Below, piece by piece: positions 1-64,000 of a DNA stretch of 64,000 bases. Position numbers and translations under genes: made by a program. Source of the stretch: Adineta ricciae. Taxonomy: Eukaryota > Rotifera > Eurotatoria > Adinetida > Adinetidae. The notes under the pieces were generated by a model. It worked only from the letters and a program-made list of their open reading frames with translations. It did not search any database and was not told where the DNA came from. The stretch is taken from the NCBI GenBank assembly GCA_905250025.1, contig CAJNOJ010000391.1:1-64000 (forward strand), given 5' to 3'. Position 1 is the stretch's first letter. Each line of letters begins with the position of its first letter.

Positions 1-77
1 ATAAAAAATAGGAAGATCTAATGAGCTGACCGAGGCGTGAAATGACCATGTGAAGATAGTAGATGATAATGAGATAG

Positions 78-3070
78 ATGGCAGAGATGATATACCACCA
101 TGATGGTGAATTACTTTTTTTCGAAAAACCATTAATAACCGCGGTTTCGGCCGGTGTGAGAAAACCTAATAAAAGGTCTGACTTTCGCGGTTCAATTAAA
201 CCGCTGACACCAACGCCTTCTCGCACCATGATCTACCGCGGTTTTGATCGAAAAAGTTTTTTCGTGGGTCATACCCATCCTCAGTGTAATGATATTGTGA
301 CAGTTATGCACTGGTTTGTAAGTCTCTAATTCTTTATTCTAGATTGTAATTGAGTGAAAATCTGTCCAAGAGCTTACCGTTGGAAATATTTACGACATAC
401 CTAAAAGTTTGTAAATCTATTACTTAGACAACACATTTACTCGTGATGGAAAAAGGTGGAACTCGAGCCGTAGCAGATATTCTCAAGGACTTATGTGCAT
501 ACAATCCAAGCGATGCCATGCCTTTCGATCGTTTACCTCATGATTGTTACATGATTGGAGTGGGCGGTTTAACGCAAAAAGAAGATTTGCAGAACTTGAA
601 ACGAACTATGGCTCAAATAGCTAACTCGTCAAATTCAGAAGATGATCAAGCCGAATATGCACTGATGAATTCAGAGAATATGGAATTTATTCTGGAGAAA
701 ATGAAATTAGCAGGAACTACACAACAACTCGAAAATGAAAGAGAAAGTCACTATGTTTTTGAAGATAACTTTAATGCATCACTGAAAGACATGATCCAAT
801 CGAAAGCCTCTTATAACAAACTTAAACAAATCTGCTATCGATACGAGAATCGTGAAGGAGAAGACGCTAGTGAGAACATGATTAATCATGAAAAACGTGT
901 TGAGTTGTCACACGAGCATTTTCTGAAGCAAAATGTACCGGTAGATGAAGCAAAAGCTATGGCTTTTGCTCTTTCGTTTTATACTGGTCCAAAAAGTGAA
1001 ACGTGCAGTCGTGCAGGTAGTCTTGTTGCTCGGCAAGGTAACTCCCAAACATTCGACAAGAAAACGGAAGCCGAAATGAATGAAGCATCTATCATTCTTT
1101 ATTATTTGGTCAAGGCGCTCTCTCGTATACCCTTCTATTGGGGTTACGTTACTCGGGCTTGTGAACTGAAGTTTGACGAACTAAATATGTACCAACCAGG
1201 TCGAGTCGTTACCTGGATTCAGTTTAGCAGTTCGAAAAAAGGTAAACAAGGACACGATTCCGAAGCATTCAAAAGGCGAAATACACTGTTCAAAATTTAC
1301 TCGCTAACCGGTCGTCCAATCAAGAATTTTTCGAATTATCCAGAAGAAGACGAAGTTCTTTTTCTTCCACATTCTACATTTATTGTTCTCAATCGCAAAG
1401 CCTCCAAAACAGAAGGTAATCAGATAATCTATATGCGACAAGTGGAATTAGGTTTGTGTAAATGGTCAATATTGTGGGTCGATGATCGCATATTCGATGA
1501 AAACTGGGAAAATAAAAAGCATATGGAATATGCAGCAATTAGAGCACTGGATATTAACGTACATTTTATTCCGAAGTCATCGACTGAAAGCGCTTTGTCG
1601 TTTCTTCGATCTCCATTTGGACAACGTTTGAAGAGCAGTGACTCGTTTCGAATCGTCACCGATATGAACCGAGAAAATGAATCCCCAAGCTATAATGCCG
1701 GTGCACGATTGATCAAAGCAGTACGCGACTTAGGATTCAAAAATCAGTGTCTTGTCTTTACAAGTGATAAACAAAATGCAGAAGATATTGTTCAATCAGA
1801 ATTATCTTCAAAACAGTTGCAAGGTGTTTTTATAACCGCTTACACCAAAGATTTACGAAATTTCGTCAATTTTGATCAAGCGCAAACTGCAGCACAACAA
1901 GCCAATATAGGAAACACAACAGAACATAGTTTAGGCCCATCTTCACTGAATTCGAGTAAGATAAAATACTTTCTTCATCTCAAATTCGATAGTTCAACAG
2001 AATTTTATAAAGTATTGTGACTATACCAAGCACTCCGTTTTCACTTTTTGTAGAAAAGTATACAAGTGTCAATAAGACAACTGTTGCTGCTGGCGCCTAT
2101 GGACATACGTATGCCAAAAGTCAAGCTCACAAAGACGATCGAATGATGCACAATACGAGAAACACCAATATTAATATACTGCTGACGAGCTGCGAAATGC
2201 GTAACTTAAACCATAGCCGACAGAAGTGAGATTTTTTGTTGTGGAAATGTGTTTTTATACATTTAACAGTATAATTATTAGAGTAATCTAGAAACATGTG
2301 TACTTTTTTTTATTTATAGCTGTGTTCTCATTACAACTGGCTCGTTCAACCCCGTTCATCCTTTCCATTTTCAAAATTTATTACGCGTTAAAGATCATCT
2401 TGAACGAGAACATCAGCCACCAATGAACGTACTTGCAGGATACATCTCACCAACACAGTATGTTGATTTTTCCAATCCATTCTCTGATTACAAAAGACAT
2501 GAAATCATGTTTTGCAGCGATTCATACGTGCATTCGAAACTAGGCGATTCGGCATGGATTCCAGCTAAAGATCGATGTCGTCTGTGTGAAGAAGCTATCG
2601 AATATGAAGGTTCGAAAGTATCATCATGGATTTCTGTTTCTCGAGGTGAAAGTGAATGGTATGAAGGTTTTGTTGATTTCTGTCCAGTTACAGAAAATCT
2701 TCGTGATTTTCTAAATACTACACTAGTTGGACAAAACAACTTACTGAGCTATCCACTACGTGTGATTTATGTATGTGGATTAGATCATTATAACAAATGC
2801 ACGTATATGGAGCGTATGGCGCAACAAAATAATATATCCTGTGCTATTGTTTATCGTCGAGGATGCGATGAACAACAAATCAATCGTTCACTTAAAACAA
2901 CAAATGTTATATATATTTCCTTGTCGAAGGAGCGTACGAAACTTACTGATGTAAGTTCAACACAAATTCGCGAATATTTTCAAAATCCAACTGCCAATAA
3001 TATGGACGTCGAGAGAAATATATATCCATCTGTACGTGACTACATGAGAAGAAAATATCGCAAAAAATAA
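78..3070 (+). CDS. ART - receiver-like - NMNAT fusion protein, 4 exons
   Basis: Exons 78-317, 428-1955, 2054-2225 and 2320-3070 join in frame into 896 aa; introns are 110, 98 and 94 nt with GT-AG ends (GTAAGT, GTAAG, GTGAG donors). The ATG at 78 follows an in-frame stop. Residues 1-250 are unrecognised. About 300-410 is an arginine ADP-ribosyltransferase fold with an R (YVTRAC), an S-S-S strand (QFSSSKK) and E-D-E (PEEDEVLF), matching the R-S-E triad. About 425-560 resembles a response-regulator receiver (ILWVDD, later IVTDMNRENE and LVFTSD). About 647-896 is a nicotinamide mononucleotide adenylyltransferase with GSFNPVHPFH and SSTQIREYF. ART consumes NAD+ and NMNAT makes it from NMN and ATP. 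Family calls rest on motifs; the joining of the halves rests on splice signals, so RNA evidence matters. Two adjacent genes is the alternative. Confidence 0.7.
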
Positions 3071-3569
3071 TTGACAAATAGAAACTCTACAGGAATACTT
3101 ATAACTATATAATTCGAATAACTTTTTCTTTTATATTTTTTTTACTTGCGTCACTTTCAATCAATAGAGGAATGGCTTACGCTTATTTCAAATTGATCTA
3201 TAACGAAGACGTACTTTTTCCTAATAATGAAGTAACGAAATTTGAATTTGATGTTTATTCGCTTATTTTTCTAAGAATTTAGCTCGTAAATCTCAACAGA
3301 AAAGAAAGATTCTTCTTCAGGAACTAATCACTAAACCAGAATACAAATGACAATTCGAATTACATTTTTCATTTGTCGTATTCGTATCTATCGAATGCGA
3401 AATCAAAACAGTATGATGAAGCAGTTATGTACATACTTTAACAATCTGAAACTACGAGTGTGAGAATCGTTTTCATTTTCTATTATCACATTCTGGTTCT
3501 TCGAAAAATTTAACATTCAGAAAAACAGTACACACAGGACGCGCATCTACAAATGATTAAAAATAAAAG
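3071..3569. other. Convergent intergenic region
   Basis: AT-rich spacer between the stop of the ART-NMNAT gene (+) and the stop of the receptor gene (-). I see no coding frame or RNA gene; it should hold both 3' ends. Confidence 0.6.
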
Positions 3570-6500
3570 TCATTTTAGTGTTGTCCCTAGTCTAAAATTT
3601 CTGCGTTTGACTTTGGCTATGATCAATCGAAAGATGAGCATTTTCGACAGATTTGTTCTTTGAAATTCTTTCAGATAATTCGTCGATGGTAAAACAAATA
3701 AAATAAAACCAAGCGATTGTGGTGTATAAGCAAAAAGATAAGCAATGAGTAAAAGATGTTTTTGCCATTCGGATAAATCCATACACGAGAAACTAAACGA
3801 TAGAATTGATTGTGGCAAACCACTAATGATAATCACTAGAGGAACGACATACATTTCTTTTTGATTTCGAAATTGCCATTGAAGATATTTGAAAAATGTA
3901 TCAAAATGATTTGTTGCTCGAGACCGACTCCGTGCAGCTAAGATAATCAATGTAGTTACTGATAAAGTTTGAATCGAAAACGGAATTGTATAGTGAATCA
4001 CAACAGTAGTACGTTCATATGAGGATACGAATGATGAATAGCTTACAATACACGCTGATTGTGTACCTGGATCCTTTAAATAGAAGTATAATTCATGAAT
4101 GTTCATAATTGCAATGATGATCAATGTTAGAAAACTTATGATTATCGTAAATTGAACATTTTTCAATGAGCTTGAGAACGGAAATAGAATAAAACCAACA
4201 CGCACAATCGCCACCCAACTAATCAACCAAAATGAGCATCGCATAGTAATTGAAAGCATATACGAGACGATTTTACATAGGATATCGTTCATGAGAAAAT
4301 CGACAAGTATTTGTAAACTCTTCAAAATTAACGAGAACAATGTCAATTGACTAACGATGGAATAGAACAAAAGATAAATTCCAACAGTTGTATTTCGTAC
4401 ATTCGGTTGATTGAATGTGATCAATGTTGCATAATTTGTTAATCCACCAAAAATAAAGATAAGAAAAGTAATCAGACAGTAAACAATCCGATAAGTATAA
4501 TGAACGCGGAGGAGAGCAGAATGGAGAGTAAAGCTCAAACCATCGTCCATAAATTGGCATAATCGACCAGAACGACATTGTGGACAAAGACAAAGATATT
4601 TGTCTTGATATAATCGATTTTCAATTAAACATTGACCATTAGCAAAACACGATGAGCAACGTTCGAGATTGTGATTATAACCGAAACATTCAACACGATA
4701 ATGATCTGCATCACAAATACATAGATAATGATCATCAAAGAAACAAAATAAACTATGATTTTTTCGACAAAGATTGTGGTATTTGTAAGCGTGAATTGAA
4801 TCATCATGTAATGAAAATAAAGTGCGAATGTTGACACAACGATTCGTTTCACGCAGATTTGTGAAGACATTGGCAGAAGTGACATGAGTTTGCAATGAAA
4901 TTATATAAATGTTTACTTGATTGCCACCGAGATATTGTTTCGCAACGATAATATCGGGTGGTTTTAGTTCATTATGAAAAACTGTCAATTGCTCAGGAAG
5001 TTGTTGATAAACATGTTGAGAGATTAAGATCAGATTTAACGTGGCAAGATCTATTCGAAAATATTGAATAACCATCGCTCTATACTCAACAGTTTCATTG
5101 ATATGTAAGGAGACTATCTGTCTTGACAATTCACATCGTTTTCCATAGTACAGGTGAGTACATGAACAATAATAATCCATTGGCTTAATTGATGATAGAC
5201 AAGTACCATTATTTTCACAAGGATTTCGATTACATTCATCGTGTGATAGTTCACATCGACGGCCGTAACGTTTTAACGGACAAATACAATACGTAGATGA
5301 ATCATTTCTATCTGCTGAATTGTGGTAATTTGATCGATACAGAGCTTGACTGGAACAATAACTCTGATTAGGATTAGGATTGATGGAGAAACAGATGTAA
5401 TTATGTGGTTGATTGAGTAGTTGATGGCATTGAGAATCGTTTTTACATGGATTGCTCGAACATGGATTGTCGATATTGCCCATAGTGGTTAAACGTAGTA
5501 TTTTAACAAGTCGAAATGATGGAAGGTAATCGAAATAGATCGGGTATTTCCAGATGCCGATGAACAATGGAGTTTGATCGTGATTCAGTTCGTAAGCTTC
5601 GATTTGAACCGAGTAAGGATGTTCGTGAATAATACTCGATCGATTAAAATATCGTTGTCGTTTTCTTTTCAATGATACATTCGTTCGTGAATATAGAAAA
5701 CGAATAATTTGTTTTTTCCAATGGGTCAGTTCAATAGCAGGTCGGACATGAAAGTCCTTCATGGCAACCGTTTCATTTTCATGTGTGAACACAACGAGCA
5801 TTTTTAAGATTGTAGCTATATTTGTATCGATTGTATAATTATAATTTGAAATATTCAAACTGAGAATTAGAGTGAGTTGATCACTATAAAGCTGACATTT
5901 GTCACCATAGTATTGTTCAGGACAAAAGCAAACAATAGAACCGTTATGTATATACATGCCAACACCACGATTGCATATGTAAGCAATCGGCGAAGAACTA
6001 TTGTTGTCTGTCTCGATAATTTCGATGTTCTCTGGAATGGTGGAATTTATTATAGTTCTATCTGATTTTACTTTCGTTTTGTCAGGAAACGTTGGTAAAT
6101 TCAGTAGCTTCGGAGTCGTTGAAGCAATGTTTTTCTTCTGAATACGATAAATACTTTCAATACGTGCGCGTTCGACGTTTGGAATTTCACAGTAGTATTC
6201 ATCTTCTCCATGTACACAGTCCGGTATGTCATTACACCATCCTTCCGCAATACAAGTTCCATTCCAGCACTGAAAAGCATTACCCTGATTACAACGATTG
6301 GATTCTTCGGAACCAACGCACATTTGTTGATCATCGGTGACATTGGGACACCGAGTGACACAAACATCGTAAAAGTCAACACAAGTCTTAGTCGACAGGC
6401 ACTGAAAAGCGTAGCCAAGCATATTTCTCTGATTACAATGTTCCATTGTGTTTCGTTCATCCATACCGCCCAAACAATCAGGATGACCGTCGCCAACTTT

Positions 6501-8561
6501 TTCCAAACCGATACACGGATGTATGTGACCAGTGCTGGTCAATAGATGAGAAGAGTTTACTGGAAAACATGGAAATTCTATATTGAAATCGCAAATATTC
6601 CAAAATGATTGTTCATTATAACGTGCCAGAAAATTTGTTCTCAAAGTAGAATTACTTATTAGATCGATATTGTGTACAGATAAAGAATGATTAGTAAAGA
6701 AAATTCCTTGTTCGTCTGAGGCGTCCAAGCAATCCCATTCTCCATCTAGGATCCAATTAATATCGATACATTGACCTGAATGACATTGCCACTGATCTTT
6801 AGAGCAGATCCACCATTCTTTACAAATATGATGGTCTTCGTCCATCTGCAATTCCAAATCCCAAAATGTGTCGCAATACGCACGAAACGGCACATTTTCC
6901 ACGAGTTGTAATACTTTGTCAACTTTCCATGAATGCTCAATATACTCTCTGAGAATTTGGCGATCGCTATTGTAGTTACTGTTGTAATATAACTTTACTG
7001 GGAGGATTTCATCATGATTGTTATTGCAATCAGGTATATAATTATTGAGAACGAGTATAGATAAACATGATGGTTGTTCGGAAGAGCATCGAAAACGATG
7101 CCGCTGCATTCTCGAACATGCATTCAATACTAAATCTCGATTGCTTTCAGCTTCGTCCATCCGATCTGCGCAATCAGCCAGTCCATCTGCTATCCGGTAA
7201 GCCGAGATACATTCTTTCGTATAATTGCACACATCAATGGTGTTGTACGACTGATTTGTGAATGTTCGAGAGTTTCTGTAACATAATTGATCATAACCAT
7301 CTCCAACAACGAGAGAATTTCCTACTGGTGTCGCGCATATAAGAGCTTCCCAGGAATGAAGCGATTCACCGATTGAATCCAATATATACGTATAATAATG
7401 AACTAGATATTCTCGACATTTAATGGTTGCATTGAGTATGATCAAATAATCAATTATATCGTCGTCTTCCAGTGACCACTGCTCGATGTTATAAAAATAA
7501 TATGTATAAGGACTAAGTATTGCACCTGCGGGATATTGAACAAACAACAATTGACAATAACTACTTAGTTGCTCAATATAGCCCGTGTCACTATTCATAG
7601 AGTCGCAATTAACTTCTGCTCCATCTGAAAGGGCACATTTCAAGAAATATATACATTGTTCAGTATTATTTCTGTCAAGAACGCTGCTCTCATTGTAATC
7701 GTTGCCAATATAACATCTACCATTGGGCAAAGTCCATTGGAAATCAAGAGAATGGGTTTCGCACATGTAATATTGATCACGACAACTCCTACATGTTTCT
7801 CCTATGCTCGACGATTTCCGGAAAGCCAGACGATCCTTGATGCACTGCCCGTCACCACACGAATATTGAAATCTCAAACACACGCGATCATCACATTCCA
7901 TTCTAACCTTTTGAAATGCACAATCGAAACCACTGTTATATCCAATTTCATCTGTCATATCCATACAATCATAATCACCATCAAGAAAATATTCGTCGGG
8001 TATGCACATTCCGTTCATACATCGATACTCCTCATCTTCACATTCGTTAAATTCCAATTTATCACAGTTTTCTTCGTCATAACCGAACATACACTGCTGA
8101 ACACCATCACAAATATCTCGCCAGTCAAGACACAATAGACCCGAATCACAAGTTAATGTTCTATAGCATAAAATATCACCATATATCTGCATGTCATTTT
8201 CATTCTTCCTCCTTTCTTCTAATTCCCATCGAAGTGTTGCTTCGAACGTTGTGCCCATTGGTAACAGATACTCACAGTGCCTTCCGAACGATTGTAAATT
8301 TGTACATTCACATATATAATTATTATTAGCATTATCAAGAAGTGAAGTAGCCGGATGGACTTTACCATCATTGTAACAATATTGTGTGTTATTATCTCGT
8401 TGTAAAACAATCGGCTCACTTGGCCGGCGGCAATAGAGAAGATCTTCGTGAAGAATACAATCATAAAATTCTACGATTGAACCATCTTCAGTATGATAGA
8501 TATGAACGCCACCTTCAACAATAGACAAAAGAAAAACTATGCATAGAGTTTGTGTCAGCAT
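3570..8561 (-). CDS. LDLa/EGF-repeat seven-transmembrane receptor, 1663 aa
   Basis: A single uninterrupted minus-strand frame. It opens with a signal peptide (MLTQTLCIVFLLSIVEGG). The ectodomain has an EGF-like module near residues 40-100, LDL-receptor class A modules near 134-206 (CDGVQQCMFGYDEENC and a following copy), more LDLa-like modules mid-protein (DGEWDCLDASDEQ, DIPDCVHGEDEYYC), then several EGF modules (for example ECNRNPCENNGTC) ending near 1330. Residues about 1350-1640 carry seven hydrophobic segments, starting at YRIVYCLITFLIFIF, resembling a rhodopsin-type GPCR. This architecture recurs in bdelloids. The ligand is unknown; LDLa and EGF modules usually bind Ca2+ and proteins or lipoproteins. 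The absence of introns over 5 kb contrasts with the intron-rich neighbours. A cell-surface receptor is well supported; signalling activity is inferred. Confidence 0.85.
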   Translation of the reverse strand: MLTQTLCIVFLLSIVEGGVHIYHTEDGSIVEFYDCILHEDLLYCRRPSEPIVLQRDNNTQYCYNDGKVHPATSLLDNANNNYICECTNLQSFGRHCEYLLPMGTTFEATLRWELEERRKNENDMQIYGDILCYRTLTCDSGLLCLDWRDICDGVQQCMFGYDEENCDKLEFNECEDEEYRCMNGMCIPDEYFLDGDYDCMDMTDEIGYNSGFDCAFQKVRMECDDRVCLRFQYSCGDGQCIKDRLAFRKSSSIGETCRSCRDQYYMCETHSLDFQWTLPNGRCYIGNDYNESSVLDRNNTEQCIYFLKCALSDGAEVNCDSMNSDTGYIEQLSSYCQLLFVQYPAGAILSPYTYYFYNIEQWSLEDDDIIDYLIILNATIKCREYLVHYYTYILDSIGESLHSWEALICATPVGNSLVVGDGYDQLCYRNSRTFTNQSYNTIDVCNYTKECISAYRIADGLADCADRMDEAESNRDLVLNACSRMQRHRFRCSSEQPSCLSILVLNNYIPDCNNNHDEILPVKLYYNSNYNSDRQILREYIEHSWKVDKVLQLVENVPFRAYCDTFWDLELQMDEDHHICKEWWICSKDQWQCHSGQCIDINWILDGEWDCLDASDEQGIFFTNHSLSVHNIDLISNSTLRTNFLARYNEQSFWNICDFNIEFPCFPVNSSHLLTSTGHIHPCIGLEKVGDGHPDCLGGMDERNTMEHCNQRNMLGYAFQCLSTKTCVDFYDVCVTRCPNVTDDQQMCVGSEESNRCNQGNAFQCWNGTCIAEGWCNDIPDCVHGEDEYYCEIPNVERARIESIYRIQKKNIASTTPKLLNLPTFPDKTKVKSDRTIINSTIPENIEIIETDNNSSSPIAYICNRGVGMYIHNGSIVCFCPEQYYGDKCQLYSDQLTLILSLNISNYNYTIDTNIATILKMLVVFTHENETVAMKDFHVRPAIELTHWKKQIIRFLYSRTNVSLKRKRQRYFNRSSIIHEHPYSVQIEAYELNHDQTPLFIGIWKYPIYFDYLPSFRLVKILRLTTMGNIDNPCSSNPCKNDSQCHQLLNQPHNYICFSINPNPNQSYCSSQALYRSNYHNSADRNDSSTYCICPLKRYGRRCELSHDECNRNPCENNGTCLSSIKPMDYYCSCTHLYYGKRCELSRQIVSLHINETVEYRAMVIQYFRIDLATLNLILISQHVYQQLPEQLTVFHNELKPPDIIVAKQYLGGNQVNIYIISLQTHVTSANVFTNLRETNRCVNIRTLFSLHDDSIHAYKYHNLCRKNHSLFCFFDDHYLCICDADHYRVECFGYNHNLERCSSCFANGQCLIENRLYQDKYLCLCPQCRSGRLCQFMDDGLSFTLHSALLRVHYTYRIVYCLITFLIFIFGGLTNYATLITFNQPNVRNTTVGIYLLFYSIVSQLTLFSLILKSLQILVDFLMNDILCKIVSYMLSITMRCSFWLISWVAIVRVGFILFPFSSSLKNVQFTIIISFLTLIIIAIMNIHELYFYLKDPGTQSACIVSYSSFVSSYERTTVVIHYTIPFSIQTLSVTTLIILAARSRSRATNHFDTFFKYLQWQFRNQKEMYVVPLVIIISGLPQSILSFSFSCMDLSEWQKHLLLIAYLFAYTPQSLGFILFVLPSTNYLKEFQRTNLSKMLIFRLIIAKVKRRNFRLGTTLK

Positions 8562-9066
8562 ATTCTCGAACTTTCAAAACTGTGAAAAAAAAAGATCTCG
8601 TGAACAATACTGTTACTTTTATTTGCTATTCTTTTTCTACGAATTATCACGTTCGACTAATAGAAATATATTTGGTATCATATTACACATTGCCTATTTG
8701 CACGTTTATTAAAAACAATAGACAATTCATTAAACGCCTGGAAAAGGTTGAGAGTGGGTGGATAAGGATATAAATTGAAATAGTTGTTCACCATTACCTT
8801 TGTATATACTGTTCTTACGAGATAAAAATAGTTCGTGACTTTCTTCGCACGTACTCCGCGGACGAACAACGTCTTAGTAATAAAAACAACACACCTGGTG
8901 AAGAAAGAAAAACGCTACCCCGTACTTAACGTTATTTTCACTCTATAAAAAGAGATCCATTACGGTGTTATTACAGATTGTTGACTCGGTTAAACTAACG
9001 AAGAACGAGCGAAGAAAAACAATCTTTTCGACTCTAGTTTTATTTCATATTGCAAGGTGCTGAGAA
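8562..9066. other. Divergent promoter region
   Basis: 505 bp between the start codons of the receptor (-) and the acyltransferase-like gene (+). It must hold both promoters. No clear TATA box or coding exon stands out; the ORFs here are short and unconvincing. Confidence 0.5.
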
Positions 9067-10533
9067 ATGTCTCGTCCGGCACATTCTACCTTGTTACTCG
9101 ATGGTATTGAAAAATTCTTTTGTGCCGATGGCGGTTGGACAACAATTGCACACGCGGTTCATATGACGGGTGATTATTCAATGATAGCTGCCAATGCACC
9201 GTACGCTATTCAATGCCTTTTGAAACGACATCCTCGTATGCGTTCACGCCTTCGTGTGGAGAAGAATCAATATATGTTGGATATTTTCGACTATGATAAA
9301 GAATATTATTCCGATGAATTATTTTTTTCAACTGTTAGACAAAGCGACATTACATGGGAAAATATTGTCGAAAATCGTTGCAATCAAAATCCATATACTA
9401 AGAATGAGACCGAAATTTTCCCACTCTTTCATTTTATGCTTATCTACAATGAGAGACAATCGTATGATGTGCCATTTCATTTGATTCTCTTTAGCAATCA
9501 TTGTGCTGCTGATGGTCGTAGTGGAATTATCATCATAAATGATTTTTTGACGTTGGTTACGTCCTCAAATCTACTGGAACGAGCAGAACCCATCAATACC
9601 GAAATCTTACCAATTATTCATCAAATGATTCCACGACCATTTGCTTCTCTTTATCCATTGATATCATTCATTGCTCAAAAGCTCATCCAACATGAACTAC
9701 GTCGATTGAATCGGCCACGTATTCCGGTTAAGGCAATTCCTATAACTGATAGTCAGATAACACCAATTCAAGCACAACGGTATAAAAGCAAGTTTTTATT
9801 TGCATCATCTTCGACTGATCTTTGTAAAAAGTTACATCAACAATGTCGTTCGCATGAGTTAACAATCAATAGTGCACTGTTTTCTTGCCTCCTCTTAGCT
9901 ATCCATCGTTGTTTTCCGTCTAAAAACAACACTCGATTGGAGCCATTCGAAATTAGCAACGCGTTTGATATGCGTACACGTTTGCCTGGATCTCGACTAA
10001 CAACTTCATCAGTCGGTTTTTTCGTTGGTACCAACGAGCTGAAGCTGAACCGATCATTTTCAATTCGATCGACACGATTTTGGACACTGGCACGTAAAAC
10101 GATGTCGATAACTCAAAATTCATTAAAACGACAAGGTATTCCGTTAACAATGCACGTTCTAGTGGATATTTTCAAAGATGAACGTGTTCTTGATAAAGTA
10201 GCTCAAGTTGGATCTGAAGGACGTATAGGTGAAATGGGTTATTCCAATCTTGGAAAATATCCTTTTCCATGTGATTATCAAAGTGCTGTGAAAATACGAG
10301 GTTTACATCTGATCAATAACGGCAGCCGCTTTCGTCCTGGGACTTGCATGTATGCAACATGTGTAGGTGATGGTCAACTGGACTTTTCAATGGCACATGA
10401 AATATCGACCGATGAAAAAGCTAAAGAGTTTTTCGACTACTACATTCGCCTGGTTGAAACTTGTGCGGATCAAATCTGTTGTACAGATGAAACTACTCTC
10501 GAACAGCTATTGGCAAGAGTCGACTCCCATTGA
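9067..10533 (+). CDS. Condensation/acyltransferase-like enzyme, 488 aa
   Basis: Single-exon frame. Residues 143-152 read SNHCAADGRS, the HxxxDG catalytic motif of the chloramphenicol acetyltransferase-like fold shared by condensation domains, alcohol acetyltransferases and PapA-type enzymes. It follows a beta-strand run (PFHLILFSN). Near residue 298, NAFDMRTRLP followed by SVGFFVGTNE fits the second half of the fold (DxR strand, then the floor loop). The length of about 450-490 aa is normal for a stand-alone enzyme. The probable reaction is acyl transfer from a thioester to an alcohol or amine; the substrate cannot be read from the sequence. The compact intronless gene and the mainly bacterial and fungal spread of close families make horizontal acquisition worth testing. 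No secretion signal is seen. Confidence 0.7.
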   Translation: MSRPAHSTLLLDGIEKFFCADGGWTTIAHAVHMTGDYSMIAANAPYAIQCLLKRHPRMRSRLRVEKNQYMLDIFDYDKEYYSDELFFSTVRQSDITWENIVENRCNQNPYTKNETEIFPLFHFMLIYNERQSYDVPFHLILFSNHCAADGRSGIIIINDFLTLVTSSNLLERAEPINTEILPIIHQMIPRPFASLYPLISFIAQKLIQHELRRLNRPRIPVKAIPITDSQITPIQAQRYKSKFLFASSSTDLCKKLHQQCRSHELTINSALFSCLLLAIHRCFPSKNNTRLEPFEISNAFDMRTRLPGSRLTTSSVGFFVGTNELKLNRSFSIRSTRFWTLARKTMSITQNSLKRQGIPLTMHVLVDIFKDERVLDKVAQVGSEGRIGEMGYSNLGKYPFPCDYQSAVKIRGLHLINNGSRFRPGTCMYATCVGDGQLDFSMAHEISTDEKAKEFFDYYIRLVETCADQICCTDETTLEQLLARVDSH

Positions 10534-11149
10534 CATTAGAAATTAAACTTGTTTGTTTGCGTGCTTATTCATGCGTTTAGCTTTCTTTAAAAATAAATAC
10601 ATGCACACCGCTACCCTCACTCTCGTACACTCTCATATAATGATTTAATAATCGATTGAAACTGCTTTCGAGCGTTGATTCGTCTTGTTTTGAATGTTAT
10701 TGTTAGTAATCCATTCTTTTGCGAAAATGATTCATGATGAAGATGAATATTACTTGGGATTTCATAATATTTCAGTTTGTTTTCTTTCCTCAGTCTTATT
10801 ACGTAGATCCAATTGAATTATTTCTTTTAGCTTCGAATCCTGGCACAACTCGACAAATTGCTTTTCCGTTTTTGCGACTTGATATTTCTTGTGCACGTAT
10901 TCTCCATCAGACATCACGATGCCTATGATCGTTGATTCTGTCGAAAGACTGTCAATAAATATTTGTGCAATCCATGGCGAACGAATATAAATATCTTCGA
11001 AACGTTTTGGTGCTACGTATGTTCCCTGACTTAGTTTTCACCCTTTGGCTACCGGCTTTTTTTACGAAAATCAAAGGTTTTAACGGTAATATTCGAATGT
11101 GTTTTTTATTTTTTGACAAAAAAACTACATTCCTGCTCAAAAAAAGTTA
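10534..11149. other. Intergenic, no gene seen
   Basis: AT-rich spacer between the acyltransferase-like gene and the piggyBac remnant. Small ORFs on both strands (10734-11150) overlap one another, lack recognisable motifs and were not called. Transposon termini could not be placed. Confidence 0.5.
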
Positions 11150-12737
11150 ATAGTTCATCTTTGTATGATAGTTTTTGAAGCAGTCAACCAGACACAGAGG
11201 TGCATCGCAGTCGGAACACATATATTGTGTATCGCGTCGAATACTATGAGATGTGCACACTACATATCTGCGTCGAGGTTTTTCTGCTAGCTGTGATGTT
11301 TGTGCGATCAACGATGGAAAATGCCGGGCAGTGAGATGAAGAGGAGAAAGTCTTATTGATGACCTTCCAATAGTAATTTGGTCTTTGTGGTCCGAACTTC
11401 GTCAAACTTTCTCTGATGAGATCAAGTCGACAATCAGATAATTGAGGCGAAATATTATTCTGCATTTTATAAATTATAAATGCATTATAAATAGTCATAT
11501 CTAATAAATGAAAAAAAAGTTTTTTGTACCGTTTTATTGATTTTCTTGTACATTCGGAAAACGAAATTTGCATATCGGTATGATCAATAGCACCCATGTC
11601 TTTAGTATATTCAAGAATACAAACAGATTTACGGATTACTTGTTCAGTTTGCCGGTCTACTTTGTTTGTATCTGTATATGATGGCGAATGAATTGTTGAA
11701 GGCATATAAACATCTCTTTTGTCCTTCCATTTCAGTGCAAGTAAGACATTTGTATGAGAGTATTGGCTTTCACCTCTTTTCAACCCATTTGATAGAGATG
11801 GTAATCCTTTCCTATTTTTGCGAACAGTACCGCATGCACCAGTTTTCTTCCGATGTAGATGTTCAAAAGGTGCTGGACTTGTATACCAATTATCGACATA
11901 TAAGTGGTGCCCTTTATTCAAATAATGTTGTATTAGCGTCATTACAATAGATCCACTCAATTTCAGTCCAGGTGTAATTTGATACTCTGTATTGGCTCCT
12001 GTGTAAATGATAAAATCTAGGATAAATATAGTTTCACAATCGACGAGCTCAAATAGTTTGATCCCAAATCGATCGTGTTTGGATGGAATGTACTATCTAA
12101 ACCCAAGTCTTCCTCTCCATAACATGATACTTTCATAAATGCAGAGATTTTGTGTTGGACTGATACAACTGGAAAACTTCTTTTTCAATTGATCTATGCT
12201 TGGGTTTAGCTTTTCGAGACGGTTGTTTTCAGAAATTTCATCATCATTGACAAAGTGTAGGTAATGTAGAATGTCTAAATATCTATTTCTTGTAAAATAC
12301 TGACCAAAAATAGGTGTGGATAATAAAGGATCAGTGCTCCAATAATCATTAATTGTATTTTTCCTGATAATGCCAGTAAGAATTGTGATTACAAGAAAGA
12401 TATACATTTCCACTGAGGTTATATCTTGCCAGCTAGACATGTGCTGTCGATCACCCACTGGATTCTGAGAATAATAGCGATTTGTTTCGTCGACTATACG
12501 CTTCATCATATCGTCATCGAAAAAAAAATGAAAATAATCCAGTGGTGTTTTTCCAAGCAATAGAATCGTATCTTGTAAGCCTGGTTTACCGTTAAACTCA
12601 GGTATCAATGGTATAAATGTTCCGCATGTCCGTTGACGTTCAGCTGTGTCTTCTTCATCAGCAGAGTCAATAGATAGAGAATTGAAATTTGTTAAGACTT
12701 CATCTTTTGATGATAAATCCGAATGAGAATTATCCAC
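11150..12737 (-). pseudogene. piggyBac-type transposase, degraded
   Basis: The reading starts at 12737 (MDNSHSDLSSKDEV). It keeps the DDE_Tnp_1_7 landmarks: DYFHFFFDDDM, an N-terminal helical region, ELVDCETIF followed by IIYTG (first D region), YVDNWYTS (second D) and GAIDHTDMQ (third D). An in-frame TAG at 12093-12095 replaces the usual Gln before YIPSK. Near 11280 a one-base shift separates the core from a C-terminal cysteine-rich finger that is still readable in the next frame down to about 11150 (YMCSDCDAPLC). At least two lesions make it non-functional as written. The element's inverted repeats and TTAA duplications were not securely found. Confidence 0.85.
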
Positions 12738-13074
12738 AATTTCTCCTATTTAATTCTCAACCAAACGTCGTTTTTTTTAACCAGCCATATTGAAAATGTG
12801 TCAGATTGATTCTTGATCTAGATAGATACACTTGAGCAAAGAAGGTTTTCTTTATTCTTTCTCTCTCTTCTATTGTGTTATTCGACCAGCATATATATAC
12901 TACAAGTTAGAAACTAAAAGAAACTACTAGATTACATGCATGGTCTAGAACTGACTAGAAATTTACATAAAACTGACGCAATCGGAAGAATTTAGAAGAA
13001 AATGAAATAAAATGGATTGAAAGATAAGAACGAAAAAGACGACTGTACTGACACCAACTAGAATAATCAGAAAT
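12738..13074. other. Spacer between transposon remnants
   Basis: AT-rich DNA between the piggyBac remnant and the LINE remnant. The last part (about 12960-13074) is probably degraded LINE sequence, since the frame upstream of 13075 partly continues. I see no other gene. Confidence 0.4.
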
Positions 13075-13660
13075 ATGGATGAAATGTACGTGAGTGAAAA
13101 TATCAACAGAAAGAAAAAATATATCAGTGTGATACACATATGGAATAACAAGAAATTGAGGATAGAAAACAAGCTAAGAGTTCTAAATACATGTGTGTTC
13201 AGCGTCCTATTATACGCATCAGAGACTTGGACTCTAAAAGGAGCAGACAGGAAAAAACTATTGGTTTTTGAAATGAAATGTTACCGACGAATTCTAAAAA
13301 TAAATTGGCAAGATATGGTACGAAACGAAGACATCCGAAAAAGGATATCAAGAGACGAGACTATAATAGACACCATCAAGAAGAGAAAACTCAGGTTATT
13401 CGGTCACATCTGTAGAATGGACGATAGTAGATTACTGGCACATGTAGTATTTGGTAAAATAGAGGGTAAGTCTCGACGGGGGTGTCCATGTAGAGAGTGG
13501 CTGGATGACATAACAGAGTGGTGTCAACGCAGTGGACAGGATCTGTTCCATCTTGCGCAAGACCGACGAGCGTGGAAAAATCTGATCCCGTAAAATGGTT
13601 GGCCCGAACGGGCGCTAAGCCTATGGGACATGATGATGATGATGATAGATCAGCAGTAAT
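13075..13660 (+). mobile_element. Non-LTR retrotransposon (LINE) 3' fragment
   Basis: The ORF at 13075-13593 is the C-terminal part of a non-LTR reverse transcriptase: LYASETWTLKG, CYRRILKINWQD, RLFGHICRMDD and SRRGCPCREWLDDI are the usual post-palm landmarks. The stop is followed by a short 3' UTR and a (ATG)n simple-sequence tail at about 13631-13650, typical of LINE 3' ends. The 5' part (endonuclease and RT palm) is missing, so the copy is 5'-truncated. The tail runs directly into mariner sequence on the other strand, which suggests that the LINE landed in the mariner copy. Confidence 0.8.
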
Positions 13661-14327
13661 GGTGTAACCATTTGGTAGAAATTCCCAATGAACAACTCCT
13701 TTAATACTCCACTAGACACTCAGCATAAACTTCTTAGCATGTGGATCAGTCTTCGATGTTGGTACGCCTGTTTGACAAGTGCTCAACCACGGACGTCTAC
13801 GCGTGTAATTAACATACAACACCCACTTCTCATCGTCAGTAATGAGATTGGATAATCATTGGTAATTGCGATGAGATGTGATTAGATCCATACATATATC
13901 AACTCTGTGTTGCAGTTGATGTGATGATAATTCATGAGGTATCCATAATCCGTATTTCCAGGTCTTGCCTAATTCGTTCAGATGTTTTTCCAGCGTAGTA
14001 TGAGAACACTCAAGCCGCTCTGCTAAACATCGTAAAGTCAATCGAGGATCTTCTTCGACAAGCTACTTTAAAAGATACATATCCAGTTCCGTTGGTCTAC
14101 CGGATCGAGGTAGCTCGTCGAGTTCTAAATCTCCCATTCTTGAAATGATTGAAGCAACGTTGCGCGGTACGAGTGAAGAATAGGCTCCGGCTCATTGTAT
14201 TGCATATGTTGTTGGCTGCTTCCATTGCTTTGTGGCCCAAACGAAATTCGCAAAGTAAAAGCACGCGAATCTCTTTATGAAAAAGATCCATATCGATGAT
14301 TTTTTTTATTATTCGAAAAACATTCAT
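13661..14327 (-). pseudogene. Tc1/mariner transposase, N-terminal remnant
   Basis: Read from 14327 downwards: CEFRLGHKAMEAANNIC and RTAQRCFNHFKNG are the first helix-turn-helix of mariner transposases. After a frame break, TLRCLAERLECSHTTLEKHL is the second HTH, followed by WIPHELSSHQLQHRVDIC. Then TDDEKWVLYVN carries the first catalytic Asp, and YTITADLY follows near 13670. Internal stops and frame changes plus loss of the C-terminal catalytic region make it dead. The truncation point coincides with the LINE tail. Confidence 0.8.
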
Positions 14328-14440
14328 GTCCTATATATATATATCCTTAGTATGGAAACTTCTAGAACTTTCTAGGTTATTCTACAAGATTTTAGAAAAA
14401 AAACGCCAGAACTTAGTTGACAACCCAATATAATAAATTG
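14328..14440. other. AT-rich spacer with (TA)n run
   Basis: A short (TA) tract near 14333-14343 follows the mariner start; the mariner 5' terminus probably lies here but no inverted repeat was confirmed. Confidence 0.3.
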
Positions 14441-15000
14441 GGATTATCCTGAACGATTGTTTTGTCGCCACTGGAACAGATTGTGTCAGTGGTTGTGGTC
14501 GAGGAATAGTTGGAACTGCACTTTTCTTTAATGAAGTGAATGAAATACCATAAAATGTTACTCTTCGTTCGGTCAAATTAAAATTATTTGAAGTTATTAG
14601 TGGTCCATATGACCTACGGAATTGTATGGGTATGAATACTACACAACCAAACGATTTATGGATAGAAAGAATTACATTACCACGTCATGTAAATATAACA
14701 AACTGAAATAACTAACCAACTATGATTACAGTTAATGCTGCAACAATTTCAGGTATAAGTTTATGGATTGAATACAATCCAGTGATTGATGTTAGTGCCT
14801 TAGTTAAAGATATGTTCGCATTTGGTCAGTCAAACTATGTTTTCATGCTAAAATGTAAAGTAGAACAACCATGTAGAACCATGACATTCTATTCATTTGG
14901 TAATCCACGAATTCAATTACGACTAAAACTTGATTTCGATAAACTGGACGACAACGACAAGTACTACTGCACAAAAGATAAATATAGCAAATACAAATAA
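14441..15000 (+). pseudogene. Degraded secreted-type gene, family unknown
   Basis: One frame reads DCFVATGTDCVSGCGRGIVG, meets a stop, then continues through VISGPYDLRNCMGM and NDLWIERITLPRHVN to another stop. The frame at 14722-15000 continues with similar style (ISLWIEYNPVIDVSALVKD ... CRTMTFYSFGNPRIQL). Cysteine-rich, beta-like composition suggests an extracellular protein. At least two in-frame stops separate the parts, so it is either broken or has short introns I could not place. I do not recognise the family. Confidence 0.35.
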
Positions 15001-16383
15001 AAAGAACTATTTGAGAGTATAGATTATTTTAATATTAATATTTTTTCCATCAAATCAATATTACATTTATGAGAATTGATAAATGAAAAAAAGAAATGTT
15101 TCAACAGTTTAAGGGTAGCATATATACATAATTGCATGTTTAAAAGACGATTTTGAATATAATAACTAAAACTATTTATAATAACATAGAAAGTACGAAA
15201 TTGAATATCAACAATATTTGATGAAGAATTTGTATCGACTTATTGATAGATTAGAACAATAAGTTAATAAAACATTTCATTTATTTGTCTAATAGAATTT
15301 GGATGAATATGTAATAAATTTTGAAATAATAATTTCTAAGTATCCATTTCAAAATAACAAGAATTCTGAAGATATTAGAAAATGAGAGATTGTTTAATAT
15401 ATAATGAATTTTCAACTTTCTTTCTTAAGAATATTTTTTATTATATTCTACGTAATATTCCCGTTATCTTCATGAACATTAAAAAGATTTTCTAAATGAT
15501 AAATATCAGTTTATTTTAATTCTCATTCAAACTAAAAAAAATATTCATTTGTTGAATAGAATACTTGAACAATATGTGTTCATTGATTTAGTTTTTATGG
15601 AGATGATTTTATTATTGTTATTAGTTTATTAGATGAATTAATAAGATTTAATATAAATAAACTATTTGAAGTAAAATCTCATAAAACAAAACAATAATCT
15701 GTATCCTTGGAAAAGAAAAAAACTATTCGAACAAATAATTTCTATGAAAAAAGGAAATTTAATTATTTGTTCTATTGATGTACGAATAAGAATTTTGCCA
15801 TCATTAAGATTATATGATCTAATCCATATTAAGATCTTAAATGGATAATCAAGAAAAAATAAAAGAGTTAGAAAATCATCTGAATCATCAGTTTTCATAT
15901 TGAAAATAATTTATAAATATTCATCAATTATAAATATAGATTAGAATTTGAAAGAAAAGGATTCAAATCGAATCACGTTGCCATTTCAAGAAAGAAAATT
16001 TCATTTTAATATTATTAATTTTATTATACTAAAATGAACAACTTTCTCAATTGAAATTATATAAACAGCCGATTATTTCTCATCACAGAAAACAAATTAA
16101 ATTTAAGGTTTCTAAAAGTATTCATTTTGTAATATTTTTTTGTGATAGATTTTTTATGATGAATAAATAAATTATGTAAAATAAACTGCTAATAAAAAAA
16201 TATGATCACCAATAAAACTGTTCTCGGGAAAAACAGGCAGAGGAGGATAAAATAATTTTCTACACGAAGACGGATCGGAGCCCGCGGGGTATCAAAAAAA
16301 TGCTGTTCCACACGCCTCTGATTCAAATAAGAATTATATAAGTCGATCATCAGTCGATAATGAAATAGTTATATAAAGCGATT
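15001..16383. other. AT-rich gene-poor DNA
   Basis: Very AT-rich sequence with many stops in all frames. The only long ORF (15662-15898, minus) has low-complexity hydrophobic content and no recognisable motif. Nothing else supported. Confidence 0.5.
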
Positions 16384-18012
16384 TTAACATAAATTTAAAA
16401 GAATATTTAAAGTATCTTTTCCTTCAGAAGTAACAGCAATATCTATTTTGCCATCAAGATTAAAATCTCCTGTTGCTATTGCAAGGATTTCAGGATCAGT
16501 TTGAAATGTTTGATAGGGGAGAAATGTTCCATCTTGATTATTCAAAAAGATATAAATGAAGTTATCCTTATAATTCGAAGCAATAATATCCATAAATGAA
16601 TCATTATTTAAATCAGCTACTGCAACTGGCATTGGCCTACCGCCAATATAATACGTATCGCGTTTATAAAACTGTCCTTGTCCATCATTAAACAAAACAC
16701 TAACGCTGGATGAACCATGATTAGCAACAATAATATCGACGAATTCATCATTATTTAAATCAGCAGTTGTCATTCCCCATGGTTCAACTCCAGCTAGATA
16801 CTTTTTTCGCCGTNAAATGAGGGTGAGTGTATTTATTTACATATACATTCTTTTTGTAGTCATTCCCTGTAATCCTTTTTTATCATTTATGTAAACACTT
16901 ATTGTATTATCACTATAATCAGTAACAGCAAAATCATCATCTGTATCATTATCAAAATCTGCAACTGACACAGCCGTACAATCATGTCCAGCTTGATATA
17001 TTTTTGTATACTTAAATCTTGAATTAGAATAATCGTAGAAAATAGTTACAGAAGCATCATAACCATTAACAACAACAATGTCCGATAGTGAGTTATGATT
17101 AAAATCTGATATATCAACCCAATATGGATAATATTCGATTCGATAATATTGAGTAAAATGGTTTTCTATTGAACTAAAACGGCGATTTCCATGATTAATG
17201 AAAATTCCAAATGTATTTGTGTGACGAAAAGGTATTATTATATCCGATTTATTATCATGATTTATATCTTTAATTGCAACATAAACAGGAGGTGAGTGAC
17301 TTGTACGTACTTCTGCTAGTTGAAATGCTCCATTTCCGATACCATAATAAAATCCAACACTAGCATTACTTCGAAAAGCAACAACAATATCAAGATATGG
17401 ATCTTCATCTAAATAACCAGTACTAAGTGACCATGGAGCTCTGTTGGCTGAATAAGTTGAATAATTTGAAACTTTTAATGGATTACAGGGAATGACTACA
17501 AAAAGAATGTATATGTAAATAAATCACTCCGAATGCAGTTAACAGTTACCACGAGAAATATTACTTGGCTTTGACGTTATCACTAAATAAAATCATTTCT
17601 AATCATGTTAAATGTTTTGTTTTTTTACTTTCTGTGGAGATTAATTTCACTCGAGTTGTTCTTGTAGATCTTTGTGAGATGATCGTGGTTTCTAAAAATA
17701 GTTCATAATGAGGGTGAGTGTATTTTTCTCACACAAAAACCGCCACCCACACTCTCAAAACTTGTCCTTACCAATATGAGGTTTGTCGTCAATGACGAAG
17801 GATACTGATTGAATACGAATAAATATAATGAAAAATATAATTATAATAAAGATGGAGATTGTCATTAAAAACCAAATCCAAAGAAGAAACCGAGATTGCC
17901 TTGATACATGAATTTCTTTTCTATGAATTATTGTTTAAATAAAAAATATTAAATTAATAACTAGATACTACTTTGAAGAAGAAGAGGCGGTTTGATCTGA
18001 TGATTGTTCCAT
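16384..18012 (-). CDS. FG-GAP/VCBS repeat membrane protein, broken by assembly
   Basis: Exon 1 (18012-17972) starts MEQSSDQTASSSS. Exon 2 (17920-17772) encodes a signal anchor (RFLLWIWFLMTISIFIIIIF). Exon 3 starts at 17495 and runs into FG-GAP/VCBS repeats: calcium-binding loops of the form DxDxDxxxD, such as DEDPYLDIVV, NHDNKSDIII, NHNSLSDIVV, DNDTDDDFAV, then, past the N at 16814, NNDEFVDIIV, NNDSFMDIIA, NLDGKIDIAV, ending at 16384. The probable product is a type II membrane protein with an integrin-alpha-like beta-propeller outside the cell. Between about 16877 and 16814 the frame meets a short inverted copy of 17483-17527 and a stop, then the N; I treat that as a contig-end artefact within one gene. 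A pseudogene is the alternative. Confidence 0.65.
16815..16877. other. Fold-back contig-end sequence beside a single N
   Basis: About 45 nt (16833-16877) are the reverse complement of 17483-17527 in the same gene. They lie directly beside the single N at 16814 and interrupt an otherwise continuous FG-GAP frame. A hairpin-type assembly error is the simplest explanation. Confidence 0.55.
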
Positions 18013-20729
18013 TTCTGTTCTATAAGGATGGAAATAGACCAATATCATTGATAAATCGCTTTTCAACAGCTTAAACTATATGCAGATGATATGTCTCGAA
18101 AGCGAGGGTGAGGGTGAAAAGACTGGATAAAATTTTGCCAAGTAGAGGATTAGTTCTATCCTAGGATAGCTTGAGTAGATTGAGCGAGACTAATCAGTTC
18201 TACAGAAAAATCGACTCATTTAGAAAACGTTACTGCGAACAAAGACTATAGACTGTTTTGATATATTTCTGTAAAAGCTTTTTCTCTCTGTTGCATAGAA
18301 AAAAGTATACTTGTCGTTAGTTTTCATGTAAAAAATTTTCAATTGTCTATCTTGGGTAACATCTGACTTCTCTTTACTTTTCTATGCATTACTCAATAGT
18401 TAAGTGTATTCCAATAAAAAAGGAAACGCGAAATTAAAATCATTCTCATTCTATATCAATTTTCAACAAGTTAGTACAACCGTATACAATGCTACGGCAG
18501 TGTTTGCTATGTTTTTCTGTCTGATTAACATAATAGAAAGCGTTTCTAATCTACATATTCGTATCTTTTTTGAGGGTGAGGATGAACCAAATGAGGAGTA
18601 ATCTTTTGTGTTAGTTAAATGCTAATCTGAATTGATCATTTACGCGTCACAATAAAAAATATCGTATATACTGTTGAAAAAGAATGCTCTTTGCTATACA
18701 AAGTATATTCAACAACGCAATAAAGTAATCTTTTCATTGGAACATCTGCTGCAAAACACAACATTAAAATCATGCGTAAATAAAAATAATACACTCGCTT
18801 CCTTTACGAGGATTAATTTTCAAAAAGATAATATCAAATATGAGTAGGTTGTAGCAACACAACCCTATGAAAATATTAAAAGTTTTTAAGCAGAATACAG
18901 AAACAAATTGTCTCAGTCAATATTTCAACAAAATTATCGTTAAAAACACAATGAAAATCAGGATTCTTTAAAAAAAAAGAAATGAAACGTTTCTGAGAGT
19001 AAAATATTTAAATAAATTCTTTGTCATAGTTTATGGTAATTTTTCGGATCTAATAGAAGCTCTCCCAAGGACTTATAACATGTAGAGGGGTTTGGTAACT
19101 CTAGGTGTCCTCGTCGTGAACTTGTTTCACTGTATTATTACTTCTTTTTGTGTAGATCATATTCGTTTCTTCTTCGGTTTAGGTTTTACTGCGAAGCAAA
19201 AAGCATGATGCAAATGGAATTGAGGAGTTTTTGGAATATTAACTTCATATTACTAGCCTATTTCACACAAATCCTTTTGCTTTTAATAAACTTTGATTTT
19301 TAGTGTGCTCAAAAGGTGAGTGCACTACTAGAATCGGTCTGCATGTCCGCCTGGCCAGCTATTCATTTACACGATAACTTTCGACAGAGGAACCACATCA
19401 TGCTGAAATTTTTCTACAGTTCAGTCTCATTAATATCTCAGTGTAGTTAGAAGATGAGAACGATCCGTCAAGAAATGGTTCGTTATCGAAAAAATAGTGG
19501 TTTTTGACCAGACCAACCCTGTGGACGTGGATATAGAGATTTTTCAAAATTATTTGCAATATGTATGTAAATCCACTCAGTTTTTAACACTGATTCTAAA
19601 TCTGATGTTAGTTTCGACTCAAATTTGTATTTTCTAATCGAATATCGCTTGAAAAGGTCTCAAAACACATAAAAACTGCATCCAGAAACCGAACTACTCA
19701 GGTACGTCCCAGAGGATATATTTTTTGGATACTTCAAATACCTGATTTTATAGCTAGTTAAACGGGTTTTCGAAGAGTAAAACAAGAATTCAATGGCTAA
19801 CAAAACTGATGTCTCTACCTACCATAGATTCTTTACAGATTCACGAGGTGAGTAGCAGTCTAATTCGAGTTTTAATATAAATGAAGATTTCAAAAATATA
19901 TTTTTGCATGGAACAGATGCTGAAAAAAGACATAGTTTTACTTATAGCTATAATTCATATTTAAACATAGCTGCATCTGTATATGTGAGCTGTAATTAAG
20001 TAAGATTATAATAAATCTATTCCTATTTCTACAGACGAGTATATGAATGAGCTATAAATGTATCAAATGAAAACTATATCTAGCCCAACTATACACTAAA
20101 TGTTTAGTTTTCGTTTTGCTCATTTATTTTCGAACTCGAATGAGGCAGCTCACGTTTTTTTATGATACATTCCTTCTTATATCTATCTGAACGACAGCTG
20201 CTAGTATTTTACCCTTTATTTTTTTGTATAGAATCATTGACGTAGTGTAGAAGCAGGATAAAAGNNNNNNNNNNNNNNNNNNNNNNNNNNNNNNNNNNNN
20301 NNNNNNNNNNNNNNNNNNNNNNNNNNNNNNNNNNNNNNNNNNNNNNNNNNNNNNNNNNNNNNNCGATACACGGGAAGATCCTTTAATGGTTCCGTAGAAA
20401 TTTTTATTGCGTTTTTGTAATCGTGAACCTGTCTGAAGACTTTTTCGTAACCACGGAACTTTTTTTGAGAGTTCAGCAAAGCACTAATTTTTTTTAGAGT
20501 GTTCGCAGCACATATAACTCTCGGATAAAATCCGAAGTTTCTGCATTTATTTTATTTTATGTAAAAATCAATTACATATTAATTCCAGTATGACTTTCGT
20601 TTTATATGTATTTGCTTTACACAGCTTCGGAAAATATGGAATCTAAACTTCATATGAACTAAAACTTTCTCAAACACTAAATCTATTTCTATGAATGACA
20701 GACGGTAAAGAAAGTATGAAATGAAATTC
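18013..20729. other. Gene-poor AT-rich stretch including a 99-N gap
   Basis: Contains the run of Ns at 20265-20363. The ORF at 18404-18601 and the Ns-spanning minus ORF show no homology features. I see nothing else I can name. Confidence 0.5.
20265..20363. other. Assembly gap (99 N)
   Basis: A run of 99 N; true length unknown. Confidence 0.98.
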
Positions 20730-20737
20730 TTATACAC

Positions 20738-20903
20738 TGGGGGTAGACAAACTCTAGCTCATGAACTTCGTTCAAATGAACTAAAGAACCGATAAAACAG
20801 CTCATTTGAACAAATTGAACTGTTAGAACAGTTCACTTCGCGAGCTGACCTTTATTTCAAAAAGTGAGCGGTTCTGAACTAGAATGAACTTTGTCTACCC
20901 CTG
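20738..20903. mobile_element. hAT-like MITE, about 166 bp
   Basis: The left end GGGGGTAGACAAAC (from 20739) and the right end TTTGTCTACCCCTG (to 20903) are inverted repeats of the CAGGGGTAGxCAAA type seen at hAT termini. They are flanked by candidate 8-bp target duplications, ttatacac (20730-20737) and ttacacac (20904-20911), differing at one base. The interior has no ORF and contains imperfect repeats of gttcatttgaac-like sequence. A non-autonomous hAT element is the best reading. Confidence 0.65.
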
Positions 20904-20920
20904 TTACACACTTAATCTTC

Positions 20921-22231
20921 ATGTATTATTATTTTATTTTAGTGGTAAACAATCGACGATTTATCTCTAATTCATTTCATAAATGCGAACTTTTTCTTCT
21001 AACTTTCAATTTATTTCCATCGATTCCTCCCACTACTGACGAACATAAACTTCGTAAACAGCGTATTTCTACAAGATTGTTTATTTCTCTTTTAACAATA
21101 TCATTATCCATTCTTCTTTTATATAATTCATTGATCAATATTGCACAGACTATTCAGGTGGAAAAACCATCTCCTCAACAATATTTTCAACTTTATCATA
21201 AATATGGTCAAGCATTAACATGCGATTGTACAGAAATATCTATCAACTATAAAAAATTCATTGATATTCAACATACTTTACATCAAGTATGTCAAAGTGA
21301 TTTTGTCACACAAAAATGGATCAATTATCTTAACATACCCTTTGGTGACGATCTGGTAGATGGCACGAACTTTCGAGTGGTAGGGTCATTTATATTTCAA
21401 GTTTTAAATACATTATGTTCCCTTGTGAATGAGACAATATCAAATCGTTTAACTCAATTCTATTCAAATCAATATATAAGTGCGTCTTTGATACCATCAG
21501 ATGTATTGGAATCTCAAACTAAAACATTCATTTCTCAATTTATATCATCATCAATTAACGACTTTTTATTATCATTGAGTATAATGCGAAATACCACGCA
21601 AAGCAATGCTTTAGTTTCTGCACTATTTACTAATTTTAAGTTCGAATATGACTCAAAATGGAAATTCGTGGATTCATATTCCCGTATATTTAGTGAATGT
21701 GCATGTGCTGCATCAGCTAGATGCGTTGTTGCAGCCACAATCCCTGATTTTTATGATACAAAACCACTTTTTTCAATACCTGGTCTATATGTTGGATGTT
21801 ATGCAATTGAAGCATTACTTCAATCGAATCTTCAATGTTTTTATGATAATAATTGTGTAAAGAGATTGAAATCCTATTTCACTGAATCTATACCAATGAA
21901 TGTTACAGCTCTTAATGTATCGTTATCTAATCATTTTCGGATGAATTCAACAATTGAAAGTATTCTTAATGAATTGATGGTTGAAGAATGGAAATCATCA
22001 ACTACATATGAAAAATATTATAATGAATGTCAACCAGCCATATGTAGTTATACAGAGTTAGCAAAAAATGGTGTAGTTTATATTGTAACCATAGTAATTG
22101 GATTAATTGGTGGTTTGATTACTGTTCTGAAAATTTTAGTACCCGGATTAGTTACGTTTATAAGCAATATGAAAAGGCGCCAAAGTACACGTATTGGTAA
22201 GACAAGAAATAGGTTTGCTATGATTATCTAA
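20921..22231 (+). CDS. Two-TM cysteine-rich membrane protein (bdelloid family), start uncertain
   Basis: Reliable coding begins around FPSIPPTTDEHKLRKQRIST. It is followed by a TM segment (RLFISLLTISLSILLLYNSL), a large extracellular part with paired cysteines (CDCTEISINY, QVCQSDF, CACAASARCVV, CFYDNNC) and a second TM near the C-terminus (VVYIVTIVIGLIGGLITVLKIL) after ECQPAICSY. The topology resembles DEG/ENaC channels, and the ECxPxxCxY then TM arrangement is reminiscent of their ends, but no clear selectivity filter is seen, so the resemblance stays tentative. I know such proteins as a large uncharacterised rotifer family. A strong acceptor (tattttattttag) at about 20943 suggests the true N-terminus is in an upstream exon, perhaps beyond the adjoining MITE. 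Confidence 0.65.
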   Translation: MYYYFILVVNNRRFISNSFHKCELFLLTFNLFPSIPPTTDEHKLRKQRISTRLFISLLTISLSILLLYNSLINIAQTIQVEKPSPQQYFQLYHKYGQALTCDCTEISINYKKFIDIQHTLHQVCQSDFVTQKWINYLNIPFGDDLVDGTNFRVVGSFIFQVLNTLCSLVNETISNRLTQFYSNQYISASLIPSDVLESQTKTFISQFISSSINDFLLSLSIMRNTTQSNALVSALFTNFKFEYDSKWKFVDSYSRIFSECACAASARCVVAATIPDFYDTKPLFSIPGLYVGCYAIEALLQSNLQCFYDNNCVKRLKSYFTESIPMNVTALNVSLSNHFRMNSTIESILNELMVEEWKSSTTYEKYYNECQPAICSYTELAKNGVVYIVTIVIGLIGGLITVLKILVPGLVTFISNMKRRQSTRIGKTRNRFAMII

Positions 22232-22449
22232 CGAAATCTTGTCAGTTTTCTGATTTCATGTTTAAAACTTCTTTAACATTGCGAAAAAGTAACGTTCATC
22301 TTATACGAACTGAAACATAATGAGCTTAAAGGAAGAGCATGTTATTTTGATGATATGAGATAAATTCTTTGGAATATAAATAATCACGATACTTATTATA
22401 TAGCATAATCTTACTTCAGTACAGTAGTGTCAAACTCGAAAGTTGAATT
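22232..22449. other. 3' flank of the two-TM gene
   Basis: AT-rich spacer leading into the minisatellite; nothing else seen. Confidence 0.5.
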
Positions 22450-22628
22450 CAGTTATTCAACTATTACTTCAGTTATTCAACTATTGTACTTGAATACCTG
22501 AAGTTTCAGTTATTCAGTTATTCAGTTATTCAACTATTGTACTTGAATACCTGAAGTTTCAGTTATTCAGTTATTCAGTTATTCAACTATTGTACTTGAA
22601 TACCTGAAGTTTCAGTTATTCAGTTATT
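22450..22628. repeat. 53-bp minisatellite, about 3 copies, ending at a single N
   Basis: The unit containing caactattgtacttgaata recurs at 22478, 22531 and 22584 (exact 53-bp spacing). It holds an internal 8-bp subrepeat (ttattcag). The array ends at the N at 22629, so the true copy number is unknown and the assembly probably collapsed here. Confidence 0.9.
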
Positions 22629-22629
22629 N

Positions 22630-23839
22630 CTTTTGCTAATAAAGCTATTGTTGGACAAGCTCCTAATACTCTTTTGTGAATACAAATAACGCAATTTAGT
22701 GTTAATGAAAACACAAAACAAATATTAATTTGGTTTAGGGCATGTCCACGTAAAATGGCACTTCTCTGATCAAGCTTCAAAATTTTCTTTGTCGATAACA
22801 ACACTTCTAATTAGTACTTTAGGTGCAGTTGTTAATGCTGATTAGGAATCTGACATTTATTTTTCTGAAACATGAGTTTTTTGTTTAAGAAATAAGATAT
22901 TCAACTTGTTGAAAATCGTATATTCAATGTTCTTCTCAGAAAATTTCTCTAGAACATGTTCCTAGACATCCCATTCGACGCAGAATTTCATTCTCTACAA
23001 AATGAGGTATTTAGTTCTAGTTTTTGTGATCTGAAGAGATTTCTGAACTCCAATCAAGTTCACGACTTGTTGCCCATAGTACCACCTTCCACGTAGGTAT
23101 ATCGATCTCATTCTTGGGTAGAAATCTTAACAATACAAAGAAGACTAACATTTTAAAAAAATCATGTCATTTTAAGTGCTTGAAAGGTTCGAAAAACGAT
23201 CAGCAAAAAACTGTGTCACAGCGTTATGTTTGTATTTCTCATTGTTTCTGCGAAAGGGGACAGTGGAAAGAAAATCTTTTTTAGTATGAAAAAGCTCATT
23301 GAAAGCTCTACAAAAGAAACGTCTCTGATATTTAATTTGAACGATATCTTTCGACAAAATTGACGAGGGAAATGACGCACTGCAAGTTTGAGGTCCTTTT
23401 ATGTCACGCCGTTACGCGACCCTAAAACTATTGCAAAGACACGAAACTTAAATCTAAACCATTGACTTTTCTATTACTGATAGAGGCTAAAGAGTTGCAT
23501 CTAATAGCGTATAAATAAGTTCCCTAACTTTTGTAGTTTTCGAGAAAATGGGAAAGCAATCTGTCAAAATGTCACAACGTTACGTTTGGACAAGCCCTCT
23601 AGTGGAAATTCTAATCAAACTAAAACTAATATTCTTATTACTATATATTCATATTCATTGTTTATAACAGACGCTGATGATATTTTTATTGATTAGGGTT
23701 AATCGTATGGTCGAGTTGATAAATCGATTTTAAAAAATAATTTTCTTGTCAATGTTATGAAGGTTGATCAAAATAATTCTTTATATTGTTCAATGTGAGA
23801 GAAACATATAATAGTGAAAAGATGGTTAAATGATAAAAT
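22630..23839. other. Unassigned AT-rich DNA
   Basis: No supported gene. A short conserved-looking minus frame near 22640-22800 contains RGHALNQINICF but has no recognisable domain. A loose motif, tgtcac-xx-cgtta, occurs near 23214, 23402 and 23571, perhaps from a decayed repeat. Confidence 0.4.
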
Positions 23840-24017
23840 AATGACAACAATAATTGTTGCTGGAAATGGTATTATCGGTTCTGGTCCATATCAGCTTTCT
23901 ACTCTTGCAGGAATCTTTGTTGATATGAATTCTGATTTATATGTAGCAGATACTTACAATCATCGTATTCAGTTATTTGAATTAGGAAAATCAAATGGAA
24001 TGACAAAAGCGAGGCAT
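23840..24017 (+). pseudogene. NHL-repeat protein fragment
   Basis: The frame reads IIVAGNGIIGSGPYQLSTL then GIFVDMNSDLYVADTYNHRI, a typical NHL beta-propeller blade pair of the kind abundant in bdelloids. Only about 60 residues remain; the frame then enters transposon-like sequence at about 24018. A gene fragment cut by an insertion. Confidence 0.7.
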
Positions 24018-24450
24018 GGTAGTGGCGTAACCAGGGCTGGGCTAGGCCGGGCGTCGTATGGCCACCGAAAAAAATAAAAAATTTGATAAATTTGTTAAGA
24101 CATTTCTTTTTTCTTTATATTCCAAAGCTCAAAACAAAGAGATAGTGGTACCTGAGTACTTAAGCCTTAACACGCTGACAAGTAACGAAAATGAATCGCT
24201 GTTCGCTTTTCGTTTCTATCTACATGATAGATAAAAAGAAAAATCATTAGTTATTCTATAAATAGCGAAATAGAAACAGCTTCATCTGGTTTCTCAATGG
24301 AGAATAGTCCGACAAAGCGCAAATCAGCAACCATTCAGTCTATATTTTGTTCAGAGACTACAAAAAAAACGAAAGAATCCAACGCTTCTTTAGGGGCGCG
24401 AAAATCGCTGATTACTCAGATATTACAGATTAAGTTCCCCTCCTACTAAA
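24018..24450 (+). mobile_element. hAT-type element 5' remnant
   Basis: Starts with GTGGCGTAACCAGGGC-like sequence resembling termini of hAT elements that carry TTF-type zinc fingers. About 280 bp in, an ATG at 24298 opens a short basic N-terminus (MENSPTKRKSATIQSIFCSE...) of the type preceding those fingers, ending at a stop after 50 residues. No transposase core follows. Assignment rests on these two weak signals. Confidence 0.4.
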
Positions 24451-24599
24451 CAACTTATCTCGAATTAGGGATATGCAAATTGATTGAAGTTCTCAGGGAT
24501 GTTGGTACTACAGTGAAGAAGTTATGATAAAAATTTCAGCTCTGTACCATGTCCTTGAAGGGAGATATTGATTGAACAAGAGTGAAAAAAGAGTCTATC

Positions 24600-24925
24600 T
24601 GGGGACGCAAATTCGTCGATTCCGACTCATGCTATAATCTTAAGTTTTTTTTGTTAGAAAGAGCATATCAAGATGCAGAGGATGATGAAAGCCGTTTTTA
24701 AAAATCGTACTGTTTATGTGAAATAAAAAAGTAACAAACTAAATAACGTCAAAATATCCTGTGAAAAAGGGCATCTATCCATACGAGCAATTTCATAAAA
24801 ATCAAAACAGAGGTTCCTTTGGAAAAAGCCTCTCATCATCCTCTGCACCTTGACATGCTCTTTTTAACAAAAAAATATTTAAAGATGTAGTCTCAGTCAG
24901 GCTCGAGAAATCTTGGAACCCAGAT
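24600..24925. repeat. Imperfect inverted repeat with about 120-bp loop
   Basis: The left arm (about 24600-24700, core gcagaggatgatga at 24675) and the right arm (about 24821-24925, core tcatcatcctctgc) are reverse complements with scattered mismatches over about 100 bp. Possibly a decayed foldback element or a head-to-head repeat pair. Confidence 0.6.
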
Positions 24926-26774
24926 AAAAAAAACATTTCCCGTTTTACCTGAAAAGCATATCTTTTTTCATCAAAATCACAAAAAATATTGCCCAAAACT
25001 AGGACACTAAATCAAAACTCATGCTGTTGCTGAAAGAGTGAAAGGCGGGCTATCTTCCCATGCATTTATTTGTATTTTGAATTTTTTTACAAAAACCGAC
25101 CTCTTGATCTTGGAGTGGGGAGACGAAGCTTAAAACGTTATACTGTATAACTAAACAACAGTACTAGCATACAAAAATTGAAGGAAACACTTTTAAATGC
25201 TAAATTCAGAACTGTGCGTACGACCGGTACATGCTCAGAAAATGAACGCCGTTTTCTACTCCCTTCAGTTTTTAGATTTTACTTTTTGCACATTGAAACA
25301 GAAAAAACTTCCATGTTGAGAAGTACGGGCCGAATCCAGTAGGTGAATTCATCCGATTTTCTCAGGTATAGAAAGGAAGTGAGCAAAACTGGCCACAGAA
25401 TCCGTTCAAAGGATTCGTGCTTTCCTTTTCGGTCGATTTCTGATGTCTTCCTGCAGGAATGATACGGTTCTTTATTACATACAAATAGTAAAGAATGTCT
25501 ATGATGAATATAAAAAATTATGGCATTCATGTCAATATGGTTTACTTTTGTTTTTAATTTACATGGACGAGAATTTCTAAATTTCGTTTCAAATTGAGAT
25601 AAATCGCTAATTCGATTCAAGTATTAAACTTCTTCTTCGAGTACTCTAGCTTTAAACTATTCAAATATCAAACCTCATTGTGGCACGCTCATGGCGCACC
25701 CTTATGTTGCACCCTCAAATTTAATAGATGAATAGTTTAAAACTCGAATTGGCTTTTCGACTAATACACCTATGCAAGAAGGATAGTGTAATGATATTGT
25801 GACATTTTGTAATGTAACCCATCGGATGCTCATATCACCTCAAAAGTATTAATAATTTCTACGTACTAGATACAGTCAATTATAAAGAAATATATAGCTA
25901 ATATTTTTTTATCCACACAGGAAAGAAAAAAATATAGCAGGATTTTGTCAGAAATCTAACGGGTGTCCCATAATGAATTATACTGTTTGTATTTTTAACA
26001 TTTCTCGTCTATTATCCCTATGATTAAAACACTTTTTGTCGAATGATAGTCCTTGAAATTCTCTACAAAACTTTATATTACTAGAACCAAAAAGCTGTTT
26101 TTGTTCTATTTGAAAAATTATGAAATGTAATGACATATAAAAAACCCGCACAACATAGCGAGTTGGGCATAATGAATGATCGCGCTTTGCGTTCCATTTT
26201 TTATCATTTACTTTGCATTATCCGAAAAACAGAATATATCAAAAGATGCAGCATGAAAGCGCCCAGGTTTACAAATTCGACAACGAATCCGGTCATCCTA
26301 CATAATCCTGCTGGATTCCCCATGACGAATTTGCATTAGATTCCGTCGGGAAAAGCCAGCGAACGCTGCAAATTTTATAAGCGTTATTTCTAGCTATATT
26401 GTATGACGGTCCAAAGCGTACTCATCGGATCCGTCTGTCGGAACCCGAAACGATTTCGTCATCAGGATCCGAGTATAGGATTGGTGAACCTGGATGTCTA
26501 CAATTTATAAAGAACAAATTATAAAAAGAGCAAATAAGTAAAAAAACTTTAACTTGTACCAGAAAGGTATGTCATTTTCGCACAGTCGAAATTTAATGGC
26601 TTAATACTTTGTCTATTTCGAAAGAAAAAATTACAAATATTATAGACTAGGCGGTCTTATTTCAGAGGGCTTAACGATTTCCTAATATTCCACTATATCG
26701 ATCGATTTCTCACAGATAGTGCTCACCTATACAATTTCACAACAATCACCTACCCAAACAACACAAGATTCCAC
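24926..26774. other. Unassigned AT-rich DNA
   Basis: No supported gene. The ORFs at 25279-25620 (-) and 26130-26339 (+) show no domain and no splice context. Confidence 0.45.
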
Positions 26775-27030
26775 CGGATATAGCATACTGACTGCAGATA
26801 TCGCTTGTTTCAGCAACAGAAACCGGTTCAAATCGTTGAGCGATTTCTGACAGAAACTGTTTTCTCCAGCAGATATTTCCTCTGTCATGTCAGATATTTC
26901 TCTCTACAACACACGACTCAAGCGGATATCGCCTACTGGCTGCAGATATCGCTTGTTTCAGCAACAGAAACCGGTTCAAATCGTTGAGCGATTTCTGACA
27001 GAAACTGTTTTCTCCAGCAGATATTGGCTA
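26775..27030. repeat. Direct repeat (148-bp spacing) at the left edge of the KDZ element
   Basis: Two near-identical copies of about 100 bp (about 26775-26878 and 26923-27026). Each contains cggatat, ctgcagatatcgcttgtttc and gcgatttctgacagaaactg. The gatttctgacagaaa core is palindromic and also occurs at about 34122 and 34161 beyond the other end of the three-gene block. Confidence 0.8.
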
Positions 27031-27223
27031 ATGACTACAGATAATTTTGTGTTTATCGAAAGGGTTTGACAAAGGATGCTCGTTAACGCTGAGGGGTAGT
27101 TTTGGTGGGGCCATATCGGGTTAATTGATGGCGAAATTTTTGTTGATTCTATATTTTGCTAGTTCTTGAAGATATGCGCAGTTCTATCAGTTTCATAGGA
27201 ACATGTTCACGTGAAGAAGAAAG

Positions 27224-29624
27224 TTATTTTCGCCATCGTTTTGCGTTGCGTCGGTAGTTGGAAAGTTTTATGCGTTGAATTTTCTGAGCATCCTCGCGTA
27301 TCGTGTTCGCGATAACAGTCCAGGGGTTGTGGAAAAGAGATGGAGTTGTTTCTGGAGGAAGTAGTGGGGGATCGCGTTTCGAAGATAGTTCATCTGGTTT
27401 GTGACATACAGTGGTATCGTTGGAAAGGACGTTATCTGATGATTTGGACGTTGTCGGTGCCTAGAAAAAATTTTACTCAAGAACTGCTATAAATTGTAGA
27501 AGATGAATACAAGCGCCATCGCGGGATTAAGATGTTGTGCAGGCATTTGGTGAACTAAATCGAGATGATCGGTTCTATTTTTAATCTTCATGTCTGACAG
27601 AGTTGTTGAATCGGCTACGTGGGCAAGACAGATATTCTTCACTTGTGGAATTTTCGAAATCTAAGGAAAATATGGATAAATGAAGAACACGAGTTATGAA
27701 CAAATATTCACGATCTCGAAAGTTCGAGTTGGTCGCACATTTTTTCGTTCAAGATTTTTATTGTGGAATAAGATTAGCATAAACGATGCACTTCTTCTCC
27801 ATCCAAGACAACTTAGGATATTCGCGTAACCTTTCAGCCAAGAAAATAACTGTTCGGCTGCTTCCGTATTGACACCGTCGAGCACTAAAATAGAGGGTAT
27901 TTTTCGGAGGATGTCAAAATATAAATAACGCTACATCGATTGTTGTCTGGATTCATGTTCTTTCGACACCAGCGCCCCACGTGGTTTTTGAAGTGAACGC
28001 GATCTATACTGAACGGCGTCCGCTTCAGAACCATCGATGCTGGAGTCACAGCCAGATCAACGTCAAAATGATTCTGAAGATACTCTGCCAGATGACAGCC
28101 ATCATCGTACACAACAGTTGGTGGGAAACAGCCATCGGATGCTAAATAAAAAGTAAAACAGTAATCGTCATTTCCGTTAAACTTTTATGTATATGTTTTG
28201 GTAAGAACAATTTCCAGTATGTAATGCCCTAAGAAACTGTGTTGCGTACCTCGAATGGTGGAGAATAAAAGCGACAAAATTTCACGAAGTGTTTCGCAGC
28301 GAAATAATTCACTAAATGTCACAATGATCTTGCAGTTTGTCACACCTGCAATGAGTCCAAAGGATCGACTACACCGATTCACGTATGCGTCCGGCTTCGA
28401 TTTCCGTGTACGACAACTTGTTGCATCCAAACCAATGTGACTACGCCGACGCCATTTCTGTCGATAAGTACTTAACGAGCTATGCTGTTTATTTTGGCCG
28501 ATCGATGATGAAGATAAATCGTCAACCAAATGTTGATCCTGATGTAATTCACAGTATTGCGAACCGCGAATGGGCGTGCGACAGCATCCAATCTTCAAGG
28601 AATCAAATTCTTCAGTACTCACCATCACCTGCTTCGCTCGGCACACTCTTCGTCGACACTTCTGATGACCATCCATGACAATGCAACGGCAACAGTCGAT
28701 ACCACAGGCACCCATCAATGACGCATGATTTGACCATAAGTAAACAAACGATACGAGCCGATCCGGTATTGTGTCCCACGCCCACTGATCAAAAGCACCA
28801 ATCGATGATGGAACATTCACTACTGTGTTCCCAACACAAAGATCAAATTGAATCGTTTTATACTTCATAAATGCTAATGACAATCGCAACTGCCAACTGT
28901 TTCGCTTTTCTGCGCTGCCAGAATTGAAAGCTTCGAGATTCCAGCCATCAACGGCTTTATTCCATGAGCTGGGTGATCCCAATAGCTGGCAAGTATATCC
29001 TTCGATTAACGCACGTTCAAAAGCGTGTCGGCCGCCCAAATAAACGAAGTCACCACTGTTCAGACTATCTGATGTCCATGTGTCTAAGCTGCCCTGACGA
29101 ATAAAGTTTGGGTAAATAGATATCGGTGGTTCCTTGGTATGACTCGTTTGATTATGAGAGCATGTCACTGAAAATACACGCGCTAAAATAATAAACAACC
29201 ATTAAACGAAAGCCATACCATCAAACAACATACTTTCAATCATCCGCCCTTTTAAACAATACATCTTTACTAGTTGTACAGACGCAGCAATCAGATGAAG
29301 ATTATTTCCACATACAGGACAATCAGATCTGAATGGATCGAGTTGTTGAACAGCAATTTCATTCAAAGGAAAATTGTGATTAAATGAAAGTGATCGATTA
29401 CGATCAAAGAACGTTAGAGTATGCTGCACAATGTTTACTGGTTGATTTGTTTTAAATGTGCTGTTGAAAAGAAAAGTAATTCGTTCGAGACGGTTTGGAT
29501 CGTACCGAGACCATTTGCTTCCAATATTCAAAAGAAATCCAAGCTCGTTCGGACGGAATAAACGTAAGAAATACACTATTTGTTTAATCTCCTGATCAGT
29601 ACAATGATAATTTGTCTCACTCAT
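27224..29624 (-). CDS. KDZ-type transposase with CxC5/CxC6-like cysteine clusters
   Basis: Six exons join in frame: 29624-29219, 29167-28250, 28141-27935, 27884-27712, 27660-27511 and 27460-27224, giving 696 aa; introns are 45-108 nt apart from exact GT-AG borders. An N-terminal cluster (CPVCGNNLHL, later YPNFIRQG) resembles CxC5. The middle has DGHQKCRRRVC and GCCRTPIRGSQYCELH, resembling CxC6. The core has VVYDDGCHLAEYL (catalytic Asp region) and LDGVNTEAAEQLFSWLKGYA (Glu region), matching Kyakuja-Dileera-Zisupton transposases, which cut DNA at element ends using an RNase H-like fold. All splice joins keep frame and no stop interrupts it, so the gene looks intact. It follows gene 29731-30661 by 107 nt and could even be spliced to it through a weak donor. 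Confidence 0.65.
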
Positions 29625-29730
29625 ATCTAAGCGAGAAAAATAAAAAAGCAAAGCTGTAATATAGATAAAAATCGCAAATAGAATAGGAAATAATTTTTCT
29701 CGAAGATATAAAGATGAAAATGACGAGAAA

Positions 29731-30661
29731 CTACATAAAACCGCCGAACTCCTTTGGTAATGTATCCCAAAACTTGTTCATTTCTTCGTCTGTCACTTCA
29801 ACCAAAAATATACCATCACATGAATCGTCGTCAACTGTTGACTGAAAATCATCGACTGCTGTATTAGACCATAAGTCCATGGATAACGAAAACTTGCCAG
29901 CCAGCTGAGCCATAGCAGGATCCGCATGGGACGAGAATTCCATATTATCAACTTTAGACGCCTCCGCATCCCGTTCTGAATTAATCCAAAACCGGCGTCG
30001 TTTTGCATCAGGCACCATTTCTTCAAAAATACATGCCGGCGAAATTCGTTTCTGTTACCGAAAAATTCTCAATTTTCCCGTAACGATCAGAGAATCGTAC
30101 CTGGATTATTTTATTTGAACAGCTAGCAACTACCAATTTATTTCCATCAAAAGCGGGCAAATNATATTATCAACTTTAGACGCCTCCGCATCCCGTTCTG
30201 AATTAATCCAAAACCGGCGTCGTTTTGCATCAGGCACCATTTCTTCAAAAATACATGCCGGCGAAATTCGTTTCTGTTACCGAAAAATTCTCAATTTTCC
30301 CGTAACGATCAGAGAATCGTACCTGGATTATTTTATTTGAACAGCTAGCAACTACCAATTTATTTCCATCAAAAGCGGGCAAATTATTGTTATGATTCGT
30401 CAACATATGGTTATAAGTTGATACATCAGTGCAATCATCTGAAAAAAAAATTATAATAAACACGTCTTTTCGAAAAATGACACAAATACCTCGCTTAGCA
30501 ATCATCAACGAATACTTCGTTGGACTTCCGTTCACCGTACTCACATGCTGTGTTAATCGATTCAGATAAGTATTTAATAGTTCCCTTCTTTCAGCAGGCA
30601 CTTCTTCATCAATTAATGTAAAACTCTGGCAAACTCTCTCGCCGACCGCATGAATATCCAT
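29731..30661 (-). CDS. Unrecognised KDZ-element protein, about 202 aa
   Basis: Starts MDIHAVGERVCQSFTLIDEE. Exons 30661-30490, 30438-30323 and 30273 onward; introns of about 50 nt (GTATTTG...TTCAG and GTACGA...AACAG). The last exon crosses the single N at 30163; skipping the duplicated 29942-30163 restores a 203-codon frame ending EEMNKFWDTLPKEFGG. It carries a basic patch (DAKRRRFW) and an acidic C-terminal half. No known domain recognised. Its position between two genes of the element, same strand, tight spacing, suggests an accessory protein of the transposon or the N-terminal part of the transposase. Confidence 0.5.
29942..30384. repeat. Exact 221-bp duplication around a single N (assembly overlap)
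   Basis: 29942-30162 and 30164-30384 appear identical, separated by one N at 30163. The same 221-bp size recurs at 57772 and 59277, arguing for unmerged contig ends. Confidence 0.85.
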
Positions 30662-30978
30662 CAGATAAGATTACGATCGATGGTTCTCTGAAATAAAAAA
30701 ATAAACATCAACAATCTAAACACATTTCTAGACTAAAGAACACAGTAACAGCTTTTCAAGACAACGTTTGTTAGCCATACGCATTTGTTACAGTCCACAA
30801 CACAGCAAAAAACATTGTTATCAAACTACAAGTATCCATGTCATATCACCAACAAAAAATAACAAAAATAATAGAGACAGTCAATGTCCAATTTTCAAAA
30901 AAGATAACACAAAAGAAAATCGCTGATAAAGATAAAACTGGAACAAATAATGAAGAGCAATAATGTCACAAGAATTAC

Positions 30979-33900
30979 TTAACGATAATTTATGTTAGCT
31001 CTTCTGGGACGTAGTTGAGCACCAATCATATCGTGATATATCACTTGATTTTCCTCCATACTGGAAAAGCTATCTAAAAAAACGATTAAGAACTCATCAA
31101 ATGTTTCAAAAAAGAAATTATTGAAATTTTTCGATCAGTATGCTGCTCATGATATTGTTCATGTCACTCCTACTGGAATTGCGTGCTCAACTTTTACATT
31201 CTTCTTTCCTGAATCTCTTCTTTGAACAAGTACCTGTAGACCCATCAGAACTTTTCGACTTCTTTCTACATGATCGACGATCCTCGCTTTTACGCTTTTG
31301 TTTCGTTGTTTTCACTTGAATCGCATCTGCAAACAAATGGTATCAATATTAATGCAAGGTCTAAACATTTTCTTACCACCGACAAAATCTATTGTTGTTC
31401 TCGGCTGGACAATGAATGACTCCGGTAGAGAATCATCGTGGCCAATATCTAGAATAAAACTCTGACACTTAATCAATTGGTTTCATACAAGGACCAAACA
31501 AGATACCATCACTAGTATTCCTAGTCATAACAGGATCGACACTCATTTCGGCCGAAGCAGCAGCAGCATTATGATTTAAAATCAGAGTATCTTCTTCATT
31601 CACATCACTTCCAGCACGACTCGCCCTTTCATTCACCAATGGTATCGACTCTATTTGACTATTTGTCTTCTCGTGGCTTTGTTTCTCATTAGCAGCTTCT
31701 TCAATAATAACCAAATCACTTCCTATTCAGAAAAGAGCAAACAAGAGTCACTCATTTCTCACGACGAACCAAATATACCTGTCGATGATTTCATTTGAAC
31801 TTTATTGTCTACAAAGAATATTCTCCTGCAATACAATAGATATAAAAAGATACTCACGAGGTTTCAAATTGATCAAAGAAGACAAATCCAGTCCTATCGA
31901 TTTATATTCGGGACGATTCAAAACATCGAACACTTCATTTGAAACTTGTCCACACCCTGCGATTTTCACGTTCTTACATTTATCAAGATAATTACTGACG
32001 GTCAGTCGTTCATCGTCGTATAACGAAAGCATTCGTTCTAGATCTTCTGCACAGATATTTCCACCCGGAACCGTCTTGATATAAACAGTTGGTTTGTTAA
32101 ATTTCCCGATGATTCCATTATTTATCGATATAAGTAGTCCTTCATAAACCAACTCAGGTAAAAGAGTTTTATCAACGATCGATGATGCACACTTCAATTT
32201 CCAGTCGATGTAAAGTTCCGATTTGACAAAGATTATCGAATCATGCAGCAAGATATTGACTTTTAAGGGATTACTCTTCTGTAGAAGATTGACAGTACGT
32301 CGATTTGGTTTCTCCCCATTAGAAAAGATGCCATCTCGTCGAGAACTAGAAGTTCGTTCAGAATTCAAAGAAACTGGTGAGAAGAATCTAGATTGACCAC
32401 CCGGCAAAACATTCCAATGGCGCCCATCATCTTTATCGACGTGAAGTAATAATTTATATTGTTCCAGGTTAGCTAAAACAATATCCCTTGCACGATTTGC
32501 GATGCTTTCGTTAACTACGAGATGCTGAACAGTTTCTTTTACAAAGACATAACCATACATTTCCTCGACGATTGATTGAATACGATCAAACATGTGAGAT
32601 TCGCAGCGCCCATTCTCGAATGATCCAAATTCAACTACATATTTCTCTGCAATTTCCATTGCACTTTCGAGTAAACAAAAGAAACCAGCAAACCGATAAA
32701 TGACTTGAGATGTTTTCGCCAAACGTGAGGCTAGATGATCATTGGTCGATTCCGAATTAGCTACAATTAAACAGAGAATGCAAATGCTACCGATAGAAAA
32801 AATCAAATGAGTCAGGTCTTTCACTCACATGCCTTCTTCATATCAAATGTCAAACGTGCTAATTCAACATCAGCATTATCATTGAGTCTCAATTTAACGT
32901 CACTGAGAAATCCACAGATCATACCAAATTGTTCCAAAGACGGATAACGGCTTGAATCAATCTCTGGAAGGCAGTTTTCATTTGCAATTGGATCACCTTC
33001 CAAGGGAAATAAAATAATCCGTTCGAACAGGGCATCAGCCATTTGATGACTCGCAATTCGACCAAGTTGAGAAATAATCAATTCGCCAGTTGAAGCGCCC
33101 TCAAAACATAATCGGAAAGAGTATTCTACTCTGTCTTGTTAGGACCAATAGTCTTTATACTCACAAGCAAGATCAATTTTGAACCTTCAGTATTAATCAA
33201 TTCGTTCTTCAATAAACGTGTAAAGCTACCTGGATCTTCATACAACGTCATCAGCGTTGATCGAAAAGCATCAATTCTAGTCGTTACGCGATCAAGAGGA
33301 CCACTTTGCATCACGTTCCAACTATTCATCGTCGTATCAGCTTCATGTAAACATAACGCTCGAGTACAGGAGTCGAGCTGACTGAGTATTCCGGCTCCGG
33401 TTCCATCATTAAAAATCACTCGTGGCACTGAAAAAACATCGTCCTTGACTTTATTGTTCTCTTACTAAATCTTTGTCATTCTCTTTACCTTTCTTGGACG
33501 TATCTTCATGTTCATTGGATAGTGAGTTCGTGTGCCGAGAAGAAGCGGTCATAAACTTAACAGTATGAAAATTAACACATTGCTTGACTGCCCGTTCTAC
33601 TCGTGAAAGAATGTCCGACTTCCCATAACCTAATAAACGCTAAAAAATATTGAATCAGAAATGGCACCGTTTACCTGATTTACCGATGATAAAATTGTAC
33701 AAGTTCAACGGTACATAAGAGTTACCTCTCCGATGAATAAAAGAATTGCCACAACAAATAGACACTATATTAAGGAGAGAAATACACATGGCGTCAGGAT
33801 GCAATTGCTCATAAGACGCTATGTGGCGAACAAATGTTGCAAAGCCAGGAGAAAACCAAACCTCTGGTTGAAGTTTAATTTGAGTCGACGACCGTAGATT

Positions 33901-34020
33901 TTCCCGAAATCGATCAGTAGGTGACAACATCTGGAATTGTAAATACGTGAAGAACCAAAAATAATGCAGTCGTAGTAGAAAATCAGTCATTGTTTTCGAC
34001 TGTCTATTTAAATGTATCAT
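30979..34020 (-). CDS. DUF3987-like P-loop protein of the KDZ element, 825 aa
   Basis: Ten exons join in frame: 34020-33675, 33629-33489, 33427-33161, 33125-32829, 32760-31858, 31808-31779, 31722-31489, 31448-31377, 31326-31234 and 31073-30979; introns are 35 to 160 nt. Splicing exon 1 to 2 creates a Walker A-like IIGKSGYGKSDIL. Upstream, LYNF preceded by LLNIVSICCGN, and downstream IFNDGTGAGILSQL, LHEADTTM and FEGASTGELI, fit DUF3987-type primase/helicase-associated ATPases known from plasmids, viruses and mobile elements. The C-terminal exons are acidic and then strongly basic (KQKRKSEDRRSCRKKSK), probably a nuclear signal. The start is uncertain: an acceptor lies just before MLSPTDRF. The three-gene minus-strand order suggests a replication or transposition helper. 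Confidence 0.55.
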
Positions 34021-34119
34021 TCCTTTATATTACAAACAATAGCCTAAAATACCCAATCCATATTTAACCAGCCAAAATTGGACAGAACGATTAATGTCTG
34101 GCGAATTCGTATTGTTTTT

Positions 34120-34180
34120 GCGATTTCTGACAGAAATCGCTTCAAAATTGTGGGGGGTCGCGATTTCTGATAGAAATTGA
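34120..34180. repeat. Palindromic motifs at the right edge of the KDZ element
   Basis: gcgatttctgacagaaatcgc (positions about 34119-34139) is a near-perfect palindrome. A second, variant copy gatttctgatagaaat follows at about 34161, and gatatccg lies at about 34180. The same cores occur at 26847 and 26989. Confidence 0.8.
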
Positions 34181-35624
34181 ACGATATCCGACTTTTTCAA
34201 GAATTCGTTAACTGCTGCTCATCCATAGAAATATTCGAACAATTCAGATCTTTTTCAATGTAAATCAATGTACCATCTGTCATTCCATTCTCTATTAACT
34301 CTTTGGAGATCTGCGTAGGAAATATAACACTTCGAGTATTGTTCAGAAGTTGATGATATCATAAGCATTAAGCTCTGGTTATATATGAGTCGAAACAACT
34401 TAAAATAAATTCTTTTAGTGAATCATCAAGTGACTCACTATTTGTGCCGAATAGATTGGTAGTGACTTCTAATTGAACTAGAATTCTGTTGTTACTGTAA
34501 TAAGAAATTAAATTGTCTTTATGGAAAAACCCGTTTCCAAAGGGTTAAAGAGCGTGTTTTGTGACTTTTTTCTTTTAATTTACTGATCAATGTTCACATT
34601 ACATGATTGTCATTTAGTTGTTCTTTCTTACTCATCATAACGTTGACGACACCTTTTAAAAGAGCAATCGAACTTACGAAGAACGTCATGATGGGTGATA
34701 AAACTCAATTATACATTGTCTGAATGTTTCTTTCTAAATAAAAATCAAAAGAATTAAACTGCACTGTATCATCGATTGATCAATGGTATTTTTCTAATTT
34801 CGTATTCTATTATCTAATGATAACCAATGTATTATTAATGTTACTAACAAACATTTTCGCGATTCCGATTTTATTTCAATCAAGGGAATAATTCTATGAA
34901 GCTTTCACAGAATCAATTTGTGAAACAATAACGTTGAATCTTTTCAAAATCGATGAAATCCAATCCGTCAGAAAACGAACAGATAGATGTGATTGTTATT
35001 GCTTTGTAGGATTTGAAAGGGGAAAGGTACATTCAGTAAGTTCTTCTTTGAATAAACTTACAAGTATACTCTTTTCAATTTTAACAATCATTGTGGAAGA
35101 TTTAACTAACTGAGAGGAAAAGCATTAAATCAGAAAATGTTCAACGAATGTCAGACGTAGGTCAATATGAATCGAACAGTATCAATCACACCTAACAGCC
35201 ATATCATTCATGGTTAAACAAAATGCATGTCGAACTGATTTTTCTTTTTGAGAAACAAATAATTTCATTTGAACAGCTATTGAAAATCGATTTCAGTTGT
35301 TCACATCGATTTTTGAAAATATTTCCAAAGAATAATGTTGAAACTCCTTTACAAGAAATTTCTTTCTAATCATCGTGTTTTTGAAGGAAAGAAAAGAAAA
35401 TCTCCATTTCGATATGCCCAAGTCACAATCGAACGAGGGACATGTGCCAGAGATCAGAAAGAAAGGAATTTTCTCGTTGATATTCAGCTTATCTTTCGAT
35501 ATATACCATCTTCATTTTTGCTTTCGTTTATTTTCGACGCACACTTTTCGCATCCGATTACCTCGGTAAATTTATCCAGTTTTTCGTTTACGCGAAACTA
35601 ACTGCGTGTGTTTAGTTAAGCATC
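34181..35624. other. Intergenic, no gene seen
   Basis: AT-rich DNA with no supported exon. The ORFs at 35335-35601 lie directly upstream of the next gene and are more likely its promoter and 5' UTR. Confidence 0.45.
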
Positions 35625-36403
35625 ATGTCATCAAATTATGAACACGTTCCAATTAGTGAATGTTTTGATACACTAATTAGTAAATACATCTGTACAGGAA
35701 GTGGTGTTTCGAAGAAGAAAATCAAATTAATTGAAATTTTTTTCAAAATATTTGAAATCGTAAGGCGAAAAAAACAAGCATTTTTCGAATATTTTGCTGA
35801 TTTCTATTCATTTTACATAGCTATTCATTGTTGGCTTCTTCATATGTTACTTGTTGATCTATTTTCAACAAATAATCGGTTCTCTCGACTCATGTGTTGA
35901 CAAATCTTTGTTATATGGATATATATATCATCATAGCTCATCCTTCACAGTAATGATCATGTATGGCGTCCGCGTAATTTTACGGTTGATGACAATTACT
36001 TGCGATGGTTTTAATAATGATCTAAAAAATACATTGAAGAAGGTACAGAGAAAGAATTTGTGTTCACATTTCAATGAGGTTTTTTTTAAGGAACAGTCAC
36101 GCCGTATGCTCTTCAGTGTCATTGTTCTTATTCAATCTGTTTGGGGATTATTGATCGATAAGAAAAGACTCTGGTATTTTACAGTTTTGCAGGTAAGTAT
36201 TTACCTGATTATTTTTTTCGCCATTAAAACAAATTATCATCGGTATGGATATTTTTCAGGTAACTAGTGGGGTATTGGCGCTGTTTTTGTTCCTGTCCGC
36301 AACGTATTTGACACAGGTGAATGTCATTGATCCAATACCAATCGAGAATGAACAAGAACTTGAAGAAGCCAATTGGGAACACTCACCTTCAATCGAATCA
36401 TAA
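35625..36403 (+). CDS. Four-TM protein, 216 aa, family unknown
   Basis: Exons 35625-35759, 35821-36192 and 36260-36403 join in phase 0; donors GTAAGG and GTAAGT and acceptors ACATAG and TTTCAG are strong, introns 61 and 67 nt. The product starts MSSNYEHVPISECFDTLISK. It has four hydrophobic segments: LFIVGFFICYLLIYF, SSFTVMIMYGVRVILRLM, RRMLFSVIVLIQSVWGLLI, and WYFTVLQVTSGVLALFLFL; the last spans the exon 2-3 junction, which supports the splice. An acidic tail ends the protein (ENEQELEEANWEHSPS). No catalytic or channel signature is visible and I do not recognise the family. Confidence 0.7.
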
Positions 36404-37586
36404 AAAACAAATGTATCTGGTTTTGTTCTTTTTTGTCATGTGATGATATGCTTTTGTTGTTTTTTTCATATGCCATGATTTGTTGTTTTTGTTCAACCAC
36501 GTGTATAGACATTTTTTTGAAAAAATCGTTTTGTTAGTTCGATTGGCCGAATAAATCAATCGACTTTTCCTTTTGAAAAACGAAACGTTTCATCTACTTG
36601 ACTATGAGTCAACGTGGATTTTATGGAACGTCTACACATCCGCGTTACGTGAGAATATCTTGTGCGAATCATCATCCCCTTAATTATATGAGGATTAAAT
36701 TCCGATAAAAACAAAAGTGATACAAGTCAATCTGTTGTTCTCATCTCTCAATAGAATTTATTAATAAGTCTTCATATATAATAAATGTGTCCATGAAATG
36801 CACTTGCAAAACAATCATTTCTTCGGCATGAATATGACTATTATGCATTGTATTGGAAACGATTGATAAGTCGTTATCGAAGTTATGAACAATCCTTTGT
36901 ATCGAAGGATTATGGTTCTTTAAATATCATTCTCATGTGGTCACTGCATGAAATAAATAAATTGTTGTTAATCAATTAAAAGTATTCGTCTTTAAAATTA
37001 TCGTTGTTATACCAAAAACAAAGAAAAAGACTTTAAAACTTAAACGAAACAACATGAAAACGAGAGTGATAGCCATTATCATAGATAATAAGGTCTATCT
37101 AATGTACTTGGGGAATTGGAATACAATAAAGTATCAAACATTAATAGAGAATACAATGCATTTTAATGAACAAAATCACATAGTCAAGGTTTGACACATG
37201 TCAGAGATGGTTTTGCTCTTTAACAATTTGATGAATTCAACTTGAAATAGAAGACCGATCTATTCAATGTTTTCAGGTCAGAGATCAACAACGTCGGGTT
37301 ATGCTACTCTAATCCCGCTCGTTTTTTCTTCGAAAGCATCGTAAAAATAAAAAGCATTTACATTGAATAAGGATATTCGACAAAATATGTACAAAAATCG
37401 ATGACTAACATTAGATCTTTTCATTAGTGAATGAAGATAAGATCTCCTTTAAACAATTATTTCTTCCTTTTCATTTCGAGGATCAATTGAAGATGCAAAT
37501 TTCTTATAAAGATGACTTAATTTCACATTCCATTTAACCACTGAATTGTTCATCTAAAGAATAAACGATCCTATTGATTATCTAAA
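36404..37586. other. Convergent intergenic region
   Basis: About 1.2 kb between two convergent small membrane genes. AT-rich, no supported gene or RNA. Confidence 0.5.
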
Positions 37587-38397
37587 TCATATTTGATTGC
37601 ATCGAAAGTTTACTTGACTTTTATTGTTGGAAAACCATCTCTTTTGAAAATATTTATATAAAAAATAAATTTGTGCAAATAACAGAACTAAAGCCATTAA
37701 TAGAAATAGAATACTGATACAAATCAAACATATTCCAAATAAACGACTCCAGAATTGATTGGGATGGGAAAGATCCTAGAGAAAAAGACAAATAGATTAT
37801 TTTTCCATATTTGAAAATGTTTTTCTTCCTTTTCTACTTCGTTCAACACTTCCATTTCAGATTTTCTCCATTTGTTCATTCAACTTCAGACCGGTTACGT
37901 ACTATTTCATTCATTTTACAGAAATTTTCATACGTACTCTTAGATCGATACCAACTTTGCACAGCATAGCGAAGCTACAAAAAAATGCTACGGCAGCCAT
38001 CACATCCGTTGGAAAGCGATCATCGGATCGAGTTTTGGTTTCTTTGTGATTGATCTTCGAACAACAAGAAAAATAAACGCAACTTTATCATAAATTCACG
38101 AAGAAATATTATCGGACGATCTTTGTTAAAAATTTTCATTAAAACGAAAAAAAATAGTAGAATTTTCAGAATACGATTGTCCTTTGCTCATAGAATTCTT
38201 CGAGACGTTGAAAGAAAACACTGCTCTTCATGTAAACTTACAATTGTGTTTTGGTCGGCTTTAACAGCCATTGTTGAGCAATGCAGGAGAATATCTGAAA
38301 GAAAAAGCATATCATCATACATTTCAAAAATAAAAGGAAGCATTTCCGATGAGTTTCGAGAATGAGAAGAAGAAAAAGGAAATACTGTGCAACTCAT
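37587..38397 (-). CDS. Small two-TM protein, 153 aa, 3 exons
   Basis: Exons 38397-38242, 38054-37938 and 37775-37587, all in phase 0, with GTAAGT and GTACGT donors. The product begins MSCTVFPFSSSHSRN and has two TM segments (VMAAVAFFCSFAMLCKVGIDL and LFGICLICISILFLLMALVL). A second locus at the end of the window (63556-64000) repeats the layout of the last two exons: a TM exon, then a short linker with FWS, a TM and a basic aromatic tail (YKYFQKRW versus RYYKRDWIY). The two are probably distant paralogues. Function unknown. The stop chosen at 37589-37587 is the first in frame; a donor at NNKSQ (GTAAAC) could extend it. Confidence 0.55.
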
Positions 38398-39557
38398 GTT
38401 CAAGAAAGGAACAAAAATATACAATCCATCGAATGAATAAATGTTAGATAGAGGGCGTTGTTCATTGTGAACAAAAGATGAAACGTTCTACAACGATCAT
38501 CTAAAACAGAGAGACTCTTCTCTTCTCTTCTCTTCACGTCTTTCGTTTGAACCAGAGTTGGAACTGAACGAGTTTTTTCACCTGGTCGCGGCCGGTTCCT
38601 TTGTGACGCCAAACTGGGAAACACTCTGACCAAGTCACATATGTGAATAAAAACAGTTCAATTGTCGAGAGGTGTGTGCAATATAAGAAAAAACCTTCAT
38701 TTCTTGCAAAAAATCGATTTGAAGTCTTGACTTTGTAGGAAGCCTGACAAACTTGAGCTGAAAAAACGGTAAATACCAGCATAGATTTCAATATAATGAG
38801 CCTCTAAAGATTTGGTTTCACCCAGCCCTGTTTACATTTTCTGACCTACACGGTCAAGGCACAGATCGCAAATTTCACTCGACAGAAATCGAGAAAATCA
38901 TTTGATAATTATTTTATGTGAACAAATGTCGATTCCTAACATCTATACATAATACATACGGAGTCGATTAAAATTGCATCCTGTTATTTTCTTTACAACG
39001 ATGATTTTATTAAAAATAATATTTTACCAACTTCTTTTCATTGGCTCATGTCCACTTAATCATTTAATCCACTTATCTGTTTATTCTGTCAAAATTCATC
39101 TACTATATGAATTGGAATTATTTGAAAATTGACATATGGCATCCATTCAGTTATAAATATAGACCTTTCCCAACACGTTCGTAGAGTCAGCTGTAGTAAT
39201 TCGAATCAAAGCTGTAAAGATTGAAAATGTTTTTGATTCGTTCTTCATTGCTGATTCTGATAGAAAGTTGTTCTTTACCATAGCTACAACAAAATATGCT
39301 CTCTCCTCTGACGATAAGAATACCGATATACTTCGGAACAAGCTAAATATTTACTTTTGATTGCTTTTCAAAGTAGTATCAATCCATACGTAAGTAGAAT
39401 AGCTGAAGCTTGAAACAGTGCGCGAACAGCCAATCAGTTAGTTGTAGAGAAACCACACATAATAAAACGAACGACTCGGAAGAAAGTTGTCTGAGTATTT
39501 AATTTATACACCAAGCATCATTTATTTCGTCACTGCAATTTTCTTCATATCTATACA
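38398..39557. other. Intergenic, no gene seen
   Basis: Upstream of two divergent genes; must contain their promoters. Minus ORFs at 38400-38791 and 39147-39341 show no recognisable motif. Confidence 0.45.
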
Positions 39558-41895
39558 ATGAATGATCATCTTGCTTTAACAGAAGATGTTAAACTTATTT
39601 GTTTGCGATCTGCTCATCAAGATAACACTTCTATAGATCAACTACAGCCTATTGGAATTGACACATATGAGTTTGATGATGTTGACGAATGTGTTCAATA
39701 TATTGTGTCACTCGATCCAGAAGATACATTCGTTTTCATATGGCTTGGTTTCGGATGGAATCATCTCATTCCCATCTTACACCAGTTCGAACAGATTCAT
39801 TGCATCTATCTTCATGAACCAACTCATCATAGGTTCATATCAAAAGTCCACGGAGTATTCACTCATCCTGATGAACTACTTCAGCAACTCGTTCGAGACA
39901 TTCGTGTGAGTCAAGAGAGACAGTCTAACACATCTCAATGTGTTCTACAATCAAGAAACAACAACCATTCACAATCCACAAGGAAATTCTATTCAAGCGA
40001 TATGGTCTGAGGTACTTTTACAAGGTCTCATGCGCATGCCAACACCCTCTACAAACGTCTATGGAGAAATGATCAAAGAAGCGCGCTACTTTTATCGCAA
40101 CAATTCAGTTCAACTTGCCCAAATCGATGATTTTGAAAAGAACTATCGTCGTGAAGATGCCATTCGATGGTATTCGCGTGATTCATTTGTGTATCGATTA
40201 GTGAACAAAGCTCTTCGAACTCAAAACTTGGTGATTCTGTTTAAATTTCGATTTATCATTCGAGATATCTATGAACACTTGAAGAAACTCTACCATAAGC
40301 AATACTTGGCTGGAAATTACAAAAATGGTAAGTGTAGCTTTTTATCATATAACAAATTCTGTCTATATATGAGAAACTCTATTTGTCGTGAGTAATATGT
40401 GGAATAGTTTTTATTCTCATGATGATACGTAGAATTTGATTTTGCTATTTGACAAAGCACGTTATACTCTTTAGAAGAACCTTCAACAATCACATTATAT
40501 CGTGCAATGAAAGTATCATCAGCTGAAAGCAATCAACTACGGTCCTTCAAGACAGGTGGAATACTTTCGATCAATTCATTCGTATCTGCATCATCCGATG
40601 AAATGGTTGCAATTTTTTATTTGGGAAAAGATATAGAAAGAGATATTATGTTGGAAATTGAGGTCGATAAAAAATTATTGAGCTCGGATAGTTTGCCTTT
40701 TGCTGATATTCATACACTTAGTTCAATGTCCGATGATATGGAAGTGTTGCTGTCGATGGGAACTACTCTTCAAATCCAATCAGTTACAGCCAATATCCGC
40801 TATGAGAATATTTGTATTAAAACTCGATTATGTTATGAAGCCAGCAGTGAGCTGAAACAGTTGAAAAGATATTTAATAGATAAGTGTCTTCTGTACGGAC
40901 AAAGTGAATCGTACTATATAGATTCACTTTTAAGTCTTCTGTGCGGAATATGGGATCAAGAAAAACTAGATCAGCTAATCAAACTGTGCAAACGGGAGGA
41001 TAAAAATGTAGATTGTAATGTCATTCATTTAATGCGTAGACTTTCCAATGTGGGCAATATGATTAATGAGCTGTCTATAGCTGAAGTATTTCCAGTGGCT
41101 TCAGAAGTATTTTCAAAAGTTTGTGAACTGCTTAAAAATCTTCAACGCACACCAAACATATCAAGCGACGTTCGAAAAATATTGACAGAATTTGACGAAT
41201 CTGTGGCACGTATGCACAGTACTGCTGTATATACGAATAATATGGGCGCAATCATCGAACAGTTCTTGTCAGAATTAACTTCATGGGAACAGATACCCGC
41301 TGCATTATCGCTTCCTTCGTTGCATCCGATACATTCAGAATTACAGTTCATAAAAGGTTCATTAAACTGTCTACAAGGTAATCATACACAGGCAGTGAAA
41401 TGCTTCGAGCGTAGTCAAGCATCACCTGCTGTCCCTTTATTCGATAAGAACGGTTTCATGCAGCAAGCAGGTATGTCCAATATAGTTGAAAGTGCTGATA
41501 TGCTTGGTATCGATTCTCTCTCATCGCAAATTTTCGAAGATCTTTATAAATCAGTAGAAACTCACCCACAAGCACTCTTTCAATTAGGTAGACATCTTGA
41601 GCGTCAAAACGACTGGTCTATGGCAATTCTATGTTACCAACGTGTAATTGAAAATCGTAACTTACCGCCTAATTCGATGTTTATCATCAAAGCATACTAT
41701 TATATGGGTATGGCTTTCTCCAAGTTGAATGATTCTGAATCGGAGCTGTTCAATTATCATCGAGCATATGATCTCTTGAATCAACATTATCCATCTACTC
41801 ATCCCCTCGTATCAGAAATATATCGATCTATTGTCCTGGTGGAGTTACGCATAAACGTTCAGCGCATCTATTACTTATTGGATCGTAAGCATTAG
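39558..41895 (+). CDS. ADP-ribosyltransferase-TPR family protein, probably impaired
   Basis: Starts MNDHLALTEDVKLICLRSAH. The N-terminal region (DVYEF-like DTYEFDDVDECV, then WLGFGWNHLIPIL) is the bdelloid domain preceding ART. The frame shifts by one near 39938 between SQERQSNTSQC and ETTTIHNPQGN; a 52-nt intron (39904-39955) would also restore frame but drops family-typical residues. A clear intron follows (40328-40474, GTAAGT donor), joining EEPSTITLYRAMK, the R motif. INSFVSASSD is the S strand. The E-x-E position reads DDMEVLLSMGT, so the first Glu is Asp. TPR-like helices follow to residue DRKH. The intact relative at 47281 has E-R-E here. With a frame break and a changed catalytic residue, arginine transferase activity is doubtful. 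Confidence 0.65.
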
Positions 41896-42410
41896 TTTCA
41901 ATGTTTATGACATATATCTATTTGTTTTCGCACTACATCTTCACTGTAAAAATAGATTCGTGTTGAAAAACTAAGCTTCTCATTTTATTAAGACGAACTT
42001 TATTAGTTCACCGAAATGAGACTGAGAGTGTTGTATTCAATACTTTTGTACTTGTTTCGGTTCAACTGGAGTTCCTTGACAATCGTGCACACAAGCATTT
42101 AACTGATTATTAGTTATTAAAATAAATTAGTATGAATATATGATATGCGCATAGAATGAAAGATGCATTTCGACTTATAGTCGTGCATTAAGCAATATAA
42201 CACTATCAAACGAATACAGTTCATAACATCAGTCAATATTTAAACACGTAAATTAGAAAAGCACCGGATTTTAATCAGTGATGTTTTGAATATATAGTAA
42301 AGATTATTTAAAAAAAGGATTGATGTTGATCTTCGCTTTTGCTCATGATTATCATATTTTTTCTTGATTAATATCGTTTAAAATAAATCAAATGCCTTAT
42401 CATTCTATTC
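41896..42410. other. Convergent intergenic region
   Basis: AT-rich spacer between the 3' ends of the ART-family gene (+) and the PB1/Rel-like gene (-). Nothing else seen. Confidence 0.5.
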
Positions 42411-44552
42411 TCAGCTATCTCCTAGTAGCGAGACTGTTTCCATAGTCTCTGCAATCAGATGTTGAACAGCTAGATCGAACTCATTCACGGGCGAATTTGG
42501 TGAGAATTCCTAAGGGAAGTCAAAATTAGTTACAATTTTCTATCCCGTACAAATCAACGCACCTGCAGCAAATTATTGATGGTAGGCGTATATGCAGTTT
42601 GAGCCATGGATTGTAGAGAACCTGTAGTTTCACATACACTTTGCTGCAACATAATCTGCGGTGGATCGTGAAGATTGTCCGTTTGTGCAGTTGTTGATGC
42701 CATTCTCTATGAATACAATTTGTATGAGAAAGATTATGCAACTGGATAATTGGACTCAGTCTGTCGTTTTAGAGCTCAACAGTTAGGAAACATTAGTTTC
42801 TTTTTGCGGATTGATTAACTGAAAATTCTACATGATTAACGGAAATCTATTATAAATTGCATAGGAGCAGCATATGTTGTATTAAATACCATTGAGTTAG
42901 CTGATAGACTGTCGCCATGCTGTTGTATATAATTCATTGTCGTCGTCACTGATGATGCTTGCGTATTTGATGGTTTGAACTTTTTCGATTTTGAAGTATT
43001 TGTAACTGTCGCTGATAAATAACACAAAGAGTATATTTAACAATATATGAGGGGAGGAAAAGTTTTACCAGATCGCTTCGAATTCTTTTTTCGCTCTTTT
43101 TTTTCCTTGGGTATTTGTTCAATGATGTTACCATGATGGTCTTTGACGATGATGTAATCAACGTTTTTCGGGGACTCTAACGAAAAAGACAAGGCGCAAA
43201 ATAATAAAACTTCGGCGAGGATATATTTACTGCAAAAGGTGAACGCCTTTGATAGGACAAGTGTATTCCATAATAAACATCCATTTTGTTCAAGTAAAAC
43301 AGCCAAACGAGTAGTTTCATAGTTCGTGCCCTTGGGATACTGATTTTCTAATGAACAAAAAACGTGTTTATGTCGATCAAGATGATTTTTTGTGTGGACT
43401 CCTGTATCAGCAATCCTTTTTGCTTTCCATGCAATCCTATAAACAGAAAAAGAATCAACAACACAATAAATGAGATAACTGTGTTACTTGTATCCTTTTT
43501 CACTTTGCATTTCGTCATCGAAAGGAGTAACAACAAATCCTTGTCTTGCTTCATTTCTAGCAAAAAAACGATAGACAGGCACTGTTTAGAAAAGGTGTGG
43601 TATATACCTTTTTTTCAAAGAACCACATTTGTTACAAGTAATTGCGGAAACAGATTCGTTTTCATCGGTGAATACTTCTTGTTCTGAATGATGGTAAAAT
43701 GTACGCCTTCCATCTTTGCAGACTTCCTCTACAAGAACATTGACCACGCTGCAAGTGGATTTGTTTTTCTCGGAAACTGCATCCTTCCTGATCTTTTCAA
43801 TAAAAAATGTTTCAAATTCTACATTGTCAGAAACAGTATGGACTCACTTTGAACTTTGGCAAAACAGATGCATGCCGAGCTGATTCTATCAATCCAGTTT
43901 TATCACCTTGTATCATGATTGGTTTCTCACTTTCGTATGGACATCGTAAAGTACTGTTCACATCCGTTATAAATTCTATCGCTGGTTCTTTCTTATTGAG
44001 CATAACAGGAGAAGGAGCACATACAAAAGGTGAACCTGTTTGTGAAGATGCGCCTTCTTGTTCAATCTCAGGTTGAGCAGTAACTAAATCTGCTACAAAA
44101 TGATAGAAATATCAAAATAATCGTATCAATGTTGCCATTGACATACGTTCAGCCAGTTGCCGAACAATATTCGAAGATTTCTTGTTTGATTTTCGTCGGG
44201 CACCTATTCGTACATAAGTGAAAATCATCAACTTTAAGAAGTAGTTTTTACTGGATATATTGACAATTTTCAGCTCAACCACCTGTACAGGGACATTGGT
44301 CGATTGTGGCCCAGCATTTCTTGTTTCGGGATTCGTGGCATATGGACGAAAACTCTTTCGATAACCCTCGTCGAAGTCGACAAAGCCATCATGTGGATCA
44401 TTGATTTCGAGTTTAAATGACCTCATTCCCATTTCATCGGTTATTCGTTGATAGAACTCTTCTATAGGAGTACCCCTGTTGAACCAATCGACTTTCTTTC
44501 TGTGATTTCCAGTTTCATTTTCGTAATGTAATATAGTGGCCGGTTGCATCAT
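42411..44552 (-). CDS. PB1-like plus divergent Rel homology-like protein, 511 aa, 10 exons
   Basis: Exons 44552-44252, 44203-44147, 44092-43848, 43792-43608, 43556-43488, 43436-43231, 43176-43069, 43011-42890, 42706-42563 and 42509-42411 join in frame. Residues about 20-100 look PB1-like (EEFYQRITDEMGMRSFKLEI, DGFVDFDEGY). The middle follows the Rel homology pattern loosely: AIEFITD..LRCPYESE, VLPKFKI, ITCNKCGSLKKR, NYETTRLAVLLEQNG, then LVLSKAFTFCKSPKN-DYIIV, which resembles the xVRLxF...PVLSxPIxDxKxPxxxLxI end of NF-kB/Rel domains. A basic patch follows (KEKKERKKNSKRS), where Rel proteins keep their nuclear signal. The tail (FDLAVQHLIAETMETVSLL) may be an activation or docking helix. A nuclear transcription-factor-like role is inferred; the domain call is by eye and needs profile search. 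Confidence 0.5.
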
Positions 44553-45597
44553 TGTAAAAACATTAAGAAATCGGTTTGCCTTCCAAAAATTGTCTACCAA
44601 CTATTCTTTTCAAGGGTTGGTAGTTTGGACATACAAATGAAAAAGTATGTTTCGTTCCTTGTTAGGTCCACTATATAACAAGGAGGAAAAATAGAGTTAG
44701 CAGTAGCACTCCTTGATCAACATGTTGAGAATGCCCGTCGATGTTTCGTATTCAGTCAAAAAGATTTGAATTAACTTAACTTGGTCCTTTTGTACATATA
44801 AATTCACTCAAGAATAGTTCGCAAACTACTTGTTGGATGTATAATATATCTTACGGAATCGGTACAGCTCATGAAGTACTTTCGTCATAAATTGGCGCTT
44901 GAGCTTTAACTTATTTTAGCCAACTTGAGCAATTATCTAAGTAATTGCATCTCGTTTTTTTTTTAAGTTGGAAATTTCCGAATGACGTGGTTCGCCTGTG
45001 AATCATTGTGTTGACTCTTTCCCTGCTAAAAGTCTGACTAATGATATTTGCATTAGATTTTATTTTGGTCATCACATTTCATTTTGTGGATAAGCCTCAT
45101 GACCACTTCTCATGCTTTATATTCAAATGCAACTCTAGATAGTAAAGGGAGGCATCAAACTCAGAGTAGGTAGTTCGTAAGGATTTGAAGTCGACACAGT
45201 CTTACCTTTGATGGATATTTTTTTTAAAGAACAGCTTTTGTTAACCTGAAAGGTGTGTTCTTTACTTTTCTATGAAAAATAAACTCTTCTAACGTAAGTT
45301 GGAAAGTTCCAAGTTGTCTCTATTAATAATCAACAGAGCGAATGAAGAAAAGGCAGTATTATGCATATGAGAAATGAATTTTTCACGAGTTGGACACTTC
45401 TAACTAATGTTGGAAAAAAGACACATTTTTTTTAATAAACAGAACGCAACAAACATATTTATTAAGAAGAATTGCACGAGTCTTACCTATTTTCAGTAGA
45501 TTTTTTTATTACTTTTCCGTTGATAAAGAATATCGTCGACCGAAAACGATAAAATTATAGACTGCAACTCTTATTACTCAAGATATATTCTTATAAT
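44553..45597. promoter_or_regulatory. Shared divergent promoter region of the PB1/Rel-like pair
   Basis: 1.05 kb between the two start codons of the head-to-head paralogues. AT-rich with no exon supported. Co-regulation of the pair is a plausible but untested inference. Confidence 0.4.
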
Positions 45598-46972
45598 ATG
45601 GCGTCGTGCAGTCTGATTGTTATGTGCGGGCATCGAGTATATACACTCACCGTCTATCCGCAGACATGTTGGAATGAGATTATCGAAAATATTGCTTCTC
45701 ATTTTAATTTGACTGGATATTCATTTAATCTTGAAATTTATGATGAACAAATCCGAATGTTTGTCGATTTTGACGAACAGTACGACAAAGAGCTGCGCCA
45801 GCGATTACCTAAAACACATCAACAAACACTCCAGCTTAGAGTTTCATTCTCAGAAACGAGTGACTCAGAGGAACACTCTGATCAGGAGAGTAAGTGTTAG
45901 ATAAAGGAAGTTTTCATTACATAGGAATGTTTGCTTCTCTCGACAGATGATATATCGTCATCACTCAATGAATTAGAAACAAGTCTGGTCGGCAGTTCTC
46001 CGATGAATGATCAGATAATTAGCCCTGCGGATATCGATATGGACTGTTGCCTTCTTGATGATTCTTCCAAATTATCCGATGGTATTTCGCTGAATTTGCA
46101 AGATGGTTGTAGTCATATCACCTTTGTTCGCGATGTTATCCCCTACGAAAAGAATTATTATTCAACAGGCATGATTGATGACGAAGGAAAAAAAAAATTT
46201 ACAAAAGGAAATTATGTTCGACGTGTCCAAGGCATCAAAAATAACTGGGATGAAAGGTATACAAGCGTTCTACCTGAGATAAAGGTAAGTTTTTCACAGC
46301 TGAAAATGATGAAATTCCCTATTAGTTTGCTGTACGACTTCGGTTATTCCACTACAGTGATTTTCAGCACGCATTGTGAATGAATGTTTATCTGTAGAAA
46401 TTCTCACTGATTTGCTCTTTGTGAAATGATCAATTCCTTCGAATATTGAATTAATAAGAAGTAATAGTGAAGAAAGATCGTATGTTCTTTGTATTTTCTT
46501 TAGATTCCACTATACTTCTTACACCAAGACCGATTCCAACTCCTTATTGCTGTTGTTCTCGAAGAACTGAATGATAAACAAATCACTTGGCATTTACATA
46601 AATTAAAAGGCTTTTTACGTGATAATAGCAAAACAAATGTGACACCTCTCAATCCACTTTATCTGGATATTGAACGATCAATGTTGACGAAAGACGGCAT
46701 TTTTAAGTACTTATCTTCACTATCTCCTAATATACATTAGATCTTTCTTCTTTAGATTGCCATTAAGAATGTGTGATATTCTTCTAAGTCGATTTGTCAA
46801 AAAAGACGATGCCATTTTTCATTCACTTCCTGCAGCTGCAATTCCTGATCTTCATCCTGCCGTACATACATCAGATACACCAAGACTTGCGTGTGTCATA
46901 GCAGATAGAAGCGGTGCTGTATGTTGGGACACTTTCGGATTATCAGATTTTATTCATCCAAGTAAAGATTAA
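45598..46972 (+). CDS. PB1-like plus divergent Rel homology-like protein, 349 aa, 4 exons
   Basis: Exons 45598-45889, 45947-46284, 46504-46706 and 46756-46972 join in frame (donors GTAAGT, GTAAGT, GTACTT). Residues 1-90 match the PB1-like domain of the neighbouring minus-strand gene (CWNEIIENIASHFNL, NLEIYDEQIRMFVDFDE). The rest fits the same Rel-like plan: FVRDVIPYEKNYYS, SVLPEIKIPLYF, ITWHLHKL, LNPLYLDIERSMLTKDG, then SDTPRLACVIADRSGA and WDTFGLSDFIHP. The called stop is at 46970-46972, but a donor inside HPSKD (GTAAAG) and two further small exons (about 47022-47060 and 47158-47180) would add HKRKSKIDKS, a basic nuclear signal placed as in Rel proteins. Both ends are possible. Confidence 0.5.
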
Positions 46973-47280
46973 CAAATTATTAGTTCGAAGGACAAATCTT
47001 GTTGCATTTTTCTCTTTCTTAGTCATTCTTCACAAGAGAAAAAGTAAAATAGACAAGTCAGGTAAATACAATTTATGTGTTGAATACTTTCCCGGACAAA
47101 AAGAAGTATAGACAGGATATGTTTAAGAAAATTTCCTGGTGGATTTGAATTTTCAGCTCGTCTTATATGTAGAAACTGAAGTCCATATCAATTTTTATGC
47201 TTGGAAAATGACTTCCTGAGATTTTCATTGAATCTCTAGTGCTTTCCTTTCGCATAAAAAGTATTATCGTTTAATCACTA
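46973..47280. other. Spacer with possible extra 3' exons of the preceding gene
   Basis: Contains TTTCTTAG at about 47021 and TTTTCAG at about 47157, which could be acceptors for two short terminal exons encoding a basic tail. Otherwise empty. Confidence 0.35.
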
Positions 47281-49986
47281 GTGATTTCATTGGATCCTCG
47301 TACGCATATGGATATTAGTTCAACAAATGAACCAGCATCAGATCTTCCCATAGCGCAACCTGAATGTGAAGGGAAAAGGCAACATATTATTCAAAATTTT
47401 CTCCTCGTGTGGCTAGATTGTACTATTGACGAATCAAGTAACGATTTCCTTAATTCATTCGTTCGATTACAATGTTTTGTCAATGTTCTTAACACGTTTA
47501 CGGATATCGATGAATGTATAGATTTCGTTTCTGACATCACTAATGAAAAAGTATTTTTGATTACATCTGGCTCACTCGGTCGACGCGTTCTACCTCTTGT
47601 ACATAATATACCACAATTGGACTCAATTTATATATTTTGTGAAAACAAATCCATTCATGAACGATGGGCAAAAGATTGGCCTAAAATAAATGGCGTTTTC
47701 AATGATATTACTCAGATTTGCGAGTCACTTGATCAAGCTGTTCGACGATGCGATCAACAGTCGATCTCGTTTAGTTTTGCTTCAACCGATGAGACGCCAA
47801 ATAGAAACTTGGATGAACTTGATCAATCGTTCATGTATACGCAAATACTCAAAGAAATATTACTTACTATCGACTTTGATCAAACGCATATACACGAGTT
47901 TCTTACGTACTGTCGTCAACAATACGCCAATAATCATAGTATGTTAAAGAATATAGGCAAGTTCGAAAGAGAATATCATAGTCATTCGCCCATATGGTGG
48001 TATACTTCTTCATGTTTTTTATATTCTATGCTTAATCGTGCTCTACGTACATTAGAAATTGGTACAGTCATTAAGATGGGCTTTTTTATTCGAGATCTTC
48101 ATGAACAAATCAACAACATATATATGCAACAAGTCACTGACATTTGTGCTCAGTCATTTACTGTCTATCGCGGTCAAGGATTAAGTAAAGAGGAGTTCGA
48201 GAAACTAAGGCAGAATCGAGGTGGATTAATGTCGTTCAACAGCTTCTTGTCAACAAGTCGAGACCAAAACGTTTCTCTTCATTTCCTCGACAATATTCAA
48301 ACTGATCTCAATTCTGTAAAAGTTCTGTTTCAGATTACTATAGTTTCTTCACTGATATCGACTCCTTTTGCGTCTCTAGACAATAGTATCAGTTGTTATA
48401 GTTCAGAAAGGGAGGTTCTTTTCTCTATGAATACTGTTTTTCGTATTGGGAACATTGAGCAAATCACCAATACTCACCGATTATGGGCGGTAGAACTTAC
48501 GTTGACTAGTGACAATGATCCATCACTTCATGCTTTAACCGGACAAATGCGGGAGGATACATCTTTAGGTCTGAAAGGATGGTATCGTTTGGGCATCTTG
48601 TTACATAAACTAGGTGAGTTCGACAAAGCTGAACAACTTTACCTATTACTTCTTGGTCAGACAGCTAACGATTTGGAAAACATACACACGTACTGTGAGC
48701 TCGGCGTGATCAAAAATGCTCAAGGCGATTATAGTCAGGCGATCTGTTTCTATAAAAAGGCGCTTGAAATGACCGAGAGGACTCTTCCTGTGACTGATCC
48801 GTGGTTCACGAATTTGTACAGCAACATTGCACAAGTATATCAGAAAATGGGCCAATATTCAAACGCACTAGATTTCTATCAAAAAATACTTCTAATTCAT
48901 CAAAGATTACTCCTGTCAAATGATCCCGCATTGGCTAAATCTCATAATAACATCGGAGAGCTACATTATCAGATAGGTGAACATTCTCAAGCATTATTGC
49001 ATTATGAAAAATGTCTGGAAATCCAACATGGAACTCTACCAGCAAACCATCCTGCTTTAGCTATTACATACAATAATATTGGTTCAGTTTATGCGAACAT
49101 GGGAGAGTATTCTAAAGCATTTAGTTCTCACGAAAAAGCACTTCAAATTCGACAGAAAACGCTTCCTGCTAATCATCCTAACATAGCCCAGTCGTATAAC
49201 AATCTTGGCTTACTATATAACAGTATGGGTGACTACCCGAAAGCAATCTCCTTTCTCGAAAAAGCCCTTCAAATTCAACAACAATCACTTCCTTCCAATC
49301 ATCCTAATTTAGCTTCTTTATATAACAACATCGGTATGCTATTTTACAATATGGGCGAGTATTCAAAAGCACTGTCGTATTATGAAAAAACTTTCACAAT
49401 TCAACAGCATTCTCTTGCTGATAATCATCCCGATTTAGCTTCTTCCTACAGCAATATTAGTAGTGTATATTACGCCATCGGACAGTATAACGAAGCGCTT
49501 ATAAACCACAAAAGAGCTCTTGAAATACGACAAAAAACCCTTCCTGAAAATCATCCTGATTTGGCTACCTCCTATACTAGCATTGGTTTGGCGTATTCAA
49601 AGATGAATGAATATTCGCAGGCACTTGCGTATTATTACAAAGCTCTTCAAATTCGACAAAAAACGTGTCCTGCTAATCATCCTCACTTAGCTACTATTTA
49701 CGATAATATCGGCTTGTTATATGCCAATATGCATCAACACTCCAAAGCTCTTTCGTATTTCCAAAAAGGTCTCCTCATCTGGCAAGAAAGTCTTCCTCCA
49801 AATCATCCCACCTTGGCTACTTCTTACAATAATATCGCAGAAATGTGTGAAAATGTGGGTGCCTACTCGAATGCACTGTTGTTTTTGGAGCTCGCTCTCA
49901 AGATTTCACGCTGCTCACTGTCTGTCGACCATCCTAACATAAAACTCTTCGAAAAAAACATTGAAAATTTGAAGAAAAAATTGTAA
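47281..49986 (+). CDS. NAD:arginine ADP-ribosyltransferase with C-terminal TPR repeats, 901 aa
   Basis: Single exon. The start at 47281 is GTG by the longest frame; ATG at 47311 (MDISSTNEP) is the likelier start. Residues about 30-190 are the bdelloid N-terminal domain (LVWLDCTIDESSNDF, DIDECIDFVSD). The ART domain spans about 200-420 with all three catalytic marks: TVYRGQGLSKEEFEKL (R), MSFNSFLSTSRD (S-T-S) and SSEREVLFSMNT (E-R-E), so arginine-specific mono-ADP-ribosylation is expected. From about 430 to 890 run roughly eleven 42-residue kinesin-light-chain-type TPRs (for example YNNIGSVYANMGEYSKAFSSHEKAL), which should bind partner proteins. A polyadenylation signal AATAAA lies at about 50006, 20 nt after the stop. 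It appears to be the intact member of the local family (see 39558 and 61341). Confidence 0.88.
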   Translation: MISLDPRTHMDISSTNEPASDLPIAQPECEGKRQHIIQNFLLVWLDCTIDESSNDFLNSFVRLQCFVNVLNTFTDIDECIDFVSDITNEKVFLITSGSLGRRVLPLVHNIPQLDSIYIFCENKSIHERWAKDWPKINGVFNDITQICESLDQAVRRCDQQSISFSFASTDETPNRNLDELDQSFMYTQILKEILLTIDFDQTHIHEFLTYCRQQYANNHSMLKNIGKFEREYHSHSPIWWYTSSCFLYSMLNRALRTLEIGTVIKMGFFIRDLHEQINNIYMQQVTDICAQSFTVYRGQGLSKEEFEKLRQNRGGLMSFNSFLSTSRDQNVSLHFLDNIQTDLNSVKVLFQITIVSSLISTPFASLDNSISCYSSEREVLFSMNTVFRIGNIEQITNTHRLWAVELTLTSDNDPSLHALTGQMREDTSLGLKGWYRLGILLHKLGEFDKAEQLYLLLLGQTANDLENIHTYCELGVIKNAQGDYSQAICFYKKALEMTERTLPVTDPWFTNLYSNIAQVYQKMGQYSNALDFYQKILLIHQRLLLSNDPALAKSHNNIGELHYQIGEHSQALLHYEKCLEIQHGTLPANHPALAITYNNIGSVYANMGEYSKAFSSHEKALQIRQKTLPANHPNIAQSYNNLGLLYNSMGDYPKAISFLEKALQIQQQSLPSNHPNLASLYNNIGMLFYNMGEYSKALSYYEKTFTIQQHSLADNHPDLASSYSNISSVYYAIGQYNEALINHKRALEIRQKTLPENHPDLATSYTSIGLAYSKMNEYSQALAYYYKALQIRQKTCPANHPHLATIYDNIGLLYANMHQHSKALSYFQKGLLIWQESLPPNHPTLATSYNNIAEMCENVGAYSNALLFLELALKISRCSLSVDHPNIKLFEKNIENLKKKL

Positions 49987-51257
49987 ATAATGTCCATCTT
50001 AACCAAATAAAAAGAAAGATTGACTTTGCGGTAACAGGTGAATGTTGATGCTACTATTGCACGTTAACCTATACCTGAATACTGTAGTTTCGGACACATA
50101 TACAAGAATATACAAACAAATAAAACTTCCAACTTATATAATTAGTTTGAACCGAGTGTCTTTCGTTGTTGTCGATGAGAGATATTTGCATTTTTTGTAT
50201 TAGGAAAGAGCTAACCTGGAAACCAACTCGATTTTCTACAGAAATAATGCAGAAGAAGACCGGTCAATGTATCAATATCAGATCGTTTCAACGAGATATT
50301 TCCTTCAGAAACGGAAAAGAAAGATGTGCGTATATTTACTCTATGTCTATTTATGGATTGATCATAGATTGTTTTTTTTCCAACAATTTATAATTTAAGA
50401 TTCAAAATTTTTGAAACAATATTGTTCAACTACAATTAACGACTTGCGAAGGATCCAATGTGGAAGACTTAACTCACACTCATATAGTTAACCACTAAGA
50501 ACAAGAGTGTAATTTTCTTGTGTTTATTTTCTGTTCGATCATGTTTATGTGATGTACGTGGTATGGAATATTCCATGTGAGAGCGATAAAAATTTGCATA
50601 TACATAATGTATTTGAATATTGCCATTTTTCGTTCTTAGTCTTTTCCTAAACTCGCATGTATATATGCATAGATTTTCCTTGTACGTGTGTAAATATGTG
50701 GAACGCATCCTTCTTCTCTCTTTATCTTTATTCGAGTATGGCCCAAATAGAATGAATATAACGATAAGAACGATATCTATTAGAAGCAATTTTTTTATAT
50801 TTTATTTTATTACGAATAGATTTAGTTTTGAGAAAAGAAAGACTGGTAAAGATCGAATACAAGTATTGATTCATGATTACAGAAAACATGATGTAAAAAG
50901 TACACCGTACATATATGGTTTTGTCTTTCACCGAGAGAAACAAGAATAAATCAGATTTTATATGTCTATAAAACAAGACAAGTAAGTAATACTTCATAAA
51001 AACGTTAGCTTCGCTGACGATATATCCGGTTCAATTGTGATCGAATCCATGTACTCATGACATATGGTTAAAACCAAGTGGATAGTAAACGGTTTTTTCC
51101 TGATGACATCATGTGACGTTGTTTTTTTTTCGAATATCTCAACGAATGATATCGACGATAACAGTGTTTTCATTTCTGTTCGTGAATGTGTTTTTTCCCT
51201 TCTCTATCGTATTAAAAGGATTTCATTCGATAGTTAACAGCTCACATTCACCTAACT
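49987..51257. other. Intergenic, no gene seen
   Basis: AT-rich DNA. Overlapping ORFs on both strands at 50469-50997 are low-complexity hydrophobic/basic translations without domains; I reject them as genes. Confidence 0.5.
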
Positions 51258-54200
51258 TTGAAGATGGCAATACGAATTATAATTGAAGATGAAGAACAAC
51301 GTTTGCAGAAAGAAAATATGCACCAACTCCGAGAATTGCACTTGTTAAAACTTAGTGAAGAAGAAGAAAATATTGCTCGAGAAGAACTTCGAAAGTACGA
51401 TGACGAACAACGCGAACTAGAGCGACTTGATGAAGGTGATAGTCACAGTTCCAAAGTGGAAATCAATAATCTGAAGAAACAAATCGAACAAGTTGAAACG
51501 GAGCGCGACAAATTAGGAAAACAGCTTGAGATTGGTCGTCTTCAACATGAAGAGCAACAAGCTGAATTAGAACAAATTGTCAGGGACCTTGAGGAACGTA
51601 CACGATCGATCGAACAATTTCAAAAAGAAGCTCAACATCTCCGACAAGAGAAACATGATTTAACTGTCAGACAAGATCAGTTGGAAACTTTGCTTCGCGA
51701 ACAAGAACAATTACACGAACATGAAGATATGGAATTCAAAATTTTTGAACAACGTATAGAAAAGTTGAACAGAGAAAAACAAATCTTAGAATCCCGACAA
51801 GCTGAGTTAATTAAAACGCTAAATGAATCGCGACAAGAAGAAAACGAACTTCAACAACGAATGGAAGACCTCGATAAACAATTGATCCAACTGAAAAATC
51901 AAGAAAAACGATTAAATGAAGAACGTGAAGAGTCAGAAAGAATCGTCGAAAATCTCGCTCAGCAGTTACAAACAGCTCAAGAAGAAATGGCCAAATGTAC
52001 ACAAGAAATAATCAAACAAAATGATCTGATGGATAAAATAACGACTGAACAAAGACAAGTTCAAGTTCAAATAGAACATTTACAACAATCGATTGAATCC
52101 ATAAAACAAATGATCGAACAGGTTTGTCTTACACGTGGAATCTTTTGTATTCAAGTAGAAATTTTGTTTAGAATAACGCTCGACAACGTGAAATGAACGC
52201 CTATATCAAACAGAAGAATACTGAAAAACGAGTAGCTGAAGAAGAGAAGGCAGCTGCAGATGAAGAAATGAGAAGATCTCAAGAAAATCTTGAACAATTA
52301 AATAAAGAATTGAAGACATTGCAAGAACAATTGGCCAAGTCAATTCAAGAGATGAACCAATTGGAAGAACAATGTCGACAAGCAGCGAATGAACTCCGAG
52401 ATGCGAAGTATGTTGAACGAAAAGATCATGACGAAAAACTTACTGAATTGTTTTAGTGAAGCAGTTCAACGCGCTAAGGGCGAAATCGAACGGTTACGTA
52501 ACGAACTACAAGAGTTGACAAAGCAATTGAACGAGAAAAATTCTCAGTTAAAACAGGCTAAAGAAGAAGAAGAACGATTAAAAGCGGCACTGGATGAGAG
52601 ACAAAAGGAATTAGAAGTGATCGATGAAAATGTAAGGGAACTTGAAGCAGATCTTGTCCAAGCCAAAGCTCAATTGGACGCTGCTATTCAATTACTCAAT
52701 GAAATGACCGCGATTCTTCGTCATGAGGAGCAATTAGAATTGGAATGTCAAGAGGCAGTCGAGCAACAAACACAAGTTGTTGATGAAGCCACCAATCAAG
52801 CGAATGAAGCTGACTTGGAAAAGGCAAGAGCCAATGAAGCGAAAAATGAAGCTATGCGCGAGCAGCTAGAAGCAGAAAACGTTGTCGATGATCTCAATAG
52901 TAAAACCCAAGAAGCAGAAGAAGCATATTCGCAGGCTGAAAAGATGGCTGCAGATGTGTGGCGGCTTCCGATCATCGGCATGATTCTAGGTATTGGTATA
53001 TCGTTTTCTGTAGCTACTGCCCAAGCAAAGCTTTCCGACTTACAAAATGAGTTGGACCACGCAAAGTCGATACTTCACAGAGCCAATAGAAGACGTGATA
53101 AAGCTCTCGAATCGTACCGAGTAGCAAAAGAAAAGAAGTGTAAGGCACGTCAAAATCTTGCCGATCAGAAACGATCGTTAAAACGAATGACAGGAGCATG
53201 GAACGATCAAATTGAAAAGAAAAACAAAGCAGAGCAAAACGTTGATCGACAGACAAAAAACGTCGAAAATGTCACTGCTCACCACAACGAAGTAATTTGT
53301 GAATTAGCGAATGCAAAACAACAACAAATAAGCAAAATGAACGAAATATATGAAGCTCAAGCACAGCTGCACAAACAAACAGGTCATGTTGCCATGTTAC
53401 GCACTGAAGCCGATACTATGGAGCACAGAAGAAGTCAAATTCAAAAAACATTCGCCGACGCAGAGAAAACGTTGGCAACCGCTGAAGAAAGAGCCAGGAG
53501 AACTGAATCGCATTCAAACAGATTAAATGAACAACTCGATGCCAAAAAGCTCGAAGTAAAACGTACCAACGATTTAATTGCGCGAAAACAAGACGAAATT
53601 CGGAGAAAGCAGGCGGAACATGTCATTAGTGAAGAAAAAGCTTGGAAAGCGGAAAATAAACTTTCTCTGATTCAACAAGATTTGAACATGGCCGAGAAGA
53701 ATGTCAAAGATTTAGAAAAAGAAATTCAACGACAAAATGGAAGACTAACAGATGAAAATGAAAAACAACGAAATTTACAACGGGAAGAACAAAATATCAA
53801 AACGAAATTTAACAACGCAGAAAAAGAGAAAAGTCGTTTGGAAAAACAAATAGATCAATTGAAAATTCAGTTGAACAATCAAAATGAATTGATGATGCAA
53901 AAACGACACGAAGCATTCAGAAAAACAGCCGAATTGGAAATCATCAAAGATCAGAGGAGTGATTTAGAAGACAAACGCAATCGATTCGCGGCCCAAAGTG
54001 AAAAAATTCAAGCGAATATTGTTGAAAATGCCAAAGTATTAGAAGAAAACCAAAGAAGTGCAGCGATTATGAAATCGAATCTTGAAAATCAAGAAAAAGC
54101 CAAACAGGTAACGACGAACAAAGCAAAAAGTTCATCTCATAGCTTTCTTTTCTTTATTAACAGATGGCCGAACATAGAGCTAAACAAACGAAAGGACAAT

Positions 54201-54538
54201 TTGAAGACACTCGTAGTCAGATCAAACAATTGTCCGATAATATTGCTAAGAAAGAGAAAGATTTCACCAAACTCAATGATATCCATCGACAAATGAGTAT
54301 TGAAATTGAACAACGAAAGACGAAACAAGAAACTTTAAAACGACAAACTCAAGATCTTCATGACCAATGGACAGCGAAAGAAATCTTCGCAGCAACTCTT
54401 ACTAACGAAGTTAATGATTTACAAAAAGAAATCACAAACAAAAAACTACAGCGACGAGAAGAACACGAACAAAAGAGACAACGAGACGAACATCGACAAA
54501 CACAATCTTATTATAAGAGGAACTACAACAAAAACTAA
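51258..54538 (+). CDS. Long coiled-coil protein with a central hydrophobic segment, 1041 aa, 4 exons
   Basis: Exons 51258-52121, 52172-52407, 52457-54107 and 54164-54538 join in frame; introns are about 50 nt with GT-AG ends. Nearly the whole protein is heptad-rich and charged (for example LKKQIEQVETERDKLGKQLE), predicting extended coiled coil. About residue 535-560 a single non-coiled stretch (WRLPIIGMILGIGISFSVAT) is hydrophobic and glycine-spaced, long enough to cross a membrane. Such a coil-hydrophobe-coil plan occurs in membrane-tethered coiled coils and in alpha-helical pore formers; neither can be chosen from sequence. It sits upstream of, and on the same strand as, the AAA+/CHORD gene. 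Confidence 0.75.
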
Positions 54539-55386
54539 TTTCTTTTTTTTTGTTTTATCATATATCAAGTTTTTCCGGTGTGTTTTTTTCTTTCAGATAA
54601 CACACAAAACAATGTCCAGATAATCAATCAACGGATTAAATAATCAAAATTTAACGAAAAAAACTCTCTCTCTTTGCACTTCGTAATACTATAAGACAAA
54701 AAATATGATCAAAATGGTTAATTCATCGAGCTGTTGAGCATTAACCATGAACTTCGCGAACTGATTCTTCGCGTACACTAATGAACATGATGACTTTAAA
54801 TATAAAACTTGAATGACCAATAGTCATTCTACGAAATGGTCAATATGATATGACAAGTGGAGGAAATCAAATTAGTGAATCATTGAAAGTAGATTATCAA
54901 GAGAATTGGATCTATCGGTAACTATGAAAATAAGATTCAAGAGCAATGAATGGTTCAATGGGTTGTCGACATCATAGAATAAATAGAAAAAAACATCAAG
55001 ATGTGGAACTTTCGATAGCAAACACTAGAAAATAGAAGGCAAGAGAAACATTCATTGGCTCATTTGATTTTGATCAAATTGATGTAGTTCCTTTTAAAGG
55101 AGAAACAATGTTCAAACCTGACGATTCACGTGGTACTTGATGATCGTTTATTGAAGCTTCAAATACAATACGGGCGCAACAATAAAGGTCGAAGTGGCTC
55201 ATATACTAATGTCATTCTCCCTAGTGATTACAAAATCGGTAGCAAACGGTTAAAGGAATTATTTCACAAAAGTCTTAACGAACGAAAGACCATTCAAGTT
55301 ATTAAAAAACCATAAACAGTGTTTTTTGTCATTTATTTTGATTTCATCATAACATGATTTTGTTTATTCTAGATAAATTTTCTTCA
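54539..55386. other. Spacer with a possible gene relic
   Basis: The frame at 55130-55315 contains LLKLQIQYGRNNKGRSG and YKIGSKRLKELFHKSLNERK, which looks coding in style but has no start context or recognisable domain. Possibly a decayed exon. The rest is AT-rich and empty. Confidence 0.35.
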
Positions 55387-58300
55387 ATGGCGACAAATCT
55401 TCAATCAGTATTTGATTATTTAACCGAAAAAGGTTCTTTGGAAATAATAAATCGCGATCGTCTCGTCGAAATCTGTTCGGCATACAATCAACTGAAGGCT
55501 GACCACACTTTTGCAAATGACGATGATCTCGTTCAGATGTTAATCAAGGAATTTTCCATCGTTAACGATACAGAAAACTTCGATCGTTTAAAACAATGCG
55601 TAACAAATGTAAGTGTCGATCTGGCATATCAAATTGTTCAGAAAGAATATACACTTAAACTTATAACACAAAAACGATTGAAAGTAAGAAATGCAAAATC
55701 ATCATCCAATGTTCATGTGGAAACAAACCCAACAACACAAACGAATGTCGAGATTATGAAGCAAATTATTTGTCAAATTCTAATCAAACAAAATCATACC
55801 GAAGTTATCAGTTTGATCGAAAATTTCTTTTTGTGTCAGTTGAGCAAACTTACACAAGGTTACAAGTAAGTACATTCAGAATAGTTAACACGTATCGCTC
55901 TTGCATTCGATGAATAGAAGACGAACTACAAGTCCATTATCAGCCGACAAACTTTACAATGGGCTTGTCTGTCCTGGTACAATACTATACGAATTTATTC
56001 GATTTCAGTTATCTAGTCGAGGTGGTGTTATTGATGTTGGACGCACTTTGACAAGATTCCCGCTTGTTGAACCATTACTATTGGTAGATCAGTTCGATAC
56101 GTGGAATTTTGATTATTTACGTGGTTTGTTTGAATTGAATTTGTTACCTCCAAGCGGACCATTCCCGAAAGCATGGCAAATTGATGACAATACTCAGTTT
56201 TTTTACCTTTTGGAGCTGCCTCATGGAAATAATGGTACAAACTGTCAACGAGCAAGAAATAACGATCGACCAAGTACAGTTTCCTTGCAAAGATTCGTTG
56301 AAGATGTATGCGACAAGGAAAACAATGGAATGGGGAAGAAATGGCTCAACGCGTTAACTCAAGATGATATATTCACTTATGATCATCTCGTCAATCTGAA
56401 ATTTGATGAATGGAACCAATTGAAGACATTATCTATGAATGGACGAAAGATTCTCAAATCATACGTTGATCGGGAGAAGCAAATGGCCAATGATATGAAA
56501 AACCAGACGAAGCCTGATGAGACCAATTCAAATCAACGTAAATCACGTTATATTGATGAATAATCAATCTCTTCTGATCATTCTTTTCTTTTCATATTCA
56601 GAATCTGAATCAGAATTATATGCGAAAATCCATCAAGTTCAATTATATTTTCATTATACATTAGCTGACAAATTTCATGTTGCTCAGATTCCAAGACCAG
56701 CGAAATTGAATGCTGACTGTGTTCATTTGTCGTTTGAAGAAATGCGCAGAGACGGCTTTGAAGATGACGGTCTTTTCGATCAAATGAAAATGTTCTTTTT
56801 GCCACTAACAATGGTCGAAAACGATTTGGCTATTGATGAAACTCACCTACGTTCATTGAACAGAGGACGTGAAACACAAAGAAACAATTTACAAGAAAGA
56901 AGAGAACAGCTGATCGGCAAACTGGCTGAAAAAGAGAGTCGATATTATGATCACGATGATTCACTGAATAAACTACGAAAAGAGACAAACGACAAGCAAT
57001 CAGTGTCAGATGATGTTGCACAACGAGACTATGAAAGTTTTTCAATATCAGAGTTGCTGGTTATGCATACAAACGGAATGAAATGTCTGGAAAACGAAAA
57101 ACATAGTTTACGAACTCAAATCCAAGAAATCGATGATCTTTTGAACAGTCTCGACCGAGTCTCAACAGATTACAATGTGAATCAAAGCGGAAGATCTGAT
57201 AAGGATCTGATCAAACCAAATCGAGGTTTTATTATGTATGGACCGCCAGGTGAGAAACCTTTGCTACTGCCCAGAGCACAATTTTCGCTTTTTCTTGTTC
57301 AGGTACTGGTAAATCTGATATCATGAGTAAATTATCAGCACGTACGGGTATTTGTATGGTAGCACCACCACTAGCTGCAGGTGAACTCAATCGATCATTA
57401 GTTGGTGAATCGGAACGAATCATTATCGATATTTGTATGCGTTGTCATCGCGTTCCGTATCTGATGTGTTGTGTATCCATCGATGAAATTGACTCGCTTG
57501 CACCAAAACGTACAGATGATAGTAAAGATGGAAATCTAGCAAAACTCAGTGTACTTTTGTCTGTTATCGATGGCATTAAAGATGTACCGAATTTAATGAT
57601 ATTTTGTGCGACAAATCGTTTGCATATGATGGATGAAGCATTTCTTCGTCGTATGTCGGGAAAATTCTTTGTTGGTCGACCATCATCTCAAGCCAGAAAG
57701 AACATTCTAAGTGGTATCAAACCTTGGCACATGCCAACAACTCTACTCGATAGTTTGACTATGGTCACTACNGTACTTTTGTCTGTTATCGATGGCATTA
57801 AAGATGTACCGAATTTAATGATATTTTGTGCGACAAATCGTTTGCATATGATGGATGAAGCATTTCTTCGTCGTATGTCGGGAAAATTCTTTGTTGGTCG
57901 ACCATCATCTCAAGCCAGAAAGAACATTCTAAGTGGTATCAAACCTTGGCACATGCCAACAACTCTACTCGATAGTTTGACTATGGTCACTACAAACTTC
58001 AGTGGTGCTGCTCTCAGGTAAGTCATTCACATCGCACAACTCAGTCAACCACGTTTCCTATTTGATTGCAGAGCTCTACGTCGTCTTATAACGGTGTATT
58101 GTGTTGATATGAAACGTAGAAATCCTGCCTATCTATTAGATTATTCTACAATGCTTCGCTTAACTGATGTTACTGCTAGACAATATCGAATTTTCCTTGG
58201 TGCAGAAACATTACCAAACGTCATCGCACGTAGCGTGGTGGATAATGATACACCGATCAATAACCAACAATTCAACGATCTAACGTATCGCAATAATTCG

Positions 58301-59533
58301 ATCTATACAGGTCGAATTCTGACCAATTTAAATACCGCTAACATCGATATTGAAGCTGTTGAAACAAATCCCATCACAGGAGAATCCAAAAAGATTGTCT
58401 ACCGATATGCATTACTTGACTCTGAAACTATCTTACAGGGATTATTGGAACGTTTAACAACCTATGGGAAATTACGTAACGTTCAACTTCTTCAACTCGT
58501 CGATCTTAATCTTCTATCAGCCGAAAGTGCTCACGATGAAAAACAGAAGTTTGAAACATTGAAAGAACGTTTAGATGAATGTGGTGCTTATCGTCGTTCG
58601 ATGATTGTTTATGATTTAGATTCATTAGTTGGTATTAATCGAAGTGAAGGCAATGCTTCAACTGGTCGAACAACAAATTTTTCTTTGATTAATCATAATA
58701 TTTACACGCATATCAAAGACAAATTTCAAAACACGTATGTTCAACATTCGACTAATAATTCCACTCAAGATACCGAAGAGAAATGGTCAGTTGTCTTCAT
58801 CTCGGATGCATTTTTACTTCGTCAATTTTCCGATGATGTCAAGTTTACTCGGCCACAAAGTGAAATTGATGAAGAACAAGCTGAAGAATGTCGAGCTAAC
58901 CAGCAGATTTTGTGTGTTCAATGTGATGATTATTACATTGAACAAGACAATCGAATGGGAGCTTGTGCACATCATAACGGATTCATTTATGATGTTTATT
59001 CGGTAGACTTGGCTATATGTATTCGAAAACGTGTCATTGAAAACCTATTAGACGAAGAATCGCGATTCAATGGTAGACTCAATCGTAATCCTCCAACACA
59101 GGAAGAAAAGGAAAATTTTGAACGGCAAAAACATCGATTCAGATATATCTGTTGCGATCAAGTTCTTCAAATTGGTGGTGCAATGAGTGGATGCAAACGA
59201 GGCAAGCATAGTGAACGAAATGTCACTCGTGAACATTGGGAAACAACTTGTGATAGAAATCAAGAATATCGACGCANAGAATCGCGATTCAATGGTAGAC
59301 TCAATCGTAATCCTCCAACACAGGAAGAAAAGGAAAATTTTGAACGGCAAAAACATCGATTCAGATATATCTGTTGCGATCAAGTTCTTCAAATTGGTGG
59401 TGCAATGAGTGGATGCAAACGAGGCAAGCATAGTGAACGAAATGTCACTCGTGAACATTGGGAAACAACTTGTGATAGAAATCAAGAATATCGACGCAAA
59501 AGATTGGCACTGCTTGAAAAACGAGCTCATTAA
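55387..59533 (+). CDS. AAA+ ATPase with degenerate second module and CHORD-like zinc domain
   Basis: Exons 55387-55865, 55918-56537, 56602-57249, 57303-58017 and 58072-59533. Joining exons 3 and 4 creates the Walker A motif GPPGTGKS exactly across the splice. Walker B is CVSIDEID; ATNR (sensor 1) and EAFLRRMSGKF (Arg finger region) follow, placing it among NSF/VCP-type classical AAA+ ATPases. The second half has RRSMIVYDLDSLVGI, a Walker-B-like relic. The C-terminus CVQCDDYY...NRMGACAHHNG...YICCDQVL...GCKRGKH follows the CHORD zinc pattern. Residues 1-400 are unrecognised. Two exact 221-bp assembly duplications (57551-57993, 59056-59498) lie inside exons and keep frame; without them the product is about 1159 aa. 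Probable role: ATP-driven remodelling of protein complexes. Confidence 0.72.
57551..57993. repeat. Exact 221-bp duplication around a single N (assembly overlap)
   Basis: 57551-57771 and 57773-57993 read identically, split by the N at 57772. It duplicates the sensor-1 part of the AAA+ module, which is implausible biologically. Confidence 0.88.
59056..59498. repeat. Exact 221-bp duplication around a single N (assembly overlap)
   Basis: 59056-59276 and 59278-59498 read identically, split by the N at 59277. It duplicates half of the CHORD-like zinc module. Confidence 0.88.
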
Positions 59534-61340
59534 CTATAGGAATTCTCACTTTAGTTATTAACTTCATTTGTTTTAGAAATAAGCAAGAACGTTTCCATTC
59601 CGCTGCGAAGTGTTGCGAATCAATTTGAGATAAAACCCTGTTTCCTTATTAAAAAATTCGATGATGTTTTATATTCGTTTTTAAAAATATACGCAGAAAA
59701 TATATTTTGTCCAAATTATTAATGACAAAATGTGAAATCGTGGTACTGTGAGGAATACGACAGAGACAGATCACTGAGAGACTTCGCTTGTTCTATTCGT
59801 CAAAAGACATGAACTATAGCTACAGTAGTGCCGTACGTTTCTAGCAGGCCTAGATGGTCACTGCGAATAATATGACACCCGTCATTTGTAGACTAAATAT
59901 AAAAGGATTGTATTCATAAGATTAAGTCTAAAATAAGCAATTTTGAATGACTCCATTACGTGTTTGGGAGTTCATGTCGAGATACACGAATTTAAACATT
60001 CGAGCGAGAAGGAATGATAAGTGTTGTTAATCTCTTTGAGAACACGATGCAAAAATATGTTCAGATATGATAGTACAAAAGTTCGCCTGTTTCGGTTAAC
60101 ATGTAAGTCGGATTTCTCCCCAGCTACATCTGCCGAAGTAGCACTTTTGCGATCGGCAACACAGAAGATAGCAAAAAATACTGCAGGATGAAATATGAGT
60201 AATGTTATGTCGCTTTAGTGTGTACTAAGTGCCATACCGAGCGTAGCATGAGAGACGTATGGATCTGGATTGTGAAGACAGTGAAACAAAATTTCTTGCG
60301 TAGCAATTTTCGTTAATACGATGCTGGAAATTATGAGACAATGTGACAGTTGAAGACTACGATGTTCGAATTCTTGATGCAGAAGTTTCGAACTCATCGA
60401 ATTGAATTAACGATTATTACGCTACGCGCTGATGAAAGGTTTATTTGATTTCAAAACAGTGAGTTTTCTTCAGGAATAGCCATGAATACTGATGTTTGGC
60501 ACAGCAGTTGTTATCACTTTATACAGAGATTACTTGTGAATTAAGAGAGAATACTTTAGTTTAGCGTACTTCACAAAAGTGTCTTTTTGATAATGTTTTT
60601 ATGGCAAAAAAGAACTCAACATGTTCATGATATTATCTCATAGACCCGACTATCGTGTATTCGGGGAAATTCCATCGTAGGCATTTATCAAAAATGAAAT
60701 CAACAATAGCTGCTGCACAATTCGTAGTAAACAACACGATCTTAGGCAATAAGAAGAAACGTAAACCGTATTAAAATTAGTTTTGCCTATCTCTGAACTT
60801 TTTTCAATGAAATCAGATTAGTTGTATATGGCATGTCAAGTGGCACTTTCAAAATAGTATAACACAAGTGAAACTATAGATCAGCAGAAGAAAAAGAAAA
60901 ATTCCAACATGTACGTAACGCATGCGATGTTGAAGAGACAATATTTTGATTAAAAGAAACCAATAGAACAACATGAACCGTGTAAGATCGAACGAAACTA
61001 AGCAATATGGGTATGTCTGACTCAAATTCGATATAATCATCATTATTTATCGATAATCGAACTGAAGATCAGAATTCAGATCTTCATGGACTTTCATTCG
61101 ATGCAAAATACGTCATCTGCACTTCGATTGAAACGGTGCCATTATACTATTTCCAAAAGATTATGCAGAACCCTATAAAATACCTTACTAGAAAGCTATG
61201 GGGGAAATACTTCAGTGTTGGAAAGAAATCTTTGCACTTTACTGTGAAGTGTGTAAAAAATACAGTTGGAAAATTCCAATCACAGAGCATTCGCATATAA
61301 GATTCTATTCTACCATTTGGTATTATATCTACTTGCCAAG
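59534..61340. other. Intergenic, no gene seen
   Basis: 1.8 kb of AT-rich DNA. ORFs at 60215-60397 and 60849-61043 (-) show no motif or splice context. Confidence 0.5.
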
Positions 61341-63040
61341 ATGACTGATCACATTAACGCAGAAGACGATATCATCATTTGTTTGCGGTCGATTCATAAA
61401 AGCAAAAGCTATATAGATCAATTACAAACAGATAGAATAGATGTCTACGAATTCGATGATGTTGACGAGTGCGTTGAGTATCTCCTAACATTAAATCATG
61501 AAGATCTTTTTGTTTTTCTATGGCTTGGCTTCGGCTGGAATCATCTCATTCCTATTCTATATGATTTGGAACAAGTTCCTTGTGTCTATCTTAGTGAGCC
61601 AGTAGATCTAAAAGACACATCTCAGGTTCATGGTGTATTTACTGATGCTGAAGAATTGTTGAAACGGACGTACGCATTTGTCACCGAGATTTGTCGACAC
61701 ATTTGACTATACTGTGTGATGAAGATATGTCAACTATTCATAATCCACAAGGCAATGCTATTCGTTCTCTATGGTCTGAAATACTTTTACAAGGACTCAT
61801 TCATATGCCTCCACCTTCTAATGATGTGTATAGAGAAATGATCAAGGAAGCGCGCTTTTTCCATCGAAAAAATCCAGTTCACCTTGGTAGTCACGCGATT
61901 CATTTATCTATCGTCTAGTTAACAAGGCTCTTCGAATTCAGAATTTGGCTATTCTCTTTAAATTCCGATTTTTCATTCGTGACATGTGTGAACAATTGAA
62001 ACAACTATATCTTCAACAGTATTTCCATGAACAAACTAAAAGCAGTGAGTATCGTTTTCTATTCATGCGATGGGTTACAAAGTGACAATATTACGAATAT
62101 TGTTTCGTTTGAAATGATCTCTAGAAGAACCATCAGCAGTAAAAGTGTATCGTGCAATGAAAGAACTATAAACATTCATTTTGGATATAGAACTACGATA
62201 CGGAGAAAATGAAGAGTTTCATGCAGATGCCTTGATAGATCTTCTCTTCGGAACTGACGGCCGAAAAGCCGAAGAAGTACTCAAATTCTGTAAATCAGGA
62301 CGAGGATGTATCATGAAGAAATTCTGTGATCTAATAAACCAGATGTCCGATTCTGTCTTGGCGTCAACGTTAACACTTGATGCAAGTCGGAACGCCATAC
62401 TTGAATTGCTCACAATGCTGAATGAGTACTATCAGAAACTTGGTGCCGACCGAAATCTGTCAAAAAATGAACAAAATTATCTATCATCAATACAAGAAGT
62501 CTTCCTTACCGCTGCCAGTTTGTTGAATAACATAGACTACATAGACAGTTTAGAGCAGCTTTTAAAACAATCTTTATTCTCTGCTTTGTCTTCCAACTTA
62601 CTTTCCAATTGAATATCAACATCGACTCCTTCGTTGAATCCAGTGCAACATCACCCACCTGTCCTATTGTGCGCAATAGCAACTGCTCGTCGCTTTCTCT
62701 TTTGAGTGAGATATCTCAAGATAGGAGCATACTCAATATTGGTGCTCCATTAATTCAAACCTTAGAGTATTTTCAAACTTTTGGACAGCCGCCATTTCGT
62801 GAAGTCTTCGAGTTGGCTATTACATATTATCAAAATATTATCGAAAGTTATGATTTATCACCGAACTCATCAGCACTTGTTGATTTACATCGTCGTACTG
62901 GCTAGCGTTTTGCTGAAATGAATGAGAGAGAGTTAGTAATGTTCTATTACCAGAAAGCTCAACGTCTGTCAAAGCAACACCATTTATCAACTGACCCTGC
63001 CTGTTCCAAACTTCAACTTTCAATCGGTTCCCTAAAATAA
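61341..63040 (+). pseudogene. ART-TPR family pseudogene
   Basis: A relative of the gene at 39558: DRIDVYEFDDVDECVEYLL and FLWLGFGWNHLIPIL open it from the ATG at 61341. A frameshift follows near 61705, then STIHNPQGNAIRSLWSEILL continues in another frame. About 60 nt are deleted before a stop (near 61885) and SRDSFIYRLVNKALR. After an intron-like gap, VYRAMK (R motif) is followed directly by a stop and by sequence that in the relative lies past the E-x-E strand, so both the S-T-S and E-x-E motifs are lost by deletion. Further stops occur near 62612 and 62905. It cannot encode an active transferase. Confidence 0.82.
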
Positions 63041-63555
63041 AAATAACGTCGGAGAAACTGAGCAAAGCGTTATCGGGGTGAAGGTAGCACTACTTAGTTC
63101 ACACCAAAGATCGAAAAACTCAATAAAAAATTGTACACAAACGAAATCCCATCCGTTAAAACTAGTTCATCTGCATCAAATGGTGCTGCCGTGACACTGA
63201 CAAAAGTCCTTTTTTTTTAATTTGTTTCATATTGTTGAAAACAAAAGAAGTATAATACATTTCAACTACAAAAACTCGTAGAAGAATATTTGACAAATGA
63301 ATATGAAAACAAGGAATCGACTGATATTAAGTTTGACATATCAAAAAATTCTACAAAATACTCCGTCGTTCTTCGACGGGAAAATAAATCCAAGAATTTG
63401 AAGTTGCCTTTAAATGATCGATTCTTCATTTTGATTTTCACGATGAGATGAAAAGAAAATCTTTTTGTAAATTTGAACACATTTAAGATTCCATTTAACT
63501 GATGAATTGTCTCTATGTTGATTATTCTCAATCTACATGAATAAAAGAACATTCA
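63041..63555. other. Spacer, no gene seen
   Basis: AT-rich DNA between the ART pseudogene and the terminal exon of the small TM gene. The ORF at 63262-63552 (-) has no recognisable features. Confidence 0.45.
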
Positions 63556-64000
63556 TCAGTAGATCAAAATAAAAGAGATTCGAATAATTCTAAATCTTAC
63601 CTCTATTTTCTTTTTATAAATCCAATCTCTTTTATAATATCTGATCAAACAGTAAATAAGTATAATCAACATGAATCCCCCAATAGGTAGAAGTACAATA
63701 CTAAAACCAATGAGGCATGTGATATTTAAAATACTCCAGAATGAATCTGAATCCGGACGTTTCTAGACAGTAAAAATCAAATGAAATTTTCAAAGTTTTT
63801 CATCAAGATATTCAGAGAACAGTTTGACTTTCATTCTCAAGTGAAGATTGACTTCTGGATTTGTATTTACTATTTCGTTTTCTTATTGTGTCATTGTCAT
63901 TTAGTTAATCTATGAGGAATGAATTCAAATCATATCTATACTTACTAATGTATTGATGGCAGTTGCAACGAAAACTATGGGAATGAAAACGAGCATGACG
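63556..64000 (-). CDS. Small TM protein, partial, runs off the window
   Basis: Exon 64000-63946 (its start lies outside) encodes a TM (VMLVFIPIVFVATAINTL) and ends at a GTAAGT donor. Exon 63762-63556 encodes RPDSDSFWSILN, a second TM (ITCLIGFSIVLLPIGGF...) and RYYKRDWIYKKK. Both are phase 0. The layout mirrors exons 2-3 of the gene at 37587-38397, so they are probably paralogues. A GTAAGA donor after KKKIE could lead to another exon instead of the stop at 63556. Confidence 0.5.

Follow-up and report, generated by a model that had tools for sequence, protein, structure and literature searches.

ADP-ribosyltransferases (ARTs) consume NAD+ and release nicotinamide, and NMNAT enzymes build NAD+ from NMN and ATP. 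In the described systems closest to the gene presented here, the two enzymes are separate proteins: passages of two reports place NMNAT1 beside ARTD1/PARP1 and NMNAT2 beside PARP16, where the local supply of NAD+ from NMNAT1 to ARTD1 and from NMNAT2 to PARP16 drives tagging (PMC6721828, PMC9149570). NMNAT-kind adenylyltransferases are likewise combined with other enzymes of NAD metabolism in NadM (NMNAT-Nudix) and NadR (NMNAT-ribosylnicotinamide kinase), according to passages of a further paper (PMC9503650). The gene of the bdelloid rotifer Adineta ricciae described here differs from the former pairs, which are PARP-type, in joining an NMNAT and an arginine-type (ARTC-like) ART in one polypeptide, and from NadM and NadR, which are bacterial or phage proteins with a Nudix or kinase partner, in that its partner is a protein-tagging transferase. 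Its parts are of known kinds; their combination is new. The initial annotation knew of no described protein with this order of modules, and a search of the open-licence PMC literature, with passages of PMC4245714, likewise found no paper on an ART-NMNAT fusion or on this bdelloid family.

The window analyzed (the first 64,000 bases of C391, a contig of 83,281 bases in the 130-Mb A. ricciae assembly) begins at the contig start, with no sequence upstream of it. The fused gene lies close to this end, and splicing its four exons (Table 1) gave the public protein P0001 (790 aa) letter for letter. The initial annotation had read a single frame from 78 to 3070, which stays open over 896 aa once introns at 318-427, 1956-2053, and 2226-2319 are removed. 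The latter two introns lie where it had placed them, as shown by the translation of P0001, but its start and product length had to be revised: P0001 begins at the methionine at 446, an in-frame TAG occurs at 425, and a further intron had been read through. The upstream exon was rejected, being missing from all eight public fused proteins that reach the N-terminus (10 were aligned, of which P0009 and P0010 start later). The overlooked intron is 60 nt long, divisible by 3, and free of stops, so that reading through it adds 20 residues. We consider it an intron because these residues are missing from 10/10 public fused proteins (P0001 and nine others) and because a stand-alone NMNAT paralogue carries a 49-nt intron at the matching site. 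Directly 3' of the gene, a 1667-codon open frame on the minus strand (3570-8573) appears by eye to encode cysteine-rich repeats followed by a membrane-like C-terminus. Elsewhere in the window, three head-to-tail duplications of period 222 (29942-30388, 57551-57993, and 59051-59499) each comprise two nearly identical copies; two of them, read in frame, show an undetermined base (X in the translation) between the copies, and the duplications therefore resemble artefacts of assembly gaps, by which gene models gain extra residues.

Table 1. Features of the fused gene, in window coordinates
Feature	Position	Strand	Remarks
Upstream exon of the initial annotation, open frame, unsupported for the fused gene	78..317	+	Missing from P0001 and all 8 informative fused proteins
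Fused gene, whole coding region	446..3070	+	790 aa plus stop, four exons; spliced translation equals public A. ricciae protein P0001
Exon 1, residues 1-503, ART and receiver-like modules complete within it	446..1955	+	
ART domain, residues ~36-334	551..1447	+	Pfam PF01129 at residues 155-330
Catalytic Arg237, R of R-S-E	1154..1156	+	42/42 rows
Ser261-263 (SSS), S of R-S-E	1226..1234	+	42/42, 42/42, and 40/42 rows
E301-D302-E303, ExE of arginine-type ARTs	1346..1354	+	E301 in 41/42, E303 in 42/42
Receiver-like (beta-alpha)5 domain, residues ~338-479	1457..1882	+	
Asp346-Asp347, acidic pair	1481..1486	+	41/42 and 40/42 rows
Asp406, phospho-acceptor Asp position	1661..1663	+	41/42 rows
Intron 1, between both modules, inside low-confidence linker	1956..2053	+	GTAAGA...TTTTTGTAG
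Exon 2, linker and NMNAT N-terminal helix	2054..2225	+	
Internal Met535 codon (M-H-N), aligned with start codon of stand-alone NMNAT	2146..2148	+	Alignment to C1 gene
Intron 2, phase 2, common to stand-alone NMNAT gene	2226..2319	+	
Exon 3, first part of NMNAT	2320..2457	+	
GSFNPVHPFH, nucleotide-binding HxxH motif	2339..2368	+	GS[FL]NP[VI]HxxH in 10/10 fused proteins
Intron 3, phase 2, 60 nt in frame, overlooked in the initial annotation	2458..2517	+	Encoded residues missing in 10/10 public fused proteins; same site in stand-alone paralogue
Exon 4, remaining NMNAT through stop codon	2518..3070	+	
SSTQIR, NMNAT motif	2954..2971	+	SSTxIR in 10/10 fused proteins

Pfam recognized two of the modules whichever product was searched. 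In the 896-aa model, ART (E 8.5e-10) and CTP_transf_like (E 1.4e-4) were above the curated cut-offs, but Response_reg (PF00072) gave no match at E up to 1. In the corrected 790-aa product the values were E 7e-10 for ART (PF01129; 39 bits versus a cut-off of 22.3) and E 3.7e-5 for CTP_transf_like (24.4 bits versus 21). Since both families pass their cut-offs in both products, the motifs noted from the sequence (R, SSS, and E-D-E for the ART, ILWVDD for the receiver-like part, GSFNPVHPFH and SSTQIR for the NMNAT), all of them present and in the proposed order of ART, receiver-like, and NMNAT modules, are not chance marks. Public databases already assign the two Pfam domains automatically to several of these proteins. 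We consider it very probable that this is one gene with three modules (an arginine-type mono-ART, a receiver-like domain, and a complete eukaryotic-type NMNAT) and that both architecture and gene model are conserved.

All 42 family members in the ART-receiver alignment matched PF01129 at E up to 0.01, and the predicted structure of the first module showed the ART fold. Its R-S-ExE residues class it as arginine-type, with predicted transferase activity. This site and fold are shared with ecto-ARTs and other arginine-specific mono-ARTs (PF01129) and with bacterial XopAI and HopU1. Ecto-ARTs are secreted or GPI-anchored, whereas a simple hydropathy scan, which is not a signal-peptide predictor, found no hydrophobic signal segment in the 10 fused proteins (best 19-residue mean hydropathy of 0.9-1.31, and 0.15-0.82 near the N-terminus, which is not the true one in P0009 and P0010), and in the bdelloid proteins the receiver-like and NMNAT parts follow the ART. 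The fused protein is predicted to be intracellular. The A. ricciae genome holds at least 34 more weak matches to the ART part among the best candidates, spread over many contigs, as in a large ART family. One open frame (C437, L032:952-2685) seems by eye to carry a dual-specificity-phosphatase-like stretch ahead of the ART-receiver, and a partial gene model of Rotaria magnacalcarata (P0028) has a ubiquitin domain in that place.

The search of the protein collection retrieved 43 proteins. Ten of them (P0001-P0010) comprise all three modules and come from five bdelloid species (one from A. ricciae, three from A. steineri, four from A. vaga, and one each from Rotaria socialis and R. magnacalcarata), so the module order was found conserved in related genomes, as gene models. 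Of these, P0010 has a short N-terminus and P0009 starts later than the others. Two further fused-type gene models (P0011 and P0021) look broken, and P0042 has only the linker and NMNAT in common with the fused proteins; having no ART, it was kept out of the 42-row alignment. The remaining 30, of which 24 are metagenome and 6 named proteins, end shortly past the receiver-like part. We rejected the notion that all metagenome ART-receiver proteins of about 500 aa are complete without an NMNAT, because at least 6 of the 24 lie on contigs whose size (9594, 9018, 44284, 7069, 6991, and 10233) equals that of a contig with an NMNAT-exon protein, although equal size is not proof of identity; in these six, gene callers seem to have reported exon 1 as a protein. 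In R. socialis, a 236-aa NMNAT annotated alone (P0051) and the corresponding part of the fused P0004 are nearly identical and adjacent in the tree. P0051, which counts against the fusion, is either a fragmentary model or a genuine gene of its own.

The whole-genome search of A. ricciae, in which 57 of 178 candidates were scored, found one intact fused gene, on C391. For further ART-receiver genes (C386, C437, C238, C630, and C153) the same search listed no NMNAT match on the contig. A second copy (L019, C503:14500-22500) corresponds to the window starting at base 651 and lacks a stretch near 934-1116. Its flank is 95.5% identical to the window, which suggests that it is the other allele. Its ART-receiver half has stops, and its three NMNAT exons have neither indel nor stop (dN/dS of 0.36 versus the window copy), indicating that the halves are not always kept together.

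The ART-receiver tree (30 rows: 24 of the 42 alignment rows and six loci of this genome, C437 being represented by its last 330 residues) placed all fused rows in one 23-row clade (100/100). Outside it were C386, C437, two C153 genes, the 509-aa model P0041, P0040, and P0043. Neither tree includes the A. ricciae loci C877 and C882. The degenerate-looking C238 and C630, together with some unfused rows (P0028 and P0030), lie inside the clade, so repeated loss of the NMNAT part is probable. The NMNAT tree comprised 51 rows (P0042 and all rows that had 205 or more aligned residues in a 90-protein alignment, itself drawn from 158 collected proteins). Within the bdelloid-type NMNATs (92/89), it showed a 19-row clade (100/97), some of whose rows are labeled unfused; the ten fused rows sit in a 16-row group (81/80) of this clade. 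Inner branches left open were 10/48 and 12/38 in the NMNAT-tree analysis and 13/27 in the ART-receiver tree. The fusion most likely arose once, in the common ancestor of Adineta and Rotaria; as the trees were midpoint-rooted for drawing, this single origin and the inside/outside placements depend on the root. Stand-alone bdelloid NMNATs (the C1 gene, P0081, P0083, and P0086) belong to the same NMNAT subfamily but are not fused to an ART-receiver. The C1 gene, which lies in the A. ricciae genome, has both intron positions and phases and the N-terminal helix region of the fusion. These introns, the alignment of its start methionine with Met535, and the tree grouping argue that an NMNAT gene, together with its start codon and introns, was most likely joined to the ART-receiver exon before Adineta and Rotaria split: an ART-receiver gene, now one exon, would have become spliced to a stand-alone NMNAT gene that retained its start Met and introns. 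The Rotaria proteins P0083 and P0086 have a basic N-terminal extension that, by eye, could be a mitochondrial signal.

We propose that the NMNAT end would make NAD+ from NMN and ATP beside the ART, and that tagging could thereby continue when free NAD+ is low, e.g., during drying, rehydration, or DNA damage. A nicotinamide phosphoribosyltransferase, which a full local cycle would need, is not in the fused protein. To the explanation as a whole, a three-module fusion of single origin with local NAD+ supply, we give a probability of roughly 0.48; its functional part, the supply of NAD+ to the ART, is advanced a shade more tentatively. In passages of two papers, which name no fused genes, ADP-ribosylation is enriched among the genes of A. 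vaga over-expressed after desiccation and irradiation (PMC10809525) and among those under-expressed in spaceflight (PMC12220480). Given the former enrichment, the fused protein may bear on desiccation survival; the latter speaks against the proposed explanation.

The alternative that survives best, while still unlikely, is that the NMNAT module has lost NAD+ synthesis and serves as a nucleotide-binding sensor that reports the NMN/ATP/NAD+ state to the ART, or acts on another substrate. The position aligned with W92 of human NMNAT1, presumably the Trp that stacks on nicotinamide, is Gly in 10/10 fused proteins, so the use of NMN by the fusion is not assured. In a 22-row NMNAT alignment the same position is Gly or Ala in 10/10 bdelloid-type rows and Trp in 11 of the 12 others. 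The same genome also holds, on C399, a fragment of a Trp-bearing NMNAT that looks canonical by eye. NMNAT-like domains moreover occur in other company in open frames and gene models: in the same genome with a protein kinase domain in a 504-codon frame (C59, L021:4761-6272) and with a fructosamine-kinase domain in a 617-codon frame (C507, L025:4385-6235, minus strand), and, with a similar linker, behind a U-box and kinase in the partial Rotaria gene model P0042, whose PF01467 score of 20.7 is slightly below the cut-off of 21. Against a loss of activity, the HxxH, SPTHDxYV, and SSTxIR patterns are kept in 10/10 fused proteins, and the predicted structure has the eukaryotic NMNAT fold, with true eukaryotic NMNATs as its best fold match. 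The NCBIfam equivalog TIGR00482, which we take to be the model for the bacterial NadD type, was not reached (24.6 bits versus 112.45, in the 896-aa model).

Local NAD+ supply within one chain also presupposes that the halves are translated together. They are separated by a linker of about 50 residues that is disordered and of low confidence in the predicted structure, so no channel is predicted. It is rather improbable that the locus encodes two proteins as an operon-like pair, the ART-receiver ending at a stop at 2018-2020 and the NMNAT starting at Met535 on an mRNA of its own, capped separately or trans-spliced. Trans-splicing occurs in bdelloids, only 125 bases lie between that stop and the Met535 ATG, and the near-identical NMNAT of R. 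socialis is annotated alone. The M-H-N, which equals the stand-alone start codon, is invariant in the 11-row fused alignment and present in 13 listed proteins; its conservation would, however, be explained by the surrounding helix, which is predicted to be ordered. Against two separate products, both halves belong to a single predicted gene in five bdelloid species, although predictors can join neighbors. Peptides upstream of M-H-N, from 8 of the 12 linkers tested, were 25.2% alike, above all 60 shuffles (mean of 16.9%, maximum of 24.6%), a likeness that shared ancestry alone would raise, and P0042 has a similar linker behind its kinase.

The middle module has the (beta-alpha)5 fold of receivers in its predicted structure, and shares with receiver and cRec domains the acidic pair and acceptor Asp. 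Position 439, at the end of beta-4, is T in 32/42 and S in 1/42 rows. Unlike those domains, the module has no conserved Lys at the end of beta-5 (459-474 in the 42 rows, position 464 being S/T in 39/42), which makes classical coupling by phosphorylation unlikely, and its nine domain sequences matched neither Response_reg nor cREC_REC (PF20274) at E up to 10. A PDB sequence search with the domain gave four unrelated-looking matches (best E of 0.007). Scans of a genome-contig collection with the receiver-like alignment and of a viral-contig collection with the 42-row ART-receiver alignment gave 68 and 13 pattern matches, respectively, none of them confirmed. With its acidic pocket kept, the module would probably hold or regulate the ART by binding a ligand or partner, not by phosphorylation. 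A slightly less probable alternative than the operon-like pair is that it processes or binds ADP-ribose like the proposed cRec, so that one protein would make NAD+, use it, and handle the product. According to passages of two papers (PMC9503650, PMC7824862), the proposed cRec domains are Rec-like, associate with NAD+/ADP-ribose systems, and are never linked to histidine kinases; this description fits a receiver fold with its Asp residues in 40-41/42 rows, no conserved Lys, a physical link to the ART, and no kinase within the same fused protein. Against it stand the missing cREC_REC matches in the nine domain sequences and the fact that the cRec function is itself a prediction; a whole-genome search gave no cREC_REC match either, but did not pick up its controls. 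That the ART modifies its own NMNAT partner, so that the fusion limits NAD+ synthesis by feedback instead of fueling the tagging, is very improbable: the flexible linker tethers transferase to enzyme, but the ART needs the product of the enzyme that it would shut off.

Under the preferred reading, NAD+ supply to the ART from the attached NMNAT, the fusion bears on an idea whose support so far comes from distinct proteins that are brought into contact. With both halves naturally in the same chain, the idea could be tested directly in one polypeptide, where one half is disabled and the other measured. The locus would also represent a gene capture in which the start codon and introns of the captured gene are still visible, and through it a receiver-type fold would enter an animal ADP-ribosylation enzyme. 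A bolder version, which we regard as doubtful, sees a self-fueled ART, the first protein with NAD+ synthesis and NAD+-using tagging in one chain, whose receiver-like module would sense or process not a phosphoryl group but an ADP-ribose compound, and whose NMNAT exon block would be a movable cassette also attached to other signaling domains, as in the Rotaria U-box-kinase model. If true, several signaling proteins of these drying-tolerant animals would have a built-in supply of NAD+.
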